DNA from: a virus
IMG/VR virus record: IMGVR_UViG_3300032298_000817
Coordinates: 1-47,583 of that record
Reading direction: 5' to 3' (one strand)
Length of the DNA: 47,583 bases
The notes under the pieces are model-generated. The model was not told the origin of the DNA and made no database searches. It was given only the letters and a program-made list of their open reading frames with translations. This document shows, in pieces, positions 1 to 47,583 of the stretch; position 1 is the first letter of the stretch; each line of letters starts with the position of its first letter. Position numbers and translations under genes: made by a program.

Positions 1-1178
1 CCGATAGTTTTTCTTGGAATAGATCCATTTCGTTCATAACCCACATAAAGGTCGTCAAATCCATCAGTACCAAAAGCATCATAAAGACCAGGAACATCGT
101 GGGGAGAGAAGAGTGTGATTTCTTCGTTGCGGATAAATCGTTCATAGAAGATTTTGCTGATTTGAATGGAATAGTCCAACTTGCGAACACGATTATCCTC
201 AGTTCCTTTATTATTTTTCAGTACTAGAATGTCCTTTATTTCTTGATGCCAGATAGGAAAGTGGACTGTAGCAGAACCACCTCTGATGCCGTTTTGTGTG
301 CAACTTCGTACAGTTGCTTCAAACTTTTTAAGGAAGGGGATAACACCTGTGTGTTGTACCTCTCCGCCTCTGATTTTACTGTTGATGCCACGGATTCTGC
401 CTGCGTTGATACCGATTCCAGCTCTTTGAGCAACATATTTGTAAATAGCCAAATCAGAGTGACCGATACTATCGAGGGTGTCATCAATATCAACGAGAAC
501 GCAAGAAGCATATTGCCTAAGTGGTGTTCTGACTCCTGCCATGATTGGCGTTGGGATGTTGATTTTGTGCTTGCTGATTGCGTCATAATACCTCTTAACG
601 TAGTCTAAACGTGTTTCCTTTGGATACTTAGAAAAAATAGTGGCGGCAATCAAGATATACATGAACTGGGGAGTCTCATAGAGATCTCCATTACTGCGAT
701 CCTGAACAAGATACTTGTCTACAACCTGCCTTAGTCCTGCATAGGTAAACAGATAATCTCTACTATGATCGATAAATGATTGAAGTTTTTCAAATTCTTC
801 TTCTGAATAGGCATTCAAAATTTCTTCATCATAAACCTTAGAGTCTACACATTTTTTAACATGCTCCAAGAGATTTGGAGATTCGTGCATACGACCAAAA
901 ATCTGTTTACGAATCGAAAATAGAAGAAGTCTGGCAGCAACAAATTGATAATTTGGATGTTCTAGATCAATTAAATCAGATGCGGAGCGAATTAAAATCT
1001 CCTGAACTTCAGCAGTAGTTATTCCATCATAAAACTGAATTCCGGATTTCATTTCAACTTGAGATGCGGATACTCCCGCCAAATCTCTACATGCCTCATC
1101 AACCATTATATGTAATTTATTCAGATCAAGATTTTCAGTATTTCCTGATCTTTTAACAACTGTTGTTCCGTTACTCAT
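1..1178 (-). CDS. nrdA: Ribonucleoside-diphosphate reductase alpha subunit, class Ia (partial, C-terminus off window)
   Basis: Reduces ribonucleotides to deoxyribonucleotides for phage DNA synthesis. The open frame starts at ATG 1176-1178 and stays open to position 1, giving the first 392 residues of a family usually 750-780 aa long. Residues 5-95 form an ATP-cone-type regulatory domain (VVKRSGNTENLDLNKLH, then KQIFG). The catalytic barrel begins with QYASCVLVD; Cys226 aligns with the active-site Cys225 of E. coli NrdA. The following part (RAGIGINAGRIRG, then HTGVIPF) is standard for class Ia. The start overlaps the primase stop by 4 nt (ATGA), so the two are translationally coupled. The frame continues to the edge without interruption, so no intron or intein lies in the part seen. 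Identification is secure; completeness cannot be judged. Confidence 0.95.
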   Translation of the reverse strand, partial: MSNGTTVVKRSGNTENLDLNKLHIMVDEACRDLAGVSASQVEMKSGIQFYDGITTAEVQEILIRSASDLIDLEHPNYQFVAARLLLFSIRKQIFGRMHESPNLLEHVKKCVDSKVYDEEILNAYSEEEFEKLQSFIDHSRDYLFTYAGLRQVVDKYLVQDRSNGDLYETPQFMYILIAATIFSKYPKETRLDYVKRYYDAISKHKINIPTPIMAGVRTPLRQYASCVLVDIDDTLDSIGHSDLAIYKYVAQRAGIGINAGRIRGINSKIRGGEVQHTGVIPFLKKFEATVRSCTQNGIRGGSATVHFPIWHQEIKDILVLKNNKGTEDNRVRKLDYSIQISKIFYERFIRNEEITLFSPHDVPGLYDAFGTDGFDDLYVGYERNGSIPRKTI

Positions 1179-2146
1179 ACCCTTTTCCATTCGATAAATT
1201 TGACTTTAGCTTCTAATCCTTTGTATGTATTTAATTTTAAAACATCCATGATGGAATGTCCTGAAATTGCCATATCATTAATATCCTTTTGTTTAATTGT
1301 AGATGGCCAAATAATGACCTTTTCTCCATTATTAATGCATTTTTCTATTCTCCTCACAATATCAATATTTCTGGGTTCATTATCATAAATCCAAACATAA
1401 TCACGAATGCCCAACGACTTAAGATCTCCATCTGCTCCACATAGAGCAATTGAATTTTCTACAAAAGTAGAATCAAAGGGACCCTCAGTAACATAAACTT
1501 CTTCATTCAAATTGAGATTATTCAAACCATAGATCTTCGGAGAATCTTCATTTAACATCACGGTAATATATTTAACATTACTGAATCCTAGTGCTCTTCC
1601 CTGAAATCCAATCAGAGAACCTTCAAAATCATACAACGGTATTATAATTCGACTTTCATCTTTTCTTATAATATCAAAAGTTTGTTTTTGAGTATTAGTC
1701 CATTGTTTAAATTTTTCGGCGAAGTAAAATTGATTTGAGTCTAGAAGTCTAGACTCTAGATACTTTTTTGAGATTTCATTCTCCGATGCCTTTGGCAGAT
1801 CTATCTTCTTCTTGAATATTGGTTTTTTAAAGTCAAATTTTGGTTCCTCTACAACAAAGTTCTTTCCGGTAAATCCTTGCTTAAATTTTTCTAATGAGAA
1901 CTGTTTATATAAGGTAGGATCTAATTGCTTTAGAAAATTGTTAAAGGATAAACTTGCACCACAATTATGACATTTAAAATTTGTGTTATTTTTTACTGAA
2001 TAAAGATATGCTCTAGTTTTGTTTTTATTTTTCTGGGAGTCACCACAAAGTGGACAACGAAAATTATAAAGATTAATTTTTATTTTTTTGAATTTTTCAA
2101 GTCTTGACGATAAAAGATTGATGTACTTATCGTCAGTTATATCCAT
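1175..2146 (-). CDS. 61: DNA primase (T4 gp61-like)
   Basis: Makes the RNA primers for lagging-strand synthesis with the gp41 helicase. The 323-aa protein opens with a zinc-binding domain (CPLCG near residue 25, CHNCG near residue 50), followed by a TOPRIM-like core: VTEGPFDSTF carries the conserved Glu and VWIYDNEPRN the acidic pair. The frame is open upstream to 2278, but ATG 2144-2146 is chosen because the upstream extension would overlap the neighbouring gene almost entirely and the family begins near this residue. A consensus-like sigma70 promoter (2177-2205) lies 30 nt upstream, inside the preceding gene. It is coupled to nrdA by an ATGA overlap. Confidence 0.9.
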   Translation of the reverse strand: MDITDDKYINLLSSRLEKFKKIKINLYNFRCPLCGDSQKNKNKTRAYLYSVKNNTNFKCHNCGASLSFNNFLKQLDPTLYKQFSLEKFKQGFTGKNFVVEEPKFDFKKPIFKKKIDLPKASENEISKKYLESRLLDSNQFYFAEKFKQWTNTQKQTFDIIRKDESRIIIPLYDFEGSLIGFQGRALGFSNVKYITVMLNEDSPKIYGLNNLNLNEEVYVTEGPFDSTFVENSIALCGADGDLKSLGIRDYVWIYDNEPRNIDIVRRIEKCINNGEKVIIWPSTIKQKDINDMAISGHSIMDVLKLNTYKGLEAKVKFIEWKRV

Positions 2147-2148
2147 AA

Positions 2149-2577
2149 TTATCTCTGAGTCGTGATACGTTCCTGTATTGTAGCACTGGTTGATCTGGGT
2201 GTCAAGATGCCTCCGGCAAGTTGGGAAATTATAGTTGCCACAGCAACTGAGGTTATTATAACTCCGATTGCTTGCCATTTGAATTTAAATAGATCTTCAA
2301 CTTTCTTCTCTAATTCATCAACTTTAGATTTCAATTCTAAATGTTCCTTTGTTCCATTGTTCTTCACATCATTAATTATAGTCATAATTATAGCGTCAGA
2401 TTTTCCAGATTGTTCTATTTTTTCTTCATGAACAGCAAGCATTTTGCTGATATTTTGATTTGTCTCACTAATCTTTTCAATGGCAGAATCAATTCTACTC
2501 ATCATTTGTTCGTATACATTAAGTCGTTCTTCGAGAACTGCTACTTTAGTATCTAGATGTGTAGATTGAATGTTCAT
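2149..2577 (-). CDS. Coiled-coil protein with one C-terminal membrane segment
   Basis: Function not recognised with certainty. The 142-aa protein has a long charged heptad-rich coiled coil (about residues 5-95, VAVLEERLNVYEQMMSRID, then KSKVDELEKKVEDLF) followed by a single hydrophobic segment (WQAIGVIITSVAVATIISQL, about 100-120) and a short polar tail. This layout resembles small phage XhlA/hemolysin-type membrane proteins and some lysis accessory proteins, but no specific motif supports a role. The ATG at 2575-2577 lies 5 nt after the stop of the preceding 70-aa gene, so they form one operon. Its 3' end carries the promoter of the primase gene. Confidence 0.75.
   Translation of the reverse strand: MNIQSTHLDTKVAVLEERLNVYEQMMSRIDSAIEKISETNQNISKMLAVHEEKIEQSGKSDAIIMTIINDVKNNGTKEHLELKSKVDELEKKVEDLFKFKWQAIGVIITSVAVATIISQLAGGILTPRSTSATIQERITTQR
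2177..2205 (-). promoter_or_regulatory. Sigma70-type promoter for primase-nrdA
   Basis: On the minus strand a perfect -35 TTGACA (2200-2205) is separated by 17 nt from the -10 TACAAT (2177-2182), which is preceded by TGC (extended -10). The expected start of transcription is near 2170, about 25 nt before the primase ATG. The promoter is embedded in the last codons of the 2149-2577 gene, so it supplies primase and nrdA independently of the late genes upstream. Confidence 0.8.
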
Positions 2578-2582
2578 CGGAA

Positions 2583-2795
2583 TTATGGTTGTGGAGGTTT
2601 TCTTTTTTCTAACCAGTTTTTGCGGAATCCAGTTCCATATATGTATTTATTTTGTTTTTTTACTGGTGGAGTATCACCTGCTTCTACAGTTCCGGCAATT
2701 TTACCACCAGCAAGACTATTAGTTGGAGTCATTGCTACTGCCCCATCTTCACGAAGATTACGGATAATACCAATAATTCTATCTACTTTATCCAT
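2583..2795 (-). CDS. Small conserved phage protein, function unknown
   Basis: A 70-aa protein (MDKVDRIIGIIRNLREDG, then TGFRKNWLEKRKPPQP) with an N-terminal amphipathic helix and a basic proline-containing tail. No catalytic or membrane motif is visible. Start ATG 2793-2795 overlaps the stop of the upstream 123-aa gene by 1 nt (TAATG), and the next gene follows after 5 nt, so it is the middle member of a tight three-gene cluster behind a virion protein gene. The linkage suggests a structural or assembly accessory, but this is inference. Confidence 0.7.
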   Translation of the reverse strand: MDKVDRIIGIIRNLREDGAVAMTPTNSLAGGKIAGTVEAGDTPPVKKQNKYIYGTGFRKNWLEKRKPPQP

Positions 2796-3166
2796 TAAAT
2801 CTTTTGCAATTTTTCAGAACATTCTAGATCTTCTTCTATTATATTAATTTCAGTCTTCGGATAAGACGGCAATCGATTTAAAAATACCAGAAAACTTTTT
2901 ATAGAAGGCCACAGTTCCTTTTCTAAATTATAAAAAAGTAAAGGAACTGCAGCATCATCAAAAACATTAAACAAAACAGTCAGATGATTTAAAATTAAAT
3001 GAATTTTAAGTTCACCTGTATTTTTATAACGTTTCAGTAATCTTTTGATATATTTAATTCTCTTCAAATCATCATCAAAATCTTCTTTCGTCAATGCTTG
3101 AGGATTATCATAGAATTTTATAGCAAACAGCAAATAATTGCCTTCATTCAATTCATCAAATCTCAT
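2795..3166 (-). CDS. Conserved phage protein, function unknown, helical
   Basis: A 123-aa, mostly helical protein (MRFDELNEGNYLLFAIKFYD; LNHLTVLFNVFDDAAVPLLF; LWPSIKSFLVFLNRLP). I do not recognise a characterised family, although proteins of this kind occur next to virion genes in T4-like cyanophages. No signal peptide or obvious membrane span. It starts 6 nt after the stop of the 3173-3730 virion protein gene and ends in a 1-nt overlap with the 70-aa gene, so it is probably co-transcribed from the late promoter at 3761-3768. Confidence 0.75.
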   Translation of the reverse strand: MRFDELNEGNYLLFAIKFYDNPQALTKEDFDDDLKRIKYIKRLLKRYKNTGELKIHLILNHLTVLFNVFDDAAVPLLFYNLEKELWPSIKSFLVFLNRLPSYPKTEINIIEEDLECSEKLQKI

Positions 3167-3172
3167 ATATTA

Positions 3173-3730
3173 TCAGGAATCTGGGTATACGGCATCATCG
3201 GCAGCGTCACCAGTAACAGTATAAGAAGCAGTTCCAGATGAAATTCCAGAGAACGCAACAAGAACTTCTGTCTTAACTCTCAGAGTGTTGTGCATATCCA
3301 TATAAGTATGAACACCAACCCAACCAGCGTGTGCTGACTTATAAATGGAACTAGTGGATACTGCAACTGCTTGCTCATATTGATCAACACCATAAATTCC
3401 ATTGGTTAACCCAGTTGATGTAGTTTGAATATTTGCATAGTTAGTATCTTCTAGAGTATAAATTGGTTTATCAGTTAGTGTGTATCCAACACCAGAAATT
3501 ACTGCACCACTCAAATACTGTGTAGTGGCAATTGAAATAACTCTTTCAGAAGTAACACCAGAAATTACTGCCTGACCAAATGTTCCACCAACTCCAATAA
3601 CAATTACTGTACCCGTAGAAATTCCTGCAGATCCAAATGAAGTTCCAGTTCCAGTAATAATTTTTGCTGTATAATCTACCGCTACCGTCCCAGGAGAGAA
3701 GATTCCATCAGCGTTTCCCCAGAGTGCCAT
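3173..3730 (-). CDS. Virion structural protein (beta-rich)
   Basis: A 185-aa protein very rich in Gly, Thr, Ser and Val and almost free of charged runs, beginning MALWGNADGIFSPGTVAVDY. This composition and the MALWGN start are typical of small virion proteins of T4-like cyanophages. It is predicted to be all beta, as in decoration or neck proteins. The start is ATG 3728-3730, and a canonical late promoter TATAAATA lies 31 nt upstream at 3761-3768, directly behind a terminator. That arrangement supports late expression. The exact location in the particle is unknown. Confidence 0.75.
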   Translation of the reverse strand: MALWGNADGIFSPGTVAVDYTAKIITGTGTSFGSAGISTGTVIVIGVGGTFGQAVISGVTSERVISIATTQYLSGAVISGVGYTLTDKPIYTLEDTNYANIQTTSTGLTNGIYGVDQYEQAVAVSTSSIYKSAHAGWVGVHTYMDMHNTLRVKTEVLVAFSGISSGTASYTVTGDAADDAVYPDS

Positions 3731-3760
3731 TTTTTTACCTTTTACTATTTTACTTAATAA

Positions 3761-3768
3761 TATTTATA
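3761..3768 (-). promoter_or_regulatory. Late promoter TATAAATA for the 3173-3730 gene
   Basis: Exact T4-type late motif on the minus strand. Its first T is the last T of the terminator T-run (3768-3774), and it lies about 31 nt before the ATG at 3730. Such 8-mers occur by chance in AT-rich DNA, so the support is the position, not the motif alone. Confidence 0.75.
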
Positions 3769-3796
3769 AAAAAAGGAGATCTTCATTTAGATCCCC
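3768..3796 (-). terminator. Intrinsic terminator
   Basis: In the minus-strand transcript GGGGATCT and AGATCTCC pair over 8 bp (one G-U) around a 6-nt loop and are followed by seven T. It ends the transcript from the 3818-5404 genes and runs directly into the late promoter of the next gene. Confidence 0.85.
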
Positions 3797-3817
3797 TTTA
3801 ATTAATTTTAACTTAAT

Positions 3818-4003
3818 TCAGGGTGTTAAATCTTTACCACCCTTTGCTTTTAGTTGTCCTTGGACTTGTAAAAGAATGAGTGAAAGAAGTCCGTTTGCTT
3901 TGATTTTTGGGATTGCTCCAAGTGTTTCCGAAACTGCAAAAAGAACAGTTGCGATAAGTGCTTGATTAGCGGTTGCCCAAGCGATAATTGCTGCGATTGA
4001 CAT
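3818..4003 (-). CDS. Small hydrophobic protein
   Basis: A 61-aa protein with a hydrophobic first half (AAIIAWATANQALIATVLFAV) that could form one membrane-spanning helix, then a short amphipathic stretch and a Lys/Gly-rich end (QLKAKGGKDLTP). Translation initiation looks strong: AGGAGG lies 7 nt before ATG 4001-4003. A holin-like or membrane-anchored role is possible but unproven; a single span and no partner lysin nearby argue for caution. It follows the 4043-5404 gene and is closed by the terminator at 3768-3796. Confidence 0.75.
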   Translation of the reverse strand: MSIAAIIAWATANQALIATVLFAVSETLGAIPKIKANGLLSLILLQVQGQLKAKGGKDLTP

Positions 4004-4042
4004 AATGACCTCCTAATATATCTGTTATTATTTAGTAATAAA

Positions 4043-5404
4043 TTATCTCATACTTGGGTTTCTACCACGAGCATCTAATGATGGGTGATTGTTATAATCT
4101 TCATCATCATATTCTTCTTTAGATTTTCTTTTATTCTCCTGATTTGCTTGTTGTGCCAGTATTTTTTTATTTTTTTGTCTTCCTAAATCAGCATCAGCGG
4201 AATTTTGTTGTTTTGCGAGATAGTCCATTCCCGGTCTTTTAGTTTTGGATCTCATAGAAGTTAAAGATGCCTTAACTCCAAGATGTGTTTCATCAATCAC
4301 TTCACCTTCTGGTTCATAAGACATTTTAAGACCAATTGCTCTCAATTTGTTCTTAATTAAATTGCGCTTAGTTCCCATGGATCTTGAATCTTCTTCCCCA
4401 TCTGTATTTTCAGAATCGGAACCACAATCAGTTTCTTCCGCAACTTTTTTTGCTGTTTTAGTAGCAGTTGCATACATTACTTCTTCACCACGTCCAGGAT
4501 ATCTTTTTTCAAAATCTGCTTTTTTACCTTTCATAGATTTCACTATTTCTTCTTTCTTTGAAGTTTCTGCACTAGTCAAAGTTTTTTCGCTGATTAAATT
4601 GAGGAACTTTCTAGTGGAAAGACTTTCACGTTGCATTGAATGTGTGGGAGCGTCTGGAAATACTTTAATAGTATTCTTTCCAGTCATAGGTTTTAATGTG
4701 TTTTGATTTTGATCTCTACCACTTGGATTTTTCTTTTCTTCTAAAGATTCCCTAACACTAGAAGTATCCTTACCATTAGGAACTCCACCTTTTTTGCGTT
4801 GGATTGCATTATGAACAGCACCTGCATGTTCTTTAGCACCACTTTCAACTTTTCCATCACCATCATAATCTTTACCCATTCCAGATTTTTGATCTTCTGG
4901 TGGTTGGGAATCAACCATTTCTACGGATTCCACATTTGGATTTGTGCGAAGTTCACTCATTCTAGCACGATCTGCCCAACGAGTATATGAAGATCCGTTC
5001 TTGTATTTAATTTGAACCCAATAAAGAGTTTCTCCAGCTCTATTTTTTTTCATCAATTCTTCCAAATACTCTTCACCTAAAGTACTTGGTTCTTCAATAC
5101 CTTCAACAAATACTTTGAATAGTGCATTTGCTACAATATTGGAAGCAGATTCTTTAACATTATGCTCGCCGCCAAATAGAAGTTTTTTTGCCATTGCTTT
5201 TACCGTTGAAGAGGAAGTTGATTTGTTGAGTTCTTGAGCATATGCCTGCTTAATAAGAGCAGGATTTACTTTTTGAGTATTACCAATAGATTTATTGACT
5301 TTATATCTTACATCATAAGCAAGTTGTCTAGCTTGTTTTTCCAGTTGTACTTTAGTTCCCCCAGAACCAGCAACTGGAATTTCTTCAAAAATTTTATTAG
5401 TCAT
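4043..5404 (-). CDS. Putative virion/prohead protein with calcium-loop motif
   Basis: A 453-aa hydrophilic protein. The N-terminal 150 residues are helical. A segment around residue 180 (GKDYDGDGKVES) matches an EF-hand/dockerin-like DxDxDG loop found in many cyanophage virion proteins. The rest is highly charged and low in complexity (TDCGSDSENTDGEEDSR; KRKSKEEYDDEDYNN), suggesting disorder. I do not recognise a T4 counterpart. A late promoter CATAAATA lies 32-39 nt upstream of ATG 5402-5404, inside the 3' end of the preceding gene, so it should be expressed late. A scaffold-associated or internal-head role is inferred from charge, context and late control. Confidence 0.7.
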   Translation of the reverse strand: MTNKIFEEIPVAGSGGTKVQLEKQARQLAYDVRYKVNKSIGNTQKVNPALIKQAYAQELNKSTSSSTVKAMAKKLLFGGEHNVKESASNIVANALFKVFVEGIEEPSTLGEEYLEELMKKNRAGETLYWVQIKYKNGSSYTRWADRARMSELRTNPNVESVEMVDSQPPEDQKSGMGKDYDGDGKVESGAKEHAGAVHNAIQRKKGGVPNGKDTSSVRESLEEKKNPSGRDQNQNTLKPMTGKNTIKVFPDAPTHSMQRESLSTRKFLNLISEKTLTSAETSKKEEIVKSMKGKKADFEKRYPGRGEEVMYATATKTAKKVAEETDCGSDSENTDGEEDSRSMGTKRNLIKNKLRAIGLKMSYEPEGEVIDETHLGVKASLTSMRSKTKRPGMDYLAKQQNSADADLGRQKNKKILAQQANQENKRKSKEEYDDEDYNNHPSLDARGRNPSMR

Positions 5405-5418
5405 TGGGAAATCTAATA

Positions 5419-6744
5419 CTACTTTTTTCTATATTTATTTATGAAATTGATTCCGTATGCTTTTTGACCATATGCTAAGTTCTGAGAGTTGGATCCAATC
5501 GCTCCTGGAGTTTTATTGGAAGCATATTTAAAAAATCCGGTAGTTCCTACAAGAGTATTGGGTTTACCTGGACTTCTCATTTCACTATCCATTTTTTTCT
5601 CAGTATATTTGGAAGATTCTGAAACATCTCTAATCCACGATTTAAACATAATATTTTCTTCACTTACACAGATGAGATAATTTGTCCCTCTGCGTATAAT
5701 TCTACCAACCACTCCAGTATTCAAATTTTCAACTAAAGATCCAAGTCTAAAAATATTATCAGAAATATAATTTTCCCTTAAATTTTTCCAATCAAATTTA
5801 GGAGCAATTTTCCATATCTCACAATCTTCTTTAATATTCATTGCCTGACGAATGGTATTGAATAATTCCATTGCCGTATTTTCATCAATACCTTGAGGAA
5901 GGCATGAAGTAAAAGTATCAAAATCTCCTTCAGCAGCAGCAATTCTCATTTTAGAAGAAGAAACACCTTCAACTCCTTCAGAATCAGGATCTCTATTACC
6001 TGCAGATATTACGCTAATATTATCAAATTGATATAACTGACCATTATAAGTATTTGCCAAATTTTCAAATTCAGGAACTCTATTTGCTCCAGAAATTATT
6101 TGAACATTAGTATAACCATCAATATGAGCTCTTTTAAGAACATCAAAAATATTTTTATTATTTACATCATTGACTATTCTTTCTCCATGTTGAGGGAATA
6201 GTTTTCTCATATATGAAATTTTAGTATCTGCATCTATAGGATTTTGCTTATTGTCCTGAGTTCTGGAAGGAACAATAATATAATCCTCACCATTAGATGC
6301 AGTAGCCGCCATATCCAATAGTTTTTGGTGCCCAGAAGTTGGAGGATTAAAACGACCAAATGCGATGGTAAGTGTTCCCTTATTTTTCTCTACCTGGGGT
6401 GGACCTGCAGGTGCTTGTGGTTGTTGCGCTGTCGGATCTTCTGGTGGCAGTTGTTCTGGGGGAAGTTGTTCTTGTGGAACTTGCTCAGGGGGAACTTCTG
6501 GTTGTGCTTGTTGTTCATAAGATCCCTGAGATAATTTCTTATCCTGTTCATTTTGTTTAGGATCTTTTGCTCCAATTCTTTGATTCTTATTATAAAACTT
6601 TAACTCTCCACCCTCAGTTTTAGCAACAAATTCTCCGGTTGCTCTATCATACCATCCACCATGATTGTCCCCAACAAGACCCATACGCTTTGCCTGTTGA
6701 GCACCACGAGTTGCTTCATTTAAAAACTGAAAGAAACTTTTCAT
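5419..6744 (-). CDS. Nucleotidyltransferase-fold protein with capsid-targeting leader
   Basis: A 441-aa protein in four parts. Residues 1-11 (MKSFFQFLNEA) match the T4 capsid-targeting sequence of the internal proteins (MKTYQEFIAEA) and contain a gp21-type cleavage site, LNE10|A11. Residues about 78-118 are a Pro/Gln-rich linker. Residues about 124-300 are a cytidylyltransferase/NMNAT-type domain: GRFNPPTSGH (130-139) is the HxGH-class nucleotide motif with Thr/Ser in place of the first His, and VSSSKMR (261-267) is the ISSTxxR-class motif. The C-terminal part contains a small beta module (GVVGRIIRRGTNYLICVSEE). It lies in a head/virion gene cluster. Inference: it is packaged in the prohead, processed, and possibly ejected with the DNA. 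Substrate unknown. Confidence 0.75.
   Translation of the reverse strand: MKSFFQFLNEATRGAQQAKRMGLVGDNHGGWYDRATGEFVAKTEGGELKFYNKNQRIGAKDPKQNEQDKKLSQGSYEQQAQPEVPPEQVPQEQLPPEQLPPEDPTAQQPQAPAGPPQVEKNKGTLTIAFGRFNPPTSGHQKLLDMAATASNGEDYIIVPSRTQDNKQNPIDADTKISYMRKLFPQHGERIVNDVNNKNIFDVLKRAHIDGYTNVQIISGANRVPEFENLANTYNGQLYQFDNISVISAGNRDPDSEGVEGVSSSKMRIAAAEGDFDTFTSCLPQGIDENTAMELFNTIRQAMNIKEDCEIWKIAPKFDWKNLRENYISDNIFRLGSLVENLNTGVVGRIIRRGTNYLICVSEENIMFKSWIRDVSESSKYTEKKMDSEMRSPGKPNTLVGTTGFFKYASNKTPGAIGSNSQNLAYGQKAYGINFINKYRKK
5436..5443 (-). promoter_or_regulatory. Late promoter CATAAATA for the 4043-5404 gene
   Basis: Minus strand CATAAATA, followed by AATATAG, 32 nt before the start at 5404. The downstream extension (ATAAATAAATATAG) is shared with the late promoter in front of gp22 at 38081-38088, which supports function. 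It lies within the last codons of the 5419-6744 gene. Confidence 0.7.
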
Positions 6745-6752
6745 TACTTATC

Positions 6753-7259
6753 CTAATATTTTTGAGTTAAATCTACCATCCTTGTGACAGTTTGTAAATT
6801 GATATAAGATACAAAAGTCATATGAATTGATTTTTGATTTGACAAAATAAATTTTAACCCATCTTCTTTAATCTTTAAATATTTATTCTTTATTTTAGTT
6901 ACCTTCTGCGTTGATATTTCATAATCCATAAGAACAGAGTAATATCTCAGAAAATTTGCAACTACATCTCTAGTTTGTGGAATATTATGCCTAAGTTTAA
7001 TATAAGACTTAAAAAATTCTTTAAATATTTCTACTATCAATGATTTAGATTTATCTGTAATCACCAATACATCTAAAAATTTGGACGCTTGTTTAACCGA
7101 AGATTCTGCACGACGAATAGCAGATCCATAATTCTGCAATTCTAATTTATTAAAGTTATTTCGAGAATTTTTACCAGTTGAACGAAGTTTTTCAATTACT
7201 TCAAGTGCTCCAGCAGATCCTTTATTTAAAATAGTGTCTTCTAGAATTTTATTTTTCAT
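6753..7259 (-). CDS. Conserved helical phage protein, function unknown
   Basis: A 168-aa basic, predominantly helical protein (MKNKILEDTILNKG; NYGSAIRRAESSVKQASKFL; VVANFLRYYSVLMDYEIST). No enzymatic motif is visible. It overlaps the end of the upstream 7249-8349 gene by 11 nt and lies 8 nt before the nucleotidyltransferase gene, so the three form one transcription unit. A virion or assembly role is suggested only by its neighbours. Confidence 0.7.
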   Translation of the reverse strand: MKNKILEDTILNKGSAGALEVIEKLRSTGKNSRNNFNKLELQNYGSAIRRAESSVKQASKFLDVLVITDKSKSLIVEIFKEFFKSYIKLRHNIPQTRDVVANFLRYYSVLMDYEISTQKVTKIKNKYLKIKEDGLKFILSNQKSIHMTFVSYINLQTVTRMVDLTQKY

Positions 7260-8349
7260 CTACTATTTCCTGTGATCCAGTACGCTTTTCCATATATCTA
7301 TAAGGAAAAATACCACTCCTTACACCCAATAATGGAGTCTTTCCAGAAATCTTAATGATTCTAGATCCTTCACCTTTACGAGCACCAAGAACTGGTTCAT
7401 ATGCACCTGATAGTTTTGAAATTTCTCCCTTAAGAATAATCTTAGTAGTAAACTTTAAAATTACTATTATATTATTCCCAATTTGCGAAGAAGTAAGAAT
7501 TGGTTGTCCCTGAACGATAAAATCTACACTATCATATCCAGGTTTTAATCTATAATTTTCACCAAAAACTGCTTTATTTTTCAAATTAGAATCCCTAATT
7601 TTTTTATATAAAGGAGTTCCATTCCATCTATCAATTACTTGCCCGTTGAATTCGACAACTTCTTCATGACTTTCAATTGATACTCCTGCTCTTTTGGTTA
7701 ATCCCCCATACTGACTAAAATCGTCTGCTCCTCCACCGTCTTTATAAGATAAAAATCCAATTTCATTTCCAAATTTATCTACAATCACAAAATCCGCTTT
7801 AGTATCTCCAACTCCCCCAACAATACCTATAACATTTTCAAATTTTTTAGTTCTAATGTATAAAGTTACTGGAAGTTTATGTCCAAGTTCTTCAATTTTT
7901 TTGTTTATTGTTGCTATCACATCAATTTGAATTCTATTTCTAGGTCTTCTTTCCAATCTCCTATTCAATTTAAATATATTAACTAATCCTTCATTCCATA
8001 TATCATAATTTTTATCATCAGTACCATCCTGATATTTAAATGCTATTCTTATTTCTTTTTCATTTCTTCCTATTTTTTTATACTTGGAAGAAGAAATTAT
8101 AAGTTGATCAAAACTACTTCCAGGAAGTCTTTTCTGTACAAATTCAATTTTTGATCTCAACAATAATTCGGCAACTATAGTCAAATTACTAGATCTTCCA
8201 TTTCCTTTTATTAATATTTTATTAATTTGAACATTACTTTTTTCATTGTCAACAAAGTTATCACCCTTCACAACTTTTCTATTAGAATTTGCAACACTGC
8301 TTTGAATAAATTGAAATATTTGCTCAGAGGTTTTATCAGTTACTGCCAT
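7249..8349 (-). CDS. Conserved phage protein with possible nuclease-like motif
   Basis: A 366-aa protein without a firm family assignment. The central part contains TKADFVIVDKFGNEIGFLSYKDGG (residues 183-206, quoted here only as its two halves TKADFVIVD and FLSYKDGG), a strand-turn-strand with Asp186 and Ser201-x-Lys203. This resembles the D...(D/E/S)xK core of PD-(D/E)xK-like folds, but the usual acidic residue before the Lys is replaced by Ser, so activity is doubtful. The C-terminal third is beta-rich. ATG 8347-8349 lies 32 nt downstream of the tRNA. A weak late-like element (TAAATA core near 8377) is possible. It heads the operon that includes the nucleotidyltransferase gene. Confidence 0.6.
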   Translation of the reverse strand: MAVTDKTSEQIFQFIQSSVANSNRKVVKGDNFVDNEKSNVQINKILIKGNGRSSNLTIVAELLLRSKIEFVQKRLPGSSFDQLIISSSKYKKIGRNEKEIRIAFKYQDGTDDKNYDIWNEGLVNIFKLNRRLERRPRNRIQIDVIATINKKIEELGHKLPVTLYIRTKKFENVIGIVGGVGDTKADFVIVDKFGNEIGFLSYKDGGGADDFSQYGGLTKRAGVSIESHEEVVEFNGQVIDRWNGTPLYKKIRDSNLKNKAVFGENYRLKPGYDSVDFIVQGQPILTSSQIGNNIIVILKFTTKIILKGEISKLSGAYEPVLGARKGEGSRIIKISGKTPLLGVRSGIFPYRYMEKRTGSQEIVDEK

Positions 8350-8381
8350 TACTCAAATTAAAACTATTTGGATTATTTAGA

Positions 8382-8454
8382 TGCCCGTGAGTGGATTTGA
8401 ACTACCACTGTATGGATTCTAAGTCCACCTTCTGTACCGTTGGAATACACGGGC
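8382..8454 (-). tRNA. tRNA, predicted anticodon UAG (Leu, codon CUA), short variable arm
   Basis: The minus strand folds into a cloverleaf of 73 nt: acceptor GCCCGTG/CACGGGC (7 perfect pairs), a short D arm (TTC/GAA) with GG in the loop, anticodon stem GTGGA/TCCAT and loop CTTAGAA (anticodon TAG), and T loop TTCAAAT. The 3' CCA is not encoded. The variable region is only 5 nt, whereas bacterial tRNA-Leu has a long variable arm. The T stem has one A-C mismatch when aligned canonically. It lies between mazG and the 7249-8349 gene and is probably transcribed from the promoter at 8942-8970. Amino acid identity is inferred from the anticodon only. Confidence 0.85.
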
Positions 8455-8483
8455 ATTAAGGAGGGAAATCTCCCCCCATTTTA

Positions 8484-8891
8484 TTAGAGGTCTCCCTCTA
8501 CACGATTTTCAGAACGATAAACATCAAAACTGCCCGCAGGATAACGAGCACTCAGTTTCTCATAGTTCATTTCAAGAACTTCCTCGAATGTAATATCCAA
8601 TGCCATACATGCTTGTGCCAAATACCAGCACAAGTCTCCAAGTTCACGCTTCATATGAAAAATATTATCTTCATTATAAGGTTTACCCTGAAGGAAAATC
8701 TTTTTGACTACTTCGGTAAACTCACCTGCTTCGGCACTCATACCATAAGCAGCCGTCATCAGGCGAGAAACATCAGCACCTTGTTCTTTTAATTCATTCA
8801 GACGTTCAACAAGTTTTGGATATTCACTACTTGCTGGGCTTGTAGTTTGACGAACGAACTCGATATATTTATTGGAATCGATTTTTGCCAT
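8484..8891 (-). CDS. mazG: MazG-family nucleotide pyrophosphohydrolase
   Basis: A 135-aa all-alpha NTP-PPase. The metal-binding pattern is visible as AEAGEFTEVVKK (about 53-64) and MKRELGDLCWYLAQA (about 79-93), the ExxE...ExxD signature, followed by TFEEVLEMNYEKLSARYP. Members hydrolyse nucleoside triphosphates to monophosphates. Phage copies are often proposed to alter (p)ppGpp or recycle nucleotides, which is debated for cyanophage MazG. It starts 2 nt after the stop of gp41 without a visible Shine-Dalgarno sequence, and an exact-consensus promoter lies about 50 nt upstream inside gp41. The tRNA follows 30 nt after its stop. Confidence 0.9.
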   Translation of the reverse strand: MAKIDSNKYIEFVRQTTSPASSEYPKLVERLNELKEQGADVSRLMTAAYGMSAEAGEFTEVVKKIFLQGKPYNEDNIFHMKRELGDLCWYLAQACMALDITFEEVLEMNYEKLSARYPAGSFDVYRSENRVEGDL

Positions 8892-8893
8892 AT

Positions 8894-10273
8894 TTAAAAT
8901 TTAAATCCTTCGAATGATTTTTTTGGTTTCTGGTCTTCATCATTATACTCGGATTCTTGACCGCTGTCAAGAATGTCCTTTTGAGCCGATTGCTCAACAT
9001 CATAAAGTCTCATTTTTGCCCTATCAATTCCAACGGCAAAACGCTTATAGATTGTAGGGTCATTATATCTATTCTTCAATTGCTTAACCATAATCTGCCC
9101 TAATGCTTCCAACTCTTCTGTGCTAATAAGGGCAAACATAAGATCAGCAGTAGCAGGGAGACCAAAGGATTCAGAAGTATCAGTAAGTTCAACATCAGAG
9201 TTGCCATAACCACTACGAGTAGTCTGGGTAGCGGAAACAATCGGAAGATTAAACTCAACTGCAAGTCCACGAAGTTCTTCGGCAATTGATTTAATATAGG
9301 TATAAGAATTTGCAGAACCATTTGGTTTATGCCTACTGGAAGCACAAATATTAAGGTAGTCAATGAAAATAATATCAGGTCGGAATGATTTCTTAAGAGC
9401 AAGTTCATTTAAAAGTGCCTTAAAATGTCCCGAATGTGCCGAAGCAGTTGGATATTCTTTAATGATTAAAGTTCCTCTTGTCTTTTTTGCGATAGAATTA
9501 ACTTTATTCTCAAATATTGATTTCGGCACATCTACTAATTGTTGAATCGGAATATTGAGAAGGTTTGCATCAATTCTTTCCGCAATTCGTTCCTCCGCCA
9601 TCTCAAGAGTGATATAGAGAATGTTCCTACCCTGAAGCAACGCGGAACTAGCAACATGACACATAAAGAGGGATTTCCCGACTCCCGTACCAGCAAGAGC
9701 AATATTGAGAGTCTTATTAGGTAAACCACCTTTAGTGATTTTGTTGAAAAATTCCAGATCAAATTCGATCTTGTCTTCTTTTTGATGATAAAATCCATAA
9801 CGTTCTAATACATTTCCAAGATAGTCATGCCCAATGTTGTTGTCAAAAGATACAGATAATGCCTCAGATAAAATTGAAGGAATTGCATCTCGATTCTGTT
9901 TATCATCCCCACCATCCGCAATATGAATAGATTCGACAAGTGCATTATATATTGCTCTGTCTTTACACCATTTTTCAGTAATATTGAGTAACCAATTTTG
10001 ATCTGCTGGAGTATTAATTAAAGATTCTCTAATTTTCGAAATATCTTTAAGTTCCATCTCACTAATATCTGATCTGCTATCTATTTCAATATTCAGTGCT
10101 TCGGGGGTAATCAAAGAATTGTATTTTGCAATAAATTTGACAGTTTCTTCAAATATTATTTTTTGAGATTTCTCTTGGAAATATTCTGGCTGTATAAACG
10201 GAATAACCTTTCTTGCATATTCTTCATTGTAAATTAAATTTTTTAGAATTGTAATTTCTAGACTGTCCATCAT
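8894..10273 (-). CDS. 41: Replicative DNA helicase (T4 gp41-like)
   Basis: DnaB/RecA-fold hexameric helicase that unwinds DNA at the phage fork and forms the primosome with gp61. The 459-aa length fits gp41 (475 aa in T4). An N-terminal helical domain (about 1-150) precedes Walker A GTGVGKS (about residue 197), ITLEMAEERIAERID, and Walker B DIIFIDYLNIC. Later come SATQTTRSGY and DTSESFGLPATADLMFAL, and an acidic tail (ESEYNDEDQKPKK). ATG 10271-10273 is used because it gives an ATGA overlap with the stop of the 2OG oxygenase gene. Its 3' end contains the promoter for mazG. Confidence 0.95.
   Translation of the reverse strand: MMDSLEITILKNLIYNEEYARKVIPFIQPEYFQEKSQKIIFEETVKFIAKYNSLITPEALNIEIDSRSDISEMELKDISKIRESLINTPADQNWLLNITEKWCKDRAIYNALVESIHIADGGDDKQNRDAIPSILSEALSVSFDNNIGHDYLGNVLERYGFYHQKEDKIEFDLEFFNKITKGGLPNKTLNIALAGTGVGKSLFMCHVASSALLQGRNILYITLEMAEERIAERIDANLLNIPIQQLVDVPKSIFENKVNSIAKKTRGTLIIKEYPTASAHSGHFKALLNELALKKSFRPDIIFIDYLNICASSRHKPNGSANSYTYIKSIAEELRGLAVEFNLPIVSATQTTRSGYGNSDVELTDTSESFGLPATADLMFALISTEELEALGQIMVKQLKNRYNDPTIYKRFAVGIDRAKMRLYDVEQSAQKDILDSGQESEYNDEDQKPKKSFEGFKF
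8942..8970 (-). promoter_or_regulatory. Exact-consensus sigma70 promoter for mazG-tRNA
   Basis: Minus strand TTGACA (8965-8970), 17-nt spacer, TATAAT (8942-8947): all twelve consensus bases with ideal spacing. It is embedded in the 3' coding sequence of gp41. The expected start site is near 8935, leaving a leader of about 44 nt before mazG. Confidence 0.85.
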
Positions 10274-10833
10274 TTATAGTGTAGATACGTGTGTAAAATA
10301 TATTTTGGATTACTTATAGGCGGTTCTGCTTTATGTGGAAACATCCAGAATGGAGGAAACATCACAAGTGTTCCTTGTTTTGGAGTGACCGAAACATCTT
10401 TAAATCTTGTTTCTCCACCAGTTTCAACATCATTCAAATACCAGAAGAAAGAAAGAAATCTTCTTGCTGTTGAGTGATTGACTACATCAACGTGAGTGTC
10501 AAACTTATCCACACCATCATTATTGTATCTTTTAATTCTAAACTGTTCAAATGCGTGATCAAAAGTTTCTGGAAAGACGCGAGCATCAGTAAATTCATAA
10601 TACTTATTTTTATACTCAAGAGTTTTATGAATTAGGTAATTATGAACATTATTTACTTCATCATTCAACTTACAATTTTCTGTAAGATTAAATTGAGTAA
10701 ATTTTTGTTTTCCATTATTATCAATTTCTTCATACTTATCTGAAACTTGTCCAAATAAATCAATAAGAAACTCGCAAACATTAGGTTCTATTACGTTCTC
10801 ATAAATGTGAATAAAATCATTCAATTCATCCAT
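10270..10833 (-). CDS. 2-oxoglutarate/Fe(II)-dependent oxygenase (prolyl 4-hydroxylase-like)
   Basis: A 187-aa double-stranded beta-helix dioxygenase. Iron ligands are His114-x-Asp116 (THVDVV) and His167 (FPHKAEP), and Lys177 (NPKYILHTYL) is placed to bind 2-oxoglutarate. FWYLNDVETGGETRF is the usual strand-turn of P4H-type enzymes. The substrate is unknown; protein or nucleobase hydroxylation are both possible. The frame is open upstream to a TTG at 10854, but ATG 10831-10833 is preferred because AAGGTG lies 9 nt before it, inside the end of uvsX. It overlaps uvsX by 8 nt and gp41 by 4 nt, so it is expressed with recombination and replication genes. Confidence 0.88.
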   Translation of the reverse strand: MDELNDFIHIYENVIEPNVCEFLIDLFGQVSDKYEEIDNNGKQKFTQFNLTENCKLNDEVNNVHNYLIHKTLEYKNKYYEFTDARVFPETFDHAFEQFRIKRYNNDGVDKFDTHVDVVNHSTARRFLSFFWYLNDVETGGETRFKDVSVTPKQGTLVMFPPFWMFPHKAEPPISNPKYILHTYLHYK

Positions 10834-11827
10834 AACTAAATTCACCTTTGGCAATCACATCAAGTTTTTGCATTACTTCATCTGTAAAGTATTTTTCTGG
10901 ATTTTTGAGAATTTCTTTGGCATAAATTTTCTTACCATCCATTTCATATCTACCAGCAACATTCTTCCACATTCCTCCAAGTTCACCAAGTTCAAGAAGA
11001 CCATAATACTTATCAAGACCACGTTCATCATAATAAAGACGAACTTCTACTTGTTGATTTTCTTTACTCAAACGAGATTTTGCAGTCTTACATTTAATGA
11101 TGTTACCAATGACTTCCGTTCCATCCTTCTCCTTTTTCTTTGAGAGATGAATGATAGTAGATGCGGCATACTTGAGACCACTACCACCACCCATTTCTTT
11201 GGTGGGAACATAAGCGCCAATCACATCATAGGTATGATTTGTGACTATCATTGGAATATTTGCCTGACCCAGTTTCAAAGTAAGCATTCTGAATGCACCT
11301 TTGATTAGTTGGGATTTGGTCATATCCCTAACCTCCTTGTCGTTCAGAGCATCGTTGATCTCCTTACTAGTGGAAAGCATCCCCAAAGAGTCTAACACAA
11401 ACATACAAGGATTACGATCCCCCTCTGCCTTCTTCATATACAGATCAACTGCTTTCAGTGCCTTGCCACGAAACTCCTCTACGGTGACAACATTGATAAT
11501 CACTAGACGAGTTGTGTCAATGTTTCTACTCTCTAATAAGGATTTAGTGATTGCAGCTTCAGTATCAAAATACAAACAATATCCAGTAGGATTATTATCA
11601 AGAAAATTCTTAACGACTGCCAAACTGAAGAAAGTTTTTCCAGTACTTGATTCGCCCGCAATTGCAGTAATTTTATTACCAGATACACCACCAAAGATGC
11701 TCCCGCTAACAAGAGCATTGAATATGTAACTACCAGTGTCCACATAAGTTTCAGTTTCGTCAATCTCTGATGCAAGTTGTGTGTATTCTCCACCGATTTC
11801 GTTTACAATATCTTTTAAAAAATCCAT
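10826..11827 (-). CDS. uvsX: UvsX RecA-like recombinase
   Basis: Forms the presynaptic filament for recombination-dependent replication, loaded by UvsY (33853-34284). The 333-aa protein has Walker A GESSTGKT (about 58-65), acidic YFDTEAAITK, Walker B PCMFVLDSLGML and the L2-like TNHTYDVIGAYVPTKEMGGG. Length is slightly below T4 UvsX (391 aa), as in other cyanophages. It is preceded by the 40-aa gene and overlaps the oxygenase gene at its end. Confidence 0.95.
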   Translation of the reverse strand: MDFLKDIVNEIGGEYTQLASEIDETETYVDTGSYIFNALVSGSIFGGVSGNKITAIAGESSTGKTFFSLAVVKNFLDNNPTGYCLYFDTEAAITKSLLESRNIDTTRLVIINVVTVEEFRGKALKAVDLYMKKAEGDRNPCMFVLDSLGMLSTSKEINDALNDKEVRDMTKSQLIKGAFRMLTLKLGQANIPMIVTNHTYDVIGAYVPTKEMGGGSGLKYAASTIIHLSKKKEKDGTEVIGNIIKCKTAKSRLSKENQQVEVRLYYDERGLDKYYGLLELGELGGMWKNVAGRYEMDGKKIYAKEILKNPEKYFTDEVMQKLDVIAKGEFSYG

Positions 11828-11829
11828 AG

Positions 11830-11952
11830 TTAGTTATCCTTTGTAGTTTGAAGTTTGAACCAATAAGTCCATAATTTATTATAGAGTTGTGTATTGTGTT
11901 TAATTTTTTCTAAAATAAACTCTAATTCTTTTTCAGTAATTGGTAATTCCAT
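11830..11952 (-). CDS. 40-aa protein between gp43 and uvsX
   Basis: A short gene with ATG 11950-11952 overlapping the polymerase stop by 1 nt (TAATG) and its own stop 2 nt before the uvsX start. The protein is helical and charged (MELPITEKELEFILEKIKHN, then TQLYNKLWTYWFKLQTTKDN). It fills the gap exactly, keeps frame with perfect couplings on both sides and has ordinary codon use, which makes it a real gene rather than a spacer. No function is recognised; small accessory to polymerase or recombinase is a guess from position. Confidence 0.75.
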   Translation of the reverse strand: MELPITEKELEFILEKIKHNTQLYNKLWTYWFKLQTTKDN

Positions 11953-14456
11953 TAAGAGAAAAATGATTCGAGTGTTACTGTTTTTTCGACTTTCCATCCA
12001 ACTACATTTAAGATATTTTTCATTGGATCTAGAAAACTTTTTTCAAATTGAAGATCGTAATCAATATATCTTTCAATATTAAGTTCTCGTGGGAATTGTT
12101 GAATGAATGAGATTATGTTCTCCCTTATAATATTGGGAGTTTTTAGATAAATGTACTTAATTTTTTCACCATTATCAATAAGAGAATATTTGTGTGTCAA
12201 ATTATTTTCCTTGACATAATGATTAAAAAGTAGAGCTCCTCTTACATGAATTGGAGATCCTTTAGCATAGATGTCCGAAGAAGATTTGTATTTTCTTATA
12301 TCCGAAATAGACTTTGGAAAGGCAATTTGCTCTATGGGAAGTTTTTTAAAATTAGACCTACACTTATCAATATAATTTATAACCTCATCTTCAGTGCCAT
12401 TCATGATAAGTTTTATGGTATCCTTAATCATCTGGCGACATGGAGAAGGAGTGGATGATCTTACTGCTTCGATACCAGTCATTTTAAGTTTAGGTTCTTC
12501 ATAACGAACACCTTCACTATCCCAGACATTCAAAATATATCGCTTCTTTGCTGTCCAGATTCCACGTTCCGCAATATTCTCACGTTTCATTTGCATCTTC
12601 TGGTCATAAGCATTTACATATTCTGTAAGTTCTTGATAACAAGTTTCGATATATTTTTCAAGTTCCACTTTACAAAGTTTGTCTAGAAATGAGACAATAC
12701 TTTCAGTATTCTTTTCCTTTCTACTATAAACTTTTTCAACTAATGGTCCTAAATTGAGATAGATAGAATCTGTATCAGAAGCAATCACATAATCAATATC
12801 TTTGGTTTTTAGAACTTTATTGAAATAAACATTCATTTTCATTTCAATCCAACGAATAGCAACTTGTCCGGAAAAAGTAATTGCTTCTGCGTTTGTAAGT
12901 TTAAAATAACGAAAATACTGATTACCAATAGCACCATAGGCAGAGTTTAGAGCAATCTTCTTTGCCATTTGAATATTGTCACACCTAGAAATTTCTTTTT
13001 CTAATTCTTTAGATTTTTTCTTCTCATAGGATTTCTTTGCTTCGATCATCTTACGTTTAAAGATGACTCGTTCATTATACATTTTTTCCATGAGTTCTGG
13101 AAGAAATCCACGAACATCTTTACGATACATTGCACCATTAGCACAAACCGCGTAATCTTTATATTCGGAAAAATCTAGACTCTGATTTAAAATTTTATCT
13201 ACGGTTGTTGAGGGATGCCTTTGATCAATTAAAGTTTCTGGACTGATATTAAACATCATGATTAAGTGAGGATATAGACTATTCAAGTCAAAATTTACTA
13301 CCCAATCATACATTCCGGGAACTGGCTCTTTTACATATGCTCCGCCATATTTTTCATCTTTATCACTTTTTTCTTTCGGTGGAATTACAATATTTTTATT
13401 CTTCAAATAATTGTAAATGATAGTGTCCCATAATCTAACTTGAGAAAAAATATCTTCATAATTAACTTTAGCATCATATGCCATAGTCAATGCAAGTTCT
13501 ATTAACTTCATCTTGTCTTCTAATCGGTCAACAAGTTCCACGTCAATGATGTTATATTCCACAAACTTTTGCCAACCTTTAGTATAGAAATCTTTGAAGG
13601 TATCAAATTCACTGTGATCAAGTTTATTTTGTCCCAGTTCTACTTGAGCAATATGATCCAAACGATGGGATTCCTGATTAGATGTTGCCGGAGACCATTT
13701 ATAAAGTTTCAGATAGTCAAGTTGACTAACTCCACCAATATCATAGGTAATGTATTTTTTACCTTTAACATAAGTTTCATCCTCAGTAACAAGACCCCAA
13801 GGAGAAAGTCTTTTCATCAGCTTTTCACCAAGAATTCTATCCATACGACGAACCATGTATGGAATATCATACATTAGACTGTTCCATCCAGTCACAACTT
13901 CGGGAGTATTATCCATCCACCAACCAATGAATGCATTCAACATATCATATTCATTACTGAATTGATAATATTGAACATTCTTCTGATTATTTGCAAATGG
14001 ACCTACACCCCAGGTTTTAATTTGTTTTGTGTTATAATCTTGAATTGTAATCAATAACATTTCTTCCGCAGCATTTTCTGGATCAGGAAATCCATTCTCA
14101 GAAGCAACCTCAATATCCAAGGTATAAAGTTTAATCTTACTAATATCAAACTTAATTTGTTCTTCAGGATAGATGTCGGAAATATATTGGTAAATGTACC
14201 TATCATTTCCATAAACTTTAAAGTTTTCTATCTCATTATACTTTTTGATAAATTCTCTACAATCACGTACAGTTCCTGGTTTTATATCTTTTACATATTC
14301 TCCGGTTAGTGTTGTGTACTCGGTTTTTTTATTTGATGGAACAAATAAGGTTGGAGAAAATTTTTCACGAGTCATGAAACTTTGTCCATTTTCATATCCT
14401 CTTACGAGAAAATGATCCCCAACCATTTGAACGTTTGTATAGAATCTTAGTGACAT
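11952..14456 (-). CDS. 43: DNA polymerase, family B (T4 gp43-like)
   Basis: Replicative polymerase of the phage. The 834-aa protein is continuous, without an intein. The 3'-5' exonuclease has YTLDIEVASENGFPD (Exo I) and VTGWNSLMYDIPYMVRR (Exo II). Polymerase motifs are FDLNSLYPHLIMMFN (motif A), KIALNSAYGAIGN (motif B) and VIASDTDSIYLN (motif C, catalytic DTD), followed by KKRYILNVWDSEG. The C-terminus (GWKVEKTVTLESFF) fits the clamp-binding tail of gp43. It starts with a 1-nt overlap with the preceding 84-aa gene and is followed by the 40-aa gene and uvsX. Confidence 0.97.
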   Translation of the reverse strand: MSLRFYTNVQMVGDHFLVRGYENGQSFMTREKFSPTLFVPSNKKTEYTTLTGEYVKDIKPGTVRDCREFIKKYNEIENFKVYGNDRYIYQYISDIYPEEQIKFDISKIKLYTLDIEVASENGFPDPENAAEEMLLITIQDYNTKQIKTWGVGPFANNQKNVQYYQFSNEYDMLNAFIGWWMDNTPEVVTGWNSLMYDIPYMVRRMDRILGEKLMKRLSPWGLVTEDETYVKGKKYITYDIGGVSQLDYLKLYKWSPATSNQESHRLDHIAQVELGQNKLDHSEFDTFKDFYTKGWQKFVEYNIIDVELVDRLEDKMKLIELALTMAYDAKVNYEDIFSQVRLWDTIIYNYLKNKNIVIPPKEKSDKDEKYGGAYVKEPVPGMYDWVVNFDLNSLYPHLIMMFNISPETLIDQRHPSTTVDKILNQSLDFSEYKDYAVCANGAMYRKDVRGFLPELMEKMYNERVIFKRKMIEAKKSYEKKKSKELEKEISRCDNIQMAKKIALNSAYGAIGNQYFRYFKLTNAEAITFSGQVAIRWIEMKMNVYFNKVLKTKDIDYVIASDTDSIYLNLGPLVEKVYSRKEKNTESIVSFLDKLCKVELEKYIETCYQELTEYVNAYDQKMQMKRENIAERGIWTAKKRYILNVWDSEGVRYEEPKLKMTGIEAVRSSTPSPCRQMIKDTIKLIMNGTEDEVINYIDKCRSNFKKLPIEQIAFPKSISDIRKYKSSSDIYAKGSPIHVRGALLFNHYVKENNLTHKYSLIDNGEKIKYIYLKTPNIIRENIISFIQQFPRELNIERYIDYDLQFEKSFLDPMKNILNVVGWKVEKTVTLESFFS

Positions 14457-14710
14457 TAGGTAGTTAGTTCCAGGTAGTTTTCAACAATTTCGGGTGTAGG
14501 ATCAGCAATTGTTAGAATGCTATCAGAATGAATCATCAATTCAGTTTGATTAGTAACCTCAGGCCAGGGTCTCATATCTCCTTCACCAAAATATTCATAT
14601 GGATTGATCAATTTGCAATCGGGTTCTCCCAATTCCGATCCCACTTCTATAATTTCTGTAATTAATACTGTATCAATTTTCAGAAGTAAACATTTCACTT
14701 GTTTTGTCAT
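14456..14710 (-). CDS. Small LSm-like beta protein
   Basis: An 84-aa protein (CLLLKIDTVLITEIIEVGSE; NPYEYFG; WPEVTNQTELMIHSDSILTI; PEIVENYLE) with a pattern of five short strands followed by a C-terminal helix. It aligns by eye with the next gene upstream (14673-15017) and with 31937-32329, all resembling an Sm/LSm-like barrel: a short hydrophobic strand with a Gly/Asp turn, a loop with P-Y/F, and a late strand I-TI/V. The family name is inference. It overlaps the upstream gene by 38 nt and gp43 by 1 nt. Confidence 0.7.
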   Translation of the reverse strand: MTKQVKCLLLKIDTVLITEIIEVGSELGEPDCKLINPYEYFGEGDMRPWPEVTNQTELMIHSDSILTIADPTPEIVENYLELTT

Positions 14711-15017
14711 TAATTTTTTCCTCGTATAAGTCTTTTAAAGATTTGATTGGTTCAACTATAGCAACAATCCAATCAGGTGCTACTACAATTTCAGTATCGC
14801 TAGTCAACATAATCCAAGAAGAAAGTACAACCTGAATTGAATCATTACTGGGATATACTTCCTCAGTAAGAAGAATAGGTTGTTCTGTACTTACCTTGTG
14901 GGGATTTTCGAATAGATATCCCTGAAGGATAGATTTCAGGGGATCATTGGAAAATATTTCCTTAATATCGGAGATGACGGTCTCTCCAGATTTTAGCAAA
15001 GCGAGTTTGATTGTCAT
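14673..15017 (-). CDS. Small LSm-like beta protein
   Basis: A 114-aa protein beginning MTIKLALLKSGETVISDIKE. The first strand-turn (LLKSGETVIS) and the later WIMLTSDTEIVVAPDWIVAIVEP, plus the terminal helix LKDLYEE, fit the layout of the 84-aa neighbour and of the 31937-32329 protein, so these look like diverged paralogues. ATG 15015-15017 is chosen over an upstream in-frame TTG because AGGAGG sits 7 nt before it. A promoter with an extended -10 lies at 15039-15067. No function is established; RNA or protein binding is a guess from the fold. Confidence 0.72.
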   Translation of the reverse strand: MTIKLALLKSGETVISDIKEIFSNDPLKSILQGYLFENPHKVSTEQPILLTEEVYPSNDSIQVVLSSWIMLTSDTEIVVAPDWIVAIVEPIKSLKDLYEEKINDKTSEMFTSEN

Positions 15018-15038
15018 TTTATTTCCTCCTCTCCAACC

Positions 15039-15067
15039 ATTATAGCACAAAAAAAGGGGAGGTGCAA
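15039..15067 (-). promoter_or_regulatory. Sigma70-type promoter with extended -10, upstream of the 15017 gene and gp43
   Basis: Minus strand TGC-TATAAT (-10 at 15039-15044) with TTGCAC (15062-15067, 3/6 match) 17 nt upstream. The -35 falls inside the stem of the hsp20 terminator. It should start transcription about 15 nt before the Shine-Dalgarno sequence of the 15017 gene and probably serves gp43 and uvsX. Confidence 0.65.
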
Positions 15068-15090
15068 CTGGATTTTGCCAGTTCCCTCCC
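15049..15090 (-). terminator. Intrinsic terminator of hsp20
   Basis: The transcript contains GGGAGG...CCTCCC as the outer stem and AACTGG...CCAGTT as the inner stem around a 6-nt loop, followed by seven T (15049-15055). It separates hsp20 from the polymerase operon. Confidence 0.9.
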
Positions 15091-15120
15091 TGCGGCGACG
15101 ATAGTTTAGATCAATACTAT

Positions 15121-15564
15121 TTAGTTGAGTTGATATGCCTTTTTCTTCTGATGTTCCGGAATAACTCTATTTAGTTTAATCGTGAGTAATCCATCAGCAT
15201 ATGAAATATCACCAACCACTACATCATCAGAAAGATTCCAAGATCTGGTAAAAGCTCTTTTTGCTATTCCTTGATGAATATATTCAACATCAGAATCATC
15301 TATTTTCTTTGCTTCCACAAAAAGTTTATTCCATTCTGTAGTAACTTCAATATCTTCTTTTTTATATCCTGCAAGTGCAATTTCTAATCTGAAATCAACA
15401 CTAGTTTCTTTGATCAAATTATGTGGAGGATAGTTGGCATGTGATTCAAACACAGTTTCAAACCTCTTCAACCACTCATCCATTCCAATACTATTTTTTT
15501 GAATTTCCAATAGATACTTTGCAGTTTGTGGTACTGTCATAGTAAATGTACTTGTTCCGAACAT
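15121..15564 (-). CDS. hsp20: Small heat shock protein (alpha-crystallin/Hsp20)
   Basis: ATP-independent chaperone, a hallmark gene of T4-like cyanophages and usually located near gp43. The 147-aa protein has an N-terminal arm (MFGTSTFTMTVPQTAKYLLE; MDEWLKRFETVF), then the alpha-crystallin domain: NLIKETSVDFRLEIALAGYK, DIEVTTEWNKLFVEAKK, QGIAKRAFTRSWNL and DGLLTIKLNRVIPE, with the conserved A-x-x-x-G-L motif as SYADGLLTI. AGGAGGT lies 6 nt before the ATG at 15562-15564. The gene is isolated between two intrinsic terminators and has its own leader of 76 nt, so it is controlled separately from regA and gp43. Confidence 0.93.
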   Translation of the reverse strand: MFGTSTFTMTVPQTAKYLLEIQKNSIGMDEWLKRFETVFESHANYPPHNLIKETSVDFRLEIALAGYKKEDIEVTTEWNKLFVEAKKIDDSDVEYIHQGIAKRAFTRSWNLSDDVVVGDISYADGLLTIKLNRVIPEHQKKKAYQLN

Positions 15565-15594
15565 GATAGACCTCCTTAAAGCGTCTGTAAGTGA

Positions 15595-15626
15595 GTGATG
15601 TCCCCGAAGGCAACATCACTATTATA
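15595..15626 (-). promoter_or_regulatory. hsp20 leader: hairpin with UUCG loop and possible -10 box
   Basis: Minus strand TATAAT at 15621-15626 is a possible -10 without a clear -35. Just downstream, GTGATGT and ACATCAC (15613-15619 and 15595-15601) form a 7-bp stem capped by a CC-UUCG-GG tip. Transcripts from this -10 would begin inside the 5' arm, while transcripts from further upstream would carry the whole hairpin. It lacks a T-run, so it is not a terminator. Confidence 0.45.
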
Positions 15627-15639
15627 TATCAATGAACAT

Positions 15640-15663
15640 AAAAAAAGGGAGTGTTGAACTCCC
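15640..15663 (-). terminator. Intrinsic terminator of the gp44-gp62-regA operon
   Basis: GGGAGT-TCAAC-ACTCCC followed by seven T, 7 nt after the regA stop codon. A perfect 6-bp stem with a 5-nt loop. Confidence 0.9.
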
Positions 15664-15670
15664 TACAAAA

Positions 15671-16114
15671 TCATTCGGTTACTTCTTCTTCTTTCTTTTT
15701 CTTGGCACCAATATTATACTTGGTTTCCAGCAACCAGTCTCCCTTGTCCTTATAAGCAAGAACTTTAATTTGATTTAGAGGAGCAATGTCAGAAATTTTC
15801 TCAACATTTACTATCTCAACAAGACCCCAATCCGCAATCAATTGAGCAATCCTGTTACGACGCTGAACATCATTTACAGTCAGATTAGCATGTTTGCCAT
15901 CCAATGCAAAAAGTTCTTTAAAATGAACTAGAAAATATCTACCTTGCTTATGCAAAATATGACAACTCTGATAGAGTTTTTTCTCCTTTCTAGATGCAAC
16001 TCCGATACGAGTTAGTGTTTCCCGAACCTTAAGAAAATCATCAGGTTCGCTAAGGATCACTTCAACCATTTGGTCTGGTGTCCAATTCACAATAGGTTCT
16101 TTAACAACACTCAT
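15671..16114 (-). CDS. regA: RegA translational repressor
   Basis: RNA-binding protein that represses translation of T4 early mRNAs, including clamp and clamp-loader genes. The 147-aa sequence contains the T4 RegA core: PDDFLKVRETLTRIGVASRK, LYQSCHILHKQGRYFLVHFK, RRNRIAQLIADWGLVEIV and VLAYKDKGDWLLETKYNIG. It has about 14 extra N-terminal residues and a Lys/Glu-rich tail compared with the 122 aa of T4. The start at 16112-16114 is supported by GGAGG 6 nt upstream. It overlaps gp62 by 4 nt, the T4 order 44-62-regA being preserved apart from inserted genes. Confidence 0.93.
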   Translation of the reverse strand: MSVVKEPIVNWTPDQMVEVILSEPDDFLKVRETLTRIGVASRKEKKLYQSCHILHKQGRYFLVHFKELFALDGKHANLTVNDVQRRNRIAQLIADWGLVEIVNVEKISDIAPLNQIKVLAYKDKGDWLLETKYNIGAKKKKEEEVTE

Positions 16115-16497
16115 TTTGATCCTCCAATGTCAAGTTTTGATTTAATGAAATTAAGTTGTTCTTTTGATAATATCCTCAAAGCTTGTTGTGCCTTTTCATT
16201 ACTATAACCATAGTACTGTTTGACATAATCAAGATCTTCAGTTTTATCTTTTTTGAGCCAAGGAGAAAATCTCTTTTTAACTCTCAAAATATTTATAAAG
16301 AAATCATATTGGAGTTTCTTTGGAAGAAAGTGATACCTATTCATCTCATTTGCATACATCAAACAATCGATATGTCCAGAAAGACAGCGATTAATGATGT
16401 AAGGTGCATAATCCTTAGATGAAGAAGGATCTTCATCCATAATATTTTTTTTATTATGATTGATGGAATTCAACCAATCTTTCAATTCATAAGTCAT
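16111..16497 (-). CDS. 62: Clamp loader small subunit (T4 gp62-like)
   Basis: Partner of gp44 in loading the gp45 sliding clamp. The 128-aa protein (LKDWLNSINHNKKNIMDED; YIINRCLSGHIDCLMYANEMN; VKKRFSPWLKK; LRILSKEQLNFIKSKL) is shorter than T4 gp62 (187 aa) but matches the compact cyanophage form, with the N-R-x-L-S-G-x-x-D motif. Its start overlaps the preceding gene's stop in ATGA, and its own stop overlaps the regA start. Position between gp44 and regA supports the call. Confidence 0.85.
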   Translation of the reverse strand: MTYELKDWLNSINHNKKNIMDEDPSSSKDYAPYIINRCLSGHIDCLMYANEMNRYHFLPKKLQYDFFINILRVKKRFSPWLKKDKTEDLDYVKQYYGYSNEKAQQALRILSKEQLNFIKSKLDIGGSK

Positions 16498-17552
16498 CGA
16501 ATAATCTCCAAATCATTACCATGTTTCCATAATTCAAGTTCAGTCCTAAGAAGACCTTCAGACTTTAATTTTTCATACCGTTTAGATGCCTTCTTTTTCC
16601 ACCATTCAATGACTTCTTCTGGTTCATATCCAAATTTAGAAAGATAATATCTCTTCTTTTCAGTCAGAGTTTTTGCATGTTCGATACAAGAATTAAACTC
16701 ATCTAACTTGGGATTATCTTTTAAAGAATTTCTGATGATGGAAATCATCTTAGTTTGAATCTTTAATTTCTTGGAAGACTTGTCAGCAGAAATAAGTCTT
16801 TCTCCACCATTGGCAGTATCATTAAACCACCAGAACATTTTCTTAAAGTAATCATCATGAAATAGTGGGAGGAAATTGCTTTCAGTATCTCCTATGTGTC
16901 GAATATAAGGTTTAAGGCCGTCATACATGGATACCCCTTTTGTTGTACCGTATAATGAAGTTGTTTCAAAGTATTGAAGATTAATTCCATACTTATCATC
17001 AAATTGTCGTTTGAGTTCATTAGAAGACGCTAGAAGAGCAAGAAGTTTTCCACCAAGATAATTATATCCAAATGGTTGTACAGGAACAATATTGAATCCC
17101 ATTACAAATTCACTATTGATTCTGGATAAGGAAAGAACCTCACCAAAATAATCATTCCTTGGTTTTGAATTGATAGTGGGAGAACCAAATCTAACCACGC
17201 CAATTATTTTATTTGTCATATCTTCAGTCACAATCCACTTCAAAGTTCTACCAGGAATTGCTTCCTCAATAGGATTTGATGCAGTATCATTCAAGATCTC
17301 AGAATAAAGATCTTGATTGTATTTTGATTTTGTTTTTGGATTAGTATCTACAATACGAATGGAGAATGACATTTCATTAGGATGAATATCAAAATTGGAA
17401 AAAATATCGTCTTCAGGTCCAAATAACTTAGCAGTAGAATTATTCATTCTACTATTCTTCACAAATCGTAGATAATCATCTATACGATTAAACTTAGAGT
17501 AGTATTCAATGAACTGATCTGCTGCCCATATTGCATCATCGATGGTCAGCAT
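16494..17552 (-). CDS. DruA/DUF4338-like protein (tentative)
   Basis: A 352-aa protein. Residues about 103-225 follow the layout of the DUF4338 domain named after DruA of the Druantia defence system: LKWIVTEDMTNKIIGVVRFG (strand-SP turn, GSP 123-125), PRNDYFGEVLSLSRI, NIVPVQPFGYNYLGGKLLAL (helix with a Gly pair), KYGINLQYFETTSLYGTTKG (YG...ETT...GT) and RHIGDT. The assignment rests on motif order only. The C-terminal 110 residues are helical and basic. It is coupled to gp62 by ATGA, so the arrangement is probably old. A weak promoter (TTTAGA-17-TATAAT, 17565-17593) lies just upstream. Role unknown; a nuclease or counter-defence function is speculation. Confidence 0.6.
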   Translation of the reverse strand: MLTIDDAIWAADQFIEYYSKFNRIDDYLRFVKNSRMNNSTAKLFGPEDDIFSNFDIHPNEMSFSIRIVDTNPKTKSKYNQDLYSEILNDTASNPIEEAIPGRTLKWIVTEDMTNKIIGVVRFGSPTINSKPRNDYFGEVLSLSRINSEFVMGFNIVPVQPFGYNYLGGKLLALLASSNELKRQFDDKYGINLQYFETTSLYGTTKGVSMYDGLKPYIRHIGDTESNFLPLFHDDYFKKMFWWFNDTANGGERLISADKSSKKLKIQTKMISIIRNSLKDNPKLDEFNSCIEHAKTLTEKKRYYLSKFGYEPEEVIEWWKKKASKRYEKLKSEGLLRTELELWKHGNDLEIIR

Positions 17553-17565
17553 AATTATTAGTTTA

Positions 17566-18105
17566 TTATAAAATACAGAGAAGATTATCTAAAATTTCAG
17601 AAGATGTAATGCTTTTCGTTGTTGGAATTACATTTTCAGATAAAATTTTATAATCTCCAGGAAAAAGTTTAAATTTTGCAACGGGGGAAGTTGGAGAAAA
17701 ATACAATCTTTGTTTTACTGTTTCCCAATCAGTAAATCCAATAGTCATACTGAAAGTATCAACCAGAAGCATATATTCGAAAGTTTTTTCTACTACTTTA
17801 GTTTCCCCCCTAAAGTTTTTAAGATCTACAACTGAAGTAGATCCATTTTTATTAAACATTTTAAGTTTACCTTTCATCTCATAGCAGATTCCATTTTGAT
17901 CAATAAAATCTGCTCCATCCATAAAATCACCAACATATTCGACTTGTTCATCACTCCATTTAGCAAATGATTTTTCCTGTAACCAAGTTCTGAGTGTTTT
18001 GAATGCATTGGATTTCATTTGCTTTGTGTTTGTTGCATTAACACAACCAAAAAATTCAGGAAGATTAATTTTGTCGAAGTCAATAGGTAAAGTTTGATTT
18101 TTCAT
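17566..18105 (-). CDS. Possible PD-(D/E)xK nuclease-like protein
   Basis: A 179-aa protein of unrecognised family. Residues 58-80 read VGDFMDGADFIDQNG then ICYEMKGK: Asp66 at the end of one strand and Glu76-x-Lys78 in the next, the spacing of the PD-(D/E)xK catalytic core. Before it lies a Trp-rich helical part (FKTLRTWLQEKSFAKWSDEQ) and after it a beta-rich region (VVDLKNFRGETKVVEKTFEYML). No Shine-Dalgarno sequence is visible before ATG 18103-18105. It forms an accessory pair with the DruA-like gene between gp44 and gp62. Nuclease activity is inferred from the motif only. Confidence 0.55.
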   Translation of the reverse strand: MKNQTLPIDFDKINLPEFFGCVNATNTKQMKSNAFKTLRTWLQEKSFAKWSDEQVEYVGDFMDGADFIDQNGICYEMKGKLKMFNKNGSTSVVDLKNFRGETKVVEKTFEYMLLVDTFSMTIGFTDWETVKQRLYFSPTSPVAKFKLFPGDYKILSENVIPTTKSITSSEILDNLLCIL

Positions 18106-18144
18106 AATAAAAAGATTTTGTGTAGTGGTTTACGAAAGATTATC

Positions 18145-18339
18145 CTAGTTTTGGATATAATCAGGTTTATGATACTTCAGGTATTCCCAAAAGGTCAATT
18201 TCATTTCTTTATTTGTCATTCCACAGTGCTTTGCAGCATGTGGAAGATTCCATTTGGCACGGTAAAGTGCCTCATTCGACTCCTTCACATTCTGTGGAGT
18301 TGTCTTTACCGGTTCGTCTTTTAAGTGATTGAAACTCAT
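18145..18339 (-). CDS. Small HTH-like protein coupled to gp44
   Basis: A 64-aa protein starting at ATG 18337-18339, which overlaps the gp44 stop (ATGA). The segment ALYRAKWNLPHAAKHCGMTN, then KEMKLTFWEYLKYH, has the shape of a helix-turn-helix (hydrophobic helix, G-M turn, recognition-like helix). The overlap and composition argue for a genuine gene. A DNA-binding or regulatory role is inference; no characterised homologue is recognised. Confidence 0.7.
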   Translation of the reverse strand: MSFNHLKDEPVKTTPQNVKESNEALYRAKWNLPHAAKHCGMTNKEMKLTFWEYLKYHKPDYIQN

Positions 18340-19286
18340 TGAAACTCGCACTCAACCATTATTTCAATCAGGCAAGCAAGAAGATTTATCTCCTGATCTG
18401 CTACAAATCCCCCTTGATACAAATATTTCGCAATAGTAAGAACAGCGGCAGGAATACTAGAAGGAACCAAAGATTCGTAAAGTGAATCATACACCCTGCG
18501 GAGAATAACAGAAGAGTCGTTATCAAGATTGGATACAACCCATTTACGAACTTCCGTAAAGTTCTTTTCCTTGAGACATTTAATGAGATCATTTACTTTT
18601 ACGTCAGAGAACGATGCAAGAATACCAGAATCAATTTCACCACTTACAGAATACCTTTGACATTCGTTGGTGACTCGTCTGAAATCGGGAAAGTGCTTAT
18701 TTATCAGTTCCGCAAGGACTTTCGGATCATATCGGATCCTCTCTTCATCCAAGATGTTTTGAAGACGCTTGAAAAAGGATCCTGCCAACTGCGCTTTTTC
18801 TTTTCCTTTGATTGAGAACTCAACAACTGCACATCGGGAGTGGAGGGGTTCAATAATTTTGTTTTTGTAGTTACAGGTGAAGATAAATCGGCAATTCTTG
18901 TTAAATTCCTCAGTAAACGCCCGTAGAAGGAGTTGAACATCTTTACTTGAATTGTCTGCTTCATCAATGATGATGACTTTGTGTTTAGCATCCGAAGAAA
19001 GTGAGACGGTCGAAGCAAAGTTTTTCGCATTGTTTCGGACAGTATCGAGGAATCTACCTTCGTCGGATCCATTAATGACATAAAAATCTACCCCTAATTC
19101 ATTACATAGTGCTTTTGCCACTGTTGTTTTGCCACATCCAGCAGGACCGGCAAGTAGCATATTTGGAATTTCACCTTTTGCTAAGAAGTCACTAAAAGTC
19201 TTCTTAATACCTTCTGGAAGGATACAATCCTCAATAGTTTGTGGTCTGTACGATTCCACCCACAAAAAGTCATTTCGTTTGTCCAT
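18336..19286 (-). CDS. 44: Clamp loader large subunit (T4 gp44-like AAA+ ATPase)
   Basis: AAA+ ATPase that opens and loads the gp45 clamp. The 316-aa protein has the RFC box (FLWVESYRPQTIEDCILPE), Walker A GPAGCGKT, Walker B KVIIIDEADN, sensor 1 FIFTCNYKNKI and the SRC arginine-finger motif LHSRCAVVEF. A collar domain follows. The frame is open upstream to a TTG at 19298, but ATG 19284-19286 fits the family start (MDKRNDFLWVESYRPQ) and lies 2 nt after the preceding stop. Confidence 0.95.
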   Translation of the reverse strand: MDKRNDFLWVESYRPQTIEDCILPEGIKKTFSDFLAKGEIPNMLLAGPAGCGKTTVAKALCNELGVDFYVINGSDEGRFLDTVRNNAKNFASTVSLSSDAKHKVIIIDEADNSSKDVQLLLRAFTEEFNKNCRFIFTCNYKNKIIEPLHSRCAVVEFSIKGKEKAQLAGSFFKRLQNILDEERIRYDPKVLAELINKHFPDFRRVTNECQRYSVSGEIDSGILASFSDVKVNDLIKCLKEKNFTEVRKWVVSNLDNDSSVILRRVYDSLYESLVPSSIPAAVLTIAKYLYQGGFVADQEINLLACLIEIMVECEFQ

Positions 19287-19288
19287 AA

Positions 19289-19816
19289 TTAAATCCAATC
19301 AGGTTTGCGAGAAGGAATACGGAGATAGTTCTCCGCAACCCAAGGTTTGGAAGCAATATACATTTTGTATGCAGTGAATGTATCAATGCTTTCATCAAGT
19401 TTGTATTCATCGGGCATTGCCCTCGTAAATTCTACCACATTTTTATGGATAGAGATTTCTTTTCCACTTTTAGTAGCAAAGATATTCTCAGCAACTTCAA
19501 GACCTTTCATACAAGCATGATCTTTTTCATAACGATGCCGATACTCATTACAGAGGGCAAATCCGTGCCGAATCAACCAGGCAAGGTTCTCATGAGATTT
19601 TGCTGCCCACTGAGTGCAGGGATGATTACGGAAGGCACCCTTCTCCGTACTATAAGGAAGACCGTCCTTCTTGGGAATGGTGCCCCAATCATAGTACCAC
19701 TTGGAGAAGATTACAGAGACCATTTGACATGTTTCCAGGGGCATTTTCACTGAGTATTTGTCAGGAAGTTCTACAGCAGCAAGCACTGGACACGAATTGA
19801 CCACGAATATATTCAA
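19289..19816 (-). CDS. Conserved phage protein, possibly pyrimidine-dimer-glycosylase-like
   Basis: A 175-aa protein of a widespread phage family that begins MNIF and shares YSVKMPLETCQMVS, FRNHPCTQWAAKSHENLAWL and ALCNEYRHRYEKDH. I recall members being annotated as related to pyrimidine dimer DNA glycosylase, but I cannot verify this, and the catalytic N-terminal Thr of T4 endonuclease V is not present. The start is a TTG (19814-19816), accepted because the family starts with MNIF and AGGA lies 7 nt upstream; there is no nearby ATG. It ends 2 nt before gp44 and follows the small HNH gene. Confidence 0.6.
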   Translation of the reverse strand: MNIFVVNSCPVLAAVELPDKYSVKMPLETCQMVSVIFSKWYYDWGTIPKKDGLPYSTEKGAFRNHPCTQWAAKSHENLAWLIRHGFALCNEYRHRYEKDHACMKGLEVAENIFATKSGKEISIHKNVVEFTRAMPDEYKLDESIDTFTAYKMYIASKPWVAENYLRIPSRKPDWI

Positions 19817-19818
19817 AG

Positions 19819-20055
19819 TTAGTTCCTCAAAGTTTTGTAATAATTAAATAATTGTTCTAACTCATCAATTGTAGCATCTTTTTTGAGGATGTTTGCTCTT
19901 CTGCTGACAATAATAATATTTTCCTTAACATAACCTATAGAATTATTTATTCTGTCAATACTAGGAGCACACATCCAGGTTTCTCTATTTTCTCTTTTGA
20001 GTGGAAATCCAAATACAGGACAACTATCAGGAATAAAGCACCGGACACTGATCAT
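19819..20055 (-). CDS. Short HNH endonuclease-like protein, apparently N-terminally reduced
   Basis: A 78-aa protein containing SCPVFGFPLK, then APSIDRINNSIGYVKENIII and VSRRANILKKDATIDELE. This is the core of the phage HNH family with a CPxxGxxL zinc-side motif and a DRI(D/N)...GY...N...RAN active region. Typical relatives have 30-60 more residues before the CP motif. Here an in-frame TGA lies 5 codons upstream of ATG 20053-20055, so the upstream part is absent: either a minimal version or a decaying homing endonuclease. It is wedged between the zincin gene and the 19289-19816 gene. Confidence 0.7.
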   Translation of the reverse strand: MISVRCFIPDSCPVFGFPLKRENRETWMCAPSIDRINNSIGYVKENIIIVSRRANILKKDATIDELEQLFNYYKTLRN

Positions 20056-20073
20056 TGGCAAAAATGTTCATAA

Positions 20074-20502
20074 TTAAAAGCAGAACTTTTTCAAATAATA
20101 AAGCACTTGTTCGGGTTTGTCCTCTAACCAATATGCCTCATGCTCAGAATTTCTTGTACTAGGATCATGTGTAATAGCAATGGATCTATTTACATCCTGC
20201 AATTTATATACTGGTAGAGGCATTTGATTTTTTGGAATACCTAAGGTATTTGTTCCCCTGCAATACTGTGCTACATGAACCGCCTCATGAATAACAGTTT
20301 CCTCAATATATGCATTTGGCAGTGATTGATTGAGCATGTTTTGAGTACAGATAAGAAATGTTTTTGTCCGTACAATGGCAGAACCACTCAAATTCTTATT
20401 GGAGCAATAAGAACCATTTTGTTGGATTTTGAAATGTGCCTTAGATACATATTCGACTATTTGTTGTCCAGTAGGAGTCAAATATTGGGGGAGAGGAATC
20501 AT
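20074..20502 (-). CDS. Small zinc metallopeptidase-like protein (HExxH)
   Basis: A 142-aa protein with the zincin motif HEAVH (residues 72-76, in ETVIHEAVHVAQYC) preceded by a hydrophobic strand-turn (TKTFLICTQNML) and followed by NSEHEAYWLED, where Glu120 or Glu122 could be the third ligand. It looks like a minimal metallopeptidase, perhaps acting on a host or phage protein, but several phage proteins keep HExxH without shown activity. It is coupled to gp45 by an ATGA overlap, so it is produced with the sliding clamp. Confidence 0.7.
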   Translation of the reverse strand: MIPLPQYLTPTGQQIVEYVSKAHFKIQQNGSYCSNKNLSGSAIVRTKTFLICTQNMLNQSLPNAYIEETVIHEAVHVAQYCRGTNTLGIPKNQMPLPVYKLQDVNRSIAITHDPSTRNSEHEAYWLEDKPEQVLYYLKKFCF

Positions 20503-21167
20503 TGATTAAAGGTAGAATCCGGTTCTAGTGCAATAAAGTACTGAATATTATATTTCTCATTCGTAAACTTTGACAAAAGTTTAGTGGAAATTACTACATC
20601 ATAAACACCAGGAATAATTCGGATATTCTCAACCTTAAAATTGAATGCAAATTCCTGATCGGTTTCTCCTACGATAATAGAATATTCGTTTGAAGTATCA
20701 TTCTTCTTATCTCGAACTACCAGTCGAATTACACCAGCTTCACCAACAGCAGAAAGATCTGGCAATTGGTAAACAGAAGATGCTTTGAGTAGTTTATCCA
20801 ATTGAGCATGTTCCAATTGGAAACAGATATCCTCGGATGGGAGAGTAATTTCCTTATCTGGAGGAGAGATAATTACTGCAGGATCGGCAAAGAAATACTT
20901 CACCCTACGCTTACCTTCCCGAATTACAATATGGGAATCGTTAGTAAAATCGAGTTCTGGATCGGTGTGAAGATTGAGTCCATTGAGGAATTGATTGAGA
21001 TCATAAATTCCAAAATCTTTAGGAAAATCCTCAGTAATAATTGCTTCTGCAAGAATATTCTTTGCAACAGAAATAGTACGAAGTTTATTCCCAGTCTTCA
21101 CCAAAATTGATTGATTAATTCCGGCAAAGTTTTTGAGAATTGTCAGTGTGTTGTCAGATAGTTTCAT
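20499..21167 (-). CDS. 45: Sliding clamp (T4 gp45-like)
   Basis: Trimeric processivity clamp of gp43 and, in T4, the mobile enhancer of late transcription through gp55 and gp33. The 222-aa protein (T4: 228) starts MKLSDNTLTILKNFAGINQS and shows the two repeated clamp domains: GIYDLNQFLNGLNLHTDPEL, HIVIREGKRRVKYFFADPAV, LEHAQLDKLLKASSVYQLPD and IIPGVYDVVISTKLLSKFTN. It follows the 102-aa gene after 10 nt and is coupled to the zincin gene. Confidence 0.95.
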   Translation of the reverse strand: MKLSDNTLTILKNFAGINQSILVKTGNKLRTISVAKNILAEAIITEDFPKDFGIYDLNQFLNGLNLHTDPELDFTNDSHIVIREGKRRVKYFFADPAVIISPPDKEITLPSEDICFQLEHAQLDKLLKASSVYQLPDLSAVGEAGVIRLVVRDKKNDTSNEYSIIVGETDQEFAFNFKVENIRIIPGVYDVVISTKLLSKFTNEKYNIQYFIALEPDSTFNQ

Positions 21168-21177
21168 AGTTTAGTTG

Positions 21178-21486
21178 TTATTTGAATTCGGACAGTCCAT
21201 TATTTGTACGAGTATAATGTCCGTCAAAGTGAAGAAGTAGCATAGCATAGTGAATGACTTTAAGTAAATCTCTTTTATTGCGTCCATTCTTTTGACCATA
21301 CCTAGAACCATACTTCAAAATATTCACTTGACAGAAGTCTTGAGCAAGTCCTTTAGATGCAGCTAAGTCGATAGTTTGAATATCCTCATATCCTTCTTCA
21401 CTACCTACATAGTGACTGCCATATGTGCTTAGAACATATTCATTAATATCTTTAAGAATTTGTTCCTCATTGTATTTCCATTTCAT
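21178..21486 (-). CDS. Conserved phage protein resembling DUF3310/SaV-like proteins
   Basis: A 102-aa protein. The segment GLAQDFCQVNILKYGSRYGQ, then KNGRNKRDLLKVIHYAMLLL, resembles the phage DUF3310 pattern (KY..RYG.K.G...DL.K..HY). GGAG lies 8 nt before ATG 21484-21486. It is the first gene after the promoter at 21529-21557 and precedes gp45. Function unknown; DUF3310 members are sometimes called nucleotide-kinase-like without biochemical proof. Confidence 0.65.
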   Translation of the reverse strand: MKWKYNEEQILKDINEYVLSTYGSHYVGSEEGYEDIQTIDLAASKGLAQDFCQVNILKYGSRYGQKNGRNKRDLLKVIHYAMLLLHFDGHYTRTNNGLSEFK

Positions 21487-21506
21487 TTATAAATCTCCAT
21501 TGAGAA

Positions 21507-21527
21507 GGGAAGGCACATGACCTTCCC
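21507..21527 (-). other. Stem-loop between cobS-like gene and the clamp operon
   Basis: GGGAAGG-TCATGTG-CCTTCCC on the minus strand, a perfect 7-bp stem. There is no long T-run, only TTCTC, so it is at most a weak terminator. The start site of the adjacent promoter would fall in its 5' arm, so read-through and newly initiated transcripts should differ in folding. Confidence 0.55.
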
Positions 21528-21528
21528 C

Positions 21529-21557
21529 ATTCTATCAGTTTACCTGAGGTTTGTCAA
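21529..21557 (-). promoter_or_regulatory. Strong sigma70-type promoter of the gp45-gp44 operon
   Basis: Minus strand TTGACA (21552-21557), 17-nt spacer, TAGAAT (21529-21534): eleven of twelve consensus bases. The -35 lies in the last codons of the cobS-like gene. It is placed to drive the 102-aa gene, gp45, the zincin gene, gp44 and probably on to regA. Confidence 0.8.
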
Positions 21558-22665
21558 GGTCATCAGTTTCCTGCTCACCTTCCACCGGCATTTCAAAATC
21601 AGCATCAACCTTATCATAGAGTTCAAGAAATGCCGTTTTAATTGAATCATCAAAACGATTTACACAAACTTGAATTGCCTTTGCTTTATTTTTATAAATG
21701 GCATATGCACGAATAATATGAACTAGGCGACGAGTAGAAATAATTTCTTCAATCGCACCTTCATAAAAAGACTTACGAATAATATCACCCCACTCAGACA
21801 ATTTTTTACAAAAGTCATCAATTTCAAGATCAAGAGAAGATGCAACACTCTTAAGAATCTTAGTTTCAATTGTGGTAGAAGGATAGTCCTGTTCAAAAGT
21901 CACAGGGAAACGCTCTAGGAATGCTTCGTTAAGAACATTAGTACCAATGAAGCGACCATCATCAGATCCTTTACCTTTCGTATTTGCAGTTGCAATTACA
22001 TTGAATCCTGGGGCAGGTTTTACAAAAGTACCAATTTTTTTCAGGAATACCCCCTTACCTTCAAGAATAGATTGTAGGCAAAGAATCTTGTTAGATGCAA
22101 GGTCAATTTCATCCAGAAGAAGAATTGCACCACGCTCAAGTGCTTCGATTACTGGGCCATTATGCCATACAGTAGAACCATCAACCAGACGGAATCCACC
22201 AATCAAATCATCTTCATCGGTCTCAATTGTGATATTGACACGAATCAGTTCTCGTTTCAGTTGGGAACATGCTTGCTCAACACTGAAGGTTTTACCGTTA
22301 CCAGAAAGTCCAGTAATGAATGTAGGATAAAATAGATTCGACTGAATAATTTTTTTGATGTCATTAAAGTTCCCGAATCGAACGAAAGTTTTATCTTTCT
22401 CAGGAATCAAATTTTGTTGTACAGGAGGAGTCGCTGAAGGAGCACTAAAACTACGCTCAATATTCTCTACACTTTCAAGTGTAACTTCAAGATTCCAGCG
22501 ACCAGTGGAGGTTTTGCATGGTTCGAGATAGCGAGTCACAGTTTGATAATTGAGACTGCGGGATGCACAAAATCCTTTAATATCACCAGAACTGACTTCA
22601 GTTCCGAATAGTGACTTCAGTTCAATTACAAGTTCTTCTGTAGTCATGGAAGGTTTGCGGGACAT
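21535..22665 (-). CDS. MoxR/CobS-type AAA+ ATPase
   Basis: A 376-aa AAA+ protein, usually labelled cobS in cyanophages. Walker A is GLSGNGKTF, Walker B GAILLLDEIDLAS, then IATANTKGKG (sensor 1) and LNEAFLERFPVTF (arginine finger region). The N-terminal 90 residues form a small helical domain (TTEELVIELKSLFG; IKGFCASRSLNYQTVTRYLE). MoxR and CobS ATPases work with a VWA partner, and such a partner is encoded directly upstream (22771-25044). No other cobalamin gene is visible, so cobaltochelatase function is uncertain. ATG 22663-22665 is used; an upstream TTG in frame (22689) lacks a usable ribosome site, and no Shine-Dalgarno is seen before the ATG. Confidence 0.88.
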   Translation of the reverse strand: MSRKPSMTTEELVIELKSLFGTEVSSGDIKGFCASRSLNYQTVTRYLEPCKTSTGRWNLEVTLESVENIERSFSAPSATPPVQQNLIPEKDKTFVRFGNFNDIKKIIQSNLFYPTFITGLSGNGKTFSVEQACSQLKRELIRVNITIETDEDDLIGGFRLVDGSTVWHNGPVIEALERGAILLLDEIDLASNKILCLQSILEGKGVFLKKIGTFVKPAPGFNVIATANTKGKGSDDGRFIGTNVLNEAFLERFPVTFEQDYPSTTIETKILKSVASSLDLEIDDFCKKLSEWGDIIRKSFYEGAIEEIISTRRLVHIIRAYAIYKNKAKAIQVCVNRFDDSIKTAFLELYDKVDADFEMPVEGEQETDDLDKPQVN

Positions 22666-22696
22666 AATAAATTTGTTTGTTTGGTTCAACTCCGTT

Positions 22697-22702
22697 ATTA
22701 TA
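22697..22702 (-). promoter_or_regulatory. Extended -10 (TGC-TATAAT) upstream of the cobS-like gene
   Basis: TATAAT preceded by TGC, immediately after the T-run of the terminator at 22708-22729. The -35 position reads TCGCAA (3/6). The leader would be about 25 nt without a Shine-Dalgarno sequence. Confidence 0.6.
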
Positions 22703-22707
22703 GCAAT

Positions 22708-22752
22708 AAAAAAGGGGTCTTGCGACCCCCTGTGTGCCAGTTTGAAAAGTGG
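22708..22752 (-). terminator. GNRA-loop terminator with conserved 21-nt upstream element (copy 1)
   Basis: The transcript reads GGGGTC-GCAA-GACCCC then six T (22708-22729): a 6-bp stem with a GCAA tetraloop. Directly upstream, 22732-22752 carries the element CCACTTTTCAAACTGGCACA(C), found with one or two changes before two other terminators in this window. It ends the VWA gene transcript. Confidence 0.88.
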
Positions 22753-22770
22753 TTTCGATCTTGGAAAAAA

Positions 22771-25044
22771 TTATGCAATTAATTTTACAAATTCACCTAA
22801 TACTTTTTTATTAAGTTTTTTGGAATTTAAACTCTTTTTAAATGCATTTCGGATTTGGAATTTAGTTGCAGTTTCGGAAACCTCAAATTCAACATCATTT
22901 ATAAGATCTTCAGAAGACATTCCGAAATAAACATGATATCCAGAAGTTTTAATGGAAAAACTTTTATTTTTCTTCCATTCCTCCATAAGTCCATCCATTT
23001 CTCCTATTGGAGTGTATAAACCAGCAAACCTCCTCCCAGAATAATTGGCCATAATTCTCATGCCAATAAAATTTACTGTTGGAAACTTATCTCTAAGATT
23101 CTTAAGAAGAATATCGGTAAATTTATGACCATCATAATAATCGGAACGAGAAAGATTATAAGTATTTCCAGTCTTACGATCTCGCAAGAAAGAATTTTCT
23201 AATGGAATTGAATTGATTCCAATGTAACCTTGTCTATTCTGGCTATTAATTTCTACATGATATTTCAATGAACAACCTTCACCGTCAGTCAATACGATAC
23301 ATTGAACTTTTTGGAGTTTATATTCTTTCTGGAACTTTGGAATAATTTGATGAAGTGCGATTAAACTTTCATTCAATGGAGTTCCAGAAAGAGTCATCTT
23401 CGGAGGAACACCAATCTGTTGATAATAATAGTGATTTTCACTAGTACTGGATATTTTGAAGATAGTTTTTAACTGCTCCTCCAAAGTACTATTTTTAACT
23501 TTACTTGTAAAAATATTCAATAATGTAAAATCAGATTGAACTTCAAGTAATCCAGGTTTTTTCGTATAATGAGATTCGGGAACATTATAATCAGAAGTTG
23601 CCCAATTACTCGTAAATGCATAAACCTCAAAAGGAATATTTACCTTCTTACAAAACCAAATCAAATTATAAAGTTGTTTGATAGTATCCAAAAGTACAGA
23701 TCCCATAGATCCAGACCAATCAAGAATAAAAATCAAACCATGATTTTTCCCTTCCGCAAAAGTTGTAATTTTCTTGAATAGATCATCATTATATTTGTAA
23801 GTATGGAGACGAGTACAATCCAATACTCCAGATTTGGAAGTAGATGCCCGAGCATAACTATCAGCAGCTTTTCGGCATTCAAATTCCTTCACAAGATAAT
23901 TGACTTCTTTCTGTGCAGATCTTTTAAATTCCATATATTTATTATCAATTATTTTATGAACTGATCTATTATTTGTTTTCTTATAATACTCATTACATAA
24001 GTCATGTATTTTGGAGTTGGGAATAATTACAGTATCCAAATTAAGTTCAGGAATTTCTACATATACACTTTCATTTAAATTGTAATTATCCACAAGATTT
24101 TTAATAGAATCTTGAAGTGAATTTGCCGTTTTTACTTCTGGTTCTTTATTTGTAAATGATCCGGTTTTAGATCCTTTTTCTTTGGTTTTATTAGAATTCT
24201 TTCCTTCGGAACCTTCATCAGAATTCTTTCCTTCAGAATCTTTATGGGAATCATTGTCAGAATCTTTATCGGAATCTTTATCGGAATTTTCTTCCGAATC
24301 TTTTTCTTCAGAACCTTCATCAGAATCCTTACCTTTAGAATCTTCCTCCGAATCTTTTCCTTCAGAACCTCCATTAGAGTCTCCTTCGGAATCTCCCACA
24401 GAATTATTTCCATCAGAATCTTTTCCGGACTCAGTATTTCCCCTAGATTTTACAGATTCGGTATAACCTTCACAAGAATCAGATTCAGTCATATTTGCTT
24501 CTTCTTTACAATACTCATAAAGAATTTTAGATGCATTAAGAACATCTACAAAGGTTTCACATGAAGCAATCGAATCGACGATTTCCTGTTCCTTTTCGTT
24601 AAATTTGAAAAATAGAAAACTTCCCAATTTAAAGTGAAGATTTACTTTATCAGCAAGATTAAATTTAGTGATGTCATCCTCACCAATTCCAAAAAAATCT
24701 TGATCATTAAGTTCATTATATCCATTGTAGAAGGTTTTAGCGAGACCTGCATATTTACGCTTCATCAATTTCTCAACACGAGCATCTTCGACAATGTTGA
24801 CAAATTGCTGAGGAACTTTATACTCAATCTGCCAATCCTCATCAGGAGTGAATAGCGCATGTCCAACTTCATGACCAACCAAAAGGTCATAAACCAAGTT
24901 GGATGCCCTTTCCCACATAGGGAGAGTCAGTACGCGATTATGAACATCAAAACAAGCAGTTTCGACATTTTTGTGCTCAACAACAAGGTCTTCGGTCGCA
25001 AGAAGACGAGCGAGGTGGGATTTGATTTCGTGGTTAATGGCCAT
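22771..25044 (-). CDS. Zincin-VWA protein (CobT-like partner of the AAA+ ATPase)
   Basis: A 757-aa protein in four parts. Residues 40-100 carry a metalloprotease-type motif HEVGH (58-62, in LLVGHEVGHALF), with VNIVEDARVEK (82-92) offering a third ligand. Residues about 190-300 are a Ser/Asp/Glu/Gly/Lys low-complexity stretch made of DSEGKDS-like units. Residues 305-430 are helical (MEFKRSAQKEVNYLVKEFEC). Residues about 435-690 form a von Willebrand A domain with an intact MIDAS: DWSGSM (442-447), SGTPLNES and VLTDGEG. The acidic middle plus C-terminal VWA matches CobT. It is the partner type of the adjacent MoxR/CobS ATPase and is separated from it by terminator and promoter. Protease activity is inferred. 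Confidence 0.85.
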   Translation of the reverse strand: MAINHEIKSHLARLLATEDLVVEHKNVETACFDVHNRVLTLPMWERASNLVYDLLVGHEVGHALFTPDEDWQIEYKVPQQFVNIVEDARVEKLMKRKYAGLAKTFYNGYNELNDQDFFGIGEDDITKFNLADKVNLHFKLGSFLFFKFNEKEQEIVDSIASCETFVDVLNASKILYEYCKEEANMTESDSCEGYTESVKSRGNTESGKDSDGNNSVGDSEGDSNGGSEGKDSEEDSKGKDSDEGSEEKDSEENSDKDSDKDSDNDSHKDSEGKNSDEGSEGKNSNKTKEKGSKTGSFTNKEPEVKTANSLQDSIKNLVDNYNLNESVYVEIPELNLDTVIIPNSKIHDLCNEYYKKTNNRSVHKIIDNKYMEFKRSAQKEVNYLVKEFECRKAADSYARASTSKSGVLDCTRLHTYKYNDDLFKKITTFAEGKNHGLIFILDWSGSMGSVLLDTIKQLYNLIWFCKKVNIPFEVYAFTSNWATSDYNVPESHYTKKPGLLEVQSDFTLLNIFTSKVKNSTLEEQLKTIFKISSTSENHYYYQQIGVPPKMTLSGTPLNESLIALHQIIPKFQKEYKLQKVQCIVLTDGEGCSLKYHVEINSQNRQGYIGINSIPLENSFLRDRKTGNTYNLSRSDYYDGHKFTDILLKNLRDKFPTVNFIGMRIMANYSGRRFAGLYTPIGEMDGLMEEWKKNKSFSIKTSGYHVYFGMSSEDLINDVEFEVSETATKFQIRNAFKKSLNSKKLNKKVLGEFVKLIA
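24182..24430 (-). repeat. Degenerate Ser-Asp-rich coding repeat in the VWA protein gene
   Basis: Tandem imperfect units of about 12-18 nt built on GATTCTGAAGGA / AAAGATTCCGAT encode DSEGKDSEEDSKGKDSDEGS and similar. Unit length is always a multiple of 3, so copy changes preserve the frame. Three reading frames stay open across it as a by-product of the repeat. Confidence 0.75.
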
Positions 25045-25067
25045 TCGAATTTTTTTCGGGTGACCTT

Positions 25068-25122
25068 ACTATACAAAAAAAAGAGGTCTTGCGACCTCCT
25101 AGTGTGCCAGTTTGGAAAGTGG
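25068..25122 (-). terminator. GNRA-loop terminator with conserved element (copy 2) and possible -10
   Basis: GAGGTC-GCAA-GACCTC followed by eight T (25075-25098), with the conserved 21-nt element at 25102-25122, 2 nt after the stop of the 25125-25763 gene. The T-run is followed by TATAGT (25068-25073), a possible weak -10 for the VWA gene starting at 25044; no -35 is evident. Confidence 0.85.
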
Positions 25123-25124
25123 TC

Positions 25125-25763
25125 TCAAGTAGGTCCTTGACCCCTTTTTGTGATTGAAGGATATCCATCTGTATGATCTTTGTTTGCTTCATAACGTCCT
25201 TTACCACCACTTTCACCAGTATCTCCTCTTGTATTTCTACCACTTTTATGAAGTTCTTGTCTTTGCTTACTTTTTATACTATGAAACTTTTGGATTGCTC
25301 CTTGAGGGCCATGATCACCCAAAGAACTAGAACTTACTTTGGATCTAGTATTGCCCCCAAGATTTCTTCTTCTACTAACTTCCATATCAGACATTCCTTC
25401 CTCACCTCTATTCCTTTCATCAAGAACTTCTTCAACAATACTCTCTCTCCAATCCTCACTCATATTGACCATAATGACTTCTGCTTGTTCTTGAGTATCA
25501 GCATAACCTTCATCTAAAAGATGTGAGAGAATGATGTCGTAGAGGTCTACTGCTTCACCAAGTCCAAGTGCCTTTCTTGCCTTTGCTTTTTCTTTTGGTG
25601 ATGGTGCTTTTGAAGGAACAAGGTCTTTGATTGAATGAGTTGCCTTACCAACTTTAGCAGGTGCTAAAGGCATCTTTTCCATACGGGAAGCCATTCTATT
25701 CTCATCAAGTTCATAAACCTGACTATAAGCTTCTTGAAGGGCACGAAGTTCTTGTGAGTTCAT
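25125..25763 (-). CDS. Putative internal head protein with prohead-protease sites
   Basis: A 212-aa protein starting MNSQELRALQEAYSQVYELD. Sites of the T4 gp21 type, (L/I)xE|A, occur at LQE11|A12 and LGE70|A71, with a related IVE111|E112. Residues 72-111 contain the repeat VDLYDIILSHLLDEGYADTQ, then EQAEVIMVNMSEDWRESIVE, present twice more in the neighbouring 25843-27513 protein. The rest is basic and Gly/Ser-rich, probably disordered. A late promoter CATAAATA lies 21 nt upstream of ATG 25761-25763. Inference: a scaffold or internal-head protein processed during maturation. No T4 homologue is recognised. Confidence 0.7.
   Translation of the reverse strand: MNSQELRALQEAYSQVYELDENRMASRMEKMPLAPAKVGKATHSIKDLVPSKAPSPKEKAKARKALGLGEAVDLYDIILSHLLDEGYADTQEQAEVIMVNMSEDWRESIVEEVLDERNRGEEGMSDMEVSRRRNLGGNTRSKVSSSSLGDHGPQGAIQKFHSIKSKQRQELHKSGRNTRGDTGESGGKGRYEANKDHTDGYPSITKRGQGPT
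25434..25550 (-). repeat. Coding repeat copy A (about 115 bp)
   Basis: Near-identical in DNA to copies B (26096-26208) and C (26464-26580) in the next gene. Long exact stretches such as CATAATGACTTCTGC and CAGCATAACCTTC (plus strand) are shared. It encodes the VDLYDIILSHLLDEGY...NMSEDWRESIVE module. Confidence 0.85.
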
Positions 25764-25783
25764 CTTTACAAATACTTTTTAGT

Positions 25784-25791
25784 TATTTATG
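25784..25791 (-). promoter_or_regulatory. Late promoter CATAAATA for the 25125-25763 gene
   Basis: Minus strand CATAAATA followed by ACTAAAAA, 21 nt before the ATG. The downstream ACTAAAAA is shared with the late promoter at 27532-27539. It abuts the T-run of the terminator at 25791-25838. Confidence 0.75.
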
Positions 25792-25838
25792 AAAAAAGGA
25801 AGTCTTGCGACCTCCTAGTGTGCAAGTTTGGAAAGTGG
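25791..25838 (-). terminator. GNRA-loop terminator with conserved element (copy 3)
   Basis: GGAGGTC-GCAA-GACTTCC (one G-U pair) followed by six T, with the conserved 21-nt element at 25818-25838 just after the stop of the 25843-27513 gene. One base of the element differs (CTTGCAC for CTGGCAC). Confidence 0.85.
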
Positions 25839-25842
25839 TTCT

Positions 25843-27513
25843 TCAGATACCGTATTTTTTCTTAAATTCTGCTCTCGATTCATCCTCACGCCTGCTACGT
25901 TCTCCAAATAAATCATCTCTACGTGTTTTTAGACGACCTCTCATTCTTTTTGTTTTATCCCCCCTTTCATCAGAAGGAAGGCGATTTAATCCACGACTTC
26001 TGCCTTGATGTTGATTATCGAGAACATTCTGCGCTTTATACGTGGTTTTTACACCCTTTTCAATTTGTTTATCAGATTGATCTTTTGCTGCTTCACAAAT
26101 ACTCTCTCTCCACTCTTCACTCATATTCACCATAATGACTTCTGCCTGGTCTACAGACTCAGCATAACCTTCATCAAGAAGGTGAGAAAGGATTACATCA
26201 TAAGTATCAAAAGATTCATTAAACGCTCTACCAAAGTGCATTCTAACTCCCTTTGCGCCTGGTATTTGCTTTACTCCTCTTGTATCTACATGATCTTTCC
26301 TTCTTTGTTTCCCCACTCTTTTTGTTGCTTGATTTGGAGTTTCTAATTCACCTGAAGGTCTCCTTTCTGGATTTCTTGCATGGTTTGGAGTATCTCTTTC
26401 ATTTCTAATATAAACTTTATCCCAATTTGGAACATCATAGTGCTTTTCCATTTTATTTGCCTCAACAATACTCTCTCTCCAATCCTCACTCATATTCACC
26501 ATAATGACTTCTGCCTGCTCTACAGACTCAGCATAACCTTCCTCAATAAGGTGTGAGAGAATGATGTCATAGAGGTCTACTTGTTCTTTTTTCACACCTC
26601 TATCGGAAAAATGCTTAGATAATCTTTTTCCTTCAACTTCACTATGAGTTGCAAGTTTTCCGGCAGTAGAATCAAAACGTTTGTTTCTATCAGTTCTCAC
26701 ATTTGGAGAATTCTTTGATAGGTAAGAATTACGACTGGAATCTTTTTCACCTTTACCATATTTCACATCATCTATTTTTGCTTCAGCAATATAAATCTCA
26801 GTCATTTCATCCCAAGTATATTCACTAAGATCATAACCTTCCTCTACGAGTTGATTTACCCATGCTTCAACTTCTTCACTCAAACCTTTCTTTACAACAT
26901 GACCAGCAAGTTTAGCAGTTCCAGTTACTCCGGAAGCAACTCCTTTAGCAACAGTAGAAGCAGCCTGTCCAACTTTACTGAGTGTTTTTCCAGTTTCGGA
27001 AGCAGCCTTACTTAAACTCTTATTAGCGGCATTATGTCTTTCAATACCTTTAGTAACAGCATTAGCGACACGATCTAAGAATCCTGGTTTTTTAGGTTGT
27101 TTGTTAGCAGCAGCTGCGACAGCAGATTGTCTCTGAAGAGATGCCTTCATTCCGGATGGTTTGGATTCGGATGCCTTTTCTTCTGCTTCTTTTCTCGCTG
27201 CTTTCTGAGCACCAAGTCTTTTTAATGATGCTGCTTTTGGTTTTCCTTTAATTTCCTTTCCAGAGGCAAGTTTAGGTTCAATTTTTACACCACCTGCTCT
27301 TGCTTCAGTCAAAACATAATCTTCAGCAATATCATAAACAAAATTAGCAAACTCTTCTACTCCAAGTTCTTCGATGAGAATATCAACTCCATCCTCATTC
27401 AAACCCATTTCATAGAAATATTGGGCAGCAATTTCGACTTCTTCAGTTAATTCTTGGGGAACATACATTGAAGAGTATGCTTCCATTAAACCTAAAATTT
27501 CTTGATCTTTCAT
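25843..27513 (-). CDS. Putative internal head polyprotein with repeated modules
   Basis: A 556-aa protein whose modules end in prohead-protease-type motifs: LME11|A12, LTE70|A71, IAE244|A245, IVE351|A352 and ICE474|A475, all fitting (L/I)xE|A. Two modules (314-351 and 436-474) are nearly identical (YDIILSHLIEEGYAES, NMSEDWRESIVEA); two more are diverged (26-70, 205-244). Between them are long basic, Ala/Lys/Ser-rich linkers (KAASLKRLGAQKAARKEAEE; GKTLSKVGQAASTVAKGVAS). The start MKDQEILGLMEAYSSMY resembles the start of the 25125-25763 protein. ATG 27511-27513 is used rather than the TTG at 27522. A late promoter lies 19 nt upstream. A processed capsid-internal protein is the best inference. 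Confidence 0.7.
   Translation of the reverse strand: MKDQEILGLMEAYSSMYVPQELTEEVEIAAQYFYEMGLNEDGVDILIEELGVEEFANFVYDIAEDYVLTEARAGGVKIEPKLASGKEIKGKPKAASLKRLGAQKAARKEAEEKASESKPSGMKASLQRQSAVAAAANKQPKKPGFLDRVANAVTKGIERHNAANKSLSKAASETGKTLSKVGQAASTVAKGVASGVTGTAKLAGHVVKKGLSEEVEAWVNQLVEEGYDLSEYTWDEMTEIYIAEAKIDDVKYGKGEKDSSRNSYLSKNSPNVRTDRNKRFDSTAGKLATHSEVEGKRLSKHFSDRGVKKEQVDLYDIILSHLIEEGYAESVEQAEVIMVNMSEDWRESIVEANKMEKHYDVPNWDKVYIRNERDTPNHARNPERRPSGELETPNQATKRVGKQRRKDHVDTRGVKQIPGAKGVRMHFGRAFNESFDTYDVILSHLLDEGYAESVDQAEVIMVNMSEEWRESICEAAKDQSDKQIEKGVKTTYKAQNVLDNQHQGRSRGLNRLPSDERGDKTKRMRGRLKTRRDDLFGERSRREDESRAEFKKKYGI
26096..26208 (-). repeat. Coding repeat copy B
   Basis: Second copy of the roughly 115-bp repeat, encoding residues about 436-474 of the 556-aa protein (FDTYDVILSHLLDEGYAES...WRESICEA). 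Slightly more diverged from A and C. Confidence 0.85.
26464..26580 (-). repeat. Coding repeat copy C
   Basis: Third copy, closest to copy A in the neighbouring gene over its left and right ends (ACAATACTCTCTCTCCAATC and AATGATGTC.TAGAGGTCTAC on the plus strand). It encodes residues about 314-351 of the 556-aa protein. Confidence 0.85.
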
Positions 27514-27531
27514 GTTCAACAAGTTTTTAGT

Positions 27532-27539
27532 TATTTATA
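27532..27539 (-). promoter_or_regulatory. Late promoter TATAAATA for the 25843-27513 gene
   Basis: Exact TATAAATA followed by ACTAAAAA, 19 nt before ATG 27513. It begins within the T-run of the terminator at 27538-27569. Confidence 0.78.
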
Positions 27540-27687
27540 AAAAAAGCGCCTCATCGGAAGAGAGACGCTTTTTGAGATTCTTCATTCGTTTTTTAGCTTG
27601 ACGAATTGCCTGAGGTTTTTTCTTCCCCTTGTCTGGACGACGATGGGGTTCTCTCCCAGACTCCCAAATCTTGTGATGGTTTGCCAT
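27535..27687 (-). CDS. Candidate 50-aa basic protein overlapping the 54-aa frame
   Basis: ATG 27685-27687 opens a frame of 50 codons encoding a strongly basic peptide (MANHHKIWESGREPHRRPDK, then GKKKPQAIRQAKKRMKNLKK). It overlaps the 27593-27757 frame by 95 nt in another frame and runs through the terminator hairpin at 27538-27569. The composition looks like a small nucleic-acid-binding protein, but no clear Shine-Dalgarno sequence precedes the ATG. Possibly both frames are used; one may be fortuitous. Confidence 0.4.
   Translation of the reverse strand: MANHHKIWESGREPHRRPDKGKKKPQAIRQAKKRMKNLKKRLSSDEALFL
27538..27569 (-). terminator. Intrinsic terminator after the gp55-47-46 operon
   Basis: AGCGTCTC and GAGGCGCT pair over 8 bp (one G-U) around a 9-nt loop, followed by seven T on the minus strand. 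Five T also follow on the plus strand, so it could act in both directions. Confidence 0.85.
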
Positions 27688-27757
27688 TGACCCAGTTTTG
27701 AAACTTCTCCAACATACTATCTATAAATTCGTCGATTTTGTCATAGTCTTGTGCCAC
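27593..27757 (-). CDS. Candidate 54-aa gene downstream of gp46 (GTG start)
   Basis: An open frame of 54 codons starting at GTG 27755-27757, 5 nt after the gp46 stop, with GGAGG 12 nt upstream. The first half is acidic and amphipathic (AQDYDKIDEFIDSMLEKFQ, then NWVNGKPSQDLGVWER), the second polar. Protein-like composition and tight spacing support it; the non-ATG start and a competing frame (27535-27687) reduce confidence. Function unknown. Confidence 0.45.
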   Translation of the reverse strand: MAQDYDKIDEFIDSMLEKFQNWVNGKPSQDLGVWERTPSSSRQGEEKTSGNSSS

Positions 27758-27762
27758 TTTGT

Positions 27763-29487
27763 CTACTGTCCTCCGATTTCGGTTTTATAAGAAAATCCAT
27801 TCTTTTTCTCAAATTTGATCACATTTTCAAATTTATCCTGCAATCCATCTTTATGTGAAATTACAAATACGTTTGCATCTTTAATTACATAACGAATAAT
27901 TTTCAGGAATTCATCAGATCCAAAACCATCCAATGAACTGTCAAATATTTCATCAAAAATAATCAAATTAGTATTTACTGAATTTTTAACTCTCGCAACT
28001 TCTCTCCAGGCAAATATAAGAGCAAGATCAATTCTTGCTTTTTCACCTTCAGAAAATGAAGCATATGTAAAATCTTCGTGAATTGGTGATTTTACAGTTT
28101 CGTTAAATTCTTCATCTAATTGGAAATTAATATAAAAATCCATCATCTGAAGATAACGATTTACCTGTTGATTAATAAGTGGAAGATACTTCTTAATAAT
28201 TTTAGTTTTCACACCATCATCTTTTAGAAGTGAATATGCAAAATCATAGTAAATTATTTCATCCTTCTTAGTACACAAATCCCCAAATATTTTTTGAAGA
28301 CTTTCTCTAAACTCTTCTAACTTCTCATGTTCAGTATTTCGGTTTTCAAGTTGATTGGTAATAGTTTGAATTTCAGTTTCAAGATCTCTGATCTGTCTCT
28401 GATTGTGAGAAGTTCGGATATTATTCTGAGAAATTTCATGTGTTAATTTTGTAATCTCCTTTGTTAAATTAATAAATTGACGCTCTCTTTCTTCCTCTTT
28501 ATTAATTTGTTCTTCAAGTTCAGTATAACCTTTTTGAAGTTCCTTTGCTTTGGATAGAAAGTCATCAATCTTATTTAACCTGAAATTTTCTTCAATTTCC
28601 TGAGTACAAGTAGGGCATACCGTATTCTCAGTGAAGAATTTGTGGTCATGTGTAATGCTTGATACTTTCTGAGATATTTTTCCTTTCAAATTTCCAAACT
28701 TTTTAAGTTTTTCAGTGGCACCAGTAACTTTTTCTTGATCTTCGGTGCGAGTAACAATTTTTTCTTCTATTTTAGAATTTTGAGTAATATAAGATTCATT
28801 TTCAGTTAATAAATTATTAATTTTTAACTTACGATTTTCAATATTTTCTTTACTTCTGTTTTCCAATTCATCAATGAAATTCTCTTGCATTTCAACTTTA
28901 TCTTTAATAGAATCTTTTTTGATATGCAAAGATTTTATTTCATCCTTTCTAGATTTTATTTCATCCTTAATGATAGAATTCATTGTAGAGAAAATCCGAA
29001 TATCCAAAAGATCTTCAATTACTTCTCTTCGATGTGCCTTTGCTAATTGCATAAATGGCACAAAATTACTAGAACCTAAAATTACAATCTGAGTAAAAGA
29101 TTTATAGTTTACTTTCAGAATAGTTTCTTCCAGAATTTTTTGATTTATACGATCATCAGATTCCTTATGAAGTAGACTACCATTAACTTCAATATCAAAA
29201 ATATTTGGTTTGATTCCTCGGCGTATCAAATACTCTTTGTTATTTACTGTAAACTCAATTTCAACCAGACAATCCTTCTCATTTACACTATTAGGTAGTT
29301 GTGGTTTATTTACATTTCGGAAAGGACGATTGAAAAGAACGAATGTAAGTGCATCTAACATAGTAGATTTACCTGCACCATTAGTTCCAATAATTAAATT
29401 TGTACTACTTTTTTGGAAATCAATTTCTGTAAATTGATTACCGGTACTTAAAAAATTTCGATATCTAATTTTTTTAAATATAATCAT
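27763..29487 (-). CDS. 46: Recombination endonuclease subunit gp46 (SbcC/Rad50-like ATPase)
   Basis: ATPase subunit of the gp46-gp47 complex that resects DNA ends for recombination-dependent replication and host DNA degradation. The 574-aa protein has Walker A GTNGAGKST near residue 35, two long coiled-coil arms (about 170-290 and 305-400), a zinc hook CPTC near residue 290, the signature ASFSEGEKARIDLALIFAWR and Walker B LIIFDEIFDS with a SHKDG switch. Its start overlaps the stop of the 85-aa gene in ATGA. The C-terminus is near-complete relative to T4 (560 aa). Confidence 0.96.
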   Translation of the reverse strand: MIIFKKIRYRNFLSTGNQFTEIDFQKSSTNLIIGTNGAGKSTMLDALTFVLFNRPFRNVNKPQLPNSVNEKDCLVEIEFTVNNKEYLIRRGIKPNIFDIEVNGSLLHKESDDRINQKILEETILKVNYKSFTQIVILGSSNFVPFMQLAKAHRREVIEDLLDIRIFSTMNSIIKDEIKSRKDEIKSLHIKKDSIKDKVEMQENFIDELENRSKENIENRKLKINNLLTENESYITQNSKIEEKIVTRTEDQEKVTGATEKLKKFGNLKGKISQKVSSITHDHKFFTENTVCPTCTQEIEENFRLNKIDDFLSKAKELQKGYTELEEQINKEEERERQFINLTKEITKLTHEISQNNIRTSHNQRQIRDLETEIQTITNQLENRNTEHEKLEEFRESLQKIFGDLCTKKDEIIYYDFAYSLLKDDGVKTKIIKKYLPLINQQVNRYLQMMDFYINFQLDEEFNETVKSPIHEDFTYASFSEGEKARIDLALIFAWREVARVKNSVNTNLIIFDEIFDSSLDGFGSDEFLKIIRYVIKDANVFVISHKDGLQDKFENVIKFEKKNGFSYKTEIGGQ

Positions 29488-29741
29488 GATTTTAGTGGAA
29501 CTATAATATCATTGGGGGTAATTACGGCATATTTGTAGTTGTATAACTTACAGGTTTTGATTGCAAGAGCATCATCAACTTCAACAATATCCATTTCTTG
29601 TTCTTCTTGATTTTCAATCATTAAAGCATATCGAGTAGCATCATCTTCTTCTTCAAATAAAAATAAAACTTTCTCACCATAAGAGTCAGGAACAGCATAT
29701 GCTCCATCATCTTTATGGTCTTTTAGAGTCAGTAAATACAT
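29484..29741 (-). CDS. DUF3110-type small protein between gp47 and gp46
   Basis: An 85-aa acidic protein: GEKVLFLFEEEDDATRYALM, then IENQEEQEMDIVEVDDALAI and YAVITPNDIIVPL. The V-L-x-F-E-x-x-D-D-A-x-R-Y-A pattern matches the DUF3110 family, known mainly from cyanobacteria and plants. Its presence supports a cyanobacterial host. AGGAGGT-like GGAGG lies 7 nt before ATG 29739-29741. It ends in ATGA overlap with gp46. Function unknown; it is made in register with the gp46-gp47 nuclease. The family match is from memory of the motif. Confidence 0.75.
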   Translation of the reverse strand: MYLLTLKDHKDDGAYAVPDSYGEKVLFLFEEEDDATRYALMIENQEEQEMDIVEVDDALAIKTCKLYNYKYAVITPNDIIVPLKS

Positions 29742-29754
29742 TTTTACCTCCGAT

Positions 29755-30795
29755 TTAATATTCTACTTCACATGCTTTCTGATAAATTTCCTGAAGGATT
29801 CCTTTGACTATTGTCTTATCAAATGAAACTTCGGAATCTTCAATATAACGATTCAAAATTGAAATAGTATTTTCTTCTTCATCAACTTCAAATTCTTCAT
29901 TTTCGGGAATACTAAAATTTTCTACAATTTTAAGATCCTGAACACCAGATGAATATAATTTATCGACAAATATTTCAAATGATTTTGGTTTAGTTTTTTT
30001 ACGAACAATTAATTTGACAAGTTTATTTTTATATTCTTCAGTATTGAAAGTTTGATATGGTGTATCTTCGTAATAGATGTTATAGAATAATTTATAAGGA
30101 TTGTTAATTGGAGTGTGCTCTAAAGTTTCAGTATCGAAAATATGAAATCCACGAACATCATTCACATCACTCCAGTACATTTCATAAGTATTACCAAGAT
30201 AGAAGATAGATCCATTATCAGAACGAGTGTGGTAATGACCAGAAAATACCTTTTGGAACTTTGAAAAAATATCCGGGTCCAGTCCATGATCCTCCATTAA
30301 TAAATTTTGATTAACACGAAAACCCTGAAGTTCCAAATGACCCATAGCAATCTTTGCTTTGGATTTCTGAATTACCTTCATAGTTTCATCATAATTTTCA
30401 CTACAAATCCAAGGAATAAATGTTATATCAATTCCCCCAACTTGAGTATTTGTTGGTGAACTATAAGTTTTAATATTTGGATAAGTTTTAAGAAGCAAAT
30501 CTGGAGAGTTTACATTGTTAGTATTCTTATAATAACAATCATGATTACCCACAATCATATGAGTTTCATATCCACGAAGAGGTTCAAAAACAACTCTCTT
30601 TGCCCATTCCAGACTTTGATAATCAATTGACTTACGACTATCGAAAGCATCACCCATATGAATCACAGTGGTCACTCCATGCTCCTCTAAGGCGGGGAAA
30701 AAGACATTTGCATAGAAGAGTTCGAAATAATCGTGAAGGTGCTTAGAACCCTTCCTAGCGCCAAAATGGCTGTCCGTAAAAATTCCGATTTTCAT
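29755..30795 (-). CDS. 47: Recombination endonuclease subunit gp47 (SbcD/Mre11-like)
   Basis: Metallophosphoesterase nuclease subunit paired with gp46. The 346-aa protein (T4: 339) shows the phosphoesterase motifs FTDSHFGARKG, HMGDAFDSRK, MIVGNHDCYYK, AMGHLELQG and VFSGHYHTRS in order. The C-terminal capping domain is complete. The start overlaps the stop of the HNH gene (ATGA), an arrangement in which a homing endonuclease has become translationally coupled to a core gene. Confidence 0.96.
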   Translation of the reverse strand: MKIGIFTDSHFGARKGSKHLHDYFELFYANVFFPALEEHGVTTVIHMGDAFDSRKSIDYQSLEWAKRVVFEPLRGYETHMIVGNHDCYYKNTNNVNSPDLLLKTYPNIKTYSSPTNTQVGGIDITFIPWICSENYDETMKVIQKSKAKIAMGHLELQGFRVNQNLLMEDHGLDPDIFSKFQKVFSGHYHTRSDNGSIFYLGNTYEMYWSDVNDVRGFHIFDTETLEHTPINNPYKLFYNIYYEDTPYQTFNTEEYKNKLVKLIVRKKTKPKSFEIFVDKLYSSGVQDLKIVENFSIPENEEFEVDEEENTISILNRYIEDSEVSFDKTIVKGILQEIYQKACEVEY

Positions 30796-31247
30796 AATAA
30801 TTTGTTCCCTTTACGGATGTTTTCAATAGCAGTCAAAATTTGCAAATTATCTGGGTGGTGCTTACCACCTTTTGAGATTGGATGAATGTGATCAACATGA
30901 TGAGCAATTCCAGTTTCTTCCGTGATCCTAGCACATTCTTGGTAGATAAGCAATATGCGTTGATGCTCTTCTAGTGTTAGGATTGGTGCTTCACCAAACT
31001 TCTTTGCCCTATACCTATATGTCTTATTATTAGATTTTTCTTTCGTTCTATAAGGTTTCATCAACTCTTCATTATTCAATTTTTCCAATCCTTTCTTTTT
31101 AAGGCAGGGAGCACAACTGGAAGTGGATACATACTTTTCATAACTACCACAATGTTTGCAAGCAACAGAACCTTCATAAGTTTTCTTACCTTCCTCTATT
31201 GCCTGTAGTCTATTCTGCCTTCCAATGTCGCTATATTGATTGGGCAT
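30792..31247 (-). CDS. HNH homing endonuclease, free-standing, between gp55 and gp47
   Basis: A 151-aa protein with an N-terminal zinc ribbon (C30-x2-C33 and C45-x2-C48), a basic linker (YRTKEKSNNKTYRYRAKKFG) and a C-terminal HNH motif: HHVDHIHPISKGGKHHPDNL (116-135) with Asn143 in IENIRKGNK. Free-standing endonucleases of this type spread by cutting phage relatives that lack them. The ATG at 31245-31247 has GGAG 8 nt upstream, inside the hairpin described at 31248-31291, which also contains a late promoter. Its end overlaps the gp47 start. Confidence 0.88.
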   Translation of the reverse strand: MPNQYSDIGRQNRLQAIEEGKKTYEGSVACKHCGSYEKYVSTSSCAPCLKKKGLEKLNNEELMKPYRTKEKSNNKTYRYRAKKFGEAPILTLEEHQRILLIYQECARITEETGIAHHVDHIHPISKGGKHHPDNLQILTAIENIRKGNKLL

Positions 31248-31291
31248 AATGCTCCGTAATGTTACAATTATTTATAACACTTTGGAGCATT
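31248..31291 (-). promoter_or_regulatory. RBS-sequestering hairpin with embedded late promoter before the HNH gene
   Basis: On the minus strand AATGCTCC (31284-31291) pairs with GGAGCATT (31248-31255). Inside, AGTGTTA pairs with TAACATT, giving an 8-bp plus 7-bp hairpin with a 10-nt loop. The 3' arm contains the Shine-Dalgarno GGAG of the HNH gene. The late motif TATAAATA (31269-31276) lies between the arms, so a late transcript would begin after the 5' arm and leave GGAG free, while read-through from gp55 would mask it. Known precedent: T4 I-TevI. Confidence 0.7.
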
Positions 31292-31293
31292 TT

Positions 31294-31815
31294 TCATCGG
31301 TTATTGTTTCTGTATTGAATGGCATCTTTCATGCTGTTATATTCACTATTGCCCCCAGAAAGCAAGTTGTCATCGATTACCATTACTTCATCAAATCCGG
31401 TTCTTTCGATGATCTTATTTTTAATTTCTAATTGTTTCTTCTCTTTTTGAATCCTTCTCAAAAATGCAAAGTGAATAATCTGAGTAAAATAAGCAAAGGG
31501 ATTTTGTGATCTTTCGGGATTAAAGTTATGAATATACTGAACACAATTTTCAATACCATCAGAAATCATATCATCCCTGAACATATAATTAACAAAGTTT
31601 GGTTTATATGAAAGATGAGTAGCGATCTTTAGAAAACATTCTCCAATATAATTTGGAATTCTGGGTTTACCTTCCCATTGCTGTTTATCTGTGGGATATT
31701 CACCATGTTTCTCATAATACCGATTCTTAGAATTCTTAATTTTCTCGGCATATATGACTAATGCTTCTAAGAACTCCTTATTATTGACATAGTGCTCAGA
31801 CTTTTTTCTTGACAT
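31294..31815 (-). CDS. 55: Late-transcription sigma factor (T4 gp55-like)
   Basis: Directs host RNA polymerase to late promoters (TATAAATA type) with the gp45 clamp. The 173-aa protein (T4: 185) contains the sigma2-like core: RDDMISDGIENCVQYIHNFN, then PERSQNPFAYFTQIIHFAFL and RRIQKEKKQLEIKNKI. It has its own upstream promoter with extended -10 at 31845-31873. The hairpin controlling the HNH gene starts 2 nt after its stop codon. Presence of gp55 agrees with the late motifs found before structural genes. Confidence 0.93.
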   Translation of the reverse strand: MSRKKSEHYVNNKEFLEALVIYAEKIKNSKNRYYEKHGEYPTDKQQWEGKPRIPNYIGECFLKIATHLSYKPNFVNYMFRDDMISDGIENCVQYIHNFNPERSQNPFAYFTQIIHFAFLRRIQKEKKQLEIKNKIIERTGFDEVMVIDDNLLSGGNSEYNSMKDAIQYRNNNR

Positions 31816-31844
31816 AACATTATTTTATTTGATAAGTTAACATT

Positions 31845-31873
31845 ATCATAGCACATATATGATGAATTAGCAA
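31845..31873 (-). promoter_or_regulatory. Promoter of gp55
   Basis: Minus strand TTGCTA (31868-31873), 17-nt spacer, TGC-TATGAT (-10 at 31845-31850). The match is good at the -10 with extension and moderate at the -35. The start site would be about 23 nt before the gp55 ATG. It stands back to back with the plus-strand promoter at 31880-31908. Confidence 0.65.
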
Positions 31874-31879
31874 GGGGGC

Positions 31880-31908
31880 TTGACAAGACCTCAGAATCCT
31901 GTTATAAT
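31880..31908 (+). promoter_or_regulatory. Exact-consensus sigma70 promoter on the plus strand
   Basis: TTGACA (31880-31885), 17-nt spacer, TATAAT (31903-31908). All consensus bases are present with optimal spacing. It points right, into the 3' end of the 31937-32329 gene and on towards uvsW, both on the minus strand, so its product would be antisense RNA. No convincing plus-strand ORF with a ribosome site follows. Confidence 0.7.
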
Positions 31909-31936
31909 ACCTTTGTTAGGTTTGAAGAGAGTAGCT

Positions 31937-32329
31937 TTAGATATCTTTAAGATTATTAAAGGCCTCTTCAAGTCTCTTACGGGCATCCTCTACAGAAGAG
32001 ATGTATCCCATTTCAGTAGTCAGTTCTACTCTACCATTCTCAGTACTTTCATCATTGAGATACTTTCTATAGATATTGATCGTAGTTTTATCAAATATCT
32101 CAGTCATAGTAATAACCTTATCAAATTTAATAATATAAAAGTTATCCTTAGGTATATCCATCCAAGGTTTAATACGAATTAAAGAAGCAGATTTATTGTA
32201 TTCAACCTCCATAATTACAGGATCCTGTAGAACTATAAGAGGATCTCCACCATTCTCATCAACAGATATCAATGAGAATATCTCTTCACCAGATACTAAT
32301 TTTAAACAACAGTAAAACTCTTCATTCAT
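31937..32329 (-). CDS. LSm-like protein after UvsW
   Basis: A 130-aa protein: FYCCLKLVSGEEIFSLISVD, DPLIVLQDPVIMEVEY, FYIIKFDKVITMTEIFDKTT and a terminal helix (INIYRKYLNDES; VEDARKRLEEAFNNLKDI). The strand-GEE-strand opening and the late KVITMTE strand fit an Sm/LSm-like barrel and resemble the proteins at 14456-14710 and 14673-15017. It overlaps the uvsW end by 8 nt. No function is established. The 3' end contains one arm of an 8-bp inverted repeat (TTGAAGAG/CTCTTCAA) completed just after the stop. Confidence 0.7.
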   Translation of the reverse strand: MNEEFYCCLKLVSGEEIFSLISVDENGGDPLIVLQDPVIMEVEYNKSASLIRIKPWMDIPKDNFYIIKFDKVITMTEIFDKTTINIYRKYLNDESTENGRVELTTEMGYISSVEDARKRLEEAFNNLKDI

Positions 32330-33791
32330 TAGTTTTTAAGTTAATATTTACAATATCGTAATTGAAATTTTCTTCATTATAGATCTTGATTCTTTCTACA
32401 AGATGATTCAAGGTATAGTTCTTCTGTGACTTATAACTGATATCGTCTGCAATATCATACAAAGTTGCTTTTACTTTGTTTTCGCCTTTTCTGAGTACTC
32501 TTCCGATAGATTGAAGATTTCTAATTCTCGATTTCGATGGTGACGCAAACACAACATTATGTAAGTTACGAATATTAATACCGGTAGAAAAAGTACCATA
32601 AGATGCCACGATAATTGTGTTGTTTTCCTTTTCAGTTATTTCCCTAACTCTTTCTCTTTCTTCAGTTTCAACACCACCATGAATGAAGAAAACATGTCGA
32701 GTAGATTGAGCACCATTATTTATTGAATCAAATAATGGCAATCCATGAGATTCTACACGACCAAATAGAATTAAAGTGTTTCCCTTAAGATCTAATGCTA
32801 GATTCTTAATTAGAGTATTTCTTTTCTTATGATTGATTATGTATTGAATTTCATCTTCAAAAGTTTCAAATTTATTTGGAGTGTGCTTGAGAAGAAGAAT
32901 TTTAATATCAAGTTTCGCTAGATGACCTTTTTGCATTAATTCATCAGTTTTAATGAGTTTATAAGAAGGTCCAAATAATCCTTCAAGAACCCATTTGTGA
33001 GTTTGAGTTCCATCTAGTGTTCCGGTAAAACCAAAACGATATTTTGCATCACAAAGTTTCGTCATTATAGATATTAATGACTTGGACTTAAATTGGTGTG
33101 CTTCATCTCCTATGACTACATTAAATCTGGAAAAATACTGCTTAGGCAATTTGTAAATACTTTGCCATGTGGTAATAATGACTTGAGAATCTGTTTCTCT
33201 TTCCTTACCAGCATAGATCTTGTGGCAAAATGAACCAACATCCCACCCATAATCTGCAAAATCTTTATACATTTGCTCTACAAGGGAAGTCGTTGGAACA
33301 ACTATCAGAATATTTTGCTCTTGCTCAACGTAATATCTCACAATCGCATATATCATTAATGACTTTCCAGAAGCAGTTGGAGATATCAATAACTTGCGAT
33401 TATGTTTTAAAGCGTCGTATACACCATCAATCTGGTAATCTCTAGGTGTATGGCGGCTAATTGCGGTTACATAATCCTTAACACCTTCACGAGATATCTC
33501 TTCATTTTCCTCGAAAGGTAATCCATAAAATTTATTATCCTGGAACTCATAGGTATATTCATGAGTTTCGCAAAATTTTATAATTTTATCAAGTAATCCT
33601 ACATAAATCTCACCAGTTTGAACATTGAACAAATAAATTCTTCCGTCCCAATACTTATTTCTGTATTGGGGCATGAATTTTGCACCAGGAACATCAAAAG
33701 TAAATTGATCTTTCAGTTCATAGTATATGTATGGATCTGCTTTGATATGTAAATATACTTCATTCTTTTTGGAAATGATCAAGTGTGACAT
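32322..33791 (-). CDS. uvsW: UvsW RNA-DNA/DNA helicase
   Basis: SF2 helicase that unwinds R-loops and branched DNA and shuts off origin-dependent replication late in T4 infection. The 489-aa protein (T4: 587, here a shorter C-terminus) has HTPRDYQIDGV (Q motif), Walker A SPTASGKS, GDEAH, FGFTGTL (motif III), LILFGRVESH, SYGTFSTGINIRNL and QSIGRVLRKGENK (motif VI). ATG 33789-33791 is preceded by AATAAATA at 33812-33819, a possible late promoter, matching the late expression of T4 uvsW. Confidence 0.95.
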   Translation of the reverse strand: MSHLIISKKNEVYLHIKADPYIYYELKDQFTFDVPGAKFMPQYRNKYWDGRIYLFNVQTGEIYVGLLDKIIKFCETHEYTYEFQDNKFYGLPFEENEEISREGVKDYVTAISRHTPRDYQIDGVYDALKHNRKLLISPTASGKSLMIYAIVRYYVEQEQNILIVVPTTSLVEQMYKDFADYGWDVGSFCHKIYAGKERETDSQVIITTWQSIYKLPKQYFSRFNVVIGDEAHQFKSKSLISIMTKLCDAKYRFGFTGTLDGTQTHKWVLEGLFGPSYKLIKTDELMQKGHLAKLDIKILLLKHTPNKFETFEDEIQYIINHKKRNTLIKNLALDLKGNTLILFGRVESHGLPLFDSINNGAQSTRHVFFIHGGVETEERERVREITEKENNTIIVASYGTFSTGINIRNLHNVVFASPSKSRIRNLQSIGRVLRKGENKVKATLYDIADDISYKSQKNYTLNHLVERIKIYNEENFNYDIVNINLKTNE

Positions 33792-33811
33792 GATTTAATC
33801 TAAGTTGTAAG

Positions 33812-33819
33812 TATTTATT
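33812..33819 (-). promoter_or_regulatory. Possible late promoter AATAAATA for uvsW
   Basis: NATAAATA-type motif, 21 nt before the uvsW ATG and just after the T-run of a weak terminator. T4 uvsW is a late gene, which agrees. Confidence 0.55.
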
Positions 33820-33823
33820 TCCA

Positions 33824-33846
33824 TAAAAAAGGAGCAAAAATACTCC
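33824..33846 (-). terminator. Weak intrinsic terminator after uvsY
   Basis: GGAG and CTCC close a short hairpin with an AT-rich loop, followed by six T. The stem has only 4-5 bp, so termination is probably partial. Confidence 0.5.
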
Positions 33847-33852
33847 AGTAAG

Positions 33853-34284
33853 TCAGTTAAATCCTGCTTGAAATTTCATAAATTCAATTGCATTCTTAAT
33901 TTGGTAAGTGCGGTTAGAAATAGTCTTAATGATCTCTTCTAAGAACTTGAGCATGAGATCATAATACTTAATTTTCAGGTCTACTTTAGAGAGTCTCTCA
34001 TCTGCCTCCATATGCCTCTGTATGGCATCTTTCTCTCTCACCTTATAGGGAAATGGTTCCTCAGCATAAACCTCTGCTGGTGCCTTTCCTGTGTAGTAGT
34101 TGTAGCGTTCAAGACGAACTCTGTTGTAGGTGTCTCTTGCCTTTTCTCTGAGAAGAATAATTGTATTATAAAGGTTGTAATATTTGGAATGTAGTTGTGG
34201 AATTTTTAGTGATTCATCATGTAAGTTATCGGGATCTATGACAGAATCTTTCTGCCACATTTCCTGAATTTGATCAAGATTCAT
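33853..34284 (-). CDS. uvsY: UvsY recombination mediator
   Basis: Loads UvsX on SSB-covered single-stranded DNA. The 143-aa protein (T4: 137) matches the UvsY layout: MNLDQIQEMWQKDSVIDPDN, LHSKYYNLYNTI, VRLERYNYYTGKAPAEVY, ERLSKVDLKIKYYDLMLKFL and NRTYQIKNAIEFMKFQAGF. In T4 UvsY the corresponding blocks are YYSGR, KVDTSLQYW and RGFAIKHIQDMRAFEAG. It is coupled to the upstream tail-tube-like gene by ATGA and followed by uvsW. Confidence 0.9.
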   Translation of the reverse strand: MNLDQIQEMWQKDSVIDPDNLHDESLKIPQLHSKYYNLYNTIILLREKARDTYNRVRLERYNYYTGKAPAEVYAEEPFPYKVREKDAIQRHMEADERLSKVDLKIKYYDLMLKFLEEIIKTISNRTYQIKNAIEFMKFQAGFN

Positions 34285-34826
34285 AGGGGATTTCCTTCGG
34301 GATTCAATATGTTATATACAGTATACTTGAAAGTTGCCTCTGCTGTAAAGTAGGTAATATCTGTGACTGTGGCATCAAAATCAATTGATGTAAGTGCAAC
34401 TGGAAATAAGTCCTTAAATTTGACTAGTGCAACATCTCTATAATTGCTATTTAAAATTCGAAGAGTTCCATCACTAAATCCTCTCTTAGGATCTTGTGTT
34501 CCATCATCTGTCATGACTAAAGATTTATATTGCGAAGTAATTTCTGGATAACCCAATCCATACATCCAATTATGAATTGCCATATAGTTTTCCATGTTCT
34601 CATCAACTAGAAATTTTAAAGAAAAATCTCCAAATTCTATTTTGTCCCCAGGAACATCAATATCTTTTAAGTAGTTTGGTTGAATTGCAGTTCCCATTCT
34701 AATATCAGGAATACTTGCAGAATTACAATAAAATGCCGCCTTTGGTTCCTTTGCTAAAGTGAATTTAAATCCTATAGGAGATAAAAAATTTCTGTTTCCA
34801 ATTTGCTTATCAAAAGCTGTTGCCAT
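34281..34826 (-). CDS. Tail-tube-like virion protein (possible tail completion protein)
   Basis: A 181-aa protein: IGFKFTLAKEPKAAFYCNSA, SIPDIRMGTAIQPNYLKDID, VPGDKIEFGDFSLKFLVDEN and AIHNWMYGLGYPE. These blocks are shared by proteins of the tail tube/tube-capping superfamily (gp19, gp48, gp54 folds). In some cyanophage annotations the gene in this place, between gp23 and uvsY, is called gp3 (tail completion), but I cannot confirm that by sequence. A late-like TAAATA element lies about 15-20 nt before ATG 34824-34826. It is coupled to uvsY. Confidence 0.75.
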   Translation of the reverse strand: MATAFDKQIGNRNFLSPIGFKFTLAKEPKAAFYCNSASIPDIRMGTAIQPNYLKDIDVPGDKIEFGDFSLKFLVDENMENYMAIHNWMYGLGYPEITSQYKSLVMTDDGTQDPKRGFSDGTLRILNSNYRDVALVKFKDLFPVALTSIDFDATVTDITYFTAEATFKYTVYNILNPEGNPL

Positions 34827-34851
34827 GGTGTTTTATTTTTATTTAGTGGTT

Positions 34852-35346
34852 TTATAAGTATCTAAACCAAGGTTTTCTATTTGGTCTACTTTTATTTTCA
34901 TCCTTAGAGCAACTTCTTGAAATACTGGATCTTAAAATACCTAATTTTTTAGAAGCTTCTGTTGCGCTTTTATATACAATACCTGTCCTAGTGTCTATTA
35001 CTGGTTTGTTATTTGATATTCTGCTAGATTCTTTTACATGTTCTGGGCATGGTCTACCACTAGTTCCCCCATCCCCACCAAGAGTTGCATTGTATTTGGG
35101 ACTTAATCGATTAATCCAATATATTTCTCTACTTCCCATATCTTTATTTTCACATTCTTCTAAAATTTCCCATTCAAAATTTTCTTTTCCATATTTTTTT
35201 AAAGCATTAGGAAAAGGAACATTACACTTTTTATGTCTAGAATACCAAATATGGGAGTTAATTCTTTTATATAATTTATCATATGAGGTTCTACCAATAT
35301 AAAATTTTCCATTAATTTTATTTGTTGCCTTGTATATAAATGCCAT
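34852..35346 (-). CDS. GIY-YIG homing endonuclease with NUMOD-type C-terminus
   Basis: A 164-aa protein. The N-terminal catalytic domain shows the split motif FIYK...GKFYIGRT (residues 3-20, Arg19), a conserved basic helix (NALKKYGKENFEWEILEE) and the catalytic Glu74 in GSREIYWINRL, ending SPKYNATLGGDGG. The C-terminal part (GRPCPEHVKESSRISNNKPV) is NUMOD3-like, followed by a NUMOD1-like helix-turn-helix (YKSATEASKKLGILRSSISR). All key residues are present, so it may be active. It sits between the gp23 terminator and the tail-tube-like gene. A weak late-like motif (GTAAATAA near 35370) lies upstream. Confidence 0.9.
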   Translation of the reverse strand: MAFIYKATNKINGKFYIGRTSYDKLYKRINSHIWYSRHKKCNVPFPNALKKYGKENFEWEILEECENKDMGSREIYWINRLSPKYNATLGGDGGTSGRPCPEHVKESSRISNNKPVIDTRTGIVYKSATEASKKLGILRSSISRSCSKDENKSRPNRKPWFRYL

Positions 35347-35378
35347 ATATTAAATAGGTATGTATCCTTTATTTACGA

Positions 35379-35404
35379 TAAAAAAGGGGGGATTTCTCCC
35401 CCCG
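35379..35404 (-). terminator. Intrinsic terminator of gp23
   Basis: GGGGGG-AGAAAT-CCCCCC followed by six T on the minus strand, 30 nt after the gp23 stop codon. A very stable stem, as expected behind the most highly expressed gene. Confidence 0.92.
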
Positions 35405-35433
35405 TAAAATTAAATTATAATTATTTAATTTTT

Positions 35434-36810
35434 TTACATCAAGTTGGTTACTTTAACTCTTCTGTAGTAACGGTTAGAGTTTCTGAGTAGACGACCTGCA
35501 CCTACGTCTGTACCTTCAGCAAATGGGTTAGCAACAATACCATATCTGGTCTTGAAGCCGATCTTAGGCTGGAAGGTGTTCTCACCAACGGCACGAACCA
35601 TTTGGAGAGGAACATAAGGGCAATAGAATAGACCAGCATCATAAGGGGAAGAACCCTTATAACCAACAACGTAGTACTGACTTGCAGATACGTTTGCAGA
35701 ATAAGGATCAATATAGACCTTATACTTGCCTTGAAGAACACCAGCGAAGGTGTTACCAGTGTCATCAACGTTAAGGTTAGCGTTAAGAGCAGGGGTGTAA
35801 TCAAGAACACCTGCCATGGTGAGTGCCGAAGCAACGTCAGCCGAGCAGAGGATCATGTTGCCCTTTCCACGACGAGTTCTTTGTGCGATTGCGTTAGCAT
35901 CACGCTCGATTTGGAAAATAAGACCCTTGAACTTCTCAACAGACCAACGACCATTGGAGTCAACGTCTAGGTCAAAAGTACCAGCACTAGCAACGTTTGC
36001 CTGAGCACCTGATTCAGCAACACCATAGATGGTACGAATAACTTCGCGGTTGATTTCAGCAAGAATCTCTGTGGAGAGAAGATTTGCCAATTCCGCTTCA
36101 GCATTCAGACCGTGGATTGCCTTAAGGTCTTGAGCGAGTTCTAGTGAGTACTCAGCTTTCAGAGCACGGGATTTTGCAGTAACGGTGATTTTCTCGATTG
36201 AGAAAGCCATTTCGTTGAACTGATCGGAAGTTCCAAGTGCTTCTGCATCATCGGTACGCATTGCTTGACCTACGTTGTAGGTGGTAGCAGTTTGTCCAGA
36301 TTCTGGGTTAAGAAGACCAGGATTAGTACCTTGTTGTGAAGTAGTACCAAGACCAACTGCACCATTAGTCCAACCAGTGGTGTTATTGAATCCACTATCT
36401 TGACCAGAGAACGCGGAATCTGGTTCGTTGAATAGAGCTTCAGTACCACCTTGAGTCTTATACTTCGAACGCATTGCGAAGATAAGTCCGGTAGGACCGT
36501 TCATTGGTTGAACACCTGCGAGGTCATAAGCGACCAAGTTAGGCATTGCACGTCTGATCAGGGAGATCAGAACAGGGTCGAAACCAGCAACAGGTGAAGA
36601 AGCACTGCCGGAGAAACCTGGATTTGCTGCGGATTGTGTGGTGCTACCCTCGGAAAGGAACTCACGCTCTTCGCGGAGAGTTCTTTCTTGGTTTTCTAGC
36701 AGGACTGCGGTTACCATTCTACGATGTGAATCTCTGATTCCATCTAGTCCCTGATAGTCAAGGATTGGTGCCCACTTTTCCTGCAATTGTTCTGCATTGA
36801 ACATTTGCAT
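35434..36810 (-). CDS. 23: Major capsid protein (T4 gp23-like)
   Basis: Forms the hexameric capsid shell. The 458-aa protein starts MQMFNAEQLQEKWAPILDYQ and carries the T4-like blocks LISLIRRAMPNLVAYDLAGV, QPMNGPTGLIFAMRSKY, KAEYSLELAQDLKAIHGLNA and LLSTEILAEINREVIRTIYG, ending with RYYRRVKVTNLM. FLSE54|G55 fits the gp21 protease site, which would remove a 54-residue N-terminal piece (65 in T4). GAGGT lies 7 nt before the first ATG, so that start is chosen. Promoter sequence upstream is not a perfect late motif (CATAAAATC near 36850). Confidence 0.97.
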   Translation of the reverse strand: MQMFNAEQLQEKWAPILDYQGLDGIRDSHRRMVTAVLLENQERTLREEREFLSEGSTTQSAANPGFSGSASSPVAGFDPVLISLIRRAMPNLVAYDLAGVQPMNGPTGLIFAMRSKYKTQGGTEALFNEPDSAFSGQDSGFNNTTGWTNGAVGLGTTSQQGTNPGLLNPESGQTATTYNVGQAMRTDDAEALGTSDQFNEMAFSIEKITVTAKSRALKAEYSLELAQDLKAIHGLNAEAELANLLSTEILAEINREVIRTIYGVAESGAQANVASAGTFDLDVDSNGRWSVEKFKGLIFQIERDANAIAQRTRRGKGNMILCSADVASALTMAGVLDYTPALNANLNVDDTGNTFAGVLQGKYKVYIDPYSANVSASQYYVVGYKGSSPYDAGLFYCPYVPLQMVRAVGENTFQPKIGFKTRYGIVANPFAEGTDVGAGRLLRNSNRYYRRVKVTNLM

Positions 36811-36866
36811 TTGATTTACCTCTGTTAAAAGTGTTGTTTTGTTAGTTTGATTTTATGATTAAAAGA

Positions 36867-38051
36867 TCACTTTTTGGATGCTCTACTAAGAACTGTTAGG
36901 TAGCTCTCCATAGCACCACTAATTTGTGGAGCATTAGAATATTCTACTTCTTCAGAGAGATTCTCAGAAGCATCTCTTTGAGTACCAGTGGTTCTGGTTG
37001 GGAAATAAGATTCCCTCAGTGTTACTAGTTTCTCACGATAGTTAACTTCACCATCAAACTCAACATTTTCTGCAAGAGAAGCGAGTTTGTCCTTCTGAGA
37101 AAGTGCGAGACCCTCAGTGACTTCGGAGAAGATTACATCGGTAACCGACTCTGCTAATCTCTTATTTAGAGCAATATTATGTCTAATTTGCTCGTTGAGT
37201 TTTTCTTCCATTTCATCTAGTTTATCTACCATACTCTCGACTACATCATATCTTTCTTCAGGGATTGTTACATAATGATCTTCAAAAAGACCCCTCATTC
37301 CTTGGAGGAATGATTCGGTCATCTCAGTTTTAAGTCCTTGCTCAATTGCAAGAACATTTTCTGCTACCCATTCATCGGCAACATACTCAAGATAAGCATC
37401 AACTCTTTCTACGAGTTCGGATCTCACTGCCTGAATTTCTTCAAGCAGTGCTTCCTCATACGCTTCAGTGAGTTGTTCTTTAATTTCATTAACTTTAGAT
37501 TTGATAGCAGCTTCGAAGATGGTTCTTGCCTTTTCTTGGAATTCTTCGGAAAGATCCTCACCAGCAAGAAGAGCATTTACATCTTCTTCGATGCTAAACT
37601 CTTCCTTCACATCTTCATCTTCCGAGTCATCCTCTTCAGATTTAGAAGACTTCTTTTTGGCATATTCTTTTTTATCTTCTGTTTCATCTTCTTTGCTACC
37701 TTCATCTTCATCTTCAGTAGCTTCCAAGATTTCTTCTTCGGAAATCAAATCTTCTTCATCTTCCTCAGTCTCTTCCTTAACTGCACTTTTAGTAAGATGT
37801 TGCATTGCTTCTGCAGATTTAGCACCCTTATTTACAATATTCTTGACTTGAGCAAGAGTTTTTCCGGGGGTGTTTAGTTTTGCTGAATCATCATCAGTTT
37901 TGTAATTCTCTGGGGTAGGACCGCCAAGATCTTCCCAACTTCCAGTTTGCCCAGGAGCAATACCTGTGGTCAACTTTTGCATTGGTTCTGCTGACTTAGC
38001 GCCTTTGGTTACTACGTTTTCCATTTCTTGTAAATTTCTACCAACGGACAT
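36867..38051 (-). CDS. 22: Prohead scaffolding core protein (T4 gp22-like)
   Basis: Main internal scaffold of the prohead, degraded by gp21 during maturation. The 394-aa acidic protein has an N-terminal pair of repeated blocks (MENVVTKGAKSAEPMQKLTT and VKNIVNKGAKSAEAMQHLTK), a very acidic stretch (EETEEDEEDLISEEEILEAT), then long helical coiled-coil regions (TEAYEEALLEEIQAVRSELV; MVDKLDEMEEKLNEQIRHNI) typical of gp22. It is longer than T4 gp22 (269 aa). Late promoter TATAAATA lies 30 nt upstream. Confidence 0.92.
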   Translation of the reverse strand: MSVGRNLQEMENVVTKGAKSAEPMQKLTTGIAPGQTGSWEDLGGPTPENYKTDDDSAKLNTPGKTLAQVKNIVNKGAKSAEAMQHLTKSAVKEETEEDEEDLISEEEILEATEDEDEGSKEDETEDKKEYAKKKSSKSEEDDSEDEDVKEEFSIEEDVNALLAGEDLSEEFQEKARTIFEAAIKSKVNEIKEQLTEAYEEALLEEIQAVRSELVERVDAYLEYVADEWVAENVLAIEQGLKTEMTESFLQGMRGLFEDHYVTIPEERYDVVESMVDKLDEMEEKLNEQIRHNIALNKRLAESVTDVIFSEVTEGLALSQKDKLASLAENVEFDGEVNYREKLVTLRESYFPTRTTGTQRDASENLSEEVEYSNAPQISGAMESYLTVLSRASKK

Positions 38052-38080
38052 TTTTAGTTGATTGTGTTATAATCTATATT

Positions 38081-38088
38081 TATTTATA
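38081..38088 (-). promoter_or_regulatory. Late promoter TATAAATA for gp22-gp23
   Basis: Exact TATAAATA followed by AATATAG, 30 nt before the gp22 start and only 2 nt after the gp21 stop. It shares a 14-nt core with the late promoter at 5436-5443. Confidence 0.8.
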
Positions 38089-38090
38089 AA

Positions 38091-38741
38091 TTAAAGATTT
38101 GCTAAGAAATCTTGGAACAATTCAATTTTATGTTCCTGAAGTTTTTTGCTATCTACTAGTGTATTAATTCTTCTTTGAGTCTTTTCAACAAGACTTCCAC
38201 GAAGAATACCACCATCCCAAACCCACTCTTTACCTTCCATAATTCCTTGAACAAAAGCATCAGGAGCGGAAGGATCGGCAACGATATCTGCAGCGGTTGC
38301 AAGCATGAAATCTTCGCCAACAATTTTATGACCTTCATTGGTCAACTTAAGTGAACCTACACCACGAGAAGAAACACCAAGACAAACACCCTCAGAGATA
38401 AGTGCTTTAGCAATCTTACCCATAGGAGTTTCTAGAAGCTGTGCCTTACCTCTAATATTTCTACCTTCACGAACAAGAGATGTGATCATATGTGATACAC
38501 GATCCAAATTAACTGTTGGTCCATCGGGATGCCCAAGTTCTCCAAGAGCACGTCCCTTATTCACAAAAGATTCATTATAACGATCAACTTCCCTCATCAA
38601 AGTTTCCATGGGATACATTCTCCCATTACGATTACAAATATCACCTTGAAGGAAAATACCTTCAATAAACATTTTTTTAGTGGAACCTTTTCCTTCGGTA
38701 ATAAATTTAACCTTTTGTACTTCTTCTGTGATGAGTTTCAT
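38091..38741 (-). CDS. 21: Prohead maturation protease (T4 gp21-like)
   Basis: Serine protease of the herpes-assemblin type that cleaves scaffold and capsid proteins at (L/I)xE sites. The 216-aa protein (T4: 212) contains ALGELGHPDGPTVNLDRVSH with catalytic His71, and EGVCLGVSSRGVGS with the active Ser at 124 or 125, plus IVADPSAPDAF. The start is ATG 38739-38741, 3 nt after the preceding gene's stop. Predicted substrates in this window include gp23, gp22, the 25-27 kb proteins and the nucleotidyltransferase leader. Confidence 0.95.
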   Translation of the reverse strand: MKLITEEVQKVKFITEGKGSTKKMFIEGIFLQGDICNRNGRMYPMETLMREVDRYNESFVNKGRALGELGHPDGPTVNLDRVSHMITSLVREGRNIRGKAQLLETPMGKIAKALISEGVCLGVSSRGVGSLKLTNEGHKIVGEDFMLATAADIVADPSAPDAFVQGIMEGKEWVWDGGILRGSLVEKTQRRINTLVDSKKLQEHKIELFQDFLANL

Positions 38742-38744
38742 TTC

Positions 38745-39296
38745 TTATGCGTCTCCAGAAATTTGAACTTGTTGAATATAAAGTACTCCAGTTCCAGTTC
38801 CATAAGAGGAAACTCTTACAGATCCTCTTAGATCTCCATCAGAAGAAAATGTAGTCAAAATTCCACTAGTATTCGTTCCAATAGAAACTCTAGTTGAAAA
38901 ATAACCATCATAGGATGAAGTTCTATTTACTGAAATCACTGGTTGATGGGTGAAATTGAAATAGGGTTGACCAACTGATCTTAATGTTACATAATCCCCT
39001 TCAATGAAAGGGGAATCTGTTCCCTCGGGAAAATTTATAGTCGTATTAGTTCCAGTAGTAATTGCAACTACTCTTTGCGATGCTGGACTTAATGCTAGAG
39101 TAGAAGTGCTATTAGCGGGAACATAATAATCAGTGGGAGATGCTGTAGGATTTGTTCCAATTGCAACAAATGTTCCGGCAGTAACTGCTACAACTCTCAG
39201 GGTATCTGATTGTAATAATATCGGGGTAGAACTAGTAGCAGATGCGGAAGCAATTGCTACTGAAGTTCCTAAACCAACTGGTCTATGAGTTGCCAT
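38745..39296 (-). CDS. Beta-rich structural protein between gp67 and gp21
   Basis: A 183-aa protein rich in Ser, Thr, Gly and Val with two similar halves (SDTLRVVAVTAGTFVAIGTN; SQRVVAITTGTNTTINF). It looks like two beta domains, as in head-decoration or head-fibre proteins. T4 has gene 68 at this place, but no similarity to gp68 is visible. It overlaps the gp67-like gene by 1 nt (TAATG) and lies 3 nt before gp21, so it is co-expressed with the core head genes from the late promoter at 39474. Confidence 0.72.
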   Translation of the reverse strand: MATHRPVGLGTSVAIASASATSSTPILLQSDTLRVVAVTAGTFVAIGTNPTASPTDYYVPANSTSTLALSPASQRVVAITTGTNTTINFPEGTDSPFIEGDYVTLRSVGQPYFNFTHQPVISVNRTSSYDGYFSTRVSIGTNTSGILTTFSSDGDLRGSVRVSSYGTGTGVLYIQQVQISGDA

Positions 39297-39448
39297 TATT
39301 CGTCATCTCCACCAAACATTGTGGTAGCAACTTCAGGTCTAAACGAATCAATTCTTTCTGCAGATTTTGCGAAAAGAATATCTTTAATTTTATCAGTAAC
39401 TTGAGATGCGGCAGAATCAGTAGCAATCAAATCTATAAGATCTTCCAT
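39296..39448 (-). CDS. 67: Small prohead core protein (T4 gp67-like, by position)
   Basis: A 50-aa acidic helical protein (MEDLIDLIATDSAASQVTDK, then IKDILFAKSAERIDSFRPEV). In T4 the tiny core protein gp67 lies between genes 20 and 21, and cyanophages carry a similar short acidic gene there. The start ATG 39446-39448 lies 26 nt downstream of a late promoter and the stop overlaps the next start by 1 nt. Sequence similarity to T4 gp67 itself is weak, so the name rests on synteny, size and charge. Confidence 0.75.
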   Translation of the reverse strand: MEDLIDLIATDSAASQVTDKIKDILFAKSAERIDSFRPEVATTMFGGDDE

Positions 39449-39473
39449 AAATTTTAATGTAGTTTGTGTTAAT

Positions 39474-39481
39474 TATTTATA
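39474..39481 (-). promoter_or_regulatory. Late promoter TATAAATA for gp67-gp21
   Basis: Exact motif, overlapping the gp20 stop codon (39477-39479) and 26 nt before the gp67-like ATG. Confidence 0.75.
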
Positions 39482-41183
39482 TCTCTGCTTTTTTTGAGTC
39501 CATCGTTAGTTTTTTATTAGATTCTGCATCTACAGATGCTGCCGAATTATCCAATCCTGGATCTTCTGGCATAACACCTAATGAATTTGGATCCATTCCT
39601 CCCATATCAGTTCCAGGAGCTGGTAATGGTTCTCCGGTTATTGGATCAATTGAATTTGGATCAGGAATAATTCCTTTCTCAATTTCTTTTTTAATTTGAT
39701 TATCAATATCCAACATTTCAGAATCACTTTGGTGAAGAATTTTAGATCTTACATATTGAACCGAGAAATATTTTCCAATATATGGTTCAATAGTTGCTAG
39801 GGTTGCTAGTCTCTCATTTAATAATTCTGCTTCTTTCAATTCAGCAAACTGATTATCATAAAGATAATCAAACTGAATATGATCTGCCATTACTTCCCAA
39901 TCTTCTGGGGTTGTAATATTTTTTAGAATCAATTGAGTTCTAAGAATATCTAAAAATAAATTAGAGAATCTTTTTCTTAAACGTCCTACAAATTTTGAAA
40001 ACTTAACTTCATCTCTTAAAATTTCAGAAGAACGGCCAAGATTAAATCCACTTTCTCCACTAATTCTAGATTCAGGTACAGCAAGTGCTCTATAAAGTTT
40101 TCTTTGGAAATAATCAATATCAGTAATTTCTCCTAAATTTTGACCACCTGGAAGAGTTGTAATTTCTGTACCTCTACCACCTTCTCTACGAGGTAACCAG
40201 AAATCCTCCATCATAGACATAAATTTACGATCATCACGAATTTCTCCGGTATTTGCATCATAAATTAACTTATTCCTATAACGTGACATAACCTCTTTGA
40301 GGTATTGTTCTGCTTTAACTTTAGGAAGATTGCCGACATCAATATAAAAAATACGACGTTCTGGTGCTCTGGAAAGTCTATAAATTACAAGACTATCTTC
40401 AATCATTCGAAGTTGATTGAGTGCCTTAATTGCTTTATGTAAATATGATAATATAGTTCCTTTATTTCTATCTACTAATCCTGAAGTAACATAGGCGATA
40501 GAATCTTTAGCAATTTTAATTTGCTTCTGAGTTCCTCCGCCAGAAATCATTCCGGATGGATATGATGGTGCTGGTGAATATAGATAATATTCTTCAATTT
40601 CAGGAAAGAATATCTTCTGAGTTTCGTTTACGTTAGTTAAATTAGTTAAATCTTGTCTATTAGTTTTCTTTTCTTGTCTGACATATTTCATTTTCATTGG
40701 ATCAATATATCTCAGATCCAATATTCCATCATGTGGTTTTTTTACATCAATTACTTTCATGTAATATAGTTTTCCATCCACATACCAATTTCTGAAAATT
40801 TCATGGGACTTTCTATCAAAGTCCAACATTTCTTTGATATTTTTAAATTCTTCTCTAATTTTTTGCTTTAGTTTGTCACTAGCATTTAAATTTGAGAGTT
40901 CGATCTCTACTGGAGAATCATATACATCGCTTACAATTGCCTCATTTACAACATCTTCGATGGCATTATCACATTCTGGGTGCAATGCCATCTCACGATA
41001 TCTTTTAATGAGATCAAATTCAGTTCTATATACTCCTTCAATATCCAAATATTGACCATAAAATCCACTTGCAATAAAATTATCTACCCCGTCATCGTTA
41101 TTTGGAGGAACGGGGGAGATAACTGATTTAGATTTTAACCTGTCATTGCTATCATCAATTGAAAAACCAAAAAGTTTTGCCAT
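39477..41183 (-). CDS. 20: Portal vertex protein (T4 gp20-like)
   Basis: Dodecameric portal through which DNA is packaged, and the initiator of head assembly. The 568-aa protein (T4: 524) contains the diagnostic blocks EMALHPECDNAIEDVVNEAI, YIDPMKMKYVRQEKK, IYRLSRAPERRIFYIDVGNL, PKVKAEQYLKEVMSRYRNKL, NTGEIRDDRKFMSMMEDFWL, PRREGGRGTEITTLPGGQNL and RALAVPESRISGES used as cyanophage marker regions. The C-terminal tail is Pro/Gly/Asp-rich. No intein or frameshift is visible. Confidence 0.97.
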   Translation of the reverse strand: MAKLFGFSIDDSNDRLKSKSVISPVPPNNDDGVDNFIASGFYGQYLDIEGVYRTEFDLIKRYREMALHPECDNAIEDVVNEAIVSDVYDSPVEIELSNLNASDKLKQKIREEFKNIKEMLDFDRKSHEIFRNWYVDGKLYYMKVIDVKKPHDGILDLRYIDPMKMKYVRQEKKTNRQDLTNLTNVNETQKIFFPEIEEYYLYSPAPSYPSGMISGGGTQKQIKIAKDSIAYVTSGLVDRNKGTILSYLHKAIKALNQLRMIEDSLVIYRLSRAPERRIFYIDVGNLPKVKAEQYLKEVMSRYRNKLIYDANTGEIRDDRKFMSMMEDFWLPRREGGRGTEITTLPGGQNLGEITDIDYFQRKLYRALAVPESRISGESGFNLGRSSEILRDEVKFSKFVGRLRKRFSNLFLDILRTQLILKNITTPEDWEVMADHIQFDYLYDNQFAELKEAELLNERLATLATIEPYIGKYFSVQYVRSKILHQSDSEMLDIDNQIKKEIEKGIIPDPNSIDPITGEPLPAPGTDMGGMDPNSLGVMPEDPGLDNSAASVDAESNKKLTMDSKKAEI

Positions 41184-41209
41184 TTATAAAATCAGATCAT
41201 TTTATATAT

Positions 41210-41803
41210 TTAGTTAATATCTTCACCACCTGCTGCAGGTGAATTACCCTTAATTGCTTCCCACCACTGAACTTGGAATTCACAAGTAAATTCTTCAATT
41301 ACATCAGTTGATTCATAAGAAAGTGAAATAGCTTCAACATTTGTTGGGAAAATATCGTACATGTGATAAGCCCTAAGAGTAGAACCATCACGATCCAATT
41401 GATAAACAAATGCATCTGCTTGATATGCTGCTGGATCAGTAACACCAGTATTATCGGAAACTTTATTGATGGAATTACTCCATTTTTCTAAAGCAGAACG
41501 AATTGAGAAATCAGTGTCATTGATGATTGTAACTGTCCAGGATGCGAAGGTTCTGTCTCCTGCGAGTTTCAGAATTCTTCCACGGAATGGAACATTTACT
41601 GGACCTAGTGTTGATGCAGGAAGTTGAGCAGTTTTGATTAAGAACCTTGCCTTATCTAGAACATTTGAGTTAGTTGGAGCTGAAGCTGGAAAAGAAAGAA
41701 CCACTTCAAAAAGGTTAGGTCTTGTTCCACCACCGGTTAACTTACTTTTAAAATCAGTAATTTTTCTTAGTGGAGGTGGATTTAATTGATTTCTGGTTGC
41801 CAT
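41210..41803 (-). CDS. 19: Tail tube protein (T4 gp19-like)
   Basis: Subunit of the inner tail tube. The 197-aa protein (T4: 163) shows GGTRPNLFEVVLSFPASAPT, ARFLIKTAQLPASTLGPVNV, FRGRILKLAGDRTFASWTVT and IINDTDFSIRSALEKWSNSI. AGAGG lies upstream of ATG 41801-41803. It follows the sheath gene after 21 nt, the T4 order 18-19-20. Confidence 0.95.
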   Translation of the reverse strand: MATRNQLNPPPLRKITDFKSKLTGGGTRPNLFEVVLSFPASAPTNSNVLDKARFLIKTAQLPASTLGPVNVPFRGRILKLAGDRTFASWTVTIINDTDFSIRSALEKWSNSINKVSDNTGVTDPAAYQADAFVYQLDRDGSTLRAYHMYDIFPTNVEAISLSYESTDVIEEFTCEFQVQWWEAIKGNSPAAGGEDIN

Positions 41804-41824
41804 GAGTTTAAACCTCTAGATGAA

Positions 41825-44023
41825 TTAGAATTTACCGATTACTTCTTCAAATGCTACACCAGTTCTGGTGGCAACAAATGTAAGACCAATGAAGTTAATT
41901 GATCTCGCTGGTTTGATATAAATGTCAGCAACAAATTCGTTACTATCAATTACAGCAGCAGTGTTGTTGGTCTGATCACAAACAACAACATAATCATAGA
42001 TTCCTCTTTTTGCCTGAACATCTCTTAGGAAAGGTTCAACAATATTGACAAAGTTAGTTCTTGTAATTTCGTCATTAAATTCAAAGAGTTGATCTTTAGC
42101 AGCAGCAGAAATTGCCTGTTCAATATAGATGAAAAGTCTACGAACGTTGATTCTATCGAAAGCAGAAGATCTTCCTAGACCAGTTTTATCCCCAAATAGA
42201 ATGATACCGGATCCAGGTGAGAAAATAATAGGGTTAATTCTATTAGAATACAGGCGATCTCTTTGCGATTTATTTGGATTGTATGCCAATTTAACTGCAT
42301 TTAGAACCGCTCCTCTGCTGGTTCCTGCTGGGGAATACCATGCAAAGTTATTAATGTCATTACGAGCACATAGTCCAGCAATATCCCCATTCAGTGGAAT
42401 ATATCTGAAAGTATTTGAGAATCTATCATAGGTGTACTTATAACCACTATCAAAAATTGCATAAGATGAAGAAGTAACGGGAGAATAAAATCCGATTACA
42501 TTTGAAGTGATTGTTTCTTCAGATTTTACCGTTACAGTTAAAGTGCCATTTTGGTTAGTAGCATCACTCAAAGCTGCTCCTCTATATGGGGAAATAAATG
42601 CAACTGCATCTTTTCTCAATTCGGCAACAGCAATAATTTGATTTGCAAGTGCCTGAGCGGTAGATAGATCATAATTTGCAGATCCCATGAGAATGAAATC
42701 TACTTTGTATTGCTCAGAATTGCCAAATTTTTGATAACCTGTAGTCAAATCTCCTAGGGTTGAAGTAAGTGCTCCAGTACTAGTAATTCCAGATTGTCCA
42801 TTATAATTTAAACCACCTGCAAGGGTCAGAGTATTTGCTCCATAAGCACCAAAAGTGATGCCATTTGCATCTTGATCCCAATCATTATCAGTGGTTAAAA
42901 CAAAGTTTGAACTATATCCAGTCGCTACAATTGCATTTGGTCCAGATCCACCAAAAATATATGCTGAGTTATTGGCAAGATACTTTCTCCAATAAGAAGG
43001 ACTTCCAACTGCAAATTCAGCATCATTGGCCTTCGATAGACTTAAATGCTTCTCCAGAATTGTTCCTACATTTCCAGTAATTGTTCCGAGAGCATCAATA
43101 ACTACGACATGAACTTCATCAAATCTAGATCCTCTATTAATCGCATATTCTGAAGTAGAAGGGCGATCTGCAATACTGTTCCAATCAATGGTAATTTCCG
43201 TAGTTCCAGTACCAGTTTTAGTATTTCCAACAATAAGTTTTTGTTGATCGAACCAATCTAATTGAGAAGTATATGAGGTGGTAGAAATTGTAGCTCCACC
43301 AATATTGGTACAAATTCCAATTGAACCTGAATTTGTAAATGCCCAAGTACCTAGAGGTTGATATTCTTTTCCGGATATTGTTCCTCCTGCAGAAACATGA
43401 TCCAAAACTTTTACTGAAATTTTTCCGGAACCTACTTCAGTTATAATTCCTTTCAAATATCCGTCAAGAGTTACAGTTGTTCCTGCACCAACATCAATTC
43501 TTCCTACAACTGATTGAGTAATACCATATCCAACTTGAATTGAAGTAGTAGTAATTCCACTCAAAATTTGATCCGCTTTAGCATCAATAATTGCAACTTT
43601 GATGCCATTCGACCAAGAACCTGGATTTCTTGCTGCTACAATTACATCAGTGATTGTATTCTCATCATAACCCAATTGATTATAATCATCTAAACTTTTA
43701 ATCTTGATGCTGGCGATTCCTACTTCACCCGCAAATCCATTCTTCAAATCTGCATCATCAGATCTGATAACCTGCAAAGATCCACCATATGCAAGATATG
43801 CAGAAGCAGTCAACCAATGCTCATAGTGCTTATCAGTGGCATAAGGTTCACCAAAGATTTGTAATAGTCCGTTTTCGTTTTCTACTAGAGTTGGAACATC
43901 AGTTGGTCCTTTCGCAAAAGGAGCAACAATTGCTCCCACTTTATTTGAAGTTGGATTTACTCTTCCAACTGTTAAGTCAACTTCTTTTACTACAATTCCA
44001 GGAGATGCTAAATTTAGCGCCAT
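41825..44023 (-). CDS. 18: Tail sheath protein (T4 gp18-like)
   Basis: Contractile sheath subunit. The 732-aa protein (T4: 659) starts LASPGIVVKEVDLTVGRVNP and contains GAIVAPFAKGPTDVPTLVEN, NGLLQIFGEPY, HYEHWLTASAYLAYGGSLQV and the C-terminal core RINPIIFSPGSGIILFGDKT, then FDRINVRRLFIYIEQAISAA. Between is a large variable beta-rich insertion (about residues 150-420), probably exposed on the sheath surface. A perfect late promoter lies 37 nt upstream at 44060-44067. Confidence 0.97.
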   Translation of the reverse strand: MALNLASPGIVVKEVDLTVGRVNPTSNKVGAIVAPFAKGPTDVPTLVENENGLLQIFGEPYATDKHYEHWLTASAYLAYGGSLQVIRSDDADLKNGFAGEVGIASIKIKSLDDYNQLGYDENTITDVIVAARNPGSWSNGIKVAIIDAKADQILSGITTTSIQVGYGITQSVVGRIDVGAGTTVTLDGYLKGIITEVGSGKISVKVLDHVSAGGTISGKEYQPLGTWAFTNSGSIGICTNIGGATISTTSYTSQLDWFDQQKLIVGNTKTGTGTTEITIDWNSIADRPSTSEYAINRGSRFDEVHVVVIDALGTITGNVGTILEKHLSLSKANDAEFAVGSPSYWRKYLANNSAYIFGGSGPNAIVATGYSSNFVLTTDNDWDQDANGITFGAYGANTLTLAGGLNYNGQSGITSTGALTSTLGDLTTGYQKFGNSEQYKVDFILMGSANYDLSTAQALANQIIAVAELRKDAVAFISPYRGAALSDATNQNGTLTVTVKSEETITSNVIGFYSPVTSSSYAIFDSGYKYTYDRFSNTFRYIPLNGDIAGLCARNDINNFAWYSPAGTSRGAVLNAVKLAYNPNKSQRDRLYSNRINPIIFSPGSGIILFGDKTGLGRSSAFDRINVRRLFIYIEQAISAAAKDQLFEFNDEITRTNFVNIVEPFLRDVQAKRGIYDYVVVCDQTNNTAAVIDSNEFVADIYIKPARSINFIGLTFVATRTGVAFEEVIGKF

Positions 44024-44059
44024 TTTTATTCCCCGACAAGTCCAGAATTATTCTAAAAG

Positions 44060-44067
44060 TATTTATA
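44060..44067 (-). promoter_or_regulatory. Late promoter TATAAATA for gp18
   Basis: Exact TATAAATAC on the minus strand, 37 nt before ATG 44021-44023, in the 56-nt gap after gp17. Confidence 0.78.
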
Positions 44068-44079
44068 AAATTCTACCTC

Positions 44080-47583: not shown

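Follow-up and report, generated by a model that had tools for sequence, protein, structure and literature searches.

The gp55–gp47 Region of the Window

The window, a virus record analysed over its full 47,583 bases, is a fragment of a T4-like phage, and the records matching its gp55–gp47 region belong mostly to Synechococcus and Prochlorococcus phages. The gene order on the minus strand is UvsW, a small gene (PHROG label “methylamine utilization”), gp55, an HNH gene, gp47, a DUF3110 gene, and gp46. The identities assigned to gp55, the HNH gene, and gp47 in the initial annotation agree with the Pfam and PHROG matches (Table 1). The HNH protein begins with a zinc-binding CxxC/CxxC module followed by the HNH body, and the 3′ end of its gene overlaps the start of gp47. 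Only PF01844 and PF14279 were found in it by the Pfam scan, from which PF02945 (Endonuclease VII) was absent, whereas its best PHROG, phrog_1035, is annotated as endonuclease VII. A PDB sequence search with the protein gave no match, and a search with its alignment gave one weak match, to a Cas9 chain (E 0.0036). When compared with five relatives, the gene displayed a dN/dS of 0.05–0.11.

The 46 bases between the gp55 stop codon and the HNH start (31247) are almost entirely taken up by the element reported here. Every part of it had been described in the initial annotation and was found in place: a hairpin at 31248–31291 with GGAG in its 3′ arm, and a late promoter between the two arms. The hairpin had been called imperfect, and unpaired columns together with one G-U pair are indeed seen in the stem.

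Table 1. Coordinates of the features at the gp55–gp47 junction of the window.
Feature	Position	Strand	Basis or remark
gp55, gene for the late sigma factor, immediately upstream of the element	31294..31815	-	phrog_234 late sigma factor, E 3e-63
gp55 stop codon	31294-31296	-	
5′ arm, outer stem, pairs with 31248-31255	31284..31291	-	fold, covariation; not included in the late RNA as predicted
Late promoter TATAAATA between the arms	31269..31276	-	PMC2984593 gives NATAAATA as the late motif of cyanophages
Predicted late transcription start, 6 nt past TATAAATA	31263	-	predicted from T4 spacing
3′ arm containing GGAG	31248..31255	-	position and fold
GGAG ribosome site, 4 nt before ATG	31252-31255	-	
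HNH start codon ATG	31245-31247	-	
HNH nuclease gene, 151 aa	30792..31247	-	PF01844, 27.6 bits (cut-off 21.4)
gp47, directly downstream of the HNH gene	29755..30795	-	phrog_100, E 4e-118

Folded as the + strand, a 61-nt stretch spanning this region reaches −15.7 kcal/mol, whereas its shuffled versions average −7.22 (z −3.66), and the value is equalled by none of 200 shuffles. The predicted probability that GGAG is unpaired rises from 0.00 in the read-through RNA to 0.56 in the late RNA, and is unaffected by whether the start is assumed to lie 5, 6, 7, or 9 nt past the motif; a spacing of 6 nt from late promoter motif to start is the T4 value. There is no overall enrichment of TATAAATA in the window (7 present vs 5.9 expected). 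All 19 ATAAATA sites of the window lie on the coding strand, to which base skew may contribute, and the reversed-pattern control for this strand bias was uninformative because ATAAATA reads identically backwards. No terminator-like site and no credible Rfam family match were found near the hairpin.

Upstream of gp55 lies a sigma70-like site (31873–31845, minus strand, 9/12 matching positions), a candidate start for transcription that might read through into the HNH gene; such a site precedes gp55 in 131 of 141 distinct relatives, as against about 10% of shuffles. A separate observation concerns a perfect TTGACA-N17-TATAAT (12/12) at 31880–31908 on the plus strand, directed away from gp55 and antisense to the upstream small gene and UvsW. 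With one mismatch allowed per hexamer, a similar site is present in 95 of the 141 distinct relatives (about 10% in shuffled sequences), and the bases that follow it are similar in many of them, making the site a candidate for an antisense or small RNA. The window also contains a GIY-YIG gene (34852–35346, minus strand), around which ATAAATA is absent between 33818 and 38077; a relative of this gene in L120 (271–762) has TATAAATA 23 nt upstream.

Conservation and Covariation of the Hairpin

The comparison covered 80 loci related to the HNH protein and 80 gp55 loci. The main leader type, shared with the window and termed type A, is represented by 46 distinct 52-mers at 100 places (some contigs having been fetched twice), and the stem is present in nearly all. 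In 43 of the 46 distinct leaders, NATAAATA lies 20–23 nt before the ATG. With the start of the late RNA set 6 nt past the motif, the ribosome site was predicted to be more accessible in the late than in the read-through RNA in 42 of 43 type A leaders, the median unpaired probability of GGAG or GGTG being 0.57 and 0.0001, respectively.

Covariation was assessed in 34 of the 46 type A leaders, where 90.0% of the stem cells were paired, compared with 26.7–55.8% when the partners were slid. Cells changed on both sides numbered 32 against 10.6 in shuffled alignments, and the covariation score was 0.215 against 0.123, neither value being reached by any of 500 shuffles. No excess over shuffles was seen in the number of pairs changed on both sides (5 vs 4.3, reached by 189 of 500) or in the number of pair types (14 vs 12.9, reached by 133 of 500). 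GGTG replaces GGAG in some type A leaders with the stem retained, GCTCC/GGAGC alternating with GCACC/GGTGC, such that pairing is kept even where GGAG itself is lost.

How unusual such a stem is among late genes was gauged on 186 distinct late-promoter-led ORFs from the window and loci L001–L165, by pairing the stretch before the promoter with the stretch after it with significance set at p ≤ 0.01 relative to 200 shufflings of the 5′ stretch. An enclosing stem was significant at 47 of 54 HNH genes, compared with 5 of 132 other late-promoter genes (UvsW 3/65, GIY-YIG 1/12, EndoVII-like 1/7, and others 0/48, with the GIY-YIG and EndoVII-like labels assigned by our own motif rules and partly checked). 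The median stem energy was −21.2 kcal/mol for the HNH genes and −5.2 to −6.8 kcal/mol for the remaining classes. The notion that every cyanophage nuclease gene has such a hairpin is ruled out by the GIY-YIG and EndoVII-like counts at this threshold. A chance hairpin is likewise ruled out by the shuffled folds of the window, the covariation, and the rarity of the stem at other late-promoter genes, since the element is conserved among relatives. At UvsW, a different arrangement was noted in L107, L126, L132, and others, in which NATAAATA is followed by a small hairpin, CCCATA...TATGGG, upstream of the gene, which would fall inside the late leader itself.

Linkage to the HNH Gene and Patchy Distribution

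The HNH gene lies beside gp55, in the gp55–gp47 junction, at all 82 HNH loci with gp55 in reach, a set in which the window and three loci obtained through other searches are counted; in L020 and L085, gp47 is present and gp55 is absent from the locus. In 65 of 82 HNH-less loci, gp55 and gp47 overlap or are separated by at most 2 nt, hence there is no room for the hairpin and the element is absent together with the gene. The other 17 comprise four loci with a 53–55 nt spacer lacking the motif, one without gp47 in reach, four holding another nuclease gene, each with TATAAATA, and eight holding other inserts, none of which contains ATAAATA (0/8, sequences read by eye). In L043 and L044, an extra ORF separates gp55 from the HNH gene, and the element stays beside the latter. 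A scan of the virus collection for arms around TATAAATA added further contigs, some already in the set, and placed gp55 beside the leader in 41 of 41 loci with a type A leader, gp47 being present too in 39. The initial annotation had suggested comparing phages with and without the HNH gene to see whether the hairpin travels with it; the HNH-less loci and L043/L044 indicate that it does.

The distribution is patchy even among close relatives. On a gp55 tree of 136 rows, the presence of type A leaders cannot be explained with fewer than 27 changes, of which 11 are dictated by branches with good support, and four sets of identical gp55 proteins span more than one occupancy class. L034 and L098 are 94–100% identical at each 50-nt step over 500 nt on either side, yet the whole cassette differs between them; the one exception to this identity is the first 50 nt of gp47 (82%). 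This dip was considered as proof of homing by co-conversion and looks convincing in single pairs, but it also occurs between empty genomes (0.84 and 0.84 in empty/empty pairs, 0.78 and 0.76 in occupied/empty pairs), and for that reason it is not used as evidence. The HNH gene is under purifying selection, with a dN/dS of 0.05–0.18 in the nine pairs with computable dS of eleven tried. The patchy, apparently mobile distribution fits a free-standing homing endonuclease.

Other nucleases were observed beside gp47 or in the gp55–gp47 junction at L096 (homing-endonuclease-like), L146 (by resemblance), L006, L128, L367, L368, and L369, PF02945 being matched by those of L006 and L128. Of these nucleases, the ones in S-SRM01, L128, RB11-B, Rhizobium phage RHph_I1_18, and S-CREM2 are EndoVII-like. 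Judged from these loci, the junction is a recurrent insertion spot for nucleases. Nuclease genes located elsewhere may also have a hairpin of their own around TATAAATA, as seen at a GIY-YIG gene in L181 (5705–5740, minus strand), a locus that also encodes a gp46 relative, and at HNH-type homing endonuclease genes in L210 (225–262) and L234; these three came up through the search for the arms themselves.

A Second Leader and the Modularity of the Nuclease

A second leader, type B, has another N-terminus and another hairpin, and was found as 17 distinct 66-mers at 22 places. The nuclease behind it is up to 94% identical to that of the window from residue 12 onward, and the layout is likewise arm, TATAAATA, arm. 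In most type B leaders, GGAG lies 11–12 nt from the ATG and is predicted to be still paired in the late transcripts, so that the opening step is not reproduced in the folding model and the case for a switch is weaker there. L024 has a type B leader preceded by the 5′ portion of a type A leader, which looks like the replacement of one by the other. The element is lacking at the HNH genes of ACG-2014f (L001) and L047, and it is weak at those of L028, L029, and L071. S-SRM01 shows a related arrangement in which the A/U stem is weaker, and among the phage records searched the type A leader was found in no cultured phage. In ACG-2014f (L001, L002), whose isolates occur with and without the HNH gene, the spacer after gp55 seems by eye to encode a short zinc-module-like ORF with neither nuclease body nor late promoter.

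The leader and the zinc module are shared far more widely than the nuclease body. Between groups, the zinc module (CxxC...CxxC) is on average 83–95% identical and the bodies only 17–42%, and between the gp55 stop and roughly codon 65 the DNA of the window and L050 is 80–100% identical (100% for the most part), after which it diverges sharply. The type A leader carries three HNH body groups, and all three also occur behind type B leaders, at 19, 1, and 2 loci. The type A leader additionally carries an EndoVII-like body in L115/L168, L180, L203, L214, L233, and L085 and a second one in L206, these bodies being assigned by the DH.H motif and by alignment with the PF02945 members L006 and L128 rather than by a Pfam scan. 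With one leader serving three HNH and two EndoVII-like bodies, and HNH bodies found under two unrelated hairpins, it is plausible, if evenly poised, that the leader and the N-terminal zinc module constitute an exchangeable control-and-targeting cassette at the gp55–gp47 site. If so, it would be the insertion site rather than any one enzyme that selects for late timing, and that site would be targeted through the zinc module, a role that we infer for the module.

These bodies also bear on an alternative in which the window gene would encode a nuclease of phage recombination with late-switched expression, comparable to T4 gene 49 (Endonuclease VII), instead of a selfish homing endonuclease. Gene 49 is listed among the T4 genes with an inhibitory hairpin in PMC3014915, and the assignment of the window protein to phrog_1035, the EndoVII-like bodies on the same leader, and the purifying selection would all suit such a role. 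We nevertheless consider it unlikely, given that the window protein has the PF01844 HNH domain and lacks PF02945, that the gene is patchy among phages with identical gp55, that unrelated nucleases occupy the same site, and that a homing endonuclease with an EndoVII motif, F-CphI, is described from cyanophage S-PM2 in PMC6083498.

Proposed Mechanism

A late switch of the I-TevI type, as put forward in the initial annotation, is supported by the geometry of the leader and by compensatory changes in dozens of distinct relatives. That such a switch travels with the HNH gene is well supported by the comparison, because the geometry is conserved, the arms covary, the element is absent without the gene, and the stem is rare at other late-promoter genes; the type B leaders, unrelated in their arms yet of the same layout and ahead of nearly the same nuclease, count in its favour too. 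The window gene is thus probably a free-standing mobile HNH gene with its own 5′ late-switch element, which would be silent early and translated late. Inserted between gp55 and gp47, the mobile nuclease gene would bring its own 5′ control element with it. RNA reading through from gp55 would contain both arms, and the hairpin would hide GGAG and the start region, such that, as we propose, the nuclease would not be made early. Once gp55 is active as the late sigma factor, RNA polymerase would start at TATAAATA in the hairpin loop, and the resulting late RNA, beginning in or beside the 3′ arm and devoid of the 5′ arm, would be translated. What is read from the compared loci is how the element is built, that it is conserved and covaries, that it goes with the gene, and that the gene is patchily present; from this we infer the start site, the read-through RNA, translational silencing, late expression, and homing.

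The inverted repeat might instead act as DNA, namely as a palindromic operator at the late promoter bound by the nuclease or another protein, with the RNA stem being incidental. I-TevI represses its own late promoter via an overlapping operator according to PMC2988022, and the palindrome outlives the promoter in L021, L022, and L023 (upstream of the HNH gene) and in L085 (about 80–110), deletion derivatives that are natural test cases for the role of the promoter. The excess of G-U over A-C mismatches (27 vs 16) is modest and favours RNA over DNA pairing only weakly. The operator is nonetheless quite unlikely as the sole explanation: nearly the same nuclease stands under two unrelated arm sequences (window vs L011), the arm bases change jointly, the 3′ arm keeps a fixed distance from the ATG over the ribosome site, and the stem in L027 and L033 reaches over GGAGG/GAGGG right beside the ATG. 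Both mechanisms could coexist. Very unlikely is a role of the hairpin in mRNA processing or stability, through gp55 3′-end protection or an RNase cut and with no translational switch, for although the hairpin starts directly past the gp55 stop and RNase E-type processing is recorded for segB, segG, and mobE in PMC2988022, it is missing from HNH-less phages with the same gp55, it stays with the HNH gene despite the intervening ORF in L043/L044, and neither a terminator-like site nor an Rfam match lies nearby.

Relation to Known Switches

A late switch on a nuclease gene is not new in kind. The 2010 review (PMC2988022) describes for I-TevI a hairpin over the ribosome site that is relieved by a late promoter, with similar arrangements for I-TevII, I-TevIII, segB, and Aeh1 mobE, and PMC3014915 describes long transcripts that hide the ribosome site for T4 genes e, soc, and 49. 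As predicted for the window gene, the late RNAs of the three T4 intron endonucleases lack, according to PMC2988022, part of the sequence needed for the hairpin that covers the ribosome site. I-TevI, I-TevII, and I-TevIII are however intron-encoded and I-TevI is of the GIY-YIG type, whereas the gene here is a free-standing HNH gene, and the switch of I-TevI was shown by experiment, whereas the present one is proposed from sequence. T4 segB belongs to the GIY-YIG family and has an insertion site other than gp55–gp47. Free-standing like the window gene, this homing endonuclease gene has the same promoter and hairpin arrangement (PMC2988022). Aeh1 mobE (Gibb and Edgell 2007, 2009, as cited in the reference lists of PMC2988022 and PMC3014915) is described in these two reviews as another free-standing HNH gene, for a homing endonuclease, that lies among core genes and has a late promoter and a hairpin over the ribosome site. 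Its place is the nrd operon of a phage of Aeromonas, whereas the present genes, whose leaders and bodies are exchangeable, occupy the gp55–gp47 site of T4-like marine phages. The novelty hinted at in the initial annotation, a free-standing gene in place of the intron-encoded I-TevI, therefore does not hold, because segB and mobE are already free-standing with the same arrangement (PMC2988022), free-standing HNH genes included.

T4 genes e, soc, and 49 differ in being ordinary phage genes, the window HNH gene being an optional insertion. F-CphI of cyanophage S-PM2, a homing endonuclease that is likewise free-standing, resembles the EndoVII-like members in its C-terminal Endo VII motif, but it adjoins psbA and works with an intron, and the account in PMC6083498, as far as available, includes no such switch. 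No such element is named in the accessible parts of PMC3037559, PMC10448857, PMC2993671, PMC5931967, and PMC2864571, and among the open-licence papers that the searches listed, none dealt, to judge by title or abstract, with this gp55–gp47 cassette or with such a hairpin in cyanophage nuclease genes. What looks new is the spread of the switch in marine T4-like phages and the modularity of its leader and zinc module.

In the reviews, as far as they were available, the switch is described for a handful of nucleases of T4 and Aeromonas phages; here, the natural variants found in dozens of genomes of marine phages provide evolutionary evidence for the base pairing, for the position of the promoter, and for the association of the element with the gene. 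The reason for delaying the expression of homing endonucleases until late is treated as a partly open matter in PMC2988022. With one late leader common to different nucleases, and with natural relatives in which the promoter or the gene is missing, this question would become testable by comparison.
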